Source: Solimonas fluminis (GTDB lineage: Bacteria; Pseudomonadota; Gammaproteobacteria; Nevskiales; Nevskiaceae). From it: a stretch of 64,000 nucleotides of DNA. The stretch lies in the NCBI RefSeq assembly GCF_002930645.1, contig NZ_PSNW01000002.1, positions 62,001 through 126,000 of the forward strand. The letters are read 5' to 3'. Under the pieces are notes generated by a model that saw only the letters and a list, made by a program, of their open reading frames with translations, was not told the DNA's origin and ran no database searches. The position numbers and the translations under genes were made by a program. Of this stretch, positions 1-64,000 are shown one piece after another. The number at the start of each line of letters is the position of its first letter. Position 1 is the first letter of the stretch.

Positions 1-1679
1 TCTTCAGCAGCATCGACGTGCGCGGCCTGGAGCGCTTGCGCGAGTGGGCGCAGCAGGGCTACGAGATCGTCTACATGCCCTCGCACCGCTCGCACGCGGA
101 CTACCTGCTGGTGTCGTACACGCTGTACCACGCGGGCCTTGTGCCGCCGCACATCGCGGCCGGCGTCAACCTCAACTTCTGGCCGGTGGGCGGCCTGCTG
201 CGCGGAGCCGGCGCGTTCTACCTGCGCCGCAGCTTCGCCGGCGACTACATCTACAGCGCGGTGTTCCGCGCCTACGTGGACTCGCTGATCCAGCGCGGCT
301 ACGCCATCGAGTTCTTCCCCGAGGGCGGCCGCAGCCGCACCGGCCGCCTGCTGGCACCCAAGACCGGCATGCTGTCGATGGTGGTGGAGGCGGGCCTGAA
401 GCAGCGCACGCGCAAGGTGGCGCTGGTGCCGGTGTTCATCGGCTACGACAAGTGCTGGGAGGTGGCCAGCTACGCCAAGGAACTCAAGGGCGCCAAGAAG
501 CAGAAGGAGTCCGCCGAAGGCCTGCTCAAGGCCGGCAAGATCCTGGGCAAGTCCTACGGCAAGGCCTACATCAGCTTCGGCGAGCCCACGGTGCTGCAGG
601 ACCATGCCGACAAGCACCTGCCCGGCTGGCGCGAAACCTTCGCCGCCGACAAGGACGAGCTGCCGCCGCAGTACAAGGCCTTCGTCGGCCAGCTGGCGCT
701 GCAGCACATGCGCGACATCAACGCCAATGCCGTGGCCAACCCGGTGGGCCTGGCGGCGGTGGCGCTGCTGGCCTCGCCGCAGCGCGCGGTGTCGGAGGAC
801 GAGTTCGTCGAGCAGATCGGCCACCTGGTCTGGCTGCTCAAGGGCAGCCCCGATGCCGGCAACCTCTACATTCCCGAGACCGCGCCCAAGACCATCGTGG
901 AGCTGAGCGCGCCGATCGCACGCATCCTGCGCGTGCCGCACAAGTGGGGCGACCTGCACGCCATCACCGACAACGATGCCGTCGCGCTGACCTACAACCG
1001 CAACAACATCCAGCACCTGTTCGCGATCCCCTCGATGATCGCCAACCAGTTCCGCACGCGCATGCTGCTGACCGAGGAGGCCATCGTGCTCGGCGTGCGC
1101 GCGCTGTATCCGTTCCTGCGCACCGAGTTCTTCCTGCGCTGGCAGCCGGAGGAGGTGGAGTCGGTGACGCGCCACTGGCTGGAGGTGATGCTGCAGCTGG
1201 GGCTGCTGAACCGCAGCGGCGACCGCCTGCAGCGGCCGGACGTGACCAGCCCGGCCTTCTCCACGCTGGCCATGCTGGGCCGCGTGATGGGCGAGACGCT
1301 GGAGCGCTACTGCATCACCGCGCTGCTGCTGGCCGAGGAGCGCCGCACGCAGCAGTCGCTCAAGCGCGAGCGCTTCGAGGAAGACTGCCGCCTGATCGCC
1401 GAGCGCATGGCGATCCTCACCGGCCGCGATGCTCCGGAGTTCTTCGACAAGGCCCTGTTCCGCGGCTACCTCAACACCCTGATCGAGGTCGGCCTGGTGG
1501 TGGAAACCGGCGACCGCTCGCTGGCCGTGGATGCCCGCATCGAGCGCATGTCCGAACGCTCGCTGGAGATGCTGTCCGACGAGACCCGGCAGATGCTGCT
1601 GCAGCTGCTGTCGCGCCGGAAGATGGCCGAAACGGCCACCCCCGAGGCCAAGGAACCGACCCCGCCAAACCCTGTCTGA
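1..1679 (+). CDS. plsB: Glycerol-3-phosphate 1-O-acyltransferase PlsB (5' partial)
   Basis: Membrane-associated enzyme that attaches the first acyl chain to sn-glycerol-3-phosphate in phospholipid synthesis. The frame enters from before the window (first full codon at base 3). By comparison with the roughly 807-residue E. coli protein about 280 N-terminal residues are missing. Acyltransferase blocks visible in order are HRSHADYL (bases 84-107, the H-x4-D catalytic motif), GAFYLRR and FPEGGRSRTG, followed by the long C-terminal region that separates PlsB from the shorter PlsC. After the stop there is a GC-rich stem (1682-1688 with 1701-1707) without a T-run; the first convincing terminator is at 1761-1781. 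Family assignment is firm; promoter and start cannot be seen. Confidence 0.95.
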   Translation, partial: FSSIDVRGLERLREWAQQGYEIVYMPSHRSHADYLLVSYTLYHAGLVPPHIAAGVNLNFWPVGGLLRGAGAFYLRRSFAGDYIYSAVFRAYVDSLIQRGYAIEFFPEGGRSRTGRLLAPKTGMLSMVVEAGLKQRTRKVALVPVFIGYDKCWEVASYAKELKGAKKQKESAEGLLKAGKILGKSYGKAYISFGEPTVLQDHADKHLPGWRETFAADKDELPPQYKAFVGQLALQHMRDINANAVANPVGLAAVALLASPQRAVSEDEFVEQIGHLVWLLKGSPDAGNLYIPETAPKTIVELSAPIARILRVPHKWGDLHAITDNDAVALTYNRNNIQHLFAIPSMIANQFRTRMLLTEEAIVLGVRALYPFLRTEFFLRWQPEEVESVTRHWLEVMLQLGLLNRSGDRLQRPDVTSPAFSTLAMLGRVMGETLERYCITALLLAEERRTQQSLKRERFEEDCRLIAERMAILTGRDAPEFFDKALFRGYLNTLIEVGLVVETGDRSLAVDARIERMSERSLEMLSDETRQMLLQLLSRRKMAETATPEAKEPTPPNPV

Positions 1680-1720
1680 TAGGGGCCTGGAGGCCTCCCG
1701 AGGCCCCTTCGGAACGGCCG

Positions 1721-1749
1721 TTAGACGCCCGGGAAGGACTCGCTATAAT
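1721..1749 (+). promoter_or_regulatory. Sigma-70 promoter for the fkpA-like gene
   Basis: TTAGAC (1721-1726) and a perfect TATAAT (1744-1749) are separated by exactly 17 bases. Predicted transcription start is near 1756, about 45 bases before the ATG of the isomerase gene. The first stable structure in the transcript would be the hairpin-plus-T-run at 1761-1781. Confidence 0.7.
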
Positions 1750-1760
1750 CCGGGTCGCCC

Positions 1761-1781
1761 GGGGGCTTCGCCCCCTTTTTT
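1761..1781 (+). terminator. Rho-independent terminator between promoter and start codon
   Basis: A GGGGG/CCCCC stem with a CTTCG loop is followed directly by six T (1776-1781). It can end plsB transcripts, but it lies downstream of the 1721-1749 promoter and upstream of the fkpA-like start, so it should also act as a leader attenuator for that gene. Confidence 0.7.
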
Positions 1782-1799
1782 CATACCTACGAGATTCCT

Positions 1800-2627
1800 A
1801 TGCAGAAGAAAATGCTGGTTCTGGCCGCCGTCGTCGCGTCCAGCCTGTTCGTTGGCTGCGCCAAGAAGGAAGGCGGCGCCGAGGGCGGCAGCGCCGCCCC
1901 GTCGGGCGATCTCCAGACCGACGCCCAGAAGTTCGGCTACTCGATCGGCGTGGACCTGGGCCGCTCCCTGGCCCCGGTGCGCGAGGACGTGGACATCGAG
2001 GCGCTGAAGGCGGGCCTGGATGACGCCGCCAAGGCCGCCGCCAAGGTCGAGGAAGCCAAGAAGGCCCTGGCCGCCAAGCCGGACGACGCCAAGCTGAAGG
2101 AAGCCCTGGCCGAGGCCGAGAAGCTGCCGGGCATCAAGCTCGACGAGAAGCAGCGCGAAGAAGTGAAGATGAACGTCGCCAAGAAGCTCCAGGAGAAGCA
2201 GGTCGCCGAGCGCACCAAGCAGTCGGAGACCGCCAAGGCCGCCGGCGAGAAGTTCCTGGCCGAGAATGGCAAGAAGGCGGGCGTGAAGACCACCGCCTCG
2301 GGCCTGCAGTACGAAGTCATCACCGAGGGCAAGGGCACCAAGCCGAAGGCCTCCGACACCGTCACCGTGCACTACAAGGGCACGCTGCTGAACGGCGAGG
2401 AGTTCGACAGCTCCTACTCGCGCAACCAGCCGGTCACCTTCCCGCTGGCCAACGTGATCCCGGGCTGGACCGAGGGCGTGCAGCTGATGACGCCGGGCTC
2501 CAAGTACAAGTTCTACATCCCCTCGGCGCTCGGCTACGGCGAGCGCGGCGCCGGCGTGAAGATCGGCCCCAACGAGACCCTGGTGTTCGAGGTCGAGCTG
2601 CTGTCGGTCGGCGAAGAGAAGAAGTAA
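1800..2627 (+). CDS. FKBP-type peptidyl-prolyl isomerase lipoprotein (FkpA/Mip-like)
   Basis: Predicted periplasmic folding catalyst that speeds cis-trans isomerisation of X-Pro bonds and may act as a chaperone. The N-terminus is a lipoprotein signal ending in LFVGC, with Cys20 as the lipidated residue, so it is membrane-anchored, unlike soluble E. coli FkpA. Residues about 40-150 form a charged helical FKBP_N-type dimerisation arm rich in Lys/Glu/Ala. The C-terminal 110 residues are a canonical FKBP domain with VHYKGTLLNGEEFDSS, VIPGWTEGVQLM, ALGYGERG and FEVELL blocks, including the usual active-site aromatic and Asp positions. It is a monocistronic unit with its own promoter and a strong terminator at 2654-2679. 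Family is certain; substrate is unknown. Confidence 0.93.
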   Translation: MQKKMLVLAAVVASSLFVGCAKKEGGAEGGSAAPSGDLQTDAQKFGYSIGVDLGRSLAPVREDVDIEALKAGLDDAAKAAAKVEEAKKALAAKPDDAKLKEALAEAEKLPGIKLDEKQREEVKMNVAKKLQEKQVAERTKQSETAKAAGEKFLAENGKKAGVKTTASGLQYEVITEGKGTKPKASDTVTVHYKGTLLNGEEFDSSYSRNQPVTFPLANVIPGWTEGVQLMTPGSKYKFYIPSALGYGERGAGVKIGPNETLVFEVELLSVGEEKK

Positions 2628-2653
2628 GGGAACCACCCGGTTCCCCGCAGCAG

Positions 2654-2679
2654 AAAGGCCGGCGCAAGCCGGCCTTTTT
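2654..2679 (+). terminator. Terminator after the FKBP gene
   Basis: Ten-base-pair stem AAAGGCCGGC/GCCGGCCTTT with a GCAA tetraloop, running into five T. It lies 27 bases after the isomerase stop codon and also faces the convergent DUF4124 gene. Confidence 0.85.
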
Positions 2680-2722
2680 CTTGGCCGAAGCCGCCTGCGC
2701 CGGCGGGCGCCGCGCCCGCTGC

Positions 2723-3160
2723 TCAGTCGCAGCTGGAAGCGGCCAGTTCCTCGGCCTGCCGGCGCTGCTCGTCGTGCTTCTGCGGGGTCCAGCGCACCAT
2801 GTTGCCCTGGTCGTCGCGCGACATCAGGCGGTTGGGCGGGCTCTGGGCCAGCAGGACCAGCCTTGCCCGCGCCTCGGCGCAGGCCTTGACCCGTTCGGCG
2901 GCCTTGGCCTCGCCTTCGGCCTCCTTCTTCGCCGCCTCGCCGCGCTCCTTGTCCAGCGCCTCCAGCTGCCGCTGCAGGGCATCGGCCTCGGCCGGGTTGG
3001 CCGGCGACACCCGCGGCGTCACCTTGTCGGCCGCGCGGCCGGCGGGCGGGGTCTGGCTGTAGGTCACCCGCCCCTGGGAGTCCACGGAACGGTAGATCTC
3101 GGCACCGGCCAGGCCGGGCAGCGCAAGGAGCAGGGACAGCAGCAGGGCGTGTTTCTTCAT
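2723..3160 (-). CDS. DUF4124-domain secreted protein
   Basis: A 145-residue protein with a Sec signal peptide (MKKHALLLSLLLALPGLAGA) followed by a short DUF4124 domain, recognised from IYRSVDSQGRVTYSQTPP. The remainder (about residues 45-120) is a charged Ala/Glu/Lys/Arg-rich helix, probably coiled coil, ending in a short tail with a C-terminal SSCD. DUF4124 proteins are widespread in gammaproteobacteria and have no established function. I chose ATG at 3160; a GTG two codons upstream is possible, but the signal peptide fits the ATG better. The gene is convergent with the FKBP gene. Periplasmic location is inferred from the signal only. Confidence 0.85.
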   Translation of the reverse strand: MKKHALLLSLLLALPGLAGAEIYRSVDSQGRVTYSQTPPAGRAADKVTPRVSPANPAEADALQRQLEALDKERGEAAKKEAEGEAKAAERVKACAEARARLVLLAQSPPNRLMSRDDQGNMVRWTPQKHDEQRRQAEELAASSCD

Positions 3161-3192
3161 GGCCACAGCTTAGAGCCAATCCGGACACAAAA

Positions 3193-3220
3193 GAAAACGC
3201 CGCCCGGAGGCGGCGTTTTC
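3193..3220. terminator. Bidirectional terminator, 12-bp stem
   Basis: GAAAACGCCGCC pairs perfectly with GGCGGCGTTTTC around a CGGA loop. The A- and T-runs are built into the stem, so it can work on both strands. On the minus strand it ends the DUF1329 gene just before the DUF4124 gene. Confidence 0.85.
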
Positions 3221-3237
3221 CTGGTGGCGGGACCGCC

Positions 3238-4590
3238 TTACTTGGTGGCCTGGCGCTGCACGTTGGCCGGGTCGAAGTAGGAAGGATCGAAGACCTGCTC
3301 GTAGGCCTCTTCGTCCTCGTTGTTCATCGCCTGGACCAGGTAGCGGCCGCTCTGCAGGTCGTAGATGGTTTCCATGACCGACGACTGGAAGGTCTTGTTG
3401 TAGGCCTGCACCGGGTGGGCTTCCTGCCAGCGCCACAGCTCGCCGCGGCGGTCGTAGATGTCCACCAGCGAGATCTGCCAGCTGTCCTCGTCCAGGAAGA
3501 ACACGCGCTTGGCGTAGACATGCGAGGTGCCCGGCTTGAGCGTGCCCTCCACCACCCAGACGCGGTGCAGCTCGTAGCGCGGCAGGTCCTGGTTGATGTG
3601 GTTGCGCTTGATGATGTCCTTGTACTTGTACTTGTCGCTGTGAACGACATAGGAGTTGTACGGGATGATCATCTCCTTCTTGCCGACGATCTTCCAGGTG
3701 TAGCGGTCCGTGGCGCCGTTGAAGGTGTCGGTCTGGTCGTTGGTGCGCAGGTTGTCGGCACCCGTGCCCGGGTTGTCGTAGCCGACGTTCGGGGCGCGAC
3801 GCAGGCGGCGCTGGCCGGGGTTGTACTGCCAGGCGCGGCGCGGTTCCTTGACCTGGTCCATGGTCTCGTGGACCAGGGTGATCTGGCCCGCCAGGCGCGG
3901 CGGCTGGGCCACCACCTGCAGGAAGTAGATGATGACGTTCTGCAGCGAGTCCGGCGTGGCGCCCTTCTGGCTGTAGGTGAAGCGCACGTCCTCGCGGATC
4001 TTCACCAGGTTGAAGTCGCCGCTGGTGGTGACGGCCGCCTGGTTGTTCCAGCGACGGCCGCCCGGGCCACGGTAGCGCACCTTGTGGTTCCAGACCGGCT
4101 CGACGCCGCTCTTGGGAATCGGGAAGGGAATGCCGGTGATGGTGTTGACCAGGGCCTCGCCGCCGCCGCCCAGGTCACCCTTCAGCGCGTTCTGGTAGGT
4201 GGCTTCGTTGACGAAGTCCGGATAGGCCGCGGTGCGGCGCGTCGGGTAGACGTTCAGCTTGTAGCTGTCGCCGTACTTGGCGAACATCGCCTGCTGGCCG
4301 GCGCTGAGCTTGTCCTTGTACTGCGCGAAGTTCTTGCCGGTGATGGTGTACAGCGGCTTGTCGCTGGGGAAGGGATCGCAGAGGCGCTTGCCCTCGCCCT
4401 GGTAGCAGGACGGGGTCTGGGTGTAGCCGCCGTCCCAGGCCGGGATGCTGCCGTCCTTGTTCGCGCCCCGCTCGCCGCCCATCGGCGTCAGGGTCGACTT
4501 GAGCTTGTCGGCCTCGGCCTGGCTGACCTTGGCGGCGGCCGGCAAGGCCACCAGCGTCAGCGCCAGGGCGATGCAGGTTTTGATCTTCAT
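3238..4590 (-). CDS. DUF1329-family periplasmic protein
   Basis: A 450-residue protein with a clean Sec signal peptide (MKIKTCIALALTLVALPAAA) and a full-length DUF1329 domain. Typical blocks are the LTPMGGERGANKDGSIPAWDGG segment near the N-terminus and DLPRYELHRVWVVEGTLKPG plus VYAKRVFFLDEDSW near residues 340-385. DUF1329 proteins share a fold with outer-membrane lipoprotein carriers. In pseudomonads they are often encoded beside DUF1302 porin-like proteins and implicated in lipid or hydrophobic-substrate handling at the envelope; no DUF1302 partner is visible here. A strong Shine-Dalgarno (GAGGAG) lies 9-14 bases before the ATG. Function is otherwise unknown. Confidence 0.9.
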   Translation of the reverse strand: MKIKTCIALALTLVALPAAAKVSQAEADKLKSTLTPMGGERGANKDGSIPAWDGGYTQTPSCYQGEGKRLCDPFPSDKPLYTITGKNFAQYKDKLSAGQQAMFAKYGDSYKLNVYPTRRTAAYPDFVNEATYQNALKGDLGGGGEALVNTITGIPFPIPKSGVEPVWNHKVRYRGPGGRRWNNQAAVTTSGDFNLVKIREDVRFTYSQKGATPDSLQNVIIYFLQVVAQPPRLAGQITLVHETMDQVKEPRRAWQYNPGQRRLRRAPNVGYDNPGTGADNLRTNDQTDTFNGATDRYTWKIVGKKEMIIPYNSYVVHSDKYKYKDIIKRNHINQDLPRYELHRVWVVEGTLKPGTSHVYAKRVFFLDEDSWQISLVDIYDRRGELWRWQEAHPVQAYNKTFQSSVMETIYDLQSGRYLVQAMNNEDEEAYEQVFDPSYFDPANVQRQATK

Positions 4591-4676
4591 TATTGAGAAC
4601 TCCTCGAAAATTCTTCGCGTGGCGAACGATAGTGCAGAAGCAGCGCTCGTTCCAGACGGCGGCCGGGCCGGTTCGC

Positions 4677-5120
4677 TCAGCCCGACAGCGGCCTGCGCAA
4701 GCGCAGGCCGTCCGCTCCATCCTCGTAGTATGCGCGCAACACCGCCGTCTCGGCGTAGCCGAGGCGGCGATAGAGTGCCCGTGCCGGGGCATTGTCCGCA
4801 CGCACTTCCAGGGACATTAGTGCCTTTTTACCAAGCCGTGCGTGCCGCTCGGCGGCGTTGACCAGCCGGCCGGCGATCCCCTGGCCGCGGGCGGCGGGGT
4901 CCACCACCACCGAATAGATCCGCGCCACGGCGCTGTTGCGGCGCGTCAGCAGCACCAGAGAGCCGAGGGTGAGCCCCCCCGAGCGCGCCACCCAGATGGC
5001 GGCGCTGTCCGCGGCCAGCAGCCGGCGCATCGAGCGTGCCGACATGCGGTCGCCAGGGAAATTCTGCTCCAGGGCGAGCAGGGCCGGCAGGTCGGCGGGA
5101 CCGGCGCGGCGGACCTGCAT
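4677..5120 (-). CDS. GNAT-family N-acetyltransferase
   Basis: A 147-residue single-domain GNAT acetyltransferase that would use acetyl-CoA. The core RIYSVVVDPAARGQGIAGRLV (near residues 70-90) contains the R-G-Q-G-I-A pyrophosphate-binding loop, and NAPARALYRRLGY is the conserved C-terminal block as in RimI-like enzymes. Its ATG shares one base with the stop of the upstream RimK-like ligase gene (TGATG), so the two are translationally coupled. That pairing suggests both act on one product, possibly a peptide or amino-acid conjugate. The acceptor is unknown, and RimI itself is unlikely given this context. Confidence 0.88.
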   Translation of the reverse strand: MQVRRAGPADLPALLALEQNFPGDRMSARSMRRLLAADSAAIWVARSGGLTLGSLVLLTRRNSAVARIYSVVVDPAARGQGIAGRLVNAAERHARLGKKALMSLEVRADNAPARALYRRLGYAETAVLRAYYEDGADGLRLRRPLSG

Positions 5121-6592
5121 CAGCGCACCGCGTCGCGCGCCCGCGATTCCAGCCGGCGGACGAAGAATTCCATGATGCGGCGGTACAGCAGTTCCTTCAG
5201 CACCAGGTCCTCCACGCCGAAGTCGATGTTGGGGTTGTCGTTGACCTCGATGACCTTGACCACCTTGCCGAACTGCTTGAGGTCGACGCCGTAGAGGCCG
5301 TTGCCCACGGCGCGGGCGGCATCCACCGCGATCTTCAGCACCTGGGCCGGCACGTCCTTGACGTCCACCGTCTCGTGGTTGCCTTCCTGCTTGGCGCCCT
5401 TGTCGTTGCGCTTGACCACCTGCCAGTGGCCCTCCGCCATGTAGTAGCGGCAGGCATAGAGCGGCTGGCCGTCGAGCACGCCGACGCGCCAGTCGTACTC
5501 GGTGGGCTCGAAGGACTGCCCGATCACCAGGTCGGAACGTTCCAGCATGTCGCGCGTCTGGCGCTTGAGCTCGGCCTCGCTCTCCACCTTGATGACGCCC
5601 TTGGAGAACTGCGAGTCGGGCTGCTTGAGCACGCAGGGGAAACCCAGCTCCCGCGCCGCCGTGGCGATGTTGCCGCGGTGGATCAGCACGGTCTTGGGCT
5701 GCGGGATGCGGTGGCGTTCCATCAGCTGCGCCAGGAACACCTTGTTGGCGGCGCGCAGGATCGACACCGGGTCGTCCACCACGATCAGTCCTTCACGCAC
5801 GCCGCGGCGGGCGAAGCGGTAGGTGTGGTGGTTGACCGCGGTGGTCTCGCGGATGAACAGGGCGTCGAACTCGGCGACGTGTCCGTAGTCGCTCTTGTCG
5901 ATGAACTCGACGTCGAAGCCCTGCTCCTCGGCCGCCTTCTCGAAGGCCTTGAGCGCACGGGCGTTGGACGGCGGCTCCTTCTCGTCCTCGTTGACCAGGA
6001 TCGCCAGGTCGTAGCGCGCCGAATCGCGCTTGGTGCGCGGGTGGCGGCGCTTCATGAAGAAGTAGTCGCGCGCCGCCTCGTAGAGGAACTCGTGATGCGC
6101 GGCCGGCACCTCGCCCAGTGCGATCGGCCCCAGGGTTTCCACGCGCCACTCGTCACCGCGGTAGATGAAGCGGGCCTGCACCAGTGGCGCCGGGAACAGG
6201 TTGAACAGCGCCCGCGCCAGGCGCTCGTGGCGCTTGGCGATGGAACGGCCGAAGTAGACGTTGAGGATGTACTCGCCCGAACCGATGCGCGCCAGCGATT
6301 GCTGGATCAGTTCCTCGATCTCGTCGTTGATCACCGACGGGCTTTCCGCCAGCTTCAGGTCCTGGATCGTGGTGATCTCCGGCAGCGGCTTGTGACCGCG
6401 CGCACTGGCCAGCAGCGACACGTAGTAGCCGGTGGTCTGGTAGCTGAAGGACCGGCAGAGGTTGTAGATGCGCGAACGCTTGGCGCGCGTCATCGACTCG
6501 TCGGTCAGGTAGTCCCAGGCCGTCACCACCTCGATGCCCGGGATGTTCGCCGGCCAGTCGGAGCGCTGGTCCACGACGACGATGCCGCTCAC
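5120..6592 (-). CDS. RimK-like ATP-grasp amide ligase with RLAN-type N-terminal domain
   Basis: A 490-residue ATP-grasp protein. Residues about 1-160 resemble the RimK-like ligase N-terminal (RLAN) domain, and the C-terminal 290 residues form the ATP-grasp catalytic unit. Recognisable pieces are VVDDPVSILRAANKVFLAQLM, GFPCVLKQPDSQFSKGV (ATP-binding Lys and loop) and KVIEVNDNPNIDFGVED with the Mg-binding Glu-Asn-Asp-Asn pattern. Such enzymes couple ATP to amide-bond formation, typically adding an amino acid to a carboxylate. The gene is coupled to the GNAT acetyltransferase by a TGATG overlap. Genomic surveys of ATP-grasp amidoligases have described RimK-like/GNAT pairs as candidate peptide-modification modules. 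The product is unknown. Confidence 0.85.
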   Translation of the reverse strand: MSGIVVVDQRSDWPANIPGIEVVTAWDYLTDESMTRAKRSRIYNLCRSFSYQTTGYYVSLLASARGHKPLPEITTIQDLKLAESPSVINDEIEELIQQSLARIGSGEYILNVYFGRSIAKRHERLARALFNLFPAPLVQARFIYRGDEWRVETLGPIALGEVPAAHHEFLYEAARDYFFMKRRHPRTKRDSARYDLAILVNEDEKEPPSNARALKAFEKAAEEQGFDVEFIDKSDYGHVAEFDALFIRETTAVNHHTYRFARRGVREGLIVVDDPVSILRAANKVFLAQLMERHRIPQPKTVLIHRGNIATAARELGFPCVLKQPDSQFSKGVIKVESEAELKRQTRDMLERSDLVIGQSFEPTEYDWRVGVLDGQPLYACRYYMAEGHWQVVKRNDKGAKQEGNHETVDVKDVPAQVLKIAVDAARAVGNGLYGVDLKQFGKVVKVIEVNDNPNIDFGVEDLVLKELLYRRIMEFFVRRLESRARDAVR

Positions 6593-6775
6593 GGCAGTGC
6601 TCTGCGCGGGGTGGCCGGGAACGTAACGACGCTTTCAGACCCGCGTTTGGGGCCTTGGGAATCTTCGGGCATGTGGGAGGCGGTCGATCGATCTTGAAGG
6701 AAAAAACCGCGGCGCCATCCTAGCATGCGAAGCACGGGCGAAAGGCGGCGTACACTGCTCCGGCGTGATCGGGCG

Positions 6776-6827
6776 ATTGTGATTATTTGTTTTAAAATGA
6801 TTTTGGAATTTATTAAAAAGTCAATTC
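6776..6827. other. AT-rich island 1 in divergent intergenic region
   Basis: About 50 bases of strongly AT-rich DNA in an otherwise very GC-rich region, between the RimK-like gene (leftward) and the FecR-SPOR gene (rightward). On the minus strand 6794-6780 reads TAAAACAAATAATCA, closely matching island 3 near 35.96 kb. It probably carries promoter or nucleoid-protein binding information; no clear -35/-10 pair could be fixed. Confidence 0.5.
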
Positions 6828-7798
6828 CGTCGATGGCCGGCTGGACGCTGCTGGCCGCCGCCGCAGCGGCGCAGGCGCAGCCCCCGCTGCCGCTGGCGGT
6901 TTCGCGCGTCGCCCCCACGGCGGAATTGCGGCGCGGCGACGACATCCTGGAACTGCGCAGCCGGATAGCGCTGCGGCCGGAAGACCGCATCGTCACCGGC
7001 CCGCAGGGCCGCGTGGCCCTGCAGCTCTACGGCGGCGGCGCCCTGCGGCTGGGCGGCGACAGCACGCTGCGCCTGCACAGCGTCGAGCCGCCCGGGCCCG
7101 GCAACGGCGGTGTCGCCAAGCTGATCCTGGAACGCGGGGCCCTGCGCCTGGACGCCCGGGGCCGCTCAGGCCGGCCGCCCCAGGACTACCGCCTCAACGT
7201 CGGCCGCCTGCGCCTGCGCGTGTTCGGCGGCGAGGCCTGGACCGAACTGACCGCCCGCGGCGAGAACGTCTGCCTGCTGTCGGGCGCGGTGGAGATCGTC
7301 ACCGATACCGGCGGCGAGCGCCTGGACGAGCCGGGCAGCTGCCTGCTGTTCGGCCTGGCGGGCCGCCTGCCGGTGCGGGGCGACGGCGGCGAAGCGCTGC
7401 CGAGAAAGCTGCTGCGCACCGCCTTCGCCGACGACATCAACGCCCGGGCGCTGGCCGAGCAGACCCCGGAGCCGCCGGCCGAGGCGCTGCCGCCGGCCGA
7501 CCCCGGCGCGCCCCTGCCCCTGCCCGGGGATCCGCTGCCGGCCGCGGTGGCCGGTCCGCGCTGGACCCTGGTGCTCGCCTCCTTTCCCGATCCGGCCGCC
7601 GCGGAGAACGCGGTGCGCAGCTGGCTCGGCCAGGGCGAAACGCCGCAGGTGCGCCGCTCCGACACCCCCTCCGGGGTGCGCTACCGCCTGACGGTGGGCG
7701 ACTACGCCGAGCTGGCCCAGGCCCGGGCCGCCCTGGCCGAGCTGCGGGGCCGCCAGCTCGATGCCGCCGAGGCCTGGGTGATGCCCCTGCCGGAGTAG
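6797..7798 (+). CDS. Periplasmic FecR-like protein with C-terminal SPOR domain
   Basis: A 333-residue exported protein. The ATG at 6797 is preferred because it gives a signal peptide with a basic n-region (MILEFIKKSIPSMAGW, then an Ala-rich core ending AQAQ); ATG at 6833 is an alternative, and neither has a good Shine-Dalgarno. A FecR-like beta-rich domain follows (ELRRGDDILELRS, DRIVTGPQGRVALQL, GEAWTEL), then a Pro-rich linker. The last 75 residues look like a SPOR domain (WTLVLASFPDPAAAENAVRS to LRGRQLDAAEAWV). FecR domains usually bind surface signals and SPOR domains bind denuded septal glycan, so a wall-sensing or division-site role is plausible. There is no neighbouring ECF sigma factor. 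Confidence 0.7.
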   Translation: MILEFIKKSIPSMAGWTLLAAAAAAQAQPPLPLAVSRVAPTAELRRGDDILELRSRIALRPEDRIVTGPQGRVALQLYGGGALRLGGDSTLRLHSVEPPGPGNGGVAKLILERGALRLDARGRSGRPPQDYRLNVGRLRLRVFGGEAWTELTARGENVCLLSGAVEIVTDTGGERLDEPGSCLLFGLAGRLPVRGDGGEALPRKLLRTAFADDINARALAEQTPEPPAEALPPADPGAPLPLPGDPLPAAVAGPRWTLVLASFPDPAAAENAVRSWLGQGETPQVRRSDTPSGVRYRLTVGDYAELAQARAALAELRGRQLDAAEAWVMPLPE

Positions 7799-7847
7799 CG
7801 CGGCCCGGGATTTGCTGCACCCTGCAAGGGGCGGGAGATTGCGTCAT

Positions 7848-7882
7848 GAAACCGCCACGACGTTTCTGTACAAGTGTATAGT
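7848..7882 (+). promoter_or_regulatory. Candidate fatty-acid regulator operators before the desaturase
   Basis: Two overlapping dyads precede the gene. GAAAC (7848-7852) and GTTTC (7862-7866) form arms spaced by nine bases. GTACA-AG-TGTAT (7868-7879) is nearly palindromic and resembles the GTACA-N2-TGTAC core I recall for FabR-type TetR repressors of unsaturated fatty-acid genes. The second dyad overlaps a TATAGT -10-like hexamer (7877-7882), a good place for repression. The regulator identity is inference. Confidence 0.45.
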
Positions 7883-7972
7883 GATGCCGTGCCCCCCCGG
7901 GGTTCATGCATGGCGCCTGAAGCCCTGCGAGCGGCCGGTCAGTGCCGCAACGTCTTTCTGGAGAATCGCTGT

Positions 7973-9142
7973 ATGTCATCCGTTTCGGATTCCGCCTGGG
8001 AGCGCGCGCCGCTCAACTGGCCGGCCGTCATCCTGTTCAGCCTGACCACGCTGGGCATGCTCACGGTGTTCCCCTGGTATGCCTGGACGCACGACTTCAG
8101 CACGGCCGCCTGGGTGTGGTTCGTGGTCTTCATGTACGGCACCGGCATGTCGATCACCGGCGGCTACCACCGGCTGTGGGCGCACCGCGCCTACCAGGCC
8201 CACTGGAGCCTGAAGATCGTCTACATGCTGCTGGGCGCCATGTCGCTGCAGAACAGCATCCTGATCTGGGCCTCGATGCACCGCATCCACCACAAGGAAG
8301 TGGATCACCGCGACCGCGATCCCTACTCCGCCGAGCGCGGCCTGTGGTTCTCCCACATGGGCTGGATGCTGCGGAACTACCCCAGCTCCGCGCTCGACTA
8401 CAAGAACGCGCGCGACCTGATGGAAGACCCCATCGTGATGTTCCAGCACAAGCACTACCTGGGCATCGCGCTGTTCATGAACATCGCCGTGCCGGCGCTG
8501 CTGGGCTGGGCCTACGGCGACGTCGGCGGCTTCCTGATGCTGGTGGGCCTGCTGCGCCTGGTGCTGAGCCAGCACTTCACCTTCTTCATCAACTCGCTGG
8601 CCCACTATTGGGGCCGCCAGCCCTACACCACCGAGAACAGCGCCCGCGACAACGACGTGCTGGCCCTGTTCACCTACGGCGAGGGCTACCACAACTACCA
8701 CCACATCTTTCAGTGGGACTACCGCAACGGCATCCGCTGGTGGCAGTGGGACCCCACCAAGTGGATGATCGCCGGCGCGGCCCGCATCGGCCTGGCCTAC
8801 AACCTCAAGCGCGTGCCGGAATTCGTCATCCGCCGCCAGATGGTGCAGCGCCAGCTCGAGCGCGCGCAGGAGCAGCTGGCCAAGGCCCAGCCCGAGGCGC
8901 AGCCGGGCCGCCTGGCCGCGCTGCAGACCCTGCTGGAGCAGGAGCTGAAGCACTACGCCGAGATCGCCTCGGAGTGGGCCAAGCTGCAGCAGGAGAAGCT
9001 GGAGGCCGCCAAGCGCCAGCTGGCCGAGCAGTGGGAGAACAGCGAGGCCCGCGCCCGCATCCGCGCGCTGGAGGACTCCCTGCACCAGCAGCACCGCCGC
9101 CTGCGCCTGCTGAGCCTGCAGGCTGCCCAGGCCGCCGCCTGA
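7973..9142 (+). CDS. Membrane fatty-acid (acyl-CoA delta-9 type) desaturase
   Basis: A 389-residue di-iron desaturase that introduces a cis double bond into acyl chains to adjust membrane fluidity. Three His boxes are present: HRLWAH (66-71), HRIHH (103-107) and HNYHH (near 239-243). Paired hydrophobic segments surround residues 15-55 and about 160-190, the layout of stearoyl-CoA desaturase-like enzymes. The start at 7973 has GGAG nine bases upstream. Unusually, the last roughly 100 residues after the catalytic domain are a hydrophilic Gln/Glu/Ala/Arg-rich helix predicted to form a coiled coil. A strong terminator follows. Substrate form (acyl-CoA or lipid-linked) cannot be decided from sequence. 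Confidence 0.92.
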   Translation: MSSVSDSAWERAPLNWPAVILFSLTTLGMLTVFPWYAWTHDFSTAAWVWFVVFMYGTGMSITGGYHRLWAHRAYQAHWSLKIVYMLLGAMSLQNSILIWASMHRIHHKEVDHRDRDPYSAERGLWFSHMGWMLRNYPSSALDYKNARDLMEDPIVMFQHKHYLGIALFMNIAVPALLGWAYGDVGGFLMLVGLLRLVLSQHFTFFINSLAHYWGRQPYTTENSARDNDVLALFTYGEGYHNYHHIFQWDYRNGIRWWQWDPTKWMIAGAARIGLAYNLKRVPEFVIRRQMVQRQLERAQEQLAKAQPEAQPGRLAALQTLLEQELKHYAEIASEWAKLQQEKLEAAKRQLAEQWENSEARARIRALEDSLHQQHRRLRLLSLQAAQAAA

Positions 9143-9168
9143 TCCGGCCCGGCAGGATCGCTGTAGGA

Positions 9169-9194
9169 AAAAGCCCCGCTCCGGCGGGGCTTTT
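9169..9194 (+). terminator. Terminator after the desaturase
   Basis: AAAAGCCCCGC pairs with GCGGGGCTTTT around a TCCG loop, with the T-run in the 3' arm, 27 bases after the desaturase stop. Confidence 0.8.
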
Positions 9195-9230
9195 CCGTAG
9201 GGGCTGTCGGAGCGCAGTTTCCCGACCACC

Positions 9231-9261
9231 CGAACGGTCATCCGCGGCGCGCGAACGGTCA
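9231..9261 (+). promoter_or_regulatory. Two direct repeats CGAACGGTCA spaced 21 bp
   Basis: Identical ten-mers at 9231-9240 and 9252-9261 start exactly 21 bases (two helical turns) apart, 60-90 bases before the start of the small barrel-like protein gene. Same-face spacing is typical of sites for a dimeric or cooperatively bound activator. The regulator is unknown. Confidence 0.45.
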
Positions 9262-9321
9262 ACTTTCCCACGGGGTTTTGCCGAAGACTGACGATAGATG
9301 CCTGAGCAATCGGGGGGCGTC

Positions 9322-9984
9322 ATGAAGCGGTGCGGCAAGGGGCTTGCGGGTTTGGTGATGCTGGGGTGCTGCGGACCGGCGGCGGCGGACTGCCTGGGAG
9401 AGGAAGGCTTCCGCTGGCTGGGCTGCGCGCCCGAGACGCCCCGGCTCAGCAGCGGCTGGACCGGCGGCGCCGGCTCCGCGCCCCTGGAAGCCGGCTTCCG
9501 CCTGGCCGAATGGAACGGCGATCAGTACGCCAGCCACCGCATGCGCCTGCGCTTCGACGCCCGCACCGATACCGAGGACCTGCTGCGCCGCTGGCGCTAC
9601 GGCGCCGGCCTGGACCTGCAGCTGCCGGGCGCCGGCCTGCTGCAGGCCAGCGTCTCCACCTCCAAGCGCCGCCGCGGCGAAGGCGCGCGCTACGCCTTCA
9701 CGCCGGACGGCCTGTCCAGCCGCCGCCAGGGCGAGCACCCCCTCTGGGCCCTGGGCCTGTCGCTGGCGCCGGCCGACGACAGCGACGGCCGCCGCATGCT
9801 GCTGACGCCGCAGCTGCGCCTGGACGTGGACCGCTGGCTGGACAGCCACGGCAGCGCCGAGCTGTACGTGGAGTACACGCCCTGGATCCACGACCTCAAG
9901 GGCACCTCGCGCGAGGATCGCGAGAACCTGGGGGACAGGCTGGACGAGCGGGTGCCGCAGCTGCGGATGCGCTGGAGGTTCTAG
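9322..9984 (+). CDS. Hypothetical exported beta-rich protein
   Basis: A 220-residue protein I do not recognise. The ATG at 9322 is preferred over 9298 because GGGGGG lies just upstream and it opens a signal peptide (MKRCGKGLAGLVMLGCCGP, cleavage near AAA-DC). The mature part is rich in alternating Arg/Leu/Asp strands such as HRMRLRFDAR, GAGLDLQLP and PQLRLDVDRW, and it ends in MRMRWRF with a C-terminal Phe, as seen in outer-membrane beta-barrel proteins. A short DLKGTSREDRENLGDRLDE stretch near the end may be an extracellular loop. It is monocistronic, with two direct repeats upstream and a terminator downstream. Outer-membrane location is inference. Confidence 0.65.
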   Translation: MKRCGKGLAGLVMLGCCGPAAADCLGEEGFRWLGCAPETPRLSSGWTGGAGSAPLEAGFRLAEWNGDQYASHRMRLRFDARTDTEDLLRRWRYGAGLDLQLPGAGLLQASVSTSKRRRGEGARYAFTPDGLSSRRQGEHPLWALGLSLAPADDSDGRRMLLTPQLRLDVDRWLDSHGSAELYVEYTPWIHDLKGTSREDRENLGDRLDERVPQLRMRWRF

Positions 9985-10004
9985 GCAGACGACCGCAGAA
10001 ACGA

Positions 10005-10031
10005 AAGAAGCCCCGCGATGCGGGGCTTCTT
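10005..10031. terminator. Bidirectional terminator between convergent genes
   Basis: GAAGCCCCGC pairs with GCGGGGCTTC around a GAT loop, with flanking AA/TT extending the stem. It sits between the hypothetical barrel gene and the end of typA and can serve both strands. Confidence 0.8.
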
Positions 10032-10047
10032 CGCGAACAGGGCGGGC

Positions 10048-11886
<1,839 letters not shown>

Positions 11887-12072
11887 GGGGCTGGGGTCCG
11901 ATTGCTGCGGTGCGCAAAAAAGGTCGCGAATTGTACGCGAGAGCCCGTGACGCTGCATGAACGGCTTTTATCGGCCCCCGGCGCCCTTTGGCCCGCCGGC
12001 CGCCCCAAAAGGGGGCCGGGCTGGCTATTTTCCAGCCATGCGGGGCCGTGCCGGCCCGCGCGGAGTCCGCCG

Positions 12073-12999
12073 ATGAAGCCTGCCCCCGTTACCCTCGCCC
12101 CCTACCGCCGCCTGGCCCGCTGGCTGCCCTTCCGGCAGCTGGAGGCCCAGCTTTCCGCCCTGGTGGGCCTGGCCGGCCTGTTGCCGCTGCTGGCCCTGCT
12201 GGCAGGCCTGCTGGTGCCCGGGGCGCCCCGGGCCAGCCTGGTCCTGCTGGGGGTGCTGACCGGGACCGGCCTGGCTCTATGGGGGGTGCAGCAGCTCCTG
12301 GCCCCCCTGCGCATGGCGCAGGCCGCCCTGCGGCTCCGGGCCGCCGAGGGCCGGGTCCAGCCCTTGCCGACCGACCTCGGCGGCGACATGGGCGAGCTGC
12401 TGCGGGAAGTGCGCCGGGCACTGGAGGCGGAGGTCTCCCAGGGCCAGAGCCTGCAGGCCCTGAGCCTGGACGATGCCCTGACCGGCCTGCCCAACCGGCG
12501 TTTCGCCGCCGAGTACCTGCGCCTGGCGGTGCACGTCGCCGAGCGCACCGGGGCGCGCCTGACCGTGGCCCTGGTCGATCCGGAGCACATCTCCCGGGTC
12601 AACGAGCAGGGCGGGATGGACGCCGGCGACCAGGCGATCCGCGGCCTGGGAACCTTCCTGCGCCAGTGGCTCAAGCGCAAGAGCGACTGGCTGGGCCGCT
12701 GGCAGGAGGATCAGTTCCTGGCGGTGATGTTCAGCGAGCACAACCAGGCCGCGGAGTACCTGGAAAACCTGCGGCGCGAGTTCGGGCGCCGCATGCAGGA
12801 TTTCCCGGGCGGGCCGCTGAAGATCAACGTCGGCCTGGCGGAACTGCGCAAGCATGAGACCCTGAAGGACTTCGTCGAGCGCCTGGAGACGGAACTGCGC
12901 CTGGAGAAATGCATGGAGACACGTCCGCCGCCGGCCGACGCCGTGCCGGGGGCGGCGAAGATCTACTCCATTGCCGGCGCGCTGCTGCGGGAGCGCTAG
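12073..12999 (+). CDS. Membrane protein with a degenerate GGDEF domain
   Basis: A 308-residue protein with two N-terminal transmembrane helices (about residues 27-48 and 54-74), a short HAMP-like linker, and a GGDEF-type domain beginning LDDALTGLPNRRFAAEYL. Where active diguanylate cyclases have R-x-GG(D/E)EF, this protein has GRWQEDQFLAVM, so the signature loop is not conserved and c-di-GMP synthesis is unlikely. It may be a GTP or c-di-GMP sensor, or a scaffold. The ATG at 12073 has GGAG seven bases upstream. It is monocistronic, between typA and purT. Family is clear; function is open. Confidence 0.85.
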   Translation: MKPAPVTLAPYRRLARWLPFRQLEAQLSALVGLAGLLPLLALLAGLLVPGAPRASLVLLGVLTGTGLALWGVQQLLAPLRMAQAALRLRAAEGRVQPLPTDLGGDMGELLREVRRALEAEVSQGQSLQALSLDDALTGLPNRRFAAEYLRLAVHVAERTGARLTVALVDPEHISRVNEQGGMDAGDQAIRGLGTFLRQWLKRKSDWLGRWQEDQFLAVMFSEHNQAAEYLENLRREFGRRMQDFPGGPLKINVGLAELRKHETLKDFVERLETELRLEKCMETRPPPADAVPGAAKIYSIAGALLRER

Positions 13000-13015
13000 C
13001 CTGCAGGGAAGATAC

Positions 13016-14218
13016 CTAGGCCAGCTGCACCGCCGCCGCCGAGCGGCGCGCCTTGGCCCGCGCCTCGTCGATGCTCTCGCCCAGCGCCAGGGCCACGCCC
13101 ATGCGCCGCTTGCCGGCGATCTCGGGCTTGCCGAACAGGCGGAACTGGGTGTCGGGCTCCGCCAGCGCGGCGGCCAGGCCGGCGAAGGCCGGGGCCGGGC
13201 GGTCACCCTCCAGCAGCAGGGCGCAGGAGGCGGCGGGGCCGCGGCCGCGGATGTTGGGCACCGGCAGGCCGAGGATGGCCCGCAGGTGCAGGGCGAACTC
13301 CGACAGGTCCTGCGAGATCAGGGTCACCAGGCCGGTGTCGTGGGGGCGCGGCGAGACCTCGGAGAAGATCACCTCGTCGCCGCGCACGAACAGCTCCACG
13401 CCGAACAGGCCGCGGCCGCCCAGCGCCGCGGTGATCTGGTCGGCCACCGCCTGGGCCTTGGCCAGGGCCGCCGGGCTCATGGGATGGGGCTGCCAGGACT
13501 CGCGGTAGTCGCCGTCGACCTGCAGGTGGCCGATCGGCGCGCAGTACGAGGTTTTCACGGCCGTGGAGCCCTGCGTGCCGCCGACGTGGCGCACGGTCAG
13601 CAGGGTGATCTCGTAGTCGAAGTCGATGAAGCCTTCGACGATCACGCGGCCGGCACCGGCGCGGCCGCCGGCCTGGGCGTATTCCCAGGCCTTGGCGATG
13701 TCGCCCTCGGCCTTGACCACGCTCTGGCCCTTGCCGGACGAGGACATCACCGGCTTGACCACGCAGGGCATGCCCAGCGCGCGCACGGCGTCCTCGTAGT
13801 CCTCGTAGCGGTCGGCGAAGCGGTAGGGCGAGGTCGGCAGGCCCAGTTCCTCGGCGGCCAGGCGGCGGATGCCCTCGCGGTCCATGGTCAGGCGCGCGGC
13901 CCGGGCGGTGGGGACGACGTGGTAGCCCTCGGCCTCCAGCTCCAGCAGCGTCGGGGTATGGATCGCCTCGATCTCCGGCACGATGAAGTGCGGCTTCTCC
14001 AACTCGATCACGCGGCGCAACTCGGCGCCGTCGAGCATGCGGATGACATGGCTGCGATGCGCCACCTGCATGGCCGGGGCATTGGCGTAGCGGTCCACGG
14101 CGATGCATTCCACGCCCAGGCGCTGCGCCTCGATCGCCACTTCCTTGCCGAGCTCGCCGGAACCCAGCAGCAGCAGGCGGGTCGCGTTGGGGGACAGCGG
14201 GGTGCCGAGCGTGGTCAT
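13016..14218 (-). CDS. purT: Formate-dependent phosphoribosylglycinamide formyltransferase PurT
   Basis: An ATP-grasp enzyme of purine synthesis that makes formyl-GAR from GAR, formate and ATP, the folate-independent alternative to PurN. It has 400 residues (E. coli 392). The N-terminus carries [21 protein letters not shown] (GAR-binding region) and [19 protein letters not shown]. The ATP-grasp part shows [17 protein letters not shown], and Mg-binding Glu residues lie in [25 protein letters not shown]. The start [11 protein letters not shown] at 14218 is the only one that fits. It is divergent from pyk, with about 80 bases between the starts. Confidence 0.95.
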
Positions 14219-14297
14219 GATCGTGATGTTTCGTCGGGGCAGGCGCGCCGGGCGCGGTGCGGGGAGTAGACTGGGAGACGACATTATCGGAGAACTC

Positions 14298-15731
14298 ATG
14301 GCCCGCCGCACCAAGATCGTCGCCACCCTCGGCCCCGCCACCGACCAGCCCGGGGTGCTCCAGCGCCTGCTGGCCGCGGGGGTCGACGTGGTCCGCCTGA
14401 ACTTTTCGCACGGCAAGCAGGAAGACCACGCCCGCCGGGCGCAGGCGGTGCGCGAGACGGCGGCGAAGCTGGGGCTGGACGTGGGCATCCTGGCCGACCT
14501 GCAGGGCCCCAAGATCCGCATCGAATCCTTCGCGGGCGGCCCGGTGGAACTGGCCGAGGGCCAGAAGTTCGCCCTGGACACGGCCCTGGGCTCGGAGGCC
14601 GGCGATGCGACCGTGGTCGGCTGCGCCTACGCCGACCTGCCGCGCGACGTGGTTCCCGGCGATACGCTGCTGCTCAACGACGGCGCCATCTCGCTGCGCG
14701 TGGACGCCGTGGGCGCGACCCGCATCGATACCACCGTGCTGCTCGGCGGCACGCTGTCCAACCGCAAGGGCATCAACAAGCAGGGCGGCGGCCTCTCGGC
14801 CGAGGCCCTGACCGACAAGGACCGCTCCGACCTGCGCTATGCGGTGGGCATCGGCGTGGACTTCATCGCGGTGTCGTTCCCGCGCTCGGCGCAGGACATG
14901 CTGCAGGCGCGCGAGCTGGTGAAGGAAGCCGGGGGCGACTGCGCCCTGGTGGCGAAGATCGAACGCGCCGAGGCGCTGCCGGAGCTGGTGGAGCTGGTGG
15001 CGGCCTCCGACGTGGTGATGGTGGCGCGTGGCGACCTGGGCGTGGAGATCGGCGACGCGGAGCTGCCCGGCTGGCAGAAGCGCATCATCCGCGAGGCGCG
15101 CGAGCAGAACCGCATGGTGATCACCGCCACGCAGATGATGGAGTCCATGATCACCAGCCCGGTGCCGACCCGCGCCGAGGTGCTGGACGTGGCCAATGCC
15201 GTCATGGACGGCACCGACGCGGTGATGCTCTCGGCCGAGACCGCCAGCGGCAAGTATCCGGTGAAGGTGGTGGAGGCGATGTCGCGCGTCTGCATCGGCG
15301 CCGAGAGCGCCATGCCCAGCCGGCCGAACCGCTTCCGCCGCCCGTTCGACGCGCACTTCGAGCGCACCGACGAGGCCATCGCCATGGCCACCGCCTGGAC
15401 CGCGCGCAACATGCACGCCGACGCCATCCTGTCGCTGACCGAGTCCGGCAGCACGGCGCTGATGATGTCGCGCAGCGAACTGAACATCCCGATCTTCGCC
15501 CTGACCCGCCATGAGAAGACGCGCCGGCGCATGGCGCTGTGCCGCGGCGTGTTCCCGGTGGACTTCACGCCGACCGAGCTCGACACGCTGGCGCCGCTGA
15601 AGGAGGCCATCGCGCACATGGAGAAGCGCGGCAGCGTCATCCGGGGTCAGCGCGTGATCATGACCAAGGGCGACTTCACCGGCCCTGGCGGCACCAATGC
15701 CATGAAGATCGTGACGGTGGGAGAGTTCTAG
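14298..15731 (+). CDS. pyk: Pyruvate kinase
   Basis: Glycolytic enzyme converting phosphoenolpyruvate and ADP to pyruvate and ATP in the cytoplasm. It has 477 residues, the usual length. It starts [15 protein letters not shown]; the substrate and metal region includes VRLNFSHG and [12 protein letters not shown], and the active-site segment is [13 protein letters not shown] followed by [13 protein letters not shown] and [22 protein letters not shown] Shine-Dalgarno GGAG lies six bases before the ATG. It is followed after 15 bases by a glycerophosphodiester phosphodiesterase gene, probably co-transcribed, with a shared terminator at 16496-16523. Closest to the PykA/type II group by length; the allosteric class was not determined. 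Confidence 0.95.
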
Positions 15732-15746
15732 ACGAGGGGGTGGAGC

Positions 15747-16466
15747 ATGAGCGCAGGCGCAGCTTCCGGATTCCTGGTGATCGGCCACCGCGGCGCGCGC
15801 GGGCATGCGCCGGAGAACACCCTGCTGTCGATCGACATCGGCATCAAGCTCGGGGCCCACTGGGTGGAGCTCGACGTCCAGCAGCTCGGCGACGAGCTGC
15901 TGCTGATGCACGATCTCCGGCTGGACCGCACCACCAACGGCCGCGGCCTGCTGGCGGAGTACACCTTCGAGGAGCTGCGCCGGCTCGACGCCGGCCAGGG
16001 CCAGCAGATTCCCACGCTGCAGGAGGCGCTGGACCTGGTGGACCAGCGCGTCGGCGTGAACATCGAGCTGAAGACCTGGGGCGGCTGCGCGAGCGCGGTG
16101 GCGCGCGTGCTGCGCGACTACCTGGCGGACGGCTGGCCGGCGGAAAGGCTGCAGGTGTCGTCCTTCCACCTGCCGGAACTCTGGGAGTTCCGCCAGCTGC
16201 TGCCGGAGGTGCCGGTGGGCGCCCTGGTCTGCGGCGTGCCGCTGGACTGGGCCGGTGCGGCGGCGGAACTGGGCGCAGCCAGCCTCAACATCTCCGACGA
16301 GTTCGTCGACGACAAGCTGGTGACCGACGCGCATGCGCGCGGCCTGAAGGTCTATGCCTATACCGTGAACCACCCGGACGACGTGCGCGCACTGAGGGCC
16401 CAGGGGGTGGACGGCATCTTCACGGACTTTCCGGACCGGGCGCTCAAGGCAATCGGTGGTCGCTAG
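15747..16466 (+). CDS. Glycerophosphodiester phosphodiesterase (UgpQ-like)
   Basis: Hydrolyses glycerophosphodiesters from phospholipid turnover to sn-glycerol-3-phosphate and an alcohol. It has 239 residues and no signal peptide, hence the cytoplasmic UgpQ type rather than periplasmic GlpQ. Catalytic blocks: GHRGARGHAPENTL (catalytic His-Arg and the ENT motif), WVELDVQQ (metal Glu/Asp), LLMHDLRLDRTTNGRG (second catalytic His) and VNIELK. The final VDGIFTDFPDRA is typical. It lies 15 bases after pyk, so probably the same operon, with a shared terminator just downstream. Confidence 0.93.
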   Translation: MSAGAASGFLVIGHRGARGHAPENTLLSIDIGIKLGAHWVELDVQQLGDELLLMHDLRLDRTTNGRGLLAEYTFEELRRLDAGQGQQIPTLQEALDLVDQRVGVNIELKTWGGCASAVARVLRDYLADGWPAERLQVSSFHLPELWEFRQLLPEVPVGALVCGVPLDWAGAAAELGAASLNISDEFVDDKLVTDAHARGLKVYAYTVNHPDDVRALRAQGVDGIFTDFPDRALKAIGGR

Positions 16467-16495
16467 CTCGTCGCCGTCCAGTCCCCCATAGAAAT

Positions 16496-16523
16496 GACAA
16501 GGCCCGCTTTCGCGGGCCTTGTC
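16496..16523. terminator. Bidirectional terminator between convergent units
   Basis: A perfect 12-bp stem, GACAAGGCCCGC with GCGGGCCTTGTC, and a TTTC loop. It separates the pyk/phosphodiesterase operon from the convergent lipoprotein gene. The T-run is short. Confidence 0.7.
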
Positions 16524-16559
16524 GCTGCTGCAAGCCGCCGGCTACCGGCTGGCGCCGCC

Positions 16560-17162
16560 TTACTTGCCGTAGGCCTTGGCGAACTTGGCCTTGGTATCGG
16601 CGTCGGCGCCCGCGCCGCCCACCCATACCACGGTCTCGCCCTTGGGGCCGGCACCGGACTGGGTCTGGCCGCTGGCCGGAGCGCCCTTCTTGAAGGCCTC
16701 CAGTTCGGCCCACTTGTTGAAGACGTAGATCGTGCCGGCCTTGTGGACCTCGCCGTAGAAGCCCTTGTCCAGGCCCTTGGTCTCGCCGAAGTACATGCGC
16801 TCGGCGCCGCCCTTGAAGCCGACCTTGGTCTCCATGGCCTTGGCCTCGTCCTTGACCAGGGCGAGCTTGAGCGTCTCGCCGTTGGGGCCGACGCCGATCT
16901 TGGAGGACACCAGCGGGATTTCGCCGGTGGAAAGCCAGACCTGGTAGCTCTTCAGGTCGGCGATGACGTAGATGCGGTTCTCTTCCGGACGCTGGATTTC
17001 CCAGTAGTCGTCGTTGTTGAGGTCCTCCGCCAGGCGGATGGCGGCGAGCTCCTTGTCGTAGGCGCTCTCGGCGGACGCGCCCTTCCAGCCGTCTTTGACA
17101 GCGCAGCCGCTGAGGGCCACCATCGCAACGGCGACCACGCCGATACGCAGCTCGTTCAACAT
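16560..17162 (-). CDS. Hypothetical lipoprotein
   Basis: A 200-residue protein of unknown family. The N-terminus MLNELRIGVVAVAMVALSGC is a lipoprotein signal with lipidated Cys20. The mature part mixes a mildly acidic helical start (YDKELAAIRLAEDLNNDDYWEI), a beta-rich middle (NRIYVIADLKSYQVWLS, YFGETKGLDKGFYGEVHKAG, IYVFNKWAELEAFKKG) and a Gly/Ala-rich end with KGETVVWVGGAGADADTKAKFAKAYGK. A good Shine-Dalgarno (AGGGAG) precedes the ATG. It is divergent from the glutathione transferase gene. I cannot assign a function. Confidence 0.8.
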   Translation of the reverse strand: MLNELRIGVVAVAMVALSGCAVKDGWKGASAESAYDKELAAIRLAEDLNNDDYWEIQRPEENRIYVIADLKSYQVWLSTGEIPLVSSKIGVGPNGETLKLALVKDEAKAMETKVGFKGGAERMYFGETKGLDKGFYGEVHKAGTIYVFNKWAELEAFKKGAPASGQTQSGAGPKGETVVWVGGAGADADTKAKFAKAYGK

Positions 17163-17274
17163 TGATTTTCTCCCTGGGAAACTTGCGGAAATTCGGTGAT
17201 AAGCCGCAAAAGCATGCCGATCCTGCTTTGCAGTTCCATGACAGGGCTTTGTGACAGACCAGGAATTGTGACAA

Positions 17275-17934
17275 ATGATTGACCTTTATACGGCCCCCAC
17301 TCCCAACGGCCACAAGGCTTCGATCATGCTCGAGGAACTGGGCGTGCCGTACCGGGTGATCCCGGTGGACATCTCGCGCGGCGACCAGAAGCGCCCCGAG
17401 TACATGCTCCTGAATCCCAACGGCCGCATCCCCACCATCGTGGATCGCGAGGCCGGCGACTTCGCGGTGTTCGAATCGGGCGCCATCCTGATCTACCTGG
17501 CCGAGAAGTACGGCCGCTTCCTGCCGGCCGACGTCCAGGGACGCTCGCGGGCCCTCCAGTGGCTGATGTTCCAGATGGGCGGCATCGGCCCCATGCAGGG
17601 CCAGGCCAACGTCTTCTTCCGCTACTTCCCGGAGAAGATCCAGCCCGCGATCGACCGCTACCAGAAGGAGACCCGGCGCCTGTACGAGGTGCTGGATACC
17701 CAGCTGGGCCGCAGCGAGTACCTGGCCGGCGACTATTCCATCGCCGACATCGCCACCTATCCCTGGGTGAAGATCCACGGCTGGGCCGGCGTGGAGGTGC
17801 GCGACCTGCCCCACCTGGGCGCCTGGATGGACAAGGTCGCCGCCCGCCCCGCCGTGCAGCGCGGCCTGGCCATCCCCGGCAAGGTCTCGCAGGAAGAGAT
17901 CGTCAAGAGCGCGCAGAACATCGTCGTCCGCTAG
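17275..17934 (+). CDS. Glutathione S-transferase (nu-class/YfcG-like)
   Basis: A 219-residue thioredoxin-fold GST. The N-terminal [22 protein letters not shown] carries the T-x-NG-x-K pattern of YfcG/YghU-type disulfide-bond reductases, followed by [27 protein letters not shown] (cis-Pro loop) and [15 protein letters not shown] (glutathione gamma-Glu contact at Glu-Ser). The C-terminal helical domain includes [12 protein letters not shown]. It probably acts as a glutathione-dependent disulfide reductase or peroxidase in the cytoplasm; substrate is unknown. It precedes ppk by 11 bases, so the two may be co-transcribed. Confidence 0.92.
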
Positions 17935-17945
17935 GCACGAGGCGC

Positions 17946-20078
17946 ATGTCACAGGAACGCAACATTGCGGCGCTAAACGTCCGGGTCCCGGCCGAATCTC
18001 CCGCGAACGATCCCATGAAGAATCCCCCTGCGCTCGAGCTCACCCCTGCCGAGCTGTTCCTGAACCGCGAGCTCTCGCTGCTGGAGTTCAACCGCCGCGT
18101 GCTGGCGCAGGCGCTGGACGAGACGGTGCCGCTGCTCGAACGGCTCAAGTTCCTGTGCATCTCCAGCTCCAACCTCGACGAGTTCTTCGAGATCCGCGTG
18201 GCCGGCCTGCAGCAGATGGCGGAGATCAATCCCAACCAGCGCGGGTCCGACGGGCAGACGCCGGGCGAGCTGCTGGCGGCCATCGGCAGCCGCGCCCACG
18301 GGCTGGTGGAAGAACAGTACCGGGTGTTCAACGAGGTGCTGATCCCGGCGCTGGAGAACGAGAAGATCCGCTTCGTGCGCCGCAGCGAGTGGACCACCGA
18401 GCAGGATGCCTGGCTGCGCAGCTATTTCCAGAACGAGCTGGCGCCGGTGCTGTCGCCGATCGGCCTGGACCCCGCGCACCCCTTCCCGCGCATCCTCAAC
18501 AAGTCGCTGAACTTCATCGTCTCGCTGTCCGGCAAGGATGCCTTCGGCCGCAGCACGCCCTACGCCATCGTGCAGGCGCCGCGCGCCCTGCCGCGCCTGA
18601 TCCAGATTCCCAAGACCGTGGAAGGCAGCGGTCCGCACGACTTCGTGTTCCTGTCCTCGGTGATCCACGCCTACGTCGACGAGCTGTTCCCGGGCATGGA
18701 GGCCAGCGGCTGCTTCCAGTTCCGCGTGACCCGCAACTCCGACCTGGCGCTGGACGAGGCCGAGGCCGACGACCTGCTGGAGGAACTGGAAGACGTCCTG
18801 GCGCAGCGCCAGTGGGGCGACACGGTGCGCCTGGAAGTGGCCCACAACTGCCCCGAGCAGCTGGTGAGCTACCTGGCCGAGGAAATGCAGCTGCAGGCCA
18901 TCGACATCTACTCCTGCAACGGCCCGGTGAACCTGATGCGCCTGATGCAGGTGCCGGACCTGGTGGACCGGCCGGAGCTGAAATATCCCGCCTTCGCCTC
19001 GCGCACGCCCAAGGCCCTGACCGGCGACCTGTTCGCGGCGATCCGGCAGAAGGACCAGCTGCTGCACCACCCCTACGAGTCCTTCGCCCCGGTGGTGGAG
19101 TTCCTGCGCCAGGCGGCGCGCGACCCCAACGTGCTGGCGATCAAGCAGACGCTGTACCGCACCGGCCCGAAGTCGGCCATCGTCGAGGCCCTGATCGAGG
19201 CGGCCCGCAACGGCAAGGAAGTGACCGCCGTGGTGGAACTGCGCGCCCGCTTCGACGAGGAAGCCAACATCGACCTGGCCGAACAGCTGCAGGACGTGGG
19301 CGCCCACGTGGTCTACGGCGTGGTGGGCTACAAGACCCACGCCAAGATGTGCCTGATCGTGCGCCGCGAGGAAACGGGGCTCAAGCACTACGCCCACCTG
19401 GGCACCGGCAACTACCACCCGCGCACCGCGCGCATGTACACCGACTACGGCCTGTTCACCGCCGACAAGCAGATCTGCCAGGACGTGCACGCCGTGTTCC
19501 TGCAGCTGACCAGCCTGGGCAAGGTGACCAAGCTGCACAAGCTGCTGCAGTCGCCGTTCACGATGGCCAAGGGCTTCCACGCCCGCATCGACCGCGAGAT
19601 CGAGAACGTGAAGAAGGGCAAGGCCGGCCGCGTCATCGCCAAGATGAACTCGCTGGTGGAGCCGGAGATCATCCAGGCGCTGTACCGCGCCTCGCAGGCC
19701 GGCGTGCAGGTGGACTGCATCGTGCGCGGCATGTGCTCGCTGCGACCCGGCGTGAAGGGCCTGTCGGACCACATCACGGTGCGCTCCATCGTCGGCCGCT
19801 TCCTGGAGCACCATCGCGTATTCAGCTTCCACAATGACGGCTCGACGGAAGTCTGGCTGTCCAGCGCCGACTGGATGGAGCGCAACCTGTTCCGCCGCGT
19901 GGAAGTGGCCTTCCCGGTGGAGGACAAGAAGATCCGCGCCCGCATCCTGGAAGACCTCAACGGCTACCTGGCCGACACCGCGCAGAGCTGGATCCTGCAG
20001 GCCGACGGCAATTACCTGCGCCCGGACAAGGGCGAGGGCAAGGCGATCCAGCAGAAGCTGATGGACGAGGCGCCGTAA
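17946..20078 (+). CDS. ppk1: Polyphosphate kinase 1
   Basis: Reversibly transfers the gamma-phosphate of ATP to polyphosphate; central to phosphate storage and stress tolerance. From ATG 17946 it has 710 residues (typical about 690). Domains: N-terminal (FLNRELSLLEFNRRVLAQA), head (FLCISSSNLDEFFEIRV), and phospholipase-D-like C1/C2 domains with the autophosphorylated His in VGYKTHAKM and the second His in YAHLGTGNYHP. A second Met at 18015 is an alternative start. It is convergent with the exopolyphosphatase gene, unlike the ppk-ppx operon of E. coli, with repeat hairpins in the gap. Confidence 0.95.
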   Translation: MSQERNIAALNVRVPAESPANDPMKNPPALELTPAELFLNRELSLLEFNRRVLAQALDETVPLLERLKFLCISSSNLDEFFEIRVAGLQQMAEINPNQRGSDGQTPGELLAAIGSRAHGLVEEQYRVFNEVLIPALENEKIRFVRRSEWTTEQDAWLRSYFQNELAPVLSPIGLDPAHPFPRILNKSLNFIVSLSGKDAFGRSTPYAIVQAPRALPRLIQIPKTVEGSGPHDFVFLSSVIHAYVDELFPGMEASGCFQFRVTRNSDLALDEAEADDLLEELEDVLAQRQWGDTVRLEVAHNCPEQLVSYLAEEMQLQAIDIYSCNGPVNLMRLMQVPDLVDRPELKYPAFASRTPKALTGDLFAAIRQKDQLLHHPYESFAPVVEFLRQAARDPNVLAIKQTLYRTGPKSAIVEALIEAARNGKEVTAVVELRARFDEEANIDLAEQLQDVGAHVVYGVVGYKTHAKMCLIVRREETGLKHYAHLGTGNYHPRTARMYTDYGLFTADKQICQDVHAVFLQLTSLGKVTKLHKLLQSPFTMAKGFHARIDREIENVKKGKAGRVIAKMNSLVEPEIIQALYRASQAGVQVDCIVRGMCSLRPGVKGLSDHITVRSIVGRFLEHHRVFSFHNDGSTEVWLSSADWMERNLFRRVEVAFPVEDKKIRARILEDLNGYLADTAQSWILQADGNYLRPDKGEGKAIQQKLMDEAP

Positions 20079-20139
20079 GGGGGCGGTTCATTCCCCCTCC
20101 CGCTCGCGAGAAAGCAAGGAAAGCGGGGGCACCGTCCAT

Positions 20140-20227
20140 GGCGGGACGTCATCCCGCCCATCGACCCACGGCCCGGCCATCCCTGGCCGGGCGTTCGGCG
20201 GGATGGATGTCCACCGGACATTCATCC
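20140..20227. repeat. Palindromic repeats between ppk and ppx
   Basis: Three hairpins in tandem: GGCGGGA/TCCCGCC (20140-20158); GCCCGGCCA-TCCC-TGGCCGGGC (20171-20192); and a 12-bp stem GGATGGATGTCC/GGACATTCATCC with one mismatch (20201-20227). The middle hairpin is identical over 22 bases to one at 32893-32914 and closely matches 33588-33609, so this is a dispersed REP-like family. It may also act as a transcription barrier between the convergent ppk and ppx genes. Confidence 0.75.
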
Positions 20228-20240
20228 TCTTCCGCCTCGC

Positions 20241-21842
20241 CTACTGCAGCCGCAACCGGATCTGCAGCGCCGCCAGCGTCTCGATCTCCTGCTCCAGCTC
20301 CGCCCGCGTCAGCGGGTGCTTGTCGAGCCAGCGCTTCTGCGTGAAGGCCAGGTCGACGGAGCGGCGCTGCGCCGCCACGCGGATCGGCGGCTTCAGGTTC
20401 TCGCCGCGGGAGCGGTGCAGGATGTAGGCGATGCGCAGCACCACCGCCAGCTTGCGCACCGGCTCCGCCCAGGTCGTCGGCAGGTCGTCCAGCGCCTGCA
20501 GCGCGAACTTGCCGCGGTGCAGGCGCACCAGCGCCGCCAGCAGCTTCTGGTCGGTCTGCGAGAAGCCCTGCAGGTCGCAGTTCCGCAGGATGTACTCGCC
20601 GTGCTTGTGGTACGAGGCATGCGAAATGGCCAGGCCGATCTCGTGCAGGCGCGCGGCCCAGCCCAGCAGCATGGCGGAGAACTTCGGCTCCAGGCCCCAG
20701 GGCCTGGCGACCTGGTCCAGGATCTTCAGCGCGGTGCGCTCCACGCCGGCGGCGTGCTCCGGGTCGCAGCCGTAGCGCTTGGCCAGGGCCAGGACCGACT
20801 CGTCGCGCACGTCGTGGTCCGACAGGCGGCCCAGCAGATCGTAGATCAGGCCCTCGCGCAGCGCGCGCTCGGAGGTCTCCATGCGCTGCACGCCCAGCGA
20901 GTCGAACACGCCGGCCAGCACGGCCAAGCCGCCGGGAAAGACCGGGCGGCGGTCCTCGCGCAGCGCGGGGAAATCCAGGCGGTCGACATGGCCGCGGTCA
21001 ATGGCCAGGTCGATGACCTTTTCCAGCCCGGCGGCGCTCATCTCGTTCTCGCACCAGCCCTGCTCGCGCATCACGCGCCAGACGCCGCGCACCGTCCCGG
21101 AAGAGCCGATGGCCAGGTCCCAGCCCGCCTCGCGGTACTGGCGCTCGAGGAACTCCAGCTCGATGCGCGCGGCCAGGCGCGCCTTGCGGAAGCGGGCGCG
21201 GCTGATCTCGCCGTCCTCGAAGAAGCGCTGCGTATGCACCACGCAGCCCAGCGACACGGACTCCATCAGCTTCGGCGTGGAGTGGTGGCCGATGATGACC
21301 TCGGTGCTGCCGCCGCCGATGTCCACCACCAGCCGCCTGGGCCGGCCGCGGCCCATGCCGTGGATGACGCCGCCGTAGACCAGGCGCGCCTCCTCCAGGC
21401 CGGCGATGATCTCGATGCCGTGGCCCAGCGCCATCTCGGCGGCGGCATGGAAGTCGGCGCCGCGGCGCATGCGCCGCATGGTGTTGGTCCCCACCGCGCG
21501 CACGCGTTCCGGCGGGATGCCGCGCAGGCGCTGGCCGAAGCGCTGCAGGCATTCCAGTGCGCGCAGGGCCACGTCGGGGCGCAGCCGCTTGTCGGCATCC
21601 AGGCCCGAGGCCAGGCGCACCGGCTCGCGCAGGCGGTCGACCACCTGGATGTCGCCGCCGTTGGAGCGCGCCACCATCATGTGGAAGCTGTTGGAGCCCA
21701 GGTCCACCGCCGCGATCTCGAAGCCGTGCTCCCCGGTCCCGGCCTTGCGCCCGCGCGCCGTGGTCATGCAGGGCGCCCGGCTGCGGGGACGGCGCTGCGG
21801 CCGCGCAAACCGCGGGAGGGAAGACTCATCGGGCGATAGCAT
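20241..21842 (-). CDS. ppx: Exopolyphosphatase / pppGpp phosphatase (Ppx/GppA family)
   Basis: Degrades polyphosphate from chain ends (or pppGpp to ppGpp). 533 residues from the first ATG; a second ATG at 21767 would give 508 and may be the real start, since the first 25 residues are basic and non-homologous. The sugar-kinase/Hsp70-type fold shows AAVDLGSNSFHMMVA (phosphate 1 loop), TNTMRRMRRGADF, VDIGGGSTEVIIG (phosphate 2) and AIGSSGTVRGVWRV. The C-terminal HD-like helical domain has WAARLHEIGLAISHASYHKHGEYI. The gene is convergent with ppk; its 5' side borders AT-rich island 2 and the cytochrome operon. Confidence 0.92.
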   Translation of the reverse strand: MLSPDESSLPRFARPQRRPRSRAPCMTTARGRKAGTGEHGFEIAAVDLGSNSFHMMVARSNGGDIQVVDRLREPVRLASGLDADKRLRPDVALRALECLQRFGQRLRGIPPERVRAVGTNTMRRMRRGADFHAAAEMALGHGIEIIAGLEEARLVYGGVIHGMGRGRPRRLVVDIGGGSTEVIIGHHSTPKLMESVSLGCVVHTQRFFEDGEISRARFRKARLAARIELEFLERQYREAGWDLAIGSSGTVRGVWRVMREQGWCENEMSAAGLEKVIDLAIDRGHVDRLDFPALREDRRPVFPGGLAVLAGVFDSLGVQRMETSERALREGLIYDLLGRLSDHDVRDESVLALAKRYGCDPEHAAGVERTALKILDQVARPWGLEPKFSAMLLGWAARLHEIGLAISHASYHKHGEYILRNCDLQGFSQTDQKLLAALVRLHRGKFALQALDDLPTTWAEPVRKLAVVLRIAYILHRSRGENLKPPIRVAAQRRSVDLAFTQKRWLDKHPLTRAELEQEIETLAALQIRLRLQ

Positions 21843-21844
21843 CC

Positions 21845-21893
21845 ATGTGTTTTAATTTATAAAATAAAACAAATTAATGTTTATTTTTCATTA
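21845..21893. other. AT-rich island 2 in divergent intergenic region
   Basis: About 50 bases with hardly any G or C between ppx (leftward) and the cytochrome genes (rightward). It contains TAAAACAAATTAATG (21865-21879), sharing TAAAACAAA with islands 1 and 3. Likely promoter or nucleoid-protein binding DNA; both flanking genes must be transcribed from around it. Confidence 0.5.
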
Positions 21894-22052
21894 CATCGCC
21901 CCGCGGCGCGGAGGCGCTCTCGCCACTATACGGAGCCCGCCCCCACGAGGCGAGCGGCGGGCGGGCGGACGGGGTTCACGTTGACCCCAAACGCTCAATG
22001 CCCGAACATATTGCATCTAGCTGTCCGCCAGATTCATTCCGGGAGTTTTCTC

Positions 22053-22376
22053 ATGAAGTTAGCGCGTTGGGGCCTGCTGGCCCTCGTCGCGATGGCACTG
22101 CCTGCGCACGCCGAAGGCGGCGATGTCGAGGCAGGCCGGGTCAAGGCCAACACCTGCATGGGCTGCCACGGCATCCCGAACTACAACAACGTCTATCCGA
22201 CCTATCGCGTCCCGCGCATCGGCGGCCAGAGCGAGGCCTACATCGTCGCGGCCCTCAAGGGCTACAAGAACGGCGAACGCCCCCACCTGACGATGCGCGC
22301 CCAGGCCTCCAACCTGTCCGACAAGGACATGGCCGACATCGCGGCGTTCTTCGCCCACGCCCCGGCCCACCGTTAA
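22053..22376 (+). CDS. Small periplasmic class I cytochrome c
   Basis: A 107-residue monoheme cytochrome. Signal peptide MKLARWGLLALVAMALPAHA, then the heme motif CMGCH and an axial Met in LTMRAQASNLSDKDMADIAAFFA. The pattern is that of one half of the diheme cytochrome c4 or of small c5-like electron carriers. The ATG at 22053 is chosen because GGGAG sits about eight bases upstream and it starts the signal peptide. It is followed after nine bases by a second monoheme cytochrome gene; the pair could function together like a split c4, shuttling electrons to terminal oxidases. No oxidase gene is nearby. Confidence 0.88.
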   Translation: MKLARWGLLALVAMALPAHAEGGDVEAGRVKANTCMGCHGIPNYNNVYPTYRVPRIGGQSEAYIVAALKGYKNGERPHLTMRAQASNLSDKDMADIAAFFAHAPAHR

Positions 22377-22385
22377 GGTCAACTC

Positions 22386-22730
22386 ATGAAGCGGATTATC
22401 CTGATCTCCCTGCTGGCCCTGGCCGGCACCGCCCAGGCCAAGGACGCCGAGCCCCAGAAGGACGTCGCCACGCTGGCCGCCCCCTGTGCCGCCTGCCATG
22501 GCGAGAACGGCGCCAACCCGACCACGCCGGCCTATCCGGTGCTGGCCGGCCAGTACGCCAACTACCTCGAGCACGCGCTGAAGGAATACAAGACCGGCAA
22601 GCGCAAGAACGTGGTGATGGCCAGCCAGGTCACCAGCCTGAGCGACGCCGACATCCGCCTGCTGTCGCGCCATTTCGCCGCGCAGTCGAGCAAGCTGCAC
22701 ACCCCGAGCGTGCACGGCAAGGCCGAGTAA
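22386..22730 (+). CDS. Second small periplasmic cytochrome c
   Basis: A 114-residue monoheme protein with signal peptide MKRIILISLLALAGTAQA, heme motif CAACH followed by GENGANPTTPAYPVLAGQY, and a candidate axial Met in NVVMASQVTSLSDADIRLLSRHFAAQ. The GENG...YPVLAGQ pattern is typical of cytochrome c4 halves. It lies nine bases after the first cytochrome gene, in one operon ended by the terminator at 22751-22784. Electron-carrier role is inferred from family only. Confidence 0.88.
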   Translation: MKRIILISLLALAGTAQAKDAEPQKDVATLAAPCAACHGENGANPTTPAYPVLAGQYANYLEHALKEYKTGKRKNVVMASQVTSLSDADIRLLSRHFAAQSSKLHTPSVHGKAE

Positions 22731-22750
22731 GCCCGGCGACAAGCTGCACC

Positions 22751-22784
22751 AAAGGCGCGCGGGGAAACCCGCGCGCCTTTTGCT
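22751..22784 (+). terminator. Terminator of the cytochrome operon
   Basis: AAAGGCGCGCGGG pairs with CCCGCGCGCCTTT around a GAAA tetraloop and runs into T-rich sequence. Confidence 0.85.
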
Positions 22785-22827
22785 TTGGCCGGCTTTCGCC
22801 GCTTGCGCACCAGAACGGGGCAATTGC

Positions 22828-22857
22828 TAAGATCGGAACCGGAGAGGGTCGTTCTCC
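22828..22857 (+). promoter_or_regulatory. Extended -10 promoter and 5' hairpin of barrel gene 1
   Basis: TGC-TAAGAT (-10 at 22828-22833) is shared with the third barrel gene. Seven bases further on is the small hairpin GGAGA/TCTCC (22841-22857), which would sit at the very 5' end of the transcript. Confidence 0.6.
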
Positions 22858-22888
22858 ACCAACCCCATAAGCACAAAACGGAGTCACG

Positions 22889-23506
22889 ATGCACATGAAC
22901 AAGACGCTGATCGTCGCACTGCTCACCACCGTTTCGGCCTCGGCCATGGCCGCTGCTCCGGCCCCGAGCGCCAACCTGGACGTCTACTACGTCGACAGCA
23001 GCATCGATGACGGCAGTTCCGATGAGGACGGCAACGGCTTCGGCGCACGCATCGCCGGCAAGGTCGCGGACAACATCAAGCTCTACGGCGAATACCAGAC
23101 CGTCAACTATGACGACAGCGACGTCGATCTGGACCAGATCCGCGCCGGCGCCAGCATCGGCTTCAGCCAGAGCGACGCCCTGAATCTCTTCGGCAAGCTG
23201 GAGTTCATCAACCTGAAGGCAGACGGCGGCGGCGCCGATGAATCCGAGAGCGGCTTCGGCGTGCACGGCGGCCTGGCCTTCAACGTCACCCCGGAATTCC
23301 AGCTGCTGGGCTCGCTGGGCTATCTCGACGTGGGCGACTTCGGCGACGGCCTGGAGTACAACCTCGGCGCCTCCTTCGACGTGACCCCGGCCATTTCGCT
23401 GGTGGCCAACTACCGCGTCACCGACCTGGAAGACGGCGACTTCGGCGGCGGCAGCTTCGACACCAAGGTGGACGACATCCAGCTGGGCGTGCGCTTCCGC
23501 TTCTGA
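22889..23506 (+). CDS. Small outer-membrane beta-barrel protein, paralog 1
   Basis: A 205-residue protein with signal peptide ending SASAMAA and a strongly alternating mature part (LDVYYVDSSIDDG, GFGARIAGKVADNIKLYGEYQ, YNLGASFDVTPAISLVANYRV) that ends LGVRFRF with a terminal Phe. These are marks of a small, probably 8-stranded, outer-membrane barrel. It is the first of four related genes; paralogs 1-3 share the order of segments (YLDVGDF, GASFDVT, YRVTDLEDGD) and are in tandem. Very acidic loops (Asp/Glu/Gly-rich) suggest cation or surface interaction, but no function is established. Start at 22889 with GGAG upstream; ATG at 22895 is also possible. Confidence 0.82.
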   Translation: MHMNKTLIVALLTTVSASAMAAAPAPSANLDVYYVDSSIDDGSSDEDGNGFGARIAGKVADNIKLYGEYQTVNYDDSDVDLDQIRAGASIGFSQSDALNLFGKLEFINLKADGGGADESESGFGVHGGLAFNVTPEFQLLGSLGYLDVGDFGDGLEYNLGASFDVTPAISLVANYRVTDLEDGDFGGGSFDTKVDDIQLGVRFRF

Positions 23507-23523
23507 GGCATCCCGCGGCACCG

Positions 23524-23550
23524 GAAAGCCCCGCCATCGGCGGGGCTTTC
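23524..23550 (+). terminator. Terminator after barrel gene 1
   Basis: GAAAGCCCCGCC pairs with GGCGGGGCTTTC around an ATC loop, 18 bases after the stop codon. The T-run beyond the stem is interrupted. Confidence 0.75.
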
Positions 23551-23702
23551 TGCTTTGCGGCCGGCCGACGCTGCGGCACCGGACGCACCGCCATTCCAGG
23601 GACCGGGCTCCGCGGCACGGCACGGCAGATTTTCCCGGCTTTTTTCTTGACGCCGTTGGCAGTTCCGGGCGCCGGCGCCCGCAGCACCTCAAGCGGGACT
23701 TG

Positions 23703-23732
23703 TAAGATCGGACGCGAAGAGCGCGCTCTTCG
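23703..23732 (+). promoter_or_regulatory. Promoter and 5' hairpin of barrel gene 2
   Basis: TTG-TAAGAT (-10 at 23703-23708) followed six bases later by a perfect palindrome CGAAGAGC-GC-GCTCTTCG (23715-23732). It has the same arrangement as upstream of barrel genes 1 and 3, but the hairpin sequence differs. Confidence 0.6.
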
Positions 23733-23762
23733 TTCGCACATAACGATACAGGGGAGTCCCGG

Positions 23763-24380
23763 ATGCATCTGAAGAAAACGCTGCTCGCCGCGGCGCTGCT
23801 GGCGGCCGTGCCATATCCGGCCATGGCCGCCAACCCGAGCGGCCATCTTGAAGCCTACTACCTCGACTCCAGTCTGGAGCTCGAAGCCGACGATACCGTG
23901 GACTTCGACGGCGACGGTTTTGGCATTCGCGGCGACGCCAGGGTCGGCGAGAACGCCTTCGCCTTCGGCGAGTTCCAGCATGCGGAATACGACCGCGTGG
24001 GCCCCGTCGAGCTCAACATCGAACAGATCCGCTTCGGCCTGGGCTACCTGTTCAGCCGCTCGGAATCCCTGGATTTCTACGGCAAGCTCTCGTACCTGAA
24101 CTTCGAACTCGACTCCAACGTCGCCGATGCCGAGGACAACGGCTGGGCCGCCCATGCGGGCGTCGCCTTCAGGCCTTCCGGCACGATCGCCCTGTTCGGC
24201 GAGATCGGCTACGTTGACGTCAGCGACCTCAGCGGCCCCGAGTACAGCATCGGGGCGAGCTTCGACGTCACCGGCCAGTTCGGCATTGTCGCCGGCTACC
24301 GCCTCAGCGACCTGGAATCCGATGACGATGCCGGCTTGAACCTGCGGGACCTGCAGCTCGGCATTCGCCTCGGATTCTGA
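23763..24380 (+). CDS. Small outer-membrane beta-barrel protein, paralog 2
   Basis: A 205-residue paralog of the preceding barrel. Signal peptide MHLKKTLLAAALLAAVPYPAMA; mature strands include LEAYYLDSSLELEADDTVDF, GDGFGIRGDARVGENAFAFGEFQ, YSIGASFDVTGQFGIVAGYRL and the terminal LGIRLGF. It differs from paralog 1 mainly in the loops, which remain Asp/Glu-rich. A full intergenic region with its own promoter and terminator separates it from its neighbours, so the copies are independently transcribed rather than an operon. Function unknown. Confidence 0.82.
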   Translation: MHLKKTLLAAALLAAVPYPAMAANPSGHLEAYYLDSSLELEADDTVDFDGDGFGIRGDARVGENAFAFGEFQHAEYDRVGPVELNIEQIRFGLGYLFSRSESLDFYGKLSYLNFELDSNVADAEDNGWAAHAGVAFRPSGTIALFGEIGYVDVSDLSGPEYSIGASFDVTGQFGIVAGYRLSDLESDDDAGLNLRDLQLGIRLGF

Positions 24381-24393
24381 AGATCCCCGCCGG

Positions 24394-24422
24394 AAAGGCC
24401 CCGCCCGGCGCGGGGCTTTTTT
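24394..24422 (+). terminator. Terminator after barrel gene 2
   Basis: GCCCCGC (24398-24404) pairs with GCGGGGC (24410-24416) around CCGGC and is followed by six T. Confidence 0.85.
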
Positions 24423-24493
24423 GTTGCCGCCCGGCGTCAGGGGTCTGCGGTACGGGGACTTCCGCTGCCTGCACACCGTAAAGATGCGCTTGC

Positions 24494-24525
24494 TAAGATC
24501 AGGCCTGGAGAGGTGGTTGTCCTCC
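24494..24525 (+). promoter_or_regulatory. Extended -10 promoter and 5' hairpin of barrel gene 3
   Basis: TGC-TAAGAT (-10 at 24494-24499), identical over TTGCTAAGATC to the element before barrel gene 1, followed by a small GAGG/CCTC stem (24510-24524). Confidence 0.55.
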
Positions 24526-24555
24526 CATGCCCCATGAACAAGCACGGAGTGCCCC

Positions 24556-25170
24556 ATGAAAACGAAGAAGACGCTGCTCGCTGCGCTGCTCGCCGCCGCC
24601 CCGATGGCCTCGATGGCCGCCAGCGGCGGACCTACCGGCCATCTGGATGTCTACTACACCGACGCCGACCTCGAACTCGACGGGCCGCTCTCGGGCGACG
24701 ACTCCGGCGACGGCTTCGGCATCCGCGGCTCGGGCAAGGTGGCGGACAAGGTGTTCGTCTTCGGCCAGTACGAGCAGAACAAGTACGACGATACGGACGG
24801 CGAGCTGAAGACCATCCGCGCCGGCCTGGGCTTCGGCCTCTGGCAGGATGCGGACACCAGCCTGGATGCCCGCGCCGAGTTCATCGACGTCGAGGGCGAG
24901 GACTTCCCGGCCGGCATCGACATCGACGACAGCGGCTACGGCCTGCATGTCGGTGCCGCCTTCCGCCCGATTCCCGGCTTGAGCCTGTTCGGCGACGTGG
25001 GCTGGATCGACGTCGGCGACTACGATGGCCCGGAGTACACCGTGGGCGCGGTCTTCAACCTCAACGAGCAGTTCGGCCTGGTCGCCGACTACCGCATCAC
25101 CGACGTGGAAGACGACGATGTCGGCCTGAAGGCCGAGGACCTGCACCTGGGCGTCCGCTTCACCTTCTGA
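24556..25170 (+). CDS. Small outer-membrane beta-barrel protein, paralog 3
   Basis: A 204-residue paralog. Signal peptide MKTKKTLLAALLAAAPMASMA, then HLDVYYTDADLELDG, GDGFGIRGSGKVADKVFVFGQYEQ, YTVGAVFNLNEQFGLVADYRI and terminal LGVRFTF. It is closest in layout to paralogs 1 and 2, all on the plus strand. Barrel prediction rests on the signal peptide, amphipathic strands and C-terminal aromatic residue. The 17-bp terminator downstream is shared with the convergent paralog 4. Confidence 0.82.
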   Translation: MKTKKTLLAALLAAAPMASMAASGGPTGHLDVYYTDADLELDGPLSGDDSGDGFGIRGSGKVADKVFVFGQYEQNKYDDTDGELKTIRAGLGFGLWQDADTSLDARAEFIDVEGEDFPAGIDIDDSGYGLHVGAAFRPIPGLSLFGDVGWIDVGDYDGPEYTVGAVFNLNEQFGLVADYRITDVEDDDVGLKAEDLHLGVRFTF

Positions 25171-25185
25171 AGCCGGCAAGCGCTG

Positions 25186-25222
25186 CAACGAAAAACCCCG
25201 CGATCCGCGGGGTTTTTCGTTG
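25186..25222. terminator. Bidirectional terminator, perfect 17-bp stem
   Basis: The arms 25186-25202 and 25206-25222 are exactly complementary (core AAAAACCCCGCG/CGCGGGGTTTTT), loop ATC. It serves both convergent barrel genes. Confidence 0.9.
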
Positions 25223-25233
25223 GCTTCCGGCGC

Positions 25234-25947
25234 TTACTGCACCAGCAGGTACACGCCGAAGCGCCAGGGCGTCAGCTCCACCTTGGCGCCGCCGTCGCCC
25301 TCGAGGTCGCTGTTGCGGTACTCGGCGAACAGGCCGCCATAGCGGTGCACCTGCAGCGCCGTGCCGGCGAGGTATTCGACGCCGTCGACATCGTCGAGCC
25401 GCAGGTAGCCGACCTGGCCATAGAGGCTCCAGCCGGCGGTGGGGTTGAACAGCACGCCGGCATGGCCGCCGACGCCGTCCTGCTTCTCGGTGGAGCTGTA
25501 GTGGGTGGTCACGCCATCGGAATCGGTGACGTCGAACGAAGCCTCCAGCTCGGTGCTGACATATTCGAGCAGGCCGAACAGCGTCAGCGAGCCTTCGCGG
25601 TAGAACGGCAGGCCGGCGCCCAGGCGCCACTCGGTGTAGTCCAGGTCCACGCCGTCGTCGGCGGTGACGGCCGCGCCCGTGTTATCGCTCAGCTCCAAGC
25701 CGGAGCGCTCGGCCTCGGCGTCCTGGTACTCGCCGGAAAAGAAGAAGTCCTCGGCGATGGAGCCCCGGAACTTGGCGCCGAAACCGTCCAGGCTGCCAAC
25801 GTCACCGGCATAGTCGATCGCGCCGGCGCGGCCCTTCACGTCGATGTCAGCGCTGCTGTAGTACAGGTCGAGCGAGTCGAAGGAGGCCGCGTAGGCGTTC
25901 GCACTCAGGAGGAGGGCGGAGACTGCGAGTAACTGGGCTGGCCGCAT
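25234..25947 (-). CDS. Outer-membrane beta-barrel protein, diverged paralog 4
   Basis: A 237-residue protein on the opposite strand, with signal peptide MRPAQLLAVSALLLSANAYA and a mature start (SLDLYYSSADIDVKG) that matches the LDVYY...DSS openings of the three tandem paralogs. Shared blocks include DGFGAKFRGSIAEDFFFSGEYQ and VEYLAGTALQVHRYGGLFAEYRNSDLE. It is about 30 residues longer, through extra loops, and ends VYLLVQ, so it lacks the C-terminal Phe that normally guides barrel assembly. GGGGAA serves as Shine-Dalgarno. Function unknown. Confidence 0.78.
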   Translation of the reverse strand: MRPAQLLAVSALLLSANAYAASFDSLDLYYSSADIDVKGRAGAIDYAGDVGSLDGFGAKFRGSIAEDFFFSGEYQDAEAERSGLELSDNTGAAVTADDGVDLDYTEWRLGAGLPFYREGSLTLFGLLEYVSTELEASFDVTDSDGVTTHYSSTEKQDGVGGHAGVLFNPTAGWSLYGQVGYLRLDDVDGVEYLAGTALQVHRYGGLFAEYRNSDLEGDGGAKVELTPWRFGVYLLVQ

Positions 25948-26084
25948 GGGTTCCCCGGCTTTTGGACGTCGATTGTTGGGTTACATCCCTGGAGGCCGAT
26001 TTAAGCATGCCGGCCGGCCGGCGTCATCGTAGCCGCCGCACTTTGGTCGGTCCGGCGACGCCGCTGCTCCGGAGGCAGACCCGA

Positions 26085-26108
26085 AAAAGGGCCCCGAAGG
26101 GCCCTTTT
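26085..26108 (-). terminator. Terminator of rpoD
   Basis: A perfect ten-bp stem (AAAAGGGCCC/GGGCCCTTTT, loop CGAA). On the minus strand the hairpin ends in a T-run about 40 bases after the rpoD stop. Confidence 0.85.
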
Positions 26109-26147
26109 CTCCGACCGGACACGCCCGGGCATGGCCCGGGCCCGCGA

Positions 26148-28046
<1,899 letters not shown>

Positions 28047-28149
28047 GCGGATGATCACTCTGGATGGGCGCCCAAACTGCGGACGCAATGCGCGGAATCG
28101 GAGATTGTAACAAAAATCTGTCAAGGCGGCGAGATTTTCGCCAACTTTT

Positions 28150-29913
28150 TCAGGAACCCACCCGGCCCTTCTGCTGCTGCATCAAGGCATTGATTTCCCT
28201 GGTTTCCGCTTCCGTCAGCGGCCGCAGGCGGCTCTCCGCCAGCAGCTGCTGCACCCGGGCCTTCAAGGCCCGCTGGGTGAGCATGCCGACGATCTGCCGC
28301 AGTTCCGCCTCCAGGCCGCTCTCGCCCACCGGCGCCTCCGCCCCCTGCAGCAGCAGCTTCTCCACGCCCTTGCCCTTGGGGGTGCCGCGCCAGAACTCCA
28401 GCAGGTGGGCGGCGGTGGCCTCGGGATGGGCATGGAAGAAGTCGATCGCTTCCATCAGTACCTCGATGCCGGGCACCTCGGCCTGCGCCAGCAGTTCCAG
28501 GTTGTCGATGCGGTCGGCCAGGCGCGGGTCTTCCAGCAGCAGCTGCATGACGCGCCGGACCGGGCGATGGGCGTTGCCCGAGGGGCGCTGGCGGGTGGAA
28601 ACCGGTTCCCCGGCCTCCGGCGTGCCGGCCTCCGCGGCCGCAGGCGCCTTGAGCATGGACTCGAGGTCGGCCCGCGGGATCCGCGTGAGATTGGACAGCT
28701 CGCCCAGCATCAGCACGCGCAGCGGCCCCTCGCGCAGCTTTTCCAGGTGCGGGCGCGCCAGGGCAGCGAGCTTGGCGCGTCCGTCCATGCTGCCGAGATT
28801 GACCTGCCGGCCCAGTTCACCGAACAGGAACTGGGACAGCGTCTGGGCCTCTCCCACGAGCGCCCGGAAGGCCTCGGCGCCGATCTCCTGCACCAGCGTG
28901 TCCGGATCGTGTCCGTCGGGCAGGAACATGAAGACGCACTCGCGGGTGCCGTCGATCTCCGGCAGCACCTGCTCCAGCGCGCGCCAGGCGGCGGCGCGCC
29001 CGGCCCGGTCGCCGTCGAAGCAGAACACCACCTTGTTGGTGGCCTTGAACAGCAGGCCCAGATGCTCGCGCGTGGTGGCGGTGCCGAGCGTGGCCACCGC
29101 CTCGGGGATGCCGTGCTGCGCCAGCATCACCACGTCCATATAGCCCTCCACCACCAGCAGGTAGGGCAGGTTGGACTTGGCCGACTGGCGCGCCTCGTAG
29201 AGGCCGTAGAGGTTGCGGCCCTTGTGGAACAGCGCGGTCTCGGGCGAGTTGAGGTACTTGGCCGGGTCGTTGCCCAGCGTGCGGCCGCCGAAGCCGATCA
29301 CGCGTCCGCGGGTATCGCGGATGGGGAACATCACGCGGTTGCGGAATCGGTCGTAGACGCCGCCCGAGTCCTTCTGGATCAGCAGGCCGGCTTCCACCGC
29401 GTGCTTCGGGTCCTGCAGGAAATGGGTCAGCGCGTCCCAGGAGTCCGGCGCGAAGCCGATGCCGAAGGTCTTGGCGGTCTCGCCGTTGACGCCGCGCTTC
29501 TTCAGGTAGTCGATGGCGCCCTGGGCACTGCGCAGCTGTTCGCGGAAGAAGCGCTGGGCCGCCGCCAGCGCGTCCAGCGGGCCGTCCATCACCACGCGGT
29601 CGTTGCGCCCGCCCTCGCGCGGTACCTCCACGCCGGCCCGCTGCGCCAGCTCTTCCACCGCCTCGACGAAGCTCAGGCGGTCATACTCCATCAGGAAGCT
29701 GATCGCGGTGCCGTTCTTGCCCGAGCTGAAGTCGAAGAACATCTGCTTGGACGGCGACACGAAGAAGGAGGGCGACTTCTCGTTGGTGAAGGGCGAGCGC
29801 GCCTTGTATTCCTTGCCCGCGCGCTTAAGGTCCAGCCGCGCCCCGATGATCTCGACGATATCGGTGCGCGCCAGCAGATCGTGGATGAAGGATTCGGGGA
29901 TGCGGCCGCTCAC
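28150..29913 (-). CDS. dnaG: DNA primase DnaG lacking zinc ligands
   Basis: Synthesises RNA primers for replication. 587 residues, normal length. The N-terminal module aligns with E. coli DnaG without gaps ([20 protein letters not shown]), but the CHC2 zinc ligands are all replaced: S40, T43, D61 and S64 instead of C40, H43, C61 and C64. The segment reads [15 protein letters not shown] and [12 protein letters not shown]. The same SPF...DFSSGK style is known to me from Bacteroidetes primases. The catalytic TOPRIM part ([27 protein letters not shown]) and helicase-binding C-terminus are intact, so the enzyme should be functional. Neighbours rpoD and yqeY/rpsU are standard. Confidence 0.95.
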
Positions 29914-29934
29914 CGCCGCATTCTAAACGCCCGT

Positions 29935-29971
29935 GAAAAAGCCGGCCGGCGCGCAGGGCGCCGGCCGGCTT
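29935..29971 (-). terminator. Terminator between the Gln-rich gene and dnaG
   Basis: AAGCCGGCCGGCGC pairs with GCGCCGGCCGGCTT (14 bp, loop GCAGG). On the minus strand it is followed by a T-run, so it ends or attenuates transcription from the Gln-rich gene just before dnaG. Confidence 0.8.
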
Positions 29972-29989
29972 CCTGGTTGCGGACCCGGA

Positions 29990-30298
29990 TCAGTACTCCT
30001 CGTCCTGATCGCGCTGCGAGGAGCCCTGCTGGCTGCCGCGCTGCGCATTCTGGCTCTGCTGGCCGCCCTTCTGACTCTTCTGGCCCTGCTGGCCCTGCTG
30101 GCCGCTTCGCTGGCCGGCCTGGTTCTGCTGGTTGCCCTGCTGCGGCGAGCCCTGCTGGCCCGAGGGGCGGTCGGCCTGATGCTGCTGGCCCTGGCCCGAC
30201 TGCGGCTGCCCCGGCTGCTGGCCCGGCTGGTTGCGCATCTGGTTCTGGCCCTGGCGATCCTGCTGGTTCTGATCCGGGCGCTGGTTCTGGTTAGCCAT
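29990..30298 (-). CDS. Gln/Gly-rich disordered hydrophilic protein
   Basis: A 102-residue protein I do not recognise. By count 39 residues are Gln, 16 Gly and 8 Asn, and there is no Leu, Ile, Val, Phe, Trp, Cys or Thr. It begins MANQNQRPDQNQQDRQGQNQ and ends in SQRDQDEEY. No signal peptide or fold is expected; it should be fully disordered and very soluble, hydrophilin- or prion-like in composition. A perfect AGGAGG Shine-Dalgarno eight bases before the ATG argues strongly that it is translated. It sits inside the rpsU-yqeY-dnaG-rpoD block with its own terminator. A desiccation/stress or condensate role is only a guess. Confidence 0.75.
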   Translation of the reverse strand: MANQNQRPDQNQQDRQGQNQMRNQPGQQPGQPQSGQGQQHQADRPSGQQGSPQQGNQQNQAGQRSGQQGQQGQKSQKGGQQSQNAQRGSQQGSSQRDQDEEY

Positions 30299-30483
30299 TA
30301 ATCAAATCCTCCTTCTGGGGATGGGATGCTGCCCCGCCTTGACGGGGACATGACCCATGACCCAAGAACCATGCCCCGCTGCCACCAAGCAAAAACAATG
30401 GCTTGCGAAGCAGCGAGTGCGCAGATTGCAACAGGAGGGGAGGCGGCATCGCGCAGATCGCCCTGGCGCGGCCGGAAATGGAA

Positions 30484-30503
30484 ACGGCGCCCGGAGGCGC
30501 CGT
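30484..30503 (-). terminator. Weak terminator after yqeY
   Basis: ACGGCGCC pairs with GGCGCCGT (loop CGGA), 27 bases after the yqeY stop. On the minus strand only a short TTT follows, so it may be leaky toward the Gln-rich gene. Confidence 0.55.
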
Positions 30504-30529
30504 CGTCAGCCTGCAGCCGGCCGGACCGC

Positions 30530-30976
30530 TCAGCCGAGCTTGGCCTTCACCAGGCCGGAGAGCTTGCCCATGTCGGTGCGGCCCTGGACCTTCGGCTTCA
30601 GCCAGCCGATCACCTTGCCCATATCCTTGCCGCCCTGCGCGCCGGTTTCGGCCACGGCCTGGGCCAGCAGGGCGTCGAGCTCTTCCGCCGTCAGCTGCTG
30701 CGGCAGGTACTCGGAAAGCACGCGGATTTCCTCGGCTTCCTTGTCGGCCAGCTCGGGCCGGTTGCCGGCGCGGAACTGGGACTCGGAATCGCGGCGCTGC
30801 TTGAGCATCTTCTCGATCGCCGCCAGGACCACGGTGTCGGTCAGCTCGATGCTTTCCACCACCTCGCGCTGCTTGAGTTCGGCGGTGAGCATGCGCAGCA
30901 GTCCCAGGCGCGCCTTGTCGCCGGCACGCATGGCCGTCTTGACGTCTTCACCGATGCGAGTCTTCAGGTCGGACAT
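30530..30976 (-). CDS. YqeY/GatB-related domain protein
   Basis: A 148-residue helical protein of the YqeY family, related to the tail domain of the GatB subunit of tRNA-dependent amidotransferase. It starts MSDLKTRIGEDVKTAMRAGDK and contains LRMLTAELKQREV, EYLPQQLTAEEL and the typical DMGKVIGWLKPKVQGRTDMGKLSGLVKAKL ending, in which the GKV...GR.D...L..LVK motif probably contacts tRNA. It is encoded between rpsU and dnaG, the conserved place for this gene. The biochemical role is not established. Confidence 0.93.
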   Translation of the reverse strand: MSDLKTRIGEDVKTAMRAGDKARLGLLRMLTAELKQREVVESIELTDTVVLAAIEKMLKQRRDSESQFRAGNRPELADKEAEEIRVLSEYLPQQLTAEELDALLAQAVAETGAQGGKDMGKVIGWLKPKVQGRTDMGKLSGLVKAKLG

Positions 30977-31057
30977 AGCAAGAGGTCAGTTAGGGGCTGC
31001 TGATAAACAACTCAGGGCGCTGTGCGCCCTGACGTGGACATCTACCGCGAAACCGCC

Positions 31058-31273
31058 TCAGTACAGGCGAATACGACGGTTCGACTCGCGCTGGACCTTC
31101 TTGGCCTGACGCTTCACGGCGGCAGCGCGCTTGCGCTTGCGCTCCTGGCTCGGCTTCTCGAAGAACTCGTGCTTGCGCAGGTCGGTCAGAACGCCGGCCT
31201 TTTCGCAGGTGCGCTTGAAGCGGCGGATCGCAACTTCAAACGGTTCGTTATCGCGGACGCGGACAGAAGGCAT
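31058..31273 (-). CDS. rpsU: 30S ribosomal protein S21
   Basis: A 71-residue, highly basic small-subunit protein that helps mRNA binding at initiation. It has the canonical start [21 protein letters not shown] and the Arg/Lys-rich tail [20 protein letters not shown] ending in RIRLY. It heads the rpsU-yqeY-dnaG-rpoD block. A consensus promoter lies upstream (31329-31357) and the Shine-Dalgarno is GAGTGA. Confidence 0.97.
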
Positions 31274-31328
31274 TCAAATCACTCGCTTTGGACAAAAGGG
31301 GCACCGCCCCCAAGGTAAGGGGGCGCAG

Positions 31329-31357
31329 ATTCTATGCGCAGCCGGCGGCAAAGGCAA
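31329..31357 (-). promoter_or_regulatory. Sigma-70 promoter of rpsU
   Basis: On the minus strand TTGCCT (31357-31352) and TAGAAT (31334-31329) are separated by 17 bases, placing the start of transcription about 50 bases before the rpsU ATG. Confidence 0.65.
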
Positions 31358-31366
31358 TGCACCCGC

Positions 31367-31372
31367 TACAAT
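31367..31372 (+). promoter_or_regulatory. Candidate -10 of tsaD (possibly leaderless)
   Basis: TACAAT ends six bases before the tsaD ATG and there is no Shine-Dalgarno in between, so the transcript would begin at or next to the start codon. No clear -35 was found. Confidence 0.4.
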
Positions 31373-31378
31373 ATCCTG

Positions 31379-32404
31379 ATGAATATCCTCGGGATCGAGA
31401 CCTCCTGCGATGAGACGGCCGCCGCCATCTATGGACCGGCTGGCTTGGCGGCGCACGCCCTGCACAGCCAGATCGCCCTGCACGCCGAGTACGGCGGGGT
31501 GGTGCCCGAGCTGGCGTCCCGGGACCACGTCAGCCGCATCAACCCGCTGATCCGCGAGGTGCTGGCCCAGGCCGGGCTGAGGCCCTCCGACCTGGACGGC
31601 GTGGCCTATACCGCCGGCCCGGGCCTGATCGGGGCGCTGATGGTGGGGGCCTCGGTGGCGGCCGGCATCGCCACCGCCCATGGCCTGCCGCTGATCCCGG
31701 TCCACCACATGGAGGCGCACCTGCTGGCGCCGATGCTGGAGGACCCGCGCCCGGAATTCCCCTTCCTGGCGCTGCTGGTCTCCGGCGGGCACACCCTGCT
31801 GGTGGACGTGCAGGGCGTGGGCCGCTACGAGATCCTGGGCGAGAGCCTGGACGACGCGGTGGGCGAGGCCTTCGACAAGACCGCCAAGCTGCTCGGCCTG
31901 CCCTACCCCGGCGGCCCCCACCTGGCGCGGCTGGCCGAGGGCGGAGGCGCCAGCAAGGCCTGGAGGTTCCCGCGGCCGATGACGGACCGTCCCGGACTGG
32001 AGTTCAGCTTCAGCGGCCTGAAGACCGCCGTGCTGACCGCGCTGCCGAAGGCCCGCAACGAACAGGACCGCGCCGACCTCGCCTGGGCCTTCCAGGAGGC
32101 GGTGACGGACACGCTGGCGATCAAGTGCGCCCGCGCGCTGGAGCAGACCGGACTGGAGCAGCTGGTGGTGGCCGGCGGCGTCGGCGCCAACAAGCGCCTG
32201 CGCGAGAAGCTGGGCGAGCTGGCGCGCCGCCAGGGCCTGCGCCTGTACTTTCCGCGCCACGAATTCTGCACCGACAACGCGGCGATGATCGCCTATGCCG
32301 GCTGGGCCCGCCGCAGCGAGGGCCGCCTGCCGCATGGCAAGCTGTTCACCACGCCGCGCTGGGCCATCAGCGAACTGCAGCCCCCCACCCCCGCTACCGC
32401 ATAA
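31379..32404 (+). CDS. tsaD: tRNA N6-adenosine threonylcarbamoyltransferase TsaD
   Basis: Catalytic subunit that transfers threonylcarbamoyl to A37 of ANN-decoding tRNAs, an essential modification. 341 residues (E. coli 337). It begins [19 protein letters not shown]; the metal-binding HxxxH is in [10 protein letters not shown]; nucleotide-binding ASKH-fold blocks include [13 protein letters not shown] and [14 protein letters not shown], and metal Asp lies in [13 protein letters not shown]. It is divergent from rpsU, the common gammaproteobacterial arrangement, and is followed after 12 bases by folB. Confidence 0.97.
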
Positions 32405-32416
32405 GAGCCCCGAACC

Positions 32417-32791
32417 GTGGACAAGATCTTCCTGCGCGGCCTCGAAGTCGAGACCATCATCGGCATCCATGCCTGGGAGCAGCGCGCGCCGCGCCCGCTG
32501 ATCCTGGACCTGGAGATGGGCACCGACATCCGCGAGGCTGCCTCCAGCGACCAGGTACGCGACGCCATCGACTACGCGGCCGTCAGCGCCGCGGTGGTGA
32601 AGTTCGTCTCGGAGACCCAGGTGGGCCTGCTGGAGACCCTGGCCGAGCGCCTGGCCCGGCAGCTGTTCCAGCAGTTCCCGATCCTCAGCCTGCGCCTGGC
32701 GATCAACAAGCCGGGCGCGGTGCCGGGGGTGAAGGCCATGGGGGTGGAGATCGACCGGCGGCGGGAAGACTACGCAGCCTGCGGCTTTTGA
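32417..32791 (+). CDS. folB: Dihydroneopterin aldolase FolB
   Basis: Folate-pathway enzyme converting 7,8-dihydroneopterin to 6-hydroxymethyl-dihydropterin and glycolaldehyde. 124 residues from a GTG start. Typical motifs: MDKIFLRGLEVETIIGIHAWEQ (conserved Gly-x-x-x-x-E region), IDYAAVSAAVV with the substrate Tyr, LLETLAERLA and the catalytic Lys in AINKPGAVPGVKAMGVEI. It is probably co-transcribed with tsaD. Two palindromic repeats follow. Confidence 0.95.
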   Translation: MDKIFLRGLEVETIIGIHAWEQRAPRPLILDLEMGTDIREAASSDQVRDAIDYAAVSAAVVKFVSETQVGLLETLAERLARQLFQQFPILSLRLAINKPGAVPGVKAMGVEIDRRREDYAACGF

Positions 32792-32815
32792 CCCGCTCCG
32801 GTTGCAGCTCCGCCA

Positions 32816-32954
32816 TACCGGCGAAAGCCGGTACCCGTCCCGGCAGGCCGTGACGCCATCCGGGGCGGACTTCGCGACTCGATCGAACCTCTGCCCGGCC
32901 ATCCCTGGCCGGGCGTCCGGCGGGGCGAATGTCCACTGGACATTCGCGTGCCCC
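32816..32954. repeat. Palindromic repeats between folB and gmhB
   Basis: Three hairpins: TACCGGC-GAAA-GCCGGTA (32816-32833); GCCCGGCCA-TCCC-TGGCCGGGC (32893-32914), identical over 22 bases to 20171-20192; and CGAATGTCC/GGACATTCG closed by an outer GGGG/CCCC (32922-32954). The order and spacing of the last two repeat those at 20171-20227, so the repeated unit is a double hairpin. Nothing else is seen in this 202-base gap. Confidence 0.75.
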
Positions 32955-32993
32955 ATCTCATCCGGCTTGCGCCGGCACGACGATGGCGGGTCT

Positions 32994-33551
32994 TCAGTTC
33001 ACCGCCGGCAGCGCCTGCTGCGCCGCAATCAGCGCGGAGGCGAAAGCCGCGAGGTCGTCATAGATTGCGACCCCTTTTAGTGCATGCTCTTTTTCAGTGC
33101 GAACCCCGTTGCCGGTGCGCACCAAAACAGGGCGAGCCCCGGCGGCCCGGGCGGCGTCGATATCCCAGATCGAGTCTCCCACCGCAGGCACATAGTCCAG
33201 GCTGATGCCCAGGCGCTTGGCCAGGTCCAGCAGCATGCCCGGGTTGGGCTTGCGCATCGGGCCGGGGCGGTCGGGATGGTCCGGAGCGAAGAAGCTGCCG
33301 TCGATGCGGCTGCCCAGTTCGGCCAGGGATTTCTGCAGGTGCCCGTTCTGCTCGGCGAAACCCTCGTAGTTCACCTCGCCGCGGCCCAGGCCGGGCTGGT
33401 TGCTGGCGAGATACACGCGAAAGCCGGCCTGGGTCAGGCGCGCGATGGCCTCCAGGCTGCCGGGGATGGGATGGAACTCGGCAACCGAGCGCACGGGATC
33501 GGTGAGCTCTTCGTTGATCACTCCATCCCGATCGAGAATCACCAATTTCAC
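32994..33551 (-). CDS. gmhB: D-glycero-D-manno-heptose-1,7-bisphosphate 7-phosphatase (GmhB-like), zinc loop lost
   Basis: HAD-type phosphatase of ADP-heptose synthesis for lipopolysaccharide inner core. 185 residues, GTG start with GGAGGTG upstream. It shows MKLVILDRDGVINE (nucleophile D7 and acid D9), VYLASNQPGLGRG, RKPNPGM and AVGDSIWDIDAARAAGA. The Cys/His zinc loop of E. coli GmhB (C-P-H-x-P...C-x-C-R-K-P) is replaced by FAPDHPDRPGPMRKP, losing all four ligands, so this is a zinc-free variant or a different histidinol/heptose phosphatase. It lies next to glyS, a common gammaproteobacterial position. A truncated copy of its first ten codons lies about 100 bases upstream. Confidence 0.8.
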   Translation of the reverse strand: MKLVILDRDGVINEELTDPVRSVAEFHPIPGSLEAIARLTQAGFRVYLASNQPGLGRGEVNYEGFAEQNGHLQKSLAELGSRIDGSFFAPDHPDRPGPMRKPNPGMLLDLAKRLGISLDYVPAVGDSIWDIDAARAAGARPVLVRTGNGVRTEKEHALKGVAIYDDLAAFASALIAAQQALPAVN

Positions 33552-33587
33552 AGTTCACCTCCATACCCATCCATGGCGCCTAGCCCT

Positions 33588-33640
33588 GCCTGGCCATCCA
33601 TGGCCGGGCGTTCGCCGGCGCGAAGCTTCGCTTCACGACA
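33588..33640. repeat. Third copy of the palindromic repeat family
   Basis: GCCTGGCCA-TCCA-TGGCCGGGC (33588-33609) differs slightly from the copies at 20.2 and 32.9 kb; it is followed by the same GTTCG(G/C) linker and a second palindrome around GCGAAGCTTCGC. It lies between gmhB and the relic of its 5' end. Confidence 0.65.
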
Positions 33641-33648
33641 ACCCCGGC

Positions 33649-33681
33649 TTACCCATCGCGGTCGAGGATTGCCAGCTTCAC
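33649..33681 (-). pseudogene. Relic of a gmhB 5' end (ten codons)
   Basis: On the minus strand GTG at 33681 opens MKLAILDRDG followed at once by TAA. The peptide differs from the first ten residues of the intact gmhB only at position 4, and it also starts with GTG, but several third positions differ, so it is an old or horizontally acquired copy rather than a fresh duplication. Nothing homologous follows the stop codon; the REP-like repeat begins within ten bases. Confidence 0.6.
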
Positions 33682-33701
33682 GAGCCTAGCCTACGAGTTT
33701 C

Positions 33702-33758
33702 ATGTAGGAGCGGCTGTTGGCCGCGGCGCGCAGTCGCGGCCAGTAGCCGCTCCTACAT
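33702..33758. repeat. Compound REP-type hairpin
   Basis: Outer arms ATGTAGGAGCGGCT/AGCCGCTCCTACAT (14 bp, perfect) enclose an inner TGGCCGCG/CGCGGCCA stem. GTAGGAGCGGCT-type REP sequences are common between genes in pseudomonads and xanthomonads. It lies just upstream of the gmhB relic and downstream of glyS, where it may also stop glyS transcription. Confidence 0.75.
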
Positions 33759-33785
33759 TACAGCCAACGAAGCCCCGCAGGTCCT

Positions 33786-35852
33786 TCAGCCGGGAAGCTG
33801 CGACAGGTCCGCCACCGAGCGGCAGGCGCGGTCCAGCTGCGCCAGCAGCGCAAGGCGGTTGGCGCGCACGCCGGCGTCGTCGGCATTGACCATCACGCCG
33901 TCGAAGAAGGCATCCACCGGCTCGCGCAGCGCGGCGAGGTTCACCAGCTGCGCGGTGTAGTCGGCGGTCCTGGCGTTCTGCGCCTCGACCTCGCCCAGCC
34001 TGGCGTGCAGGGCGCGCTCGGCGTCATGCTGGAATTTCGCCGGGTCGACGGCGCCGCCGGCATGGCCGGCCTGCTTGAGGATGTTGCGGACGCGCTTGTT
34101 GGCGGCGGCCAGGTTGGGCGCGGCGGGCTGGGCGACGAAGGCCAGCACCGCCTGCACGCGGCGCTGGAAATCCAGCGGCTGGCTGATGCCCATGGCGCGC
34201 ACCGACTCGAACATCTCCACGGTGACCGGATGGCCGCCGATGTCCTGGCCGACCAGCCAGGCGCGCAGGCGCTCCATCGCGAACTCCACCAGTTCTTCCA
34301 CCAGCGCGGCGTCACGCTTGCCGGCCGGCTGCGCATCGAGCGCATTCTTCAGCACGGCGTGCAGGTCCAGCGGCAACTCGCCCTCGATGCAGATGCGCAG
34401 CGCGCCGAGCGCGGCGCGGCGCAGGCCGAAGGGGTCCTTGCTGGCGGTCGGCTTCTGGCCGATGGCGAAGATGCCGGCCAGGGTGTCGAGCTTGTCGGCC
34501 AGCGCCAGGATCTGGCCCTCGCGCGTGGACGGGATGGGAGTGCCCTGCTGCGTCGGCAGGTAGTGCTCGCGGATGGCCCGGGCCACGGCGGCGCTCTCGC
34601 CGGAACGCGCCGCGTAGTAGCCGCCCATCAGGCCCTGCAGCTCGGGGAACTCATAGACCATCTTGGTGACGAGGTCGGCCTTGCACAGCGCGGCGGCGCG
34701 CTCGGCCGTGGCCGTGTCGGCGCCCAGTTCGCCGGCGACCCGTCCGGCCAGGGCACGCACGCGCGCCACCTTGTCGCCGGTGCTGCCCAGCTCCTTCTGG
34801 AAGGTGACCGTGGCCAGCTTCTCGCCGTAGGCGGCCAGCGGCTGCCGCAGGTCCTGCTGCCAGAAGAACAGCGCATCGGTCAGGCGCGGGCGCACCACGC
34901 GCTCGTTGCCGGCGATCACCTGCGCCACGTCGCGCGACTCGATGTTGGAGATGGTGATGAAGGCATTGGTCAGCTGGGTCTGCGCCGCGTCGCTGAACAC
35001 GGTGAAGTAGCGCTGGTTGGTCTCGACCGTGGCGACGATCACCTCGGGCGGCAGCTCCAGGAAGCGCTCCTCGAAATGGCCGGTGATGGCCACCGGGCGC
35101 TCGACCAGGGCCGTCACCTCATCGAGCAGGTCCTCGGTGATGCGGGCATGGCCGTTCAGCTTCGCGGCCTCGGCCTCGATCTGCTTGCGGATCTCGGCCT
35201 TGCGCTCGGCGACGTCGGCCCAGACGGAGGCGGCGCGCAGCGCGGGCGCGTAGTCGGCCGGCGTCTTCAGCAGGATGGGGGCAGGCGCGTGGAAGCGGTG
35301 GCCGAAGGTCGTGTTGCCGGCCGTAAGGCCGAAGCGCTGCAGCGTGATCACGTCGCTGCCGAACAGGCAGACGATCCACTGCACCGGGCGCACGAAGGTT
35401 TCCTCGCCCGAGCCCCAGCGCATGCGCTTGGGCACCAGCTCGTCCATCTGCCGGAGGGTTTCCTCGAAGATCTCCGGCAGCAGGGCGGCGGTGGCGCGGC
35501 CCGGGGCGGTCCTGGAGAAGTGCAGCTTGCCGTCCTTCTGGCCCAGGGCGGAGAACTCGACGCCGCAGGACTTGGCAAAGCCCAGCGCGGCCGGCGTGGG
35601 CTGGCCGTCCTTGAGCGCCGCGGCCAGGGCCGGACCGGTGCGTTCGATGGCCTGGTCGGGCTGCGTGTCGGCGACGCCGGCGATCAGCACGGCGATGCGG
35701 CGCGGGGTGGCGAACAGCTTCACCTCGCCCGGGGCGATGCCGCGCTTTTCCAGGCCGCCGGCCACGCCGCCGCGCAGGGCCTCGGCCAGCGGGAGGACGT
35801 AGCGGGCCGGGAGGTCTTCGGTGCCCAGTTCGAGCAGCAGGTCACGCGCCAT
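33786..35852 (-). CDS. glyS: Glycine--tRNA ligase beta subunit
   Basis: The large subunit of the (alpha-beta)2 glycyl-tRNA synthetase; it binds tRNA-Gly and is needed with GlyQ to charge it. 688 residues, standard length. It begins MARDLLLELGTEDLPARYVLP and includes ATPRRIAVLI, FVRPVQWIVCLFG, FITISNIES, VRPRLTDALFFWQQDL, the HD-like LADKLDTLAGIFAIGQKPTASKDPFGLRRAALG and the C-terminal anticodon-binding-like helical domain. Its partner glyQ lies about 5.2 kb away with four unrelated genes between; in most bacteria glyQ directly precedes glyS. The Shine-Dalgarno is not obvious. Confidence 0.97.
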   Translation of the reverse strand: MARDLLLELGTEDLPARYVLPLAEALRGGVAGGLEKRGIAPGEVKLFATPRRIAVLIAGVADTQPDQAIERTGPALAAALKDGQPTPAALGFAKSCGVEFSALGQKDGKLHFSRTAPGRATAALLPEIFEETLRQMDELVPKRMRWGSGEETFVRPVQWIVCLFGSDVITLQRFGLTAGNTTFGHRFHAPAPILLKTPADYAPALRAASVWADVAERKAEIRKQIEAEAAKLNGHARITEDLLDEVTALVERPVAITGHFEERFLELPPEVIVATVETNQRYFTVFSDAAQTQLTNAFITISNIESRDVAQVIAGNERVVRPRLTDALFFWQQDLRQPLAAYGEKLATVTFQKELGSTGDKVARVRALAGRVAGELGADTATAERAAALCKADLVTKMVYEFPELQGLMGGYYAARSGESAAVARAIREHYLPTQQGTPIPSTREGQILALADKLDTLAGIFAIGQKPTASKDPFGLRRAALGALRICIEGELPLDLHAVLKNALDAQPAGKRDAALVEELVEFAMERLRAWLVGQDIGGHPVTVEMFESVRAMGISQPLDFQRRVQAVLAFVAQPAAPNLAAANKRVRNILKQAGHAGGAVDPAKFQHDAERALHARLGEVEAQNARTADYTAQLVNLAALREPVDAFFDGVMVNADDAGVRANRLALLAQLDRACRSVADLSQLPG

Positions 35853-35935
35853 GGGTTCTTAACGCTGTTTGAGGTAAAAAAGAGCGCGCAATTCTCCGGG
35901 ATCAGCGGCATTTACGCCAATCCGCCCCGGCGATC

Positions 35936-38224
<2,289 letters not shown>

Positions 38225-38299
38225 GGCCCCTGCCCGGCCCCGGGAATCCGGGGCCGGGCGGAAACCACTGGAACGAGAGAACCCTTCAAGGAGACGAAC

Positions 38300-38728
38300 A
38301 TGGCAGTCAACGTGCTGTATACCGCCCACGCGGTGTCTTCCGGCGGCCGCAACGGCCACACCGAATCCCGCGACGGCGTGGTCAAGGCGGACTTGTCCGT
38401 TCCCAAGGCGATGGGCGGCCCCGGCAAGCCCGGCACCACCACGCCGGAGGACCTGTTCGCGGCCGGCTATGCCGCCTGCTTCGGCGGCGCGGTGGATTTC
38501 CTCGCCGGCAAGCTGGGCCTCAAGCCCAAGTCGGTGGAGATCGAGGTGGCGGTGGGCATCGGCACGGACGATACCGGCTTCGGCCTGAAGGCGGACATCA
38601 CCGCCTGGGTCGGTGGCCTGGAGCAGGCCGAGGCCGAGAAGCTGATCGCGGCGGCACACCAGTTCTGCCCCTACTCGAAGGCCACCCGCGGCAACATCGA
38701 GGTGGGACTGAAGACCATCGTGGTCTGA
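38300..38728 (+). CDS. ohr: Organic hydroperoxide resistance protein (Ohr/OsmC family)
   Basis: A thiol peroxidase reducing organic and fatty-acid hydroperoxides. 142 residues. The two catalytic Cys are conserved: C60 in [12 protein letters not shown] and C123 in [12 protein letters not shown], the latter block being diagnostic of Ohr rather than OsmC. The N-terminal [20 protein letters not shown] with Arg-Gly-His is also typical. Located directly after katG, with a strong terminator. No OhrR repressor gene is nearby. Confidence 0.93.
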
Positions 38729-38742
38729 GGCCGGATGGCCGG

Positions 38743-38772
38743 AAGCCGCCGGGTCGCCCCGGCGGCTTTTTT
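38743..38772 (+). terminator. Terminator of katG-ohr
   Basis: AAGCCGCCGGG pairs with CCCGGCGGCTT (11 bp, loop TCGC) and is followed by a six-T run. Confidence 0.88.
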
Positions 38773-38790
38773 CATGCCTGCGGACGGCCA

Positions 38791-38836
38791 GGGCCTGTCA
38801 GCACTGCCGCAATCGCGGCAGCGTCGACAGGCCCTA
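38791..38836. repeat. Short inverted-repeat element ending in TAGGGCCTGT
   Basis: A 20-bp stem with three non-paired or wobble positions (38791-38810 with 38815-38834, loop AATC). Its outer end on the minus strand reads TAGGGCCTGTC, and the TAG is the stop codon of the NHL-repeat gene. The first ten bases equal the ends of the 268-bp element at 54761-55028, so the two seem related; this one has no internal part. Confidence 0.6.
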
Positions 38837-39907
38837 GCGGACGCGCACGCGGCGCACGCGGTTGAAATCCACGTCCTCGTCGCCGCCGGTGCCGTCGGCG
38901 ATCCACAGGGTATTGCCGTCATCGGCCAGGTCGAAGCCCTCGAGGCCGTAGAACTGCGCCGACAAGCCCTCGCCCGGGGCGAAGCCGCGCGCGCCGGTGC
39001 CGGCGATGGTACTGGCGCTGCCGCCGGCGATGCGGCGCACCAGGTAGTTGAGCGTGTCGGCGACGTAGACCGCACTGCCGTCCGTCGCCACGTCCTGGGG
39101 TCCGTTGAACGTGGCCGTGGCCAGGGCGCCGTCGGCGCGGCCGGCCGTGCCGGTGCCGGCGAAGGTGGTGACCGCGCCCGCCAGGGTGACGCGGCGGATG
39201 CGATGGTTGTTCTGGTCCGCCACCAGGATGCTGCCGTCCGCCGCCAGCGCCAGGCCGTAGGGGCGGTCGAAGCGGGCGTCGGCGCCGGTGGCGTCGGCAA
39301 AGCCCGCCGAGCCGTTGTTGCCCGCCAGGGGCGCGATGGCGCCGGTCGCCGGAGTGAGCAGGCGCAGGTCGTGGCGCACGATGTCGCTCAGGACGATGCG
39401 GCCGTCGGCCAGGGCCAGCAGGCCCCGCGGCCGGCCGACATTGCGCACGACCACCGCGGCGGCGCCGGTGCGGGTATCGACGCGCCAGACGGTGCCGGTG
39501 GTGCCGTCCCGCAGGCCCGAGTCGTTGGTGTCGGTCTGCACGTAGAGGCTGCCGTCCGGCGCCAGCGCCAGGCCGAAGGGCCGCTCGAATCCCGGCCTGG
39601 CCAGCAGCGTCCGCACCTCGCCGTCCGGGGCGATGGCGCGCAAGGCGTCGTTGCCGAAGTCGGCGACGTAGATCGTGCCGTCCGGCCCCAGTTCGACGTT
39701 CACCGGGTTGTCGAAGCGGGCCGCTGCCGCCGGGCCGTTGACCAGGCCGGCGGGGCCGCCGCCCAGGACGGCCGGGCGGGCGGCGGCGCTGCCGTCGGGC
39801 CCACCGTCGTCGACGTCATGGCAGGCGCCCAGGACGGCGGCGGCGAACAGCGGGGCCGCGCGCAGGAGATGAGTGAGAAACCGCGTTACGGCAGCTGCGT
39901 CGCGCAT
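38834..39907 (-). CDS. NHL-repeat lipoprotein, probable beta-propeller
   Basis: A 357-residue protein built of repeated NHL blades: FDNPVNVELGPDGTIYVADFGNDALR, FERPFGLALAPDGSLYV, FDRPYGLALAADGSILVADQNNHRIR and FNGPQDVATDGSAVYVADTLNYLVR recur about every 45-60 residues, predicting a six-bladed propeller. The start at 39907 (MRDAAAVTRFLTHLLRAAPL) has AGGGGG upstream and gives a signal ending VLGAC, so it is probably a lipoprotein facing the periplasm. Ligand is unknown. Its stop codon is supplied by the inverted-repeat element at 38791-38836. Confidence 0.85.
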   Translation of the reverse strand: MRDAAAVTRFLTHLLRAAPLFAAAVLGACHDVDDGGPDGSAAARPAVLGGGPAGLVNGPAAAARFDNPVNVELGPDGTIYVADFGNDALRAIAPDGEVRTLLARPGFERPFGLALAPDGSLYVQTDTNDSGLRDGTTGTVWRVDTRTGAAAVVVRNVGRPRGLLALADGRIVLSDIVRHDLRLLTPATGAIAPLAGNNGSAGFADATGADARFDRPYGLALAADGSILVADQNNHRIRRVTLAGAVTTFAGTGTAGRADGALATATFNGPQDVATDGSAVYVADTLNYLVRRIAGGSASTIAGTGARGFAPGEGLSAQFYGLEGFDLADDGNTLWIADGTGGDEDVDFNRVRRVRVR

Positions 39908-40093
39908 GGAAAGCCCCCTGTGGTCGTATCGCAGGGTTCCCAGGCCCTGCCGGGGCATCATAGGCCTGCGCGACCGGCGCAGGCGCAAACTGCGTCACGC
40001 CCGCAGGCGGCACCGTGAGCCATGCGGCGGTCATCTGCCGCTGTCATCCTGTATGGTCCGGACTATGATGATGTCCTGCCGCAGGGAAGCCCC

Positions 40094-41002
40094 GTGACCG
40101 TTCTGATTGCCTTGTTCCTGATCTACGCCGGGTCGCTGCTGTTCGTGCGGCTGAGAAACCGCGTGCACCTGCCGCTGGGCCGCCAGCTGACCGACTTCTC
40201 GACCTTCACGGTGCCGCTCAACCTGCCGGCCTACCTGCTGTCCCGGGTGTCGACGCGCTCGCGGCTGCCGCCGGTGCAGACCTTCCCGCAGCTGAAGCTG
40301 CTGCAGGACAACTGGGAAACCATCCGGGACGAGGCGCTGGCCCTGTATGGCCAGGGCCACATCGCGGTCAAGAACGACCTGCCGGGCAGCAGCTTCTACC
40401 GCGACAACCGCTGGAAGAGCTTCTACCTGAAGATCTACGACCTGGACATCCCCTCGGCCCGGGCGCTGGCACCGAAGACGCGCGCGCTGATCGACCAGGT
40501 GCCGGGCATGAACCTGGCCCTGTTCGCCGTGCTGATGCCCGGCAAGCGGCTGACGCAGCACCACGACCCCTTCGCCTTCAGCCTGCGCTACTCGCTGGGC
40601 CTGTCGACGCCCAACTCCGAGAAATGCGGCCTGATGATCAACGGCGAGCACTACGCCTGGCGCGACGGCGACGGCGTGCTGTTCGACGAGACCTACATCC
40701 ATTCGGCCTACAACGACACCGAGACGCCGCGCCTGATCCTGATGACGGACATCGACCGCCCGATGAAGCTGGCGCCGGTGCAGTGGTTCTACTTCCGCTT
40801 CGCGCGCTTCTTCAACAGCCTGTTCTACATCGACAACCTCGACAGCAACATCTCGGGCATCGGCAACCGGCTCAGCGGCACGGTGGTCGGCTACAAGGCG
40901 ACCATGAAGGGGTTGAAGAAGAAGAACCCCCGCAGCTACAAGCTCGGCAAGTGGGCGCTGCACCTGGGCCTGGTGGGCCTGATCGTGGCCTGGGCGCTGT
41001 AG
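40094..41002 (+). CDS. lpxO: LpxO-like lipid A hydroxylase (aspartyl/asparaginyl beta-hydroxylase family)
   Basis: An inner-membrane Fe(II)/2-oxoglutarate dioxygenase, predicted to 2-hydroxylate a lipid A acyl chain. 302 residues from a GTG with AGGGAAG upstream. The N-terminal helix VTVLIALFLIYAGSLLFV anchors it, and a second hydrophobic helix lies at the C-terminus (LGLVGLIVAWAL). Catalytic motif H156-x-D158 is in QHHDPFAFSLRYSLGL, with the distal His203 in FDETYIHSAYN, as in LpxO of pseudomonads and Salmonella. A terminator shared with convergent glyQ follows. Family is firm; lipid A as substrate is inferred from similarity. Confidence 0.85.
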   Translation: MTVLIALFLIYAGSLLFVRLRNRVHLPLGRQLTDFSTFTVPLNLPAYLLSRVSTRSRLPPVQTFPQLKLLQDNWETIRDEALALYGQGHIAVKNDLPGSSFYRDNRWKSFYLKIYDLDIPSARALAPKTRALIDQVPGMNLALFAVLMPGKRLTQHHDPFAFSLRYSLGLSTPNSEKCGLMINGEHYAWRDGDGVLFDETYIHSAYNDTETPRLILMTDIDRPMKLAPVQWFYFRFARFFNSLFYIDNLDSNISGIGNRLSGTVVGYKATMKGLKKKNPRSYKLGKWALHLGLVGLIVAWAL

Positions 41003-41024
41003 CCCGCGGCGGCAGGCGGAGGTC

Positions 41025-41052
41025 AAAAAAAACGCCGGGTCGCCCCGGCGTT
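41025..41052 (-). terminator. Terminator of glyQ
   Basis: AACGCCGGG/CCCGGCGTT stem (loop TCGC). On the minus strand eight T follow the hairpin. It lies 20 bases after the glyQ stop. Confidence 0.88.
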
Positions 41053-41071
41053 GCTGTCTTGGAGGTCCGGC

Positions 41072-41965
<894 letters not shown>

Positions 41966-42055
41966 TGCGAAGACTCAAAAGGGTTCGCCCGCGCGGGCGC
42001 GAAGGGGCGGGAGTATATCTCCGCCGGCGCCAGGACTCCGCCGCCGCGGCCATTT

Positions 42056-42108
42056 GTGAGTATTCATTAAATTAAATATAGGAGTTTTTGGTTATTAAAC
42101 AAAAGCTT
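42056..42108. other. AT-rich island 4 between glyQ and glnA
   Basis: About 50 AT-rich bases within the 318-base glyQ-glnA gap, with TTAAACAAAA at 42095-42104, a near match to the TAAAACAAA of islands 1-3. It sits about 100 bases upstream of the glnA sigma-54 promoter, a position where IHF-type bending is usual. The bending role is inference. Confidence 0.45.
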
Positions 42109-42197
42109 CGCCGCGGCGGCTTTTCCGCCGTGCCGGGGGCGCCGGAAGCGGTTTTCCGCTACCATGCAGCGCCCGCCGCTCCCGCTCGGCCGCCCAA

Positions 42198-42215
42198 TTG
42201 GCATGCTACGTGCAT
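42198..42215 (+). promoter_or_regulatory. Sigma-54 promoter of glnA
   Basis: TTGGCATG-CTAC-GTGCA matches TTGGCACG-N4-TTGCA, with the invariant GG (42200-42201) and GC (42212-42213) at the required 12-base spacing. Predicted start of transcription is near 42225. No NtrC dyads were recognised upstream. Confidence 0.65.
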
Positions 42216-42283
42216 CTTTTTGGCGCACGCTGGGGCAGCCCAGCCATAACACCATTCTCACCACACCGTGACAGGAGTAGCCC

Positions 42284-43693
<1,410 letters not shown>

Positions 43694-43719
43694 GCGCGCC
43701 TGCTGTCGCTTGCTTCAAG

Positions 43720-43745
43720 AACGCCCCGCGAAAGCGGGGCGTTTT
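43720..43745 (+). terminator. Terminator of glnA
   Basis: AACGCCCCGC pairs with GCGGGGCGTT around a GAAA tetraloop and is followed by a T-run. Confidence 0.88.
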
Positions 43746-44149
43746 CCTTTGGGTGATCCGTCGCGCGATGGCGCGATCTCGTTCGGCAGGCCCAGGACTT
43801 CGGGGCGAACGGTTGGGTCAGCCGTTTCACGTTCCCCCTCCGGGCAACCGCTCCCGCGCTGCCCTGCCTCGGGCATCCACGCCCCCGGTCCCTGCCCTCT
43901 CCCGCAAGGGGAGAGGGGTTCTGCTTTTCTCCCCGGCCAGCAGAGATCGACGAGGAAACTCTGGAATCACTCATCCGAAGTCTGCATGAGCGGAAGCAGA
44001 TGCTTTTTGACGTACGAGCCCCTGTTGCGCGGATGCTTCGCGTCTCCGCCCTTCACCCCAACCCTCTGCCCGCTCGCGGGAGAGGGCGTGGCGCGGTGCG
44101 TGCCTCGATACGCCGCTACGCGGAACTCGGCATGAACGGCTGTAAAGCT
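43746..44149. repeat. Gene-free stretch with two REP-like hairpins
   Basis: No credible gene. Two related palindromes are present: CCCTCTCCC-GCAAG-GGGAGAGGG (43895-43917) and CCCTCT-G-CCCGC-TC-GCGGGAGAGGG (44062-44086), a type common between proteobacterial genes. Between them, 43937-44030 is less GC-rich and reads openly on the plus strand as AEIDEETLESLIRSLHERKQ, which looks like a helical coding remnant without a start codon. Confidence 0.5.
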
Positions 44150-45262
44150 TCAGGGGGCACGCTGCTGCGGCAACTCGAACCCGAACACGCTGCCGCCGCC
44201 CGGCCGCGGCTCGTACCAGAGGTGCCCGCCCATGCGCGTGATGTCGTGCTTGGCGATGGCCAGGCCCAGGCCCGAGGAGTACTCCGGCGCGGCGCGCGCG
44301 GTGACGATGCGCGCGAAGCGCTGGAACAGCTTTTTCTGGTCGGCCTCGGAAATGCCGGGTCCGCGGTCCATCACCAGGCAGCGGGCATTGCCTCCGCGCA
44401 TGCTGGACAGCACCACCAGGATCTCCTCGCCTTCCGGGGAATGGCGGATGGCGTTGGAAAGCAGGTTCTGCAGCACGTTGCGCGCCGCCATGTGATCGCC
44501 CAGGGCTGCAACCTCGGCTTCGGAGGACTCCAGGCGCAGCCGCAGTCCGCGCACCTCCGCCTCGGCCTGCTGCAGGCGCAGCGCCTGCGCGGCCATGGCG
44601 CACAGGTCGATGCGCTCGCTGTGCAGCTCGCGCAAGGCCTCGCCCTCGGCGCGCTGCGACAGGAAGCGCTGCACGAACTTCAGCGCCTCCTCGCTGCATT
44701 CCTCGATCTCCTGCATCAACTCGGACCGGCGCGCCGGATCCTCGGTGCGCGACAGCAGCTGGTTGGCGAAGCGGATGCAGGTCAGCGGGTTCTTCAGGTC
44801 GTGCGCCACGATGTTGACGATCTCGTCGCGCTCATGGAGCACCATCTGCAGGTGGTCGCGTGCACGCTTGAGTTCCACGTGCGTGCGCACGCGCACCAGC
44901 AGTTCGCGCGCCACGAAGGGCTTCGTGAGGTAGTCGACCGCGCCGAGCTCGAAGCCGCGGGCCAGTTCGTCCACGCCCTCCGCCGCGGTGACGAAGATCA
45001 CCGGCAGGTCCGCCAGGCCCGGCAGCGCGTGCAGGCGGCGGATCACTTCGCTGCCGTCCATGCCCGGCATCATCATGTCCAGCAGCACCAGGTCGGGCCT
45101 GCGCGAGGCGGCGCGCTCCAGGGCCTGCGCGCCGCTGGTGGCCGGCACCACGTTGTAGCCGGCGCCGTCGAGCAGTTGTCCCAGCAGCTGCACGTTGGCG
45201 GGATTGTCGTCCACGACCATCACCAGCGGCGCGGGACGATCCCTGTCGGCGGATTCGTTCAT
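44150..45262 (-). CDS. Response-regulator/histidine-kinase fusion (REC-HisKA-HATPase)
   Basis: A 370-residue soluble protein: receiver domain (VMVVDDNPANVQLL, phosphoacceptor D62 in LVLLDMMMPGMDG, Lys in DYLTKPF), then a HisKA domain with His155 in NIVAHDLKNPLT, and an HATPase domain (N box NLLSNAIRHS, G boxes DRGPGISE and GLGLAIAKHD). It has no output domain and no membrane segment, so it relays or integrates phosphate signals. Its ATG overlaps the stop of the upstream hybrid kinase by four bases (ATGA), so the two are translated together. The final target is not encoded here. Confidence 0.92.
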   Translation of the reverse strand: MNESADRDRPAPLVMVVDDNPANVQLLGQLLDGAGYNVVPATSGAQALERAASRRPDLVLLDMMMPGMDGSEVIRRLHALPGLADLPVIFVTAAEGVDELARGFELGAVDYLTKPFVARELLVRVRTHVELKRARDHLQMVLHERDEIVNIVAHDLKNPLTCIRFANQLLSRTEDPARRSELMQEIEECSEEALKFVQRFLSQRAEGEALRELHSERIDLCAMAAQALRLQQAEAEVRGLRLRLESSEAEVAALGDHMAARNVLQNLLSNAIRHSPEGEEILVVLSSMRGGNARCLVMDRGPGISEADQKKLFQRFARIVTARAAPEYSSGLGLAIAKHDITRMGGHLWYEPRPGGGSVFGFELPQQRAP

Positions 45263-47403
45263 CGGTTCTCCTTGGCCTTGGCCAGCAGCGCGCCGCCGCG
45301 CTGCGGGAATTCTTCCAGCAGGGCCTCGACGCGCAGCGCGTCGAAGGCGAAAGCGGCGTCGTTGAGCTCGCGCGCATAGTCGCGCAGTTCCGTGCGCCCG
45401 GCTGCCAGCGCCACCTCGTCCAGCGCCTGCGCGAAATTCTTGACGTCGCGCATCGCCGGCGCGGCGCAGACGGCGGGCCAGTCGCGCACCAGCAGCCGCT
45501 CCAGGCGCTGGCGCACCGCTTCCGGCAAGGACACCGCCTCCTCGGGAACGTCGCGGGTACCCAGTGCCATCACGCGCCGGATCTCGGCCACCAGGCTATC
45601 GCGCGTGAAGGGTTTGGCGACATAGCCGTCGAACTGCTTGCGCAGCTCGGCTTGTTCGCCGCGCAGGCTGGTGGCCGTCACCGCGATCACGCGCGGCGGC
45701 ACCAGCAGCGGCTCGGCACGCAGGCGGCGCAGCGTCTCGAAGCCGTCCATGCCCGGCATCAACAAATCAAGCAGGATCAGCTGCGGCGACTGCTCGCGCA
45801 CCAGCGCCAGGGCGGAGGGTCCGTCCGCGGCGAACAGCAGGTCGTGCGGCGAATCCTTGAGCATGGCCTGGATCAGGTCGCGATTGAGCTCCACGTCGTC
45901 CACCACCAGGATGCGGAAGCCTTCCTCGCGCAGTTCGCCGCTGGCCGGCTCCTCCGGCGGCGGCGCGCCCGCGGCCGCGATGCGCGGCAGCAGGATGCGG
46001 AAGGTGGAGCCCTTGCCGGGCGCGCTTTCCACCTCGAGGCTGCCGCCCATGTACTGGGCCAGCTGCCGCGTGATGGCCAGGCCCAGGCCGCTGCCCTCGC
46101 GCGGCGCGGCGCGGCCCGCCTCGGCCTGGACGAAGGGCTCGAAGATGCGCTGCAGTTCGGCCTGCGCGATGCCGACGCCGGTGTCCTGCACCTCGAACAC
46201 GCAGGAGAGCAGCTGCGACTCCTCCGGATTCGGGCGCGCCGTGATGCGCAGCGCGATGCTGCCGCGATCGGTGTACTTCACCGCGTTGCCGACCAGGTTG
46301 AACAGCATCTGGCGCAGGCGCGCCACGTCCACCAGCACCGATTCCGGCACCGCGGCGTCGACGCTGGCGGACAGCTGCAGGCGCTTGTCGGCGGCCTGCT
46401 GCGAGAACACGGCGACGACGCCGTCGGCGACCTCGCGCAGGCTGGTGGGCAGGGCACGGATCTCGACCTTGCCGGCCTCCACCTTGGACAGGTCGAGGAT
46501 GTCGTCGATCAGGGCCAGCAGCGAGCGGCCGCTGACGGTGATCGCCTCGACGTAGCGGCGGCTGACGGAGTCGCCGGTGCGGTCGAGCAGCAGCTGGCTG
46601 AAGCCGAGGATGGCATTCATCGGCGTGCGGATCTCGTGGCTCATGGTGGCCAGGAAGCTGCTCTTGCGCAGGCTCTCGCGCTGGGATTCGAGCATGCGGG
46701 CGCGCAGGCGTTCCTCGCCGTGCAGGATGACGTAGTAGCGCCGCAGCAGGAACAGCGCGCCCAGGGCGCCGACCGCGCCCAGCAGGATCGTGAGGTAGAT
46801 CGCGATGTTGCGGCGGGTGATGACGTCGTTGAGCAGGTCCTGCTCGCGGGTGGCGACTTCCACCAGGTGCATCTGCAGGTTGACCACGGCGGTGCGCGTG
46901 GCGTCCATCGCGGGGATCTCCGGCAGGCTGCGCGAACGCTGCAGCGCCTCGTCGCTGCCTTCGCTGTCGGCCAGGCCCTGCAGGCCGGAAAGCGCCTGGT
47001 GCTCGTCCTGCGCGAGCCGGGCGAGCCTCTGCATCTCCGGGCTGAATTCGGCGCGGCCCCGCAGCATCTCGTCGAGCCGCCCGAGCTGGTGCGGCAGCTG
47101 GGTCTCGGCCTCGCGGTAGCGCTTCAGGGCGGCCTGGTCCTGGCGCAGCAGCCAGTCCCGCTGGCCGCTCTCGAGTTCCACGACCAGGCCCATCAGCACC
47201 GAGGTCTCCTTGAAGGCCTCCTGCAGGCGCTGCACCCGCTCCAGCTTCTCGCTGAAGCGGCTCTTGGAGTAGTAGGCCAGGCGCGTGCCGCTCAGCACCA
47301 GCGCCAGCACCAGCAGCCACAGGAAGCCGAGCCCCAGCCAGACCAGCAGCATGCGCTGCCGGCCCGGCGATTCGACTTTCTCTGCGGTGCTGTATGCGTC
47401 CAT
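45259..47403 (-). CDS. CHASE3-type hybrid sensor histidine kinase
   Basis: A 714-residue inner-membrane sensor. TM1 is at about 18-40 and TM2 at about 200-220, flanking a helical periplasmic domain of CHASE3 style (ETSVLMGLVVELESGQRDWLL). Then come HisKA with His256 (ATMSHEIRTPMNAILG), HATPase (NLVGNAVKYTD, DTGVGIA, GSGLGLAITRQL) and a receiver domain (ILVVDDVELNRDLI, LILLDLLMPGMDG, VAKPFTRDSL), ending in a helical tail that may be an Hpt remnant. The start at 47403 has GGAAGG upstream. It is co-translated with the REC-kinase downstream, forming a two-protein phosphorelay with no DNA-binding output in the window. Confidence 0.92.
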   Translation of the reverse strand: MDAYSTAEKVESPGRQRMLLVWLGLGFLWLLVLALVLSGTRLAYYSKSRFSEKLERVQRLQEAFKETSVLMGLVVELESGQRDWLLRQDQAALKRYREAETQLPHQLGRLDEMLRGRAEFSPEMQRLARLAQDEHQALSGLQGLADSEGSDEALQRSRSLPEIPAMDATRTAVVNLQMHLVEVATREQDLLNDVITRRNIAIYLTILLGAVGALGALFLLRRYYVILHGEERLRARMLESQRESLRKSSFLATMSHEIRTPMNAILGFSQLLLDRTGDSVSRRYVEAITVSGRSLLALIDDILDLSKVEAGKVEIRALPTSLREVADGVVAVFSQQAADKRLQLSASVDAAVPESVLVDVARLRQMLFNLVGNAVKYTDRGSIALRITARPNPEESQLLSCVFEVQDTGVGIAQAELQRIFEPFVQAEAGRAAPREGSGLGLAITRQLAQYMGGSLEVESAPGKGSTFRILLPRIAAAGAPPPEEPASGELREEGFRILVVDDVELNRDLIQAMLKDSPHDLLFAADGPSALALVREQSPQLILLDLLMPGMDGFETLRRLRAEPLLVPPRVIAVTATSLRGEQAELRKQFDGYVAKPFTRDSLVAEIRRVMALGTRDVPEEAVSLPEAVRQRLERLLVRDWPAVCAAPAMRDVKNFAQALDEVALAAGRTELRDYARELNDAAFAFDALRVEALLEEFPQRGGALLAKAKENR

Positions 47404-47625
47404 GCCTTCCGGTCCCGTCCTTCGCCGCCGCCCTGCGTTTTGCAGGGCCGCTCTCCGCGAAGTTTTGCGATGTGCATGCGAAGCAGGTCGCCCGTGGTCT
47501 GCTACGCCTTTCAAATCAAAAGCTTGAAGAGTTGTTGCCGCTGGCACGGAACATGGGTCTGCTGTGCCGTCGCCGCAGTGTACCTACATTGCCGCGCCGC
47601 TTTGGAATCCGACAAGGAGAGTGAC

Positions 47626-47778
47626 ATGACGCAATGGATGCAGAAGCTCGTCATCGCCCTGCTGCTCGGCAGCAGCACGCTGCTGGCCGCGTGCAACACG
47701 ATGGAAGGCGCGGGCAAGGACATGGAACGCGGTGGGCAGGAAGTGCAGGACGCAGCCAAGCCGGGTGACCAGCGGTAG
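47626..47778 (+). CDS. Entericidin A/B-family lipoprotein
   Basis: A 50-residue lipoprotein with signal MTQWMQKLVIALLLGSSTLLAAC and a short mature tail NTMEGAGKDMERGGQEVQDA, the hallmark N-T-(M/V)-x-G-x-G-x-D-(I/M) pattern of entericidins. In E. coli EcnAB are stress-phase (RpoS-linked) toxin/antidote-like lipoproteins; many bacteria keep only one copy as a general-stress envelope protein. A strong AAGGAGA Shine-Dalgarno is present. It opens a stress-gene island and is divergent from the hybrid kinase gene. Confidence 0.9.
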   Translation: MTQWMQKLVIALLLGSSTLLAACNTMEGAGKDMERGGQEVQDAAKPGDQR

Positions 47779-47785
47779 CCGTCAT

Positions 47786-47889
47786 GCCGGGCTGCGGTGC
47801 TGATGCCCCTGGGCGTGCAATGCCAGGGACGGTGCGGTCGCCGCGAAGGAATGCGGGATCGCCCAGGGACATCAGCACCGCAGCCCGGC
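47786..47889. repeat. 30-bp inverted repeat between entericidin and otsB
   Basis: Arms 47786-47815 and 47860-47889 match over 30 bases with one mismatch (core CTGCGGTGCTGATG/CATCAGCACCGCAG); the 44-base loop contains a smaller GCGG/CCGC stem. The sequence AGGGACATCAG occurs in the right arm (47865-47875) and again at 47894-47904, where it contains the otsB ribosome binding site, so the left arm can pair with either copy. It may act as a terminator-like structure, a REP unit or a translation control element. Confidence 0.65.
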
Positions 47890-47904
47890 GCTGAGGGACA
47901 TCAG

Positions 47905-48732
47905 ATGAATTCTTCGAGCGAACAGTTACGCCGGCAGGATGCCGGCGCAAGGGATGGCCGGAGCGCGGCACAGGGACGTGCCGCCCGGCCCCTGGGTGCG
48001 ATGCCGCCGGAACCGCCCCCCCTCGGCGACGATGTCGCGCTGTTCCATGATCTCGACGGCAGCCTGCTGGAACTGGCGCCGCGCCCCGAGGACGTGGTGG
48101 TGGCGCCGTACCTGCGCGGCCTGCTGGAGAGCCTGCAAGGCCGCTTCGGCGGCGCGCTGGCGATCGTCACCGGCCGCCAGCTGCAGGCGCTGGATCGCCT
48201 GCTGTATCCGCTGCGCCTGGCAGGCGCGGGCCTGCATGGCGCCGAGCTGCGGCGCGAGGGCGCGATCATCGAAACCCGCCCGGCCGCGACGGACGGACTC
48301 GCCGATGCGCTGCGACGCTACTTCGGCGACGATCCCAACATCCTGATCGAGGACAAGGGCATTGCCGTGGCGGTGCATTACCGGCAGGCGCCGGAGCGCG
48401 CCGCCGAATGCGAGGCGGTGGCCTCGGCCCTGGCCTCGGCGATGGGATTGTCGGCGACGCGGGGCAAGATGGTGATCGAGGTCCTGCCGCCGCAGGCCAA
48501 CAAGGGCCAGGCCGTGCAGGAACTGATGACCCGCCCGCCCTTCACCGGACGCAGGCCGGTCTTCGTGGGTGACGATCTGACCGACGAGAACGGCATCCTG
48601 GTGGCGCAGGCGATGGGCGGCTACGGCGTGAAGGTCGGCGCCGGTCCCAGCGCGGCGCGCTATCGCCTGGGCAGCGTCGGCGCGGTGCACCGCTGGCTCG
48701 CCTCGGCGGCAGGGCTGCGGAACTTCGCATGA
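47905..48732 (+). CDS. otsB: Trehalose-6-phosphate phosphatase
   Basis: HAD-family enzyme that dephosphorylates trehalose-6-phosphate to the osmoprotectant trehalose. 275 residues. The DxD motif is D49-x-D51 in ALFHDLDGSLLELAP; other blocks are IVTGRQL, the substrate-cap region with LHGAELRREGAI, VIEVLPPQANKGQAV (Lys) and VFVGDDLTDENG (metal Asp pair). The first 40 residues are hydrophilic and unconserved. The Shine-Dalgarno GAGGGA lies just after the large inverted repeat. The stop overlaps the start of otsA (ATGA). The otsB-otsA order matches E. coli. Confidence 0.95.
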   Translation: MNSSSEQLRRQDAGARDGRSAAQGRAARPLGAMPPEPPPLGDDVALFHDLDGSLLELAPRPEDVVVAPYLRGLLESLQGRFGGALAIVTGRQLQALDRLLYPLRLAGAGLHGAELRREGAIIETRPAATDGLADALRRYFGDDPNILIEDKGIAVAVHYRQAPERAAECEAVASALASAMGLSATRGKMVIEVLPPQANKGQAVQELMTRPPFTGRRPVFVGDDLTDENGILVAQAMGGYGVKVGAGPSAARYRLGSVGAVHRWLASAAGLRNFA

Positions 48733-50174
48733 GTCCGGCGCTGCGAAAGGCTGGAGGCCAGCGCCCCCGGCTGGTGGCGGTGTCGAACCGCGTGGTGCAT
48801 CCGCGCGGCGCGGCCCGCGGCGGCGGACTGGCGGTGGCCTTGCTCGATGCGCTGCGCGAGCGCGGCGGCCTGTGGTTCGGCTGGAGCGGGCAGATTTCCG
48901 ACCAGCCGGATTCGCGACCCGCGGTGGCCGAAGCGGGGCCGATCCGCCTCGCCACCCTGGACCTGAGCCAGGCCGAGCACGACGCCTACTACAACGGCTT
49001 CGCCAATCGCTGCCTGTGGCCGCTGTTTCACCTGAGGCTGGACCTGGCGGCGTTCGATCCGCAGCACTACGACGGCTACATGCGCGTCAACCGCCGCCTC
49101 GCGGGCGCACTGTGGCCGCTGCTGCAGGACGAGGACCAGGTCTGGATCCACGACTACCACCTGCTGCCCTTCGCCGAGGCCCTGCGCGAGCAGCGCGCAC
49201 GGCAGCAGATCGGCTTCTTCCTGCACATCCCCTTCCCGGTCCCGGAGATGCTGACGGCGCTGCCCCACTATCGCGAGCTGATGCGCAGCCTGTTCTCCTA
49301 CGACCTGCTGGGCTTCCAGACCGAGGACGACGTGCAGCGCTTCCGCGACTGCGCCGTACGCGAGTTCGGCGCCCAGCTGCGCGGCGACAGCGTGACCGCC
49401 TTCGGACGGCGCCTGGTGGCCAAGGCCTTTCCCATCGGCATCGATGCGCGCGAGTTCGCGCAGCTGGCCACCTCGCCGGCGGCGCGGCTGGAGTTCCAGC
49501 GCGTACGCGACCCGCGCCCGGGCCGCACGGTGATCGTGGGCGTCGACCGGCTGGACTACACCAAGGGCATCCCGGAGCGGTTCCAGGCGATGGAGCGCCT
49601 GCTGGAGCGCTATCCCGACACGCATGGCCAGGTGGAGCTGCTGCAGATCGCACCCACCAGCCGCGGCGAGGTCCCGGAATACATGGCGATCCGCGAACAG
49701 CTGGAACGCATCGCGGGCCACATCAATGGCCTCTATGCGCAGCTCGACTGGGCGCCGATCCGCTACATCAATCGGCCGCTGGGCCGACGCCAGCTGGCCG
49801 GCATCTACCGCGCCAGCCGCATCGGACTGGTGACACCGCTGCGCGACGGCATGAACCTGGTGGCCAAGGAATATGTCGCCGCCCAGGATCCCGCCGACCC
49901 GGGCGTGCTGGTGCTGTCGCGCTTCGCCGGCGCGGCGCAGCAGATGCGCGCGGCGCTGATCGTGAGTCCCTATGACGCGACCGCCGTGGCCGATGCGCTG
50001 CAGACGGCGCGCTACATGCCGCTGGAAGAGCGGCGCAACCGCCACGCGGAACTGATGCAGGGCCTCCTGCGCAATGACGCCGGCGCCTGGCGCGAGTCCT
50101 TCCTGGACGCGCTCCAGCGCTGCAGCGCGCCCGGCGAGGAGTCGCCGGCTTCACCGAGGGCGCAAGCCGCCTGA
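48729..50174 (+). CDS. otsA: Trehalose-6-phosphate synthase
   Basis: GT20 glycosyltransferase joining UDP-glucose and glucose-6-phosphate. 481 residues. Key blocks: LVAVSNRVV and [10 protein letters not shown] (Arg and Gly-Gly loop for UDP-glucose), [61 protein letters not shown] and [18 protein letters not shown]. Overlaps otsB by four bases, so translation is coupled. Acts in osmotic, desiccation and heat protection, in keeping with the stress genes around it. Confidence 0.96.
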
Positions 50175-50199
50175 GAGCGGGCCTGCGCCCTGCCTCGGG

Positions 50200-50415
50200 T
50201 CACTGGCCCCGCTTGCGGTCCGCGGGCTTGCGCGGCTGCAGCATCTCTTCTCCCTTGCCGATCGCTTCGTCGGTGGCCTCCTCCCGGCGCGGCATGCGGC
50301 TGGGCCCCAAGCGTGCGCCCTTGCCGTCCTTGGGTGCGCGCGGCGGCGGGCCGCGGTGTCTTTCCGTGACTTCTCCGGCAACGATGCCCGCGTCGGTCTT
50401 GCGAGGCTGCTTCAT
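50200..50415 (-). CDS. Small charged hypothetical protein
   Basis: A 71-residue, very hydrophilic basic protein (MKQPRKTDAGIVAGEVTERH...RREEATDEAIGKGEEMLQPRK). The ATG at 50415 has GGGAG eight bases upstream. No hydrophobic core, signal peptide or known domain is visible, so it is probably disordered or nucleic-acid associated. Lying between otsA and further stress genes, it may be another stress-induced hydrophilic protein; this is inference. An upstream-extended frame reaching 50703 is not supported. Confidence 0.6.
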   Translation of the reverse strand: MKQPRKTDAGIVAGEVTERHRGPPPRAPKDGKGARLGPSRMPRREEATDEAIGKGEEMLQPRKPADRKRGQ

Positions 50416-50461
50416 CGGTCTGCTCCCGCCGCGCCGCGCGCGACGTCCAGGAAAAGAAAAA

Positions 50462-50488
50462 GCCGGCGCGGTGGGGAGCCGCGCCGGC
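50462..50488 (-). terminator. Terminator after the Ala-rich lipoprotein gene
   Basis: GCCGGCGCGG pairs with CCGCGCCGGC (loop of seven). On the minus strand a TTTTTC run follows, ending the lipoprotein transcript before the small charged protein gene. Confidence 0.82.
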
Positions 50489-50602
50489 GAGAGAGGAGCG
50501 CTCGTGGGGGCGGCGCTCTGAGGGAGTTCCTTCTCCGATATGCCAACGATCCGTGTCGGCAGGGGTTCCGGCATCAACAGGCGATCAGTCGGGGCGCTCG
50601 GC

Positions 50603-51073
50603 TCAGCCGGCGCCCGGTGTACTGTCCCGGCGGGACTCGGCCTCTCCGAGCTTGCGTTCGTACTCCGTCTTGGCCGTGTCGATGCAGGCGCTGCGCTCGG
50701 CACTGGCCAGGCTGTTGCAGCGCTGCTTCTCCGTGTTGTAGGCCGCCTCGATCTCGGCGGCTTCCACCTTGTAGCGGCCCTGCGCCTCCTGCTTCAGCGT
50801 CTCGGCACGCGCCTCCATGTTGTTGCGAGCGGCGTCGGCCGGATCCGGATTGCGGGCCGCATCCAGCGTGGCCTGGGTTTCGGCCTGGCGCGCCGCGGCG
50901 ATGTCCTGCTGCGCCTGGGCGCTGGCCGTGGCCACGGCCTCCTGTCCTTCGCTGCGGGCCTCGGTGATTTCCGAGGCATTCGAGGCGTCCTCGCGCTTGC
51001 AGCCGGAAACGGCGACCAGACCGGCGAGGGCCAGCGGGATCATCCATCCTTGCCGTAAACATCCGTGTCTCAT
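50603..51073 (-). CDS. Ala/Glu-rich coiled-coil lipoprotein
   Basis: A 156-residue predicted lipoprotein. The start at 51073 (MRHGCLRQGWMIPLALAGLVAVSGC) has AGGAG upstream and gives a lipobox AVSGC. The mature part is a long polar helix (ARSEGQEAVATASAQAQQDIAAARQAETQ and further), predicted to be coiled coil, with two Cys near the end (QRCNSLASAERSACIDTAK) that could form a disulfide. It resembles small envelope-stress lipoproteins in style, but I cannot name a family. It is divergent from the BON-domain gene across a 345-base region that carries a shared CCCTGGAATC motif. Confidence 0.72.
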   Translation of the reverse strand: MRHGCLRQGWMIPLALAGLVAVSGCKREDASNASEITEARSEGQEAVATASAQAQQDIAAARQAETQATLDAARNPDPADAARNNMEARAETLKQEAQGRYKVEAAEIEAAYNTEKQRCNSLASAERSACIDTAKTEYERKLGEAESRRDSTPGAG

Positions 51074-51418
51074 TCGTGGGCTCCTCTTTCGGGGAAAACG
51101 GCGGCGTCCTTGCCACCGGCCGGATTCCAGGGCGCAGGCTTCATGCCAACCCGGACAGTCATCCAAGCCATTGATTTTCATGGGTCGCTTCTGTGCTCGT
51201 CCCGAAGAAGACCATGCATTTCGCAAGGGCACGGAGGAGGATTTCCGGGAATCTGCATGGCCGCCGGGTCTTATTGCAGTTTGCATGGCCCGCCGGGCCA
51301 CGGATTGCGTCTTGCCGGACCGCGGCCCGCGCCTGGCTCCATAAGCCGTTGAATACCCTGGAATCCGTTCTTGGTACGCGGCTTGCGCCTCAAAGCCAGG
51401 AAAGCACAGGAGACCCCA
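51074..51418. promoter_or_regulatory. Divergent control region with mirrored CCCTGGAATC motifs
   Basis: CCCTGGAATC occurs at 51356-51365 on the plus strand, about 53 bases before the BON gene start, and at 51132-51123 on the minus strand, about 49 bases before the lipoprotein start. A third copy is at 53297-53306. The similar distance from both starts suggests a -35-type or activator site for a stress regulator. No gene is seen in this gap. Confidence 0.5.
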
Positions 51419-52219
51419 ATGCGAACCTGGCTCTCATCCTTCGCGCTGTGGGCGGCCTCATGGCCCCTGGCGGTACCGGCGGCGAGCCTCGACGAGATCG
51501 GCCGCGAGACGCAGGTCTACGCGGCCTTCGCCACCACGGATGCGCTGCGCCCGCTGGGCCTGACCGTCAGCGTGGAGGGCGAGCGTGTCGTGCTCAATGG
51601 CGTGGCCCGGAGCGAAGAGCAGAAGCAGCTGGCGGAGCAGGTGGCACGGGACAGCGGCGCCGCGCAGGTGGACAACCGCATCGAGGTGGACGCACGACAG
51701 GCCACGGCGCTGCAGCGGCCCCCCGAAGCTCCGCGGCGCGGCCTGCGCGAGCGTCTGCACGATGGCTGGGTGACGATGCGCGTCAAGCTGCGGCTGTTGC
51801 GGCAGGACCCCGGTGGCGCGCTCGACGTCAATGTCGACGCCGTGTCCGGCGCAGCGCGACTCGACGGCATCGCCGACAGCGTCGAGCAGCGTCAGCGGCT
51901 GATCCGGATTGCCGCCGCAACGCCCGGCGTGCGCGAGGTGGAACCGCGCATCGCCCTGCGTCCGCCGCCCGGAACGGCGCCGGAGCTGGAGGCGCCGCGC
52001 GCATCGCTGGGCGACGCCTGGATCACGGCGAGGCTGAAGTCCTCGCTGCTGCTTTCCCGCGAGGTGGACGGCCATGCGATCGCCGTTGCCACCAGCCGCG
52101 GCGCGGTACGCCTGAGCGGCCGCGTCGCCACGCCGGCGGAGCGTTCGGCCGCCATCGAGATCGCACGGGGCATCGGAGGCGTCCGCAGCGTGGACGCCGG
52201 CGCGCTGAACAGCGGTTGA
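51419..52219 (+). CDS. Periplasmic protein with three BON domains
   Basis: A 266-residue exported protein (signal MRTWLSSFALWAASWPLAVPA) made of three BON repeats. Each has the central Gly in a V-x-L-x-G-x-(A/V) strand: ERVVLNGVARSEEQKQ, GAARLDGIADSVEQRQ and GAVRLSGRVATPAERS. BON domains bind phospholipid surfaces and stabilise the envelope under osmotic stress, as in OsmY. The order is BON-linker-BON-linker-BON with Pro-rich linkers. A CAGGAGA Shine-Dalgarno is present. It heads an apparent operon with the four-helix and CsbD genes. Confidence 0.85.
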   Translation: MRTWLSSFALWAASWPLAVPAASLDEIGRETQVYAAFATTDALRPLGLTVSVEGERVVLNGVARSEEQKQLAEQVARDSGAAQVDNRIEVDARQATALQRPPEAPRRGLRERLHDGWVTMRVKLRLLRQDPGGALDVNVDAVSGAARLDGIADSVEQRQRLIRIAAATPGVREVEPRIALRPPPGTAPELEAPRASLGDAWITARLKSSLLLSREVDGHAIAVATSRGAVRLSGRVATPAERSAAIEIARGIGGVRSVDAGALNSG

Positions 52220-52263
52220 AGCCCGCGCGCCGCCCCTTCATTCACGAGCAAAGGAGTGCTGAC

Positions 52264-52701
52264 ATGAAGAATGCGAACCAGCTGAAGGAGCTGGTACAGG
52301 TGGCCCGCGACGGCGCGGAATTCTATGAACAGGCCATCGGCCACGTGGACGACGCGCCCTTGCGCAACCTGTTCGCCGGCATGGCCGCCGCCAAGCGCGA
52401 ATTGATCAACGGCCTTTCCGCCAGCATCGCCGCCAGCGGGGAGGACGTGCCCCAGGGCGGCACGCTGGTGGGCGGCCTGCAGAAGGTCTACGGCCAGGTC
52501 CGCACCGCGCTGGCGCGCAACGAGAACCGTGCCTGGGTAGGCCAGCTCGAGGATGCGGAGGATCGCCTGCTGGAGCACATGCGCCGCGCGATCCGCGAAA
52601 CCGACGATCCCTCGGTGCTGGGTCAGCTCGAGGCCTATCTGCCCCGCGTGCGCGACTGTCATGAGCGGATGCGCGCGCTGAAGCAGCGTCTGGCGGCCTG
52701 A
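52264..52701 (+). CDS. PA2169-family four-helix-bundle protein (DUF2383)
   Basis: A 145-residue helical protein of the ferritin-like PA2169 type (MKNANQLKELVQVARDGAEFYEQAIGHVDD, with a later LEDAEDRLLEHMRRAIRETDDPS). Conserved Glu, Asp and His positions suggest a four-helix bundle, but a complete ferroxidase site is not obvious. Proteins of this family are stress- and stationary-phase-associated in pseudomonads; function unknown. The ATG at 52264 has AAGGAG upstream. It lies between the BON and CsbD genes. Confidence 0.82.
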   Translation: MKNANQLKELVQVARDGAEFYEQAIGHVDDAPLRNLFAGMAAAKRELINGLSASIAASGEDVPQGGTLVGGLQKVYGQVRTALARNENRAWVGQLEDAEDRLLEHMRRAIRETDDPSVLGQLEAYLPRVRDCHERMRALKQRLAA

Positions 52702-52739
52702 AGGCCGCGTTTCATCAACTTCAAGGAAGGAGTGACGAC

Positions 52740-52946
52740 ATGAACCAGGACATCATCAAGAGCCAGTGGAAGCAGTTGAAGGGCGAGGTCAAGCAGAAGT
52801 GGGGCAAGCTCACCGACGACGACCTCACCCTGATCGAGGGCAAGCGCGACGTGCTGGAGGGCAAGCTGCAGGAACGCTACGGCCTGGCCAAGGACAAGGC
52901 CGCCGCCGAGATCCGCGACTTCGAGCAGCGCTTGCCCAGGCACTGA
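52740..52946 (+). CDS. CsbD-family stress-response protein
   Basis: A 68-residue hydrophilic protein of the CsbD family: MNQDIIKSQWKQLKGEVKQKWGKL, then TDDDLTLIEGKRDVLEGKLQERYG and KAAAEIRDFEQRL, the typical W-x-Q-x-K-G...WG-x-L-T-D-D-D-L pattern. CsbD proteins are among the most abundant general-stress proteins (sigma-B in Bacillus, YjbJ in E. coli) with no known activity. AAGGAG is upstream, and a very strong terminator follows. Confidence 0.93.
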   Translation: MNQDIIKSQWKQLKGEVKQKWGKLTDDDLTLIEGKRDVLEGKLQERYGLAKDKAAAEIRDFEQRLPRH

Positions 52947-52961
52947 CGGCCGGGGCAGGAA

Positions 52962-52993
52962 AAATCCCGCACACCGGAAGGTGTGCGGGATTT
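52962..52993 (+). terminator. Terminator of the BON/CsbD operon
   Basis: A perfect 14-bp stem (AAATCCCGCACACC with GGTGTGCGGGATTT, loop GGAA). The built-in A/T ends would let it work from both sides, toward the convergent YtjA-like gene as well. Confidence 0.85.
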
Positions 52994-53056
52994 CGCCGGT
53001 CAGGGAGAGGCAGGAACCGACCCGGCAGGCTGTCGGTCAGAATGCAGGGAGGCTGC

Positions 53057-53224
53057 TCAGGTGGCCGGCGGGCGGCGACCCAGCACCAGCGAGATGACGA
53101 ACAGCACCAGGAACACCAGGAACAGCAGCTTGGCGATGCCGGTGGCGGTGCCGGCGATGCCGCCGAAGCCCAGCGCCGCCGCGATGAGCGCGATAACCAG
53201 AAAAACAATGGAGTAGTAGAGCAT
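53057..53224 (-). CDS. DUF1328/YtjA-family small membrane protein
   Basis: A 55-residue membrane protein with two hydrophobic helices: [22 protein letters not shown] and [19 protein letters not shown], ending in RRPPAT. It has the typical YtjA/DUF1328 length and the GFGGIAGTA turn. Family members are stress-induced and of unknown function. The ATG at 53224 has AGGAGGAG just upstream. It is divergent from the AlgB-like activator gene. Confidence 0.9.
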
Positions 53225-53271
53225 GGAATTTCTCCTCCTCGGTTGGAGCGGGTACGACAGCATCCAGGTAC

Positions 53272-53306
53272 CAAGCCGCGTGCCATCTGGAAACTTCCCT
53301 GGAATC
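53272..53306. promoter_or_regulatory. Candidate stress promoter/regulator sites before ytjA and the activator gene
   Basis: Holds a copy of CCCTGGAATC (53297-53306, plus) and, on the minus strand toward the YtjA-like gene, ACGCGGCTTG (53281-53272). The BON gene upstream region has GGAA-N12-ACGCGGCTTG (51360-51385); here GGAA-N13-ACGCGGCTTG. The two related sequences look like promoters read by one alternative sigma factor. Confidence 0.45.
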
Positions 53307-53398
53307 AATCAGGTGGCTGGAAGCCACGGCCGCGGTTCCGGCGCCTTGCAGGGCCCGGTAAAGTCCATTCGTGCAGCTTGCAGGCAAGGAGCCCGCCC

Positions 53399-54760
<1,362 letters not shown>

Positions 54761-54763
<3 letters not shown>

Positions 54764-55025
54764 GGCCTGTTAACACTACGGCCGTCGGTGCGACGGAGAC
54801 CGTTTTGGCGCAGGGCTAAGTCCCGGCACGCGCCGTGTACTGGACGTACATCAGCGGGGCGGGACAACGCCCTGCGCCAAAACGGTCCCGCCCTCCGGGT
54901 GCCACCAGATTTGCCGCCATGCGGTGTTGCTCCTCGGTCTCTTATTCCCGATAAGCGACCTCCTCGCGCCTTGCCTGGCGGCAAATCTGGTGGCATCGCA
55001 CCGACGGCCGTAGTGTTAACAGGCC

Positions 55026-55028
<3 letters not shown>
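54761..55028. mobile_element. 268-bp MITE-like element with 33-bp perfect terminal inverted repeats
   Basis: Ends 54761-54793 and 54996-55028 are exact inverted repeats (TAGGGCCTGTTAACACTACG and onward). Inside are two more perfect pairs: an 18-bp stem (ACCGTTTTGGCGCAGGGC, 54799-54816, with 54868-54885) and a 19-bp stem (TGCCACCAGATTTGCCGCC, 54900-54918, with 54976-54994), each capped by a loop with its own small hairpin (TGTAC/GTACA; CTTAT/ATAAG). The whole would fold as a three-way junction. Both flanking convergent genes end in the terminal TAG. No coding capacity. TA at both outer ends would fit an IS630/mariner-type insertion; this is inference. Confidence 0.75.
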
Positions 55029-56392
<1,364 letters not shown>

Positions 56393-56396
<4 letters not shown>

Positions 56397-56848
56397 CGTC
56401 CTCCATTGAGACGGCGTTCGATCTCGACGACCGCCGCCATGCGCTGGCGCAGGCTCTGCACTTCCACCTGGCATTGGCTGGCGCTGTCGAGTTCGCTCAG
56501 GCGCACCTGGGCCGCGGCGCGCTGGCCGGGGCTGAGGTGCTGGGACAGCAGCTTGCGCAGGCGCTTCTGCGCCACGGCGCGGTTGTAGCCGGAGTGATCC
56601 GGCACGCTCTGCATCAGCGCCACGCGCAGCTTCTGGTCGGTGCCGGGATCGGCCGTGCGCAGCTCTTGCCACAGGGACTCGCGCCGGGCCGGGCTGGCCG
56701 CAAGGGCGTCGGCCAGGAATTCCACCGGCTCCGGCCCGGGGCCGCCGATCGGCAGCCGCCAGGACATCGGCTCCATGCTGGCGCAGCCCGAGAGGCTACA
56801 CAGCAGGAGCAGGCCAAACCATGCTGAAACGCGCACCAGGGCAGGCAT
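56393..56848 (-). CDS. qseG: QseG-like lipoprotein
   Basis: A 151-residue lipoprotein (MPALVRVSAWFGLLLLCSLSGC, lipidated Cys22) with a mostly helical mature domain ending VEVQSLRQRMAAVVEIERRLNGG. It lies between the sensor and regulator genes, overlapping both, exactly where QseG lies in the GlrK-QseG-GlrR cassette; sequence similarity to E. coli QseG is low, so the name rests on position and lipoprotein nature. QseG is reported to interact with the sensor kinase at the outer membrane. Confidence 0.7.
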
Positions 56849-58235
56849 CCGCCACCTCCACGATTCCGCTGTGCGCCTGCGCGGTCTCGCGCACGATCGA
56901 CAGCCCAACGCCCGTGCCGGGAATGCCGGATTCCTCCGACTCGCCGCCGCGCACGAACGGCTCGAAAATCTTTTCCTTCTCCGCCTCCACCACGCCGCGC
57001 CCGCGGTCTCGCACCTGCAGTTCGCAGCGGCCTCCGCGCATGCCGGCGGCCAGGTCGATGGTGCTTCCCGCCGGCGCGTGCTTGATGGCATTGGTCAGCA
57101 GGTTGTCCAGGGCCGTGCGCAGCTGCGCCCGCTGGCCATGGAGGCGCGGCGAGGACAGTTCCACGGAGGCCTGGAGGCCGCGGCGCGCCAGCGGCAGGCG
57201 ATGGGCCGCGATCACCTCCGCCAGCAGCGGCGCGGCGTCGAACCACTCCATGGAGGCCTCGACGCGGTCGTTGCGCCACTCGGCATAGGCCAGCAGGTTG
57301 TCGATCAGCTTCTCGAGGTCCTCGGAAGACTCCGTCAGGATCGCCGCCACCTCGGCCTGGCGCGGCGTCAGCTCGCCCAGCGACCCCTCGCGCATCAGCG
57401 CCGCGCCCTCGCTGATGCTGGCCAGCGGGGTCTTCAGCTCGTGCGAGACGTGCCTCAGGAAGCGGTCCTTGTCGGCAGCCAGCTGCGCCAGGCGCAGGCG
57501 CAGCCAGTCGAGCCGCTCGGCCAGCTTCTTGAGCTCCAGCGGGAACTCCACGGCGATGGGCTTCTGGTAGCGCGAGTGCCCCATCTCCGCGACACCGCGC
57601 GCCATGCTGCGCAGGGGCCGCGACACGGCGATGGAGAAGCACACCGCCAGCAGGGCGGTCATTGGCACCAGGGCCAGTGCCAGCCACAGCATGGTGCGCC
57701 GCGCCTCCGCGGCCTCGCGGCGCAGCTGCGCGATGCGCTCGTCGGCCTGTCGCCGCGCCTCGGTGACGATGGGATCGATGTCGTAGGACAGGGTGTGCAG
57801 GCGCGTGACGACCTCCGCCAGCGGCGCCTCCGAGCCGATGCTGCGCGACCAGGCGCTGGCGGCCTCGGCCAGTCCCTGGCGCAGGCGCGCCAGGGGCACG
57901 CCCAGGCGCTCGTCCTCCGGCTCCTGCCGCTGCCGCTCCAGGCGGTCCAGCGTGGCGTCGATGTCCGCCAGGCGGCTGGCGAAGAGTTCCAGCAAGGCCG
58001 GATCGCCGAGCGCCACGTACTGGCGGGCATTGCGTTCCAGCTGGCTGAGGTTGTCGCGCAGGTCGCTGCCCAGCAGCGCCAGGGTCATGCTCTCCTGCAT
58101 CAGGCGGTCAGCCTGCCGCGCATGGCGCTGCAGCGCCAGGTCCGCCAGCGCCAGCGCGGCCAGCAGCGGCAGAGCCACGAACACGCAGCCGGTGGTTACC
58201 AGCACGGTCATCGTCCGGGGCAGCGGCAGGCGCAT
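56796..58235 (-). CDS. glrK: Sensor histidine kinase GlrK (QseE-like)
   Basis: A 479-residue inner-membrane kinase. TM1 at about 10-33 (VLVTTGCVFVALPLLAAL), a helical periplasmic domain, TM2 at about 185-205 (LWLALALVPMTALLAVCFSI), HAMP, HisKA with His in FLRHVSHELKTPLASI and an HATPase domain (NLLTNAIKHAPAG, DRGRGV, GTGVGLSIVRETAQAH). E. coli GlrK has 475 residues. The start at 58235 (MRLPLPRTMTV) is the best match, though ATG 58211 is possible. It is co-transcribed with qseG and glrR and divergent from the polysaccharide operon. Confidence 0.9.
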   Translation of the reverse strand: MRLPLPRTMTVLVTTGCVFVALPLLAALALADLALQRHARQADRLMQESMTLALLGSDLRDNLSQLERNARQYVALGDPALLELFASRLADIDATLDRLERQRQEPEDERLGVPLARLRQGLAEAASAWSRSIGSEAPLAEVVTRLHTLSYDIDPIVTEARRQADERIAQLRREAAEARRTMLWLALALVPMTALLAVCFSIAVSRPLRSMARGVAEMGHSRYQKPIAVEFPLELKKLAERLDWLRLRLAQLAADKDRFLRHVSHELKTPLASISEGAALMREGSLGELTPRQAEVAAILTESSEDLEKLIDNLLAYAEWRNDRVEASMEWFDAAPLLAEVIAAHRLPLARRGLQASVELSSPRLHGQRAQLRTALDNLLTNAIKHAPAGSTIDLAAGMRGGRCELQVRDRGRGVVEAEKEKIFEPFVRGGESEESGIPGTGVGLSIVRETAQAHSGIVEVADACPGARFSMVWPAPAV

Positions 58236-58511
58236 CGACGGCACATCCGGTCCTTGGAAGCAGGTGGCGACATCCTTGCGCCACAGCCTTGTGACTGGTG
58301 CCGGCTGGCAACAGTTCCCCGGGCCTCGCGGCGCTCCGCGTCTGCGATCGGCGACGGACGGAAAAGCGCGTGCCGGCGAGGGTTTGCGCGGCAAGCGCCG
58401 CCGGGCTGTCGGGATTCGGCGACGCTTACGCGACGGCGCGTGGGCCCGCCGCGGCTCCAGCCTCGCCCCGGTGCGGGCCAAGTGCTTGTTTGATCTCGAT
58501 TGCCACGGCCA

Positions 58512-58527
58512 TGGCACGGCCGTTGCC
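58512..58527 (+). promoter_or_regulatory. Sigma-54 promoter of the polysaccharide operon
   Basis: TGGCAC-GGCCG-TTGC matches the sigma-54 consensus TGGCAC-N5-TTGC at every defined position, with GG (58513-58514) and GC (58525-58526) twelve bases apart. Predicted start near 58538, about 63 bases before the GTG of the first gene. The rest of the 365-base gap from glrK shows several GC-rich imperfect dyads but no gene. Confidence 0.75.
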
Positions 58528-58600
58528 CTGTTCACCTCAAGCCCAGGACGGGCGTGCCGTGTCCCCATGAACGGCTTTCCAAGGACAGGAGAGGCTGACC

Positions 58601-60016
58601 GTGACCAGCAACGACATCGCGATACTTGCCCCCCGACGACCGGATGGAGGACGCCTGCTGCTGGCCGGTCGTGTCGCGCACTGCTTCGACGACTACCGCG
58701 AGTTCCGCGAATCCGGCCTCAAGCCGGCAGCGTTCATCATCCGCTGCACCGACGCCGCGGCCACCGGCGACTGGCTGCGGCAGGTCCGCAGGGACCCCGA
58801 TCACGCCGCGCGGCTGGTCTTCGTGGAAGGCGCCGTCTCCGACACCGATGCGGCGATCGGCGATGGACCGCTGCCGGACAGCGTCACGGCGCTCACCGAA
58901 CGCATCGACGCCAGTGCGGCACGGGCCCAGGCCATCCGCGGCAAGGATGACGACCGCAGCCCGGCCGCGCTGCTGCTGGAATACCTGTGGCTGCGGCCTG
59001 GCGCGGTGCTGGAACCGCGCGCCGACTGGCGGCATCCCCGGCTGTACCACTATCCGTTGCTCGATGCGCTGGAACGCGGCGATGCCGACCCGCAGGACTG
59101 GCTGCAGCAGCTGGACCGCGATGGCCTGCTGACCCGCGGCGAGCTGCGCGCGCGCCAGCGCGAGTGCGACTTCTGCGGCAGCGCGCACCTGCGCTTCATC
59201 GACGTCTGCCCGAGCTGCCGCTCCATCGACATCGACCAGCATGCCGCCCTGCACTGCTTCACCTGCGGCCTGGTCGCGCCGGAAGACCGCTTCACGCACG
59301 GCGGCGGCCGCTGCTGCCCGAAGTGCGGCAGCCACCTGCGCCATATCGGCACCGACTACGACCGCCCGCTGGAGACCACGGCCTGCGGCAGCTGCCAGCA
59401 TGTATTCGTCGAAGGCGAGGTGGTGGCCCATTGCGCGATCTGCGATCACTCGATGGCACCCACGGCCCTGCGGCTGCACAAGCTGTGGTCCTGGCGCCTC
59501 AGCAGCCTCGGCTGCCTGGTGGCGCAGGGCCGCAGCCAGGCGCAGTCGCCGGCGCTGTTCGATACCCAGCACTACGCCACCCGCGGGCACTTCCTGCACA
59601 GCCTCGACTGGCTGCTGAAGATCGGCCGCAGCCAGGGCACGCGCCTGGCCCTGGTGGGTCTGCGCCTGCGCAACGGCCGCGAGCTGGCGGCGGCACTCGG
59701 CGGCGGCCGCTGTGCGCAGCTTCTGGACAGCTTCGCCGAGCGCCTGCGCGAGCTGCTGGCCGAGGCCGATCTCGGTTGCCGCCTGGACCAGGAAACCCTG
59801 TGCCTGCTGCTGCCGGGCGCCGACCGCAAGCGCCTGAAGCAGCTGGAGCGGCAGCTGGGCGAACTGCAGCAGCGCGCGCTGCAGCCGGAGGGCATCGGCC
59901 CCCAGTGGGGGATGGCGGAGATGTCCCCCGACTCCGCGGACACCGATGCAGGCCGCCTGCTGGCGCGGCTGGAACAACGGCTGGGAGGCCCCGCGGAAGC
60001 GCGGGTGGCCGCCTGA
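58601..60016 (+). CDS. TackOD1-like zinc-ribbon protein with degenerate GGDEF-like tail
   Basis: A 471-residue soluble protein, GTG start with AGGAGAGG upstream. Residues about 1-115 resemble a pseudo-receiver domain. The centre holds six C-x2-C pairs (189/192, 203/206, 219/222, 239/242, 262/265, 278/281), predicting three zinc ribbons as in TackOD1 output domains (ECDFCGSAHLRFIDVCPSC). Residues about 320-465 follow the GGDEF fold (LDWLLKIGRSQGTRLALVGL, then CRLDQETLCLLLPGAD), but the GGDEF loop is replaced by LDQET. It is probably a regulatory or c-di-GMP-linked control subunit for the downstream glycosyltransferase. Confidence 0.75.
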   Translation: MTSNDIAILAPRRPDGGRLLLAGRVAHCFDDYREFRESGLKPAAFIIRCTDAAATGDWLRQVRRDPDHAARLVFVEGAVSDTDAAIGDGPLPDSVTALTERIDASAARAQAIRGKDDDRSPAALLLEYLWLRPGAVLEPRADWRHPRLYHYPLLDALERGDADPQDWLQQLDRDGLLTRGELRARQRECDFCGSAHLRFIDVCPSCRSIDIDQHAALHCFTCGLVAPEDRFTHGGGRCCPKCGSHLRHIGTDYDRPLETTACGSCQHVFVEGEVVAHCAICDHSMAPTALRLHKLWSWRLSSLGCLVAQGRSQAQSPALFDTQHYATRGHFLHSLDWLLKIGRSQGTRLALVGLRLRNGRELAAALGGGRCAQLLDSFAERLRELLAEADLGCRLDQETLCLLLPGADRKRLKQLERQLGELQQRALQPEGIGPQWGMAEMSPDSADTDAGRLLARLEQRLGGPAEARVAA

Positions 60017-60017
60017 G

Positions 60018-61352
60018 ATGGATGCCCTGTTCGACAACCTGGCCTCCGGCCTCGCCGTGTTCCTGGCGATGGTCAGCGGCGATGCCCAGACGCTGGCGCT
60101 GAAGTTCGCGCCCTTTGCGCTGCTGCTGGAGATGCCGCTGTACCTGCTGACCTGGCTGGGCGTGATGCACTACCTGTGGCGGCGCCACAGCGATCCACCG
60201 GCGGAGATCCCCTACTACCCTCGCGTGACCTGCATCTGCAACGCCTATGCCGAGGGCCGCGACGTGCAGTATTCGGTGCGCTCGCTGCTGGAGCAGATCT
60301 ATCCCGGGCACATCGAGCTGCTGCTGGTGCTCGATGGCGCCGTCGCCAACCGCGCCACCTACGACGCGATCAAGGAACTGGTGCCGCAGTTCGGCGGGCG
60401 CCACAACCGCTCGGTGCGCTTCATCCCCAAGCCGCAGCGCGGCGGCCGCGTCTCCGCCACCAACACCGGCCTGCTCTACGCCACCGGCGAGATCGTGATG
60501 GCGCTGGACGCCGATACGTCCTTCGACAACGAGATGGTGGCGCATGCGATCAAGCCCTTCGCCAATCCCAACGTCGTCGCCGCCACCGGCCCGCTGCGCG
60601 CGCGCAACGGCCGCAAGGCGCTGATCACGCGGCTGCAGGCGGTGGAGTACATGCTGGCGATCTACCTGGGCAAGGTCGGCCTGGCCGAGTGGAACCTGAT
60701 CAACAACCTGCCCGGCGCCTTCATGATCTACCGCAAGTCGATCCTCGATCATGTCGGCGGCTGGAATACCGGCACCGGCGAGGACCTGGACCTGACGCTG
60801 CGCGTCAAGCAGTACCTGCGCCGGCACCCGGAGCTGAAGCTGGTGTTCGCCCCCGGTGCCGTGGCGCACACCGAGGTGCCGGACACCTTCTCCATGTTCT
60901 ACAAGCAGCGCCTGCGCTGGGATGGCGACCTGTCCTACGTCTACTTCCGCAAGCACTGGCATGCCTTCTCGCCGATGATCGGCTGGCGCAACTTCATCGC
61001 CAATACCTGGTACGGCCTGCTGTTCCAGATCTTCCTGCCGATGCTGCAGGTGGGCTTCCTGGCCTGGATGCTGGTCTTCCAGCCGGTGCCGTTCTTCATC
61101 GGCACGATGCTGCTGGTCTACTGCTTCTACCTGGCCATCACGGTGCTGCAGTTCCTGCTGTTCCTGGCATTGCTGTCCGAACGCCCCGCGCAGGACGCGC
61201 CGTATCTCTGGGTGCTGCCGCTGATGCCGCTGTTCATGGTGTCGGCGCGTGTCTGGAGCGTCGTCGCCACGTTCCACGAATGGTTCAACCGCGCCCACCA
61301 GGATTCCCCGATGGGGCCGTGGTGGGTCATCCGCCAGGGAGGCCCCCGATGA
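60018..61352 (+). CDS. Processive GT2 glycosyltransferase (BcsA-like polysaccharide synthase)
   Basis: A 444-residue inner-membrane family-2 glycosyltransferase. One or two N-terminal TM segments (about 27-54), a cytoplasmic catalytic domain with D106 (LVLDGA), D164-x-D166 (ALDADTSF), TGED (253-256) and Q-R-L-R-W (297-301), then several C-terminal TM helices (about 335-420). The D, DxD, TED, QxxRW set is that of processive beta-glycan synthases such as cellulose, hyaluronan or PNAG synthases; the sugar is unknown. It begins one base after the preceding stop and its own stop overlaps the next gene (ATGA), so the operon is tightly coupled. Confidence 0.9.
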   Translation: MDALFDNLASGLAVFLAMVSGDAQTLALKFAPFALLLEMPLYLLTWLGVMHYLWRRHSDPPAEIPYYPRVTCICNAYAEGRDVQYSVRSLLEQIYPGHIELLLVLDGAVANRATYDAIKELVPQFGGRHNRSVRFIPKPQRGGRVSATNTGLLYATGEIVMALDADTSFDNEMVAHAIKPFANPNVVAATGPLRARNGRKALITRLQAVEYMLAIYLGKVGLAEWNLINNLPGAFMIYRKSILDHVGGWNTGTGEDLDLTLRVKQYLRRHPELKLVFAPGAVAHTEVPDTFSMFYKQRLRWDGDLSYVYFRKHWHAFSPMIGWRNFIANTWYGLLFQIFLPMLQVGFLAWMLVFQPVPFFIGTMLLVYCFYLAITVLQFLLFLALLSERPAQDAPYLWVLPLMPLFMVSARVWSVVATFHEWFNRAHQDSPMGPWWVIRQGGPR

Positions 61353-63811
61353 GACGCCTGCTGACCACCACGACCCTGCTGGCATTGCTCGCCGGCGCCC
61401 CGGCACGGGCCGAGGAACTGCTGCTCGAGAACCTGCTTGGCGATACCGACAAGGCCGCCAGCGTGCTGCAGGCGGAGTCGGAGCTCAATGCCGCCGGCAG
61501 CGAACTGAAGCGGGACCGCGCCGAGAAGGGCTGGCGCATGACTGGCGCGGCCGGCTACGGGCATATCCAGGACGTGGTCGACGAGGGCCGATCGATCTCC
61601 TACCAGGCGGCCCAGGCGCAGCTCGGCCTGGCCTATCCGCTGTTCGGCTCCTCCGAGAAGCAGGCGCGCGCCATCGGCCTGTCCAGCGGCAAGGCGGACG
61701 AGAAGAAGCTGCGCCTGGAGGCGGCCAGGCGCCTGGCGCAGCTGGAGCTGGAGGCGCAGTACGCCCGCTACTGGGGCGCTCAGGAGGGCCTGCGCGTGGT
61801 GGACAGCTACCTGGAGAGCGAGCCGCTGCTGCTGCCGCGCCTGCAGCAGCGCCAGGACAAGCGGATGATGCTGGGCTCGCAGCTGATCGACGCCGGTGCC
61901 GGCTATGCCCGCGCGCGCAGCGACCGTGCGCAACTGCTGGCGCAGCGCAATGCCGCGCGCGCGCGGCTGGAGCGCCTGACCGGGCGCAAGCTGGCGGAAC
62001 TGGAGGCCCGCGCCACCGAGTTGCCGGACGAGATCGACCTGCCGGCCGGACCGGCGCTGCAGCGGCACCCCGACCTGGCGGCACTGCAGCTGCAGCGCGA
62101 AACCCTGCAGCGCCAGCTCAAGGACAGCCGCTGGTACGGCCTCGACGGCGCCTTCAACGTCAACGCCAACACGGTCCACGACACCACCAACTCGGAAACC
62201 GGCGGCAACGCCTTCGTCGGCGTCAACCTCAGCGCGCCGCTGTCGCTGGGCAGCGCACGCCGCGCCGAGCGCGACCGCCTCAACGCCGAAACCGAGACGC
62301 TGACGCTGCGCTACCGGCAGCGCCAGGAGGAACTGGTGGCCGACATCAGCGGCGCGCGCGACAAGCTGGCGCAGCTGCGGGAGGAGACTGCCGCCGCGGG
62401 CGAACGCACCCGCGGCGCCCACGAGGCCCTGCGCGAACGCCTGCGCCGCAGCGGCGTCTTCGCCGAGGACGGGATCGAGGCCCTGGGCGGACGCCTGCAG
62501 ACCTACTACGCCGCAGCCCTGTCGGAGATCGACGCCCGCACGCGCGGCTGGATCGCCAATGTCGAGGCGCGGGCCTATGCCCTGGCGGTGGCCGAGGACG
62601 CCACGCCGCCGCGGCGCCCGCCGCTGCCCGAGGCCGCGCTGGGCCTGCGGCTGGCGGAACCGATCGCCGCGGTGACGCAGCAGCTGGGCAGCAGCCGCTC
62701 GCAGTCCGCGCCGCGCACGCCGGAGACCGACACCGGCGGCACCGGGGCGGCGCCGGTCCCGCTGCGCGCGGAGCTGCCGCCGGCGCGCAAGGACGTCGGC
62801 ATCGATCCCTCGCGCTGGCTCAAGCCGGTGGAGGCAAGGCCGCTGGCGCGCTTCCAGCTGGCCAGCGCCATGGAAGGCGGCGCCGCCATTCCGGTGGCCG
62901 CCTCGATGGACGCGGCCATGCCGCCCGAGGCCATGCCGGTGGCGCACACGACGGCGGCGGTGCCGGACGCGGCCGGGATCGCGGCCGGACACGCGGCCAG
63001 CCGCGGCGCCGTGGTGTCGCGCGGCAAGGGCGACGACATGGCGGTCTACGTCTGGGACAGCCGCGAGCTCTTCAGCCGGCTGCAGAACCGCGAGCGCTAC
63101 TGGAAGTTCCTGCGGCGCCTGTCGATCGACCGCCTGCTGGTGTCGCTGGACGCGGCCCAGATCGCCGAACTGCGGCAGCGCCCGGCGCCCCTGAGCGGCT
63201 TCCTGCAGAACGCGCGCAAGCGCGGGGTGAAGGTGGAGCTGCTGCTCGGCGAGCCGACCTGGATCGAGCCCGAGGGGCGCGAGCAGCTGGTGGAGCTGAT
63301 CGCCGGCCTCTGGGATTTTCCCTTCGACGGCCTGCACCTGGATATCGAGCCGGACCAGATCTACCGGCAGCCGCTGTCGCGCGAGCAGTTCGACAACTGG
63401 GTCAAGAGCATGACCACGGCCGCCAAGGCCTCGCCCTGGCCCACCGCGATCAGCGTGCATCCGCGCTATTTCCGCGATGCGCCCTACCGGGACTGGGGCC
63501 TGGCCGAGCGCCTGCGCGAAGCCGGCGTCGAGGACGTGACCCTGATGATCTTCAACTCGAAGCCGGAGAACGTGGCCGGCGTGGCCAAGCCGATCCTGGC
63601 GGCGGCACCGCAACTGCGCTTCCGCGTGGCGCAGAGCGTCGAGCCTCAGCTCGACGCCACCGAGAGCCACGCAAGGAAGAGCCGCGCGGACTTCGAGAAC
63701 TCGATGGAGCGGCTGCAGCAGCTGCTGCAGCCGCAGGCAAACGCCGACGGCATCGTCGTGCAGGCATGGGCAGACCTGATGAGGATGGGCTATGAAAGTG
63801 AGATTCGTTAA
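61349..63811 (+). CDS. TolC-type outer-membrane channel fused to a TIM-barrel hydrolase-like domain
   Basis: An 820-residue exported protein (signal MRRLLTTTTLLALLAGAPARA; AGGGAGG upstream). Residues about 30-450 resemble an outer-membrane efflux (TolC) protein: long coiled-coil helices such as QAESELNAAGSELKRDRAEKG and LRYRQRQEELVADISGARDKL, and strand pairs around YQAAQAQLGLAYPLFG and NAFVGVNLSAPLSLG. An Ala/Pro-rich linker (about 455-560) leads to residues 565-820, which look like a (beta/alpha)8 glycosidase-like domain: AVYVWDSRELF, RLLVSLDAAQIAEL, FDGLHLDIEPDQIYR with candidate acidic residues, and WPTAISVHPRYF. The fusion suggests export plus trimming of the polysaccharide at the outer membrane. 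Confidence 0.75.
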   Translation: MRRLLTTTTLLALLAGAPARAEELLLENLLGDTDKAASVLQAESELNAAGSELKRDRAEKGWRMTGAAGYGHIQDVVDEGRSISYQAAQAQLGLAYPLFGSSEKQARAIGLSSGKADEKKLRLEAARRLAQLELEAQYARYWGAQEGLRVVDSYLESEPLLLPRLQQRQDKRMMLGSQLIDAGAGYARARSDRAQLLAQRNAARARLERLTGRKLAELEARATELPDEIDLPAGPALQRHPDLAALQLQRETLQRQLKDSRWYGLDGAFNVNANTVHDTTNSETGGNAFVGVNLSAPLSLGSARRAERDRLNAETETLTLRYRQRQEELVADISGARDKLAQLREETAAAGERTRGAHEALRERLRRSGVFAEDGIEALGGRLQTYYAAALSEIDARTRGWIANVEARAYALAVAEDATPPRRPPLPEAALGLRLAEPIAAVTQQLGSSRSQSAPRTPETDTGGTGAAPVPLRAELPPARKDVGIDPSRWLKPVEARPLARFQLASAMEGGAAIPVAASMDAAMPPEAMPVAHTTAAVPDAAGIAAGHAASRGAVVSRGKGDDMAVYVWDSRELFSRLQNRERYWKFLRRLSIDRLLVSLDAAQIAELRQRPAPLSGFLQNARKRGVKVELLLGEPTWIEPEGREQLVELIAGLWDFPFDGLHLDIEPDQIYRQPLSREQFDNWVKSMTTAAKASPWPTAISVHPRYFRDAPYRDWGLAERLREAGVEDVTLMIFNSKPENVAGVAKPILAAAPQLRFRVAQSVEPQLDATESHARKSRADFENSMERLQQLLQPQANADGIVVQAWADLMRMGYESEIR

Positions 63812-64000
63812 GCCGGAGCAGGGTGACCCTGCCCGCGACCGCGGCATCCAGGTGCCCTATGCGCCGGGCAAGCGCCACCTTGCGCGCTGGCGCTGGTACC
63901 TGATCCTGCTGGTGGTCAGCAGCCCGCTGCTCTACTTCGTCGGCAAGGCGCTGTGGTCCTCGGTGGCGGTGGAAGCCCCCGGCGTGATCGCCCAGGAGCA
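63792..64000 (+). CDS. HlyD-family membrane-fusion protein (3' partial)
   Basis: Starts inside the previous gene (20-base overlap, ATG at 63792 with GAGGATG upstream) and runs off the window. The 69 visible residues comprise a basic cytoplasmic start (MKVRFVKPEQGDPARDRGIQ), a single TM helix (WYLILLVVSSPLLYFVGKAL) and the beginning of a periplasmic part (VEAPGVIAQE), the usual opening of HlyD/EmrA/Alg44-type adaptors that link an inner-membrane synthase to a TolC-like channel. No PilZ domain fits before the helix. Identification rests on the N-terminus and operon position. Confidence 0.65.
   Translation, partial: MKVRFVKPEQGDPARDRGIQVPYAPGKRHLARWRWYLILLVVSSPLLYFVGKALWSSVAVEAPGVIAQE

Follow-up and report, generated by a model that had tools for sequence, protein, structure and literature searches.

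A conserved TackOD1, GT2, TolC-like channel and HlyD operon in Solimonas fluminis: a candidate exopolysaccharide synthesis and export system

The operon at the Solimonas fluminis locus

At the end of the window (the whole stretch of Solimonas fluminis DNA that we analysed, 64,000 nucleotides), four genes with open reading frames follow one another on the plus strand, each overlapping or abutting the next. The first (58601..60016) encodes a regulator with a TackOD1 domain (PF18551; 202.8 bits in Pfam against a gathering cut-off of 32), in which 12 cysteines are conserved, a region N-terminal to it and a degenerate GGDEF domain, whose Pfam match is weak (33.2 bits against a cut-off of 23.8) and whose fold is backed by a PDB profile match. 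The second (60018..61352) encodes a membrane-bound, processive GT2 polysaccharide synthase, assigned by Pfam (Glycos_transf_2, 65.8 bits), a motif alignment and NCBIfam. The third (61349..63811) encodes a TolC-like outer-membrane channel (OEP, 63.5 bits in Pfam) fused to a hydrolase-like TIM-barrel domain, hereafter OEP:GH, and the fourth (63792..64979, cut by the window edge at 64000) an HlyD membrane-fusion protein (HlyD_3, 35.1 bits in Pfam). Beyond the window, in extended coordinates, the HlyD gene is followed by genes for a PelX-like epimerase (64976-65971) and a glmS paralogue (66005-67837); another copy of glmS is present elsewhere in the genome. Profile searches detected no ABC, RND or MFS transporter among the operon genes, and Rfam gave no match at gathering scores in the window's own locus (L006).

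The initial annotation had described four tightly coupled genes, among them a GT2 synthase, a fusion of channel and TIM barrel and a membrane-fusion protein, and the profile matches, reading frames and models bear this out. Its zinc-ribbon regulator was correct as far as TackOD1 goes and incomplete in that a degenerate GGDEF domain is also present. This domain, the downstream epimerase and glmS genes, the sigma54 promoter and the divergent two-component system were absent from it; its starting position, 58512, is the first base of the sigma54-type site.

The TolC fold of the channel part (61349..62581: signal peptide, four beta strands and helical barrel) is visible in the AlphaFold model and in a structural match to TolC. 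The protein shares this fold and the Pfam match with the TolC/OEP family, but adds a C-terminal TIM barrel (63035..63808), also visible in the models, through a long, low-confidence and probably disordered linker. No Pfam family matches the barrel at cut-off, and a PDB sequence profile search with the domain returned nothing at E up to 1. With the whole model, relatives of TolC headed the Foldseek list, and the barrel drew unspecific TIM barrels (MTHFR, GH10); the barrel alone gave a similarly unspecific list, and only in VIA did Cwp19 (Z 18.3) and chitinases (16.1-17.3) come on top, with PgaB at 15.4. Conserved residues in the model are D-x-E at the end of beta4, M-x-Y in beta6, E in beta7 and Q-x-W in beta8, the beta6 Tyr and beta8 Trp being nearly invariant and the beta7 Glu invariant. 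The signature of GH18 enzymes is DxxDxDxE at beta4, MxY at beta6 and W at beta8. Compared with it, the barrel has the D-x-E of beta4, but a His in place of the Asp that opens the inner D-x-D-x-E, and the invariant beta7 Glu would suit clans other than GH18 as well. Because it is attached at the C-terminus of the channel, the modelled barrel most likely lies on the periplasmic side, not at the outer exit. Of the complete path from cytoplasmic control to outer-membrane exit and trimming that had been proposed earlier, the parts are thus present and the position of the barrel differs; from these parts we infer export.

Conservation of the gene set

The gene-neighbourhood check proposed with the initial annotation showed that the four genes are conserved as a set and recur, both across relatives and in an independent genome sample. 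TackOD1, GT2, OEP/TIM-barrel and HlyD occur in this order in 77 of 77 loci uncut by contig ends (76 from the best 80 of 132 relatives in a genome scan, plus the window; L060, L063, L079 and L096 run into contig ends and are left out), so that the association of these genes is far from chance. In the independent sample (398 Pseudomonadota genomes), TackOD1 scored above cut-off at 16 loci, every one of which adjoins a GT2 and an HlyD gene; one of them, L111, holds all four parts in a permuted order, and in L133-L137 and L140-L143 OEP:GH was not found. The barrel comes without a fused channel in 24 of the 77 loci. Loci of either kind must therefore use another outer-membrane channel. The set recurs in Pseudomonas, Stutzerimonas, Nitrosomonas and other bacteria, and the open-access literature that we searched yielded no description of this system.

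The accessory genes are less constant. Among the best 80 of 132 relatives plus the window, the epimerase directly follows HlyD in 17 of 81 loci and glmS belongs to the operon in only 4 of 81, and hence GalNAc need not be general. Besides the epimerase and, in Nevskiaceae, glmS, no gene flanks the core in most loci (unsupervised clustering of flanking reading frames gave many spurious ones on the reverse strand, and a codon-usage caller was used instead). Neighbours of the core such as Lnb_N, DUF2388, a GT4-GDE fusion and DPBB are lineage-specific. L068 and L072 share one contig and may be a single locus counted twice.

Regulator and promoter

The passages of PMC5847659 on TackOD1 describe the domain from archaeal response regulators and some bacteria and call its function obscure; the Pfam domain and the conserved cysteines are common to these proteins and ours, and those passages make no mention of a link to exopolysaccharides. 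The GGDEF domain of the regulator cannot be placed with active cyclases: their GG[DE]EF motif, at positions 396-400, is kept in no row of the alignment (Gly396 in 0/77) and was seen in none of 12 distant regulators. The Arg of the RxxD I-site, on the other hand, is kept in 83 of 84 regulators from outside the Nevskiaceae (72/72 and 11/12), whereas it occurs in 0 of 6 from Nevskiaceae, Solimonas fluminis included, where the residue is A387 (the window and L006, being the same protein, are counted once, and L108, L109 and L112 are left out as possible repeats). PelD and BcsE, as described in parts of PMC8461298 and PMC7439463, are likewise catalytically dead GGDEF proteins with RxxD in exopolysaccharide systems; PelD carries a GAF domain and BcsE a degenerate receiver where our protein has TackOD1 zinc ribbons, and the Nevskiaceae regulators differ from both in having lost the Arg. 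In most lineages the regulator would thus probably be a c-di-GMP receptor of the PelD/BcsE type, acting through the I-site. For Solimonas fluminis, c-di-GMP control is unsupported because the Arg is missing.

Upstream of the operon lie a sigma54 (-24/-12) promoter, TGGCACGGCCGTTGCC (58512..58527, plus strand, 89 nt upstream of the start codon), and, 105 nt upstream of it, a candidate regulator site resembling TGTC-N10-GACA, TGTCGGGATTCGGCGACG (58407..58424, one mismatch). The latter motif is the GlrR consensus from enterobacterial work. Divergently, on the minus strand, are encoded a GlrK-like sensor histidine kinase (56796..58235; HAMP-HisKA-HATPase in Pfam), a small putative lipoprotein (56393..56848; 151 aa, LSGC lipobox) and an NtrC-family, GlrR-like response regulator (55026..56396; receiver, sigma54-activator AAA+ and HTH_8 in Pfam). 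The lipoprotein, which we take to be QseG-like, has no Pfam match at E 0.01, and its homologues hold the same position. An orthologue of the response regulator is adjacent in all six operon-bearing Nevskiaceae genomes; all six operon loci have sigma54 sites (with 10 more equal-scoring sigma54-like sites within them) and, at -104/-105 from the sigma54 site, TGTC-N10-GACA with up to 2 mismatches. The promoter count across loci leaves out L025, by the gap rule, and truncated loci. TGTC-N10-GACA is not enriched upstream of 72 operon loci from outside the Nevskiaceae, and neither are sigma54 sites upstream of non-Nevskiaceae operon loci. Features of a GlrK-GlrR regulon are hence present in the form of TGTC-N10-GACA-like sites, a sigma54 promoter and an adjacent NtrC-type regulator. 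In L022 the cassette lies downstream of the operon and is not divergent from the operon promoter.

The same cassette stands, at the same spacing, ahead of alginate operons in other Nevskiaceae (L144, L145, L146, L148, L150 and L152). These were found among 12 family genomes that have the regulator and lack the operon (9 neighbourhoods were fetched; G030 was taken by coordinates only, and G027 and G035 were left out). AlgD and Alg8 are encoded in 6 of the 6 alginate operons, with a fuller alg set in G045, and TGTC-N10-GACA has the same spacing in 5 of 6. The divergent two-component system, the sigma54 site and the site spacing are thus common to the alginate loci and the window operon, whereas the exopolysaccharide genes downstream are entirely different. 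In the remaining three of the nine neighbourhoods (L147, L149 and L151) the regulator has no alginate genes next to it, and the cassette must therefore have other targets too; L149 and L151 contain four sigma54-like sites each. Alg8 is absent from the Solimonas fluminis genome at E 1e-100, and AlgA, AlgD, Alg8, Alg44 and AlgK have no match in L006. Across the family, Alg8 is found in 0/6 operon-bearing genomes against 16/52 family genomes, numbers too small to test mutual exclusion. Judging from these arrangements, the Nevskiaceae operon appears to have been placed under a switch that its relatives use for alginate, and control appears to have been swapped, the c-di-GMP site being lost and a GlrK/GlrR-like system with sigma54 being present.

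Product and proposed mechanism

The GT2 of the window has D106, DxD at 164-166, ED at 255-256 and QRLRW at 297-301, and the catalytic motifs (D,D,D,QxxRW) are intact in 78/78 alignment rows, in which the window counts twice and from which L039 (truncated TackOD1) is left out. No PilZ domain matches it in Pfam at E up to 0.1. The epimerase has 6wjb and 6wj9 as its nearest PDB entries (259.5 bits to 6wjb, which is presumably PelX); that of a Pseudomonas operon reaches 454 bits to 6wjb/6wj9. Both the epimerase and the second glmS fit an exopolysaccharide, and since they extend the operon, its sugar building block is probably a HexNAc. Exopolysaccharide synthesis and export are strongly inferred from the gene content, the product very probably being an amino-sugar-based polymer that is made and exported.

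The best explanation of the whole, to which we give a probability of about three in four, is a synthase-dependent exopolysaccharide system. The GT2 would polymerise N-acetylhexosamine from UDP-GlcNAc and/or UDP-GalNAc, supplied by the operon GlmS paralogue and the PelX-like C4-epimerase, and thread the chain through the inner membrane; HlyD would form the periplasmic bridge to the dedicated TolC-like channel, and the hydrolase-like barrel, tethered to the channel in the periplasm, may trim or clear chains. The cytoplasmic TackOD1/GGDEF protein would be the regulatory partner of the synthase, and in Nevskiaceae, Solimonas fluminis included, the adjacent GlrK/GlrR-like system would activate the operon through sigma54. 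A broader proposition is more tentative, and we put it somewhat below even odds: that TackOD1-GT2-HlyD loci, whether or not they include OEP:GH, form a class of such systems that is widespread in Pseudomonadota and has gone unrecognised, that its TackOD1/GGDEF protein is an obligate c-di-GMP receptor, and that the Nevskiaceae operon was captured by the GlrR/sigma54 cassette otherwise driving alginate and then lost second-messenger control.

The initial annotation had not recognised the combination as cellulose, PNAG, alginate, Pel or Psl machinery, and beyond 64 kb there is indeed no bcs, alg, pga or pel locus; its genes set the system apart from Pga, Pel, cellulose and alginate. The GT2-HlyD-TolC layout itself has a precedent in the proposed cyanobacterial XcsAB-TolC cellulose exporter (Maeda et al. 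2018, as covered in part of the review PMC12430437), the nearest system in print, with a GT2, an HlyD-like adaptor, a TolC-like channel and a hydrolase (the XcsC endoglucanase). According to the same source, the Xcs synthase carries PilZ, unlike the window GT2, the xcs genes are scattered in T. vulcanus and export by this route is only a model; here a single protein, encoded inside the operon, combines channel and TIM barrel, and the partner is a TackOD1/GGDEF protein. The rhizobial BgsBA mixed-linkage glucan system likewise has a GT2 and an HlyD-domain protein in one operon, with post-translational control by c-di-GMP, which binds the C-terminus of BgsA; the passages of PMC9495663 on it mention neither an OEP nor a TackOD1 protein.

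If the proposed system is real, many Pseudomonas, Stutzerimonas and Nitrosomonas carry an exopolysaccharide machine outside the list of cellulose, alginate, PNAG, Pel and Psl, in which GT2, HlyD and TolC-like export are combined in one operon. Whether operon-organised clusters use an XcsAB-TolC-like mechanism is named as an open question in PMC12430437, and TackOD1, of obscure function in the passages of PMC5847659, would gain a role as polysaccharide synthase partner. The Nevskiaceae would offer a natural experiment in which transcriptional control replaces post-translational control of a biofilm polymer, and a directly testable case of whether I-site loss is compensated by gain of a sigma54/GlrR promoter, with the alginate operons as comparison.

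The alternative that survives best, a Pel-like, GalNAc-rich polymer made through convergent machinery, is in our view unlikely. A PelX-like epimerase is adjacent in two lineages, the operon includes a glmS paralogue, and the degenerate GGDEF of most relatives has RxxD as PelD does (part of PMC8461298). However, the operon lacks PelF GT4 and any PelA/B/C/E/G-like gene, and the window regulator has A387 in place of the Arg. Moreover, GT2 enzymes invert, so that the linkages would be beta. Those of Pel, in contrast, are alpha-1,4, as the title of PMC9135694 states.

Genes alone leave the amount of product unfixed, and instead of a biofilm matrix polymer it could be a surface glycan of low abundance, such as an NfrB-type phage receptor. 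NfrA/NfrB, which pairs a GT2 with a partner in the outer membrane, is a parallel, but the cassette common to alginate operons points to bulk exopolysaccharide, and this alternative is rather improbable. Slightly less probable still is a divergent PNAG (Pga) system in which OEP, GH and HlyD take the place of PgaA, PgaB and PgaD. Among NCBIfam models, PgaC_IcaA fits the window GT2 best, and it matches 20/20 GT2s scanned, and the barrel also matches PgaB in VIA. The score, though, is 116.3 bits, far under the cut-off of 422.3, and no PgaA-, PgaB- or PgaD-like gene accompanies TackOD1, GT2, OEP:GH, HlyD, epimerase and GlmS. NodC, another HexNAc synthase model (for chitooligosaccharide synthase), likewise matches 20/20 and is the third match of the window GT2 (78 bits against a cut-off of 550), as do the MftF, EpsD and AglG models (20/20). 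Finally, a tripartite efflux or type I secretion operon with an incidental GT2 is very improbable: OEP and HlyD are typical pump parts, but the operon has no ABC, RND or MFS transporter, the TackOD1-GT2-HlyD core occurs without a detected OEP, and a GT2 is present in every uncut locus.

Gene content and distribution of the operon

Gene reading and domain matches bore out the four genes that the initial annotation had recognised in the operon (window 58601-64000, forward strand, running past the edge): a zinc-ribbon regulator, here the TackOD1 protein with a degenerate GGDEF domain (GGDEF*), a GT2 synthase, a TolC-like outer-membrane channel fused to a hydrolase-like TIM barrel (OEP:GH), and a membrane-fusion protein (HlyD). 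The window (C12:62001-126000 in contig coordinates) is part of a 4.67 Mb draft genome. The extension beyond 64 kb that the annotation had suggested, run on the lengthened locus L006, completed HlyD and added an NAD-dependent epimerase and glmS in the same tight run, which ends downstream at a convergent DUF1003 gene. The operon glmS is a paralogue, since the genome carries a further copy elsewhere (61% identical), and GT2 is single-copy (search at E 0.001).

Genome contigs were searched with a nine-sequence OEP:GH profile, and the best 80 of 132 relatives were taken, giving 81 loci with the window's own. The 80 belong to Nevskiaceae, Nitrosomonas, Pseudomonas, Stutzerimonas, Ralstonia, Cupriavidus, two Desulfobacterota MAGs and others. 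Among these best relatives and the window's locus, the combination recurred in the order TackOD1, GT2, barrel, HlyD on one strand in all 77 loci uncut by contig ends. An epimerase immediately follows HlyD in 17 of the 81 (four Nevskiaceae, 13 Pseudomonas), and glmS is present in 4.

Because this search had been seeded by OEP:GH, a second one was seeded with the TackOD1 Pfam model, independent of OEP:GH, in 398 Pseudomonadota genomes and 14 controls. TackOD1 exceeded the cut-off in 15 of the 398 genomes (16 loci) and in 0 of the 14 control genomes. GT2 and HlyD adjoin it in 16/16 loci (HlyD being cut by the contig end in locus L138), while OEP:GH is found in only five, with a weak match in one more (L139). 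The core is therefore TackOD1-GT2-HlyD, and the channel with its hydrolase is an optional module. Locus L111 contains the same four parts in permuted gene order, which argues for the parts working together. The operon is patchy in the window's family (Nevskiaceae), with 5 of 58 genomes positive by the OEP:GH search, and a GT2 search across 85 genomes from the order found it in 6.

Other arrangements were also observed. Locus L110 (genome G355) has at 7149-11251 (reverse strand) an OEP:GH homologue and then a polysaccharide deacetylase-like gene, with no GT2, TackOD1 or HlyD match within the 19 kb fetched. Upstream of HlyD, L139 and L140 (both family f40) encode 723-aa and 880-aa proteins, one weakly matching the barrel profile and the other bearing an AMIN domain; they may be channel parts that have diverged, or may serve in anchoring to the cell wall. 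Some Pseudomonas records have a GT4 glycosyltransferase protein after the operon (L068:12965-16180, L053:12006-15248), fused in L068 to a glycogen-debranching/GH-like domain. GT2 and OEP are split over two frames in Nitrosomonas locus L027, as is HlyD in L039, reflecting either gene decay or assembly error.

Features of the encoded proteins

In its channel part the OEP:TIM barrel model is built like TolC, with four beta strands and long helices, and it matches TolC structures with a Foldseek E of 4e-17; C-terminal to this part come a low-confidence linker of ~110 residues and then the barrel. Predicted alone from an alignment of 79 sequences, the barrel has a mean pLDDT of 90.8. Its conserved residues lie at C-terminal strand ends (beta4: D118, E120; beta5: H157, R159; beta6: M186, Y188; beta7: S216, E218; beta8: Q258, W260), a predicted placement that would resemble that of glycoside hydrolases. 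The top VIA match of the barrel is Cwp19 (Z 18.3, rmsd 3.7-3.8, 240 aligned), with chitinases at ranks 3-12 (Z 17.3-16.1) and PgaB and PslG at Z 15.4-15.6.

The termini of TolC are periplasmic, and hence the barrel should be located in the periplasm. It occurs without a fused channel in 24 of 77 loci (scan loci and the window's), and the N-termini of the 12 stand-alone barrels inspected are hydrophobic and signal-peptide-like, which agrees with this location. Stand-alone barrels of Pseudomonas loci L068, L078 and L090 retain, as judged by eye, a short stretch resembling the start of OEP; such remnants suggest that the channel was deleted internally from a fused ancestor.

The GT2 motifs (Asp, DxD, ED and QRLRW) are present in 78/78 alignment rows, and five hydrophobic stretches, partly overlapping, are at or above threshold. 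NCBIfam ranking, made among GT2s for the window protein only, placed PgaC/IcaA first (116 bits against a cut-off of 422), followed by XrtG-associated glycosyltransferase and NodC; the PgaC/IcaA and NodC models match 20 of 20 GT2s scanned, as do those of MftF, EpsD and AglG. HlyD has a single, N-terminal membrane segment. The top PDB match of the operon epimerase is 6wjb/6wj9 (259.5 bits), which we take to be PelX of P. protegens, and the epimerase of L049, a Pseudomonas version of the operon, reaches 454 bits to the same entry. PelX is described in PMC9135694 as a UDP-GlcNAc C4-epimerase.

The TackOD1 protein, in which no membrane segment was predicted, carries three four-cysteine sets (11 of the 12 cysteines invariant in 77 rows, the twelfth present in 76). 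Its C-terminal domain has a GGDEF fold (top PDB profile match E 2.9e-8), and the GGDEF motif is intact in none of the rows examined, being replaced in all, so that the protein is not a working cyclase. An RxxD I-site is where diguanylate cyclases bind c-di-GMP, and PelD and BcsE, whose GGDEF domains are dead, bind it through such a site as well (PMC8461298, PMC7439463). The register RxxDxxxR is retained ahead of the lost motif, with D390 in 77/77 rows. Outside Nevskiaceae, R387 is kept by all 72 proteins of the first set and by 11 of 12 more distantly related ones (L142 has His); among Nevskiaceae proteins it is found in 0/6 (A, I, A, G, S or A). These counts are not independent since the rows share descent, and the loss in Nevskiaceae fits one event.

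A regulatory cassette that also stands beside alginate operons

The start codon of the operon is preceded, at a distance of 89 nt, by a sigma54 site (TGGCACGGCCGTTGCC). When regions upstream of 76 loci were scored for such sites, the top four were precisely the four Nevskiaceae loci in that set, with scores that occur in 0.9% of random 381-nt pieces. The other two Nevskiaceae loci, L107 and L113, have a site scoring 29 each, and ten more sites with such a score occur elsewhere within the six operon loci. A GlrK/GlrR-like cassette of histidine kinase, small lipoprotein and NtrC-type regulator (window 55026-58235, reverse strand) adjoins the operon in 6/6 Nevskiaceae loci, divergently in five and downstream in L022. 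Close to the GlrR-like regulator, at 53399-54763 (forward strand), Pfam identifies another sigma54 response regulator of the NtrC family.

Orthologues of the GlrR-like regulator (E up to 1e-100) are present in 18 of 58 family genomes, 12 of which lack the operon. In six of nine stretches fetched from operon-free genomes (L144, L145, L146, L148, L150, L152), the cassette is divergent from an alginate operon. All six contain AlgD and Alg8, five AlgA and four a phosphomannomutase, with Alg44 and AlgK in the two that extend far enough; AlgD of L146 matches GDP-mannose 6-dehydrogenase at 683.5 bits, and Alg44 of L148 has a PilZ domain and matches solved Alg44. Further along in genome G045 (stretch L153) are Alginate_exp, AlgG (704.6 bits, cut-off 700), MBOAT, two AlgX-type proteins and an alginate lyase, and in genome G030 the regulator and Alg8 are ~4 kb apart (coordinates only). 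A sigma54 site (score 28-31) precedes the first gene in 6/6 alginate loci. Alg8 was found in 0/6 operon genomes versus 16/52 other family genomes, numbers too small to claim exclusion.

Palindromes were sought upstream of the twelve sigma54 sites, and TGTC-N10-GACA, presumably the GlrR-site consensus of enterobacteria, was spotted in the alginate loci, with the operon loci displayed alongside. It was then counted up to 400 nt upstream in all twelve loci with at most one mismatch, yielding 1, 1, 2, 5, 3 and 2 matches across the six operon loci and 3, 3, 3, 3, 1 and 3 across the six alginate loci, where the remainder of the same loci would predict 0.139 per locus. One lies at -104/-105 from the sigma54 site in 6/6 operon loci (one with two mismatches) and 5/6 alginate loci, with additional sites near -171 and -238. 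There was no enrichment in 72 non-Nevskiaceae loci (11 in 500 nt upstream, ~10.9 expected). The common sites and spacing indicate that the same cassette stands ahead of two unrelated operons; as one of them is for alginate, this is strong circumstantial evidence, drawn from sequence, that the other would also make an exopolysaccharide.

Alginate genes were not found beside the cassette in the stretches fetched for L147, L149 and L151, so the cassette has further targets. Near the cassette of L151 (genome G056) are near-perfect sigma54 sites (score 31) at 7031 and 12266 (both reverse strand), the former ahead of a gene for a small exported protein, which is perhaps another target.

Proposed mechanism and published precedents

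On our best reading, GT2 would polymerise and extrude HexNAc, HlyD and the TolC-like channel would carry the polymer out, and the tethered barrel would cleave chains in the periplasm, by analogy with the AlgL, BcsZ, PgaB and PelA domains, which cleave chains in their own systems. The TackOD1/GGDEF* protein would act as a gate on the synthase. In Nevskiaceae c-di-GMP gating is probably gone and supply would be governed by transcription, with UDP-GlcNAc and UDP-GalNAc coming from a GlmS and an epimerase dedicated to the operon.

The initial annotation had not recognised this combination as cellulose, PNAG, alginate, Pel or Psl machinery. GT2-HlyD-TolC has already been proposed, as the XcsAB-TolC cellulose exporter of cyanobacteria (PMC12430437), and GT2 with HlyD is published as BgsBA of rhizobia (PMC9495663). 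The TackOD1 partner, the OEP:GH fusion, the HexNAc setting and the regulatory exchange were not found in searches of an open-access collection that contains few subscription papers. TackOD1 itself is treated in one paper of that collection, on archaeal two-component systems (PMC5847659). Given these precedents, and other features not found in print, we place the operon, as a variant, among synthase-dependent exopolysaccharide systems, with some chance that a separate class would be warranted. In L142, a second pair, a PilZ-bearing GT2 and HlyD (9158-12468, reverse strand), adjoins the TackOD1-GT2-HlyD locus and is similar to Xcs- and Bgs-type systems.
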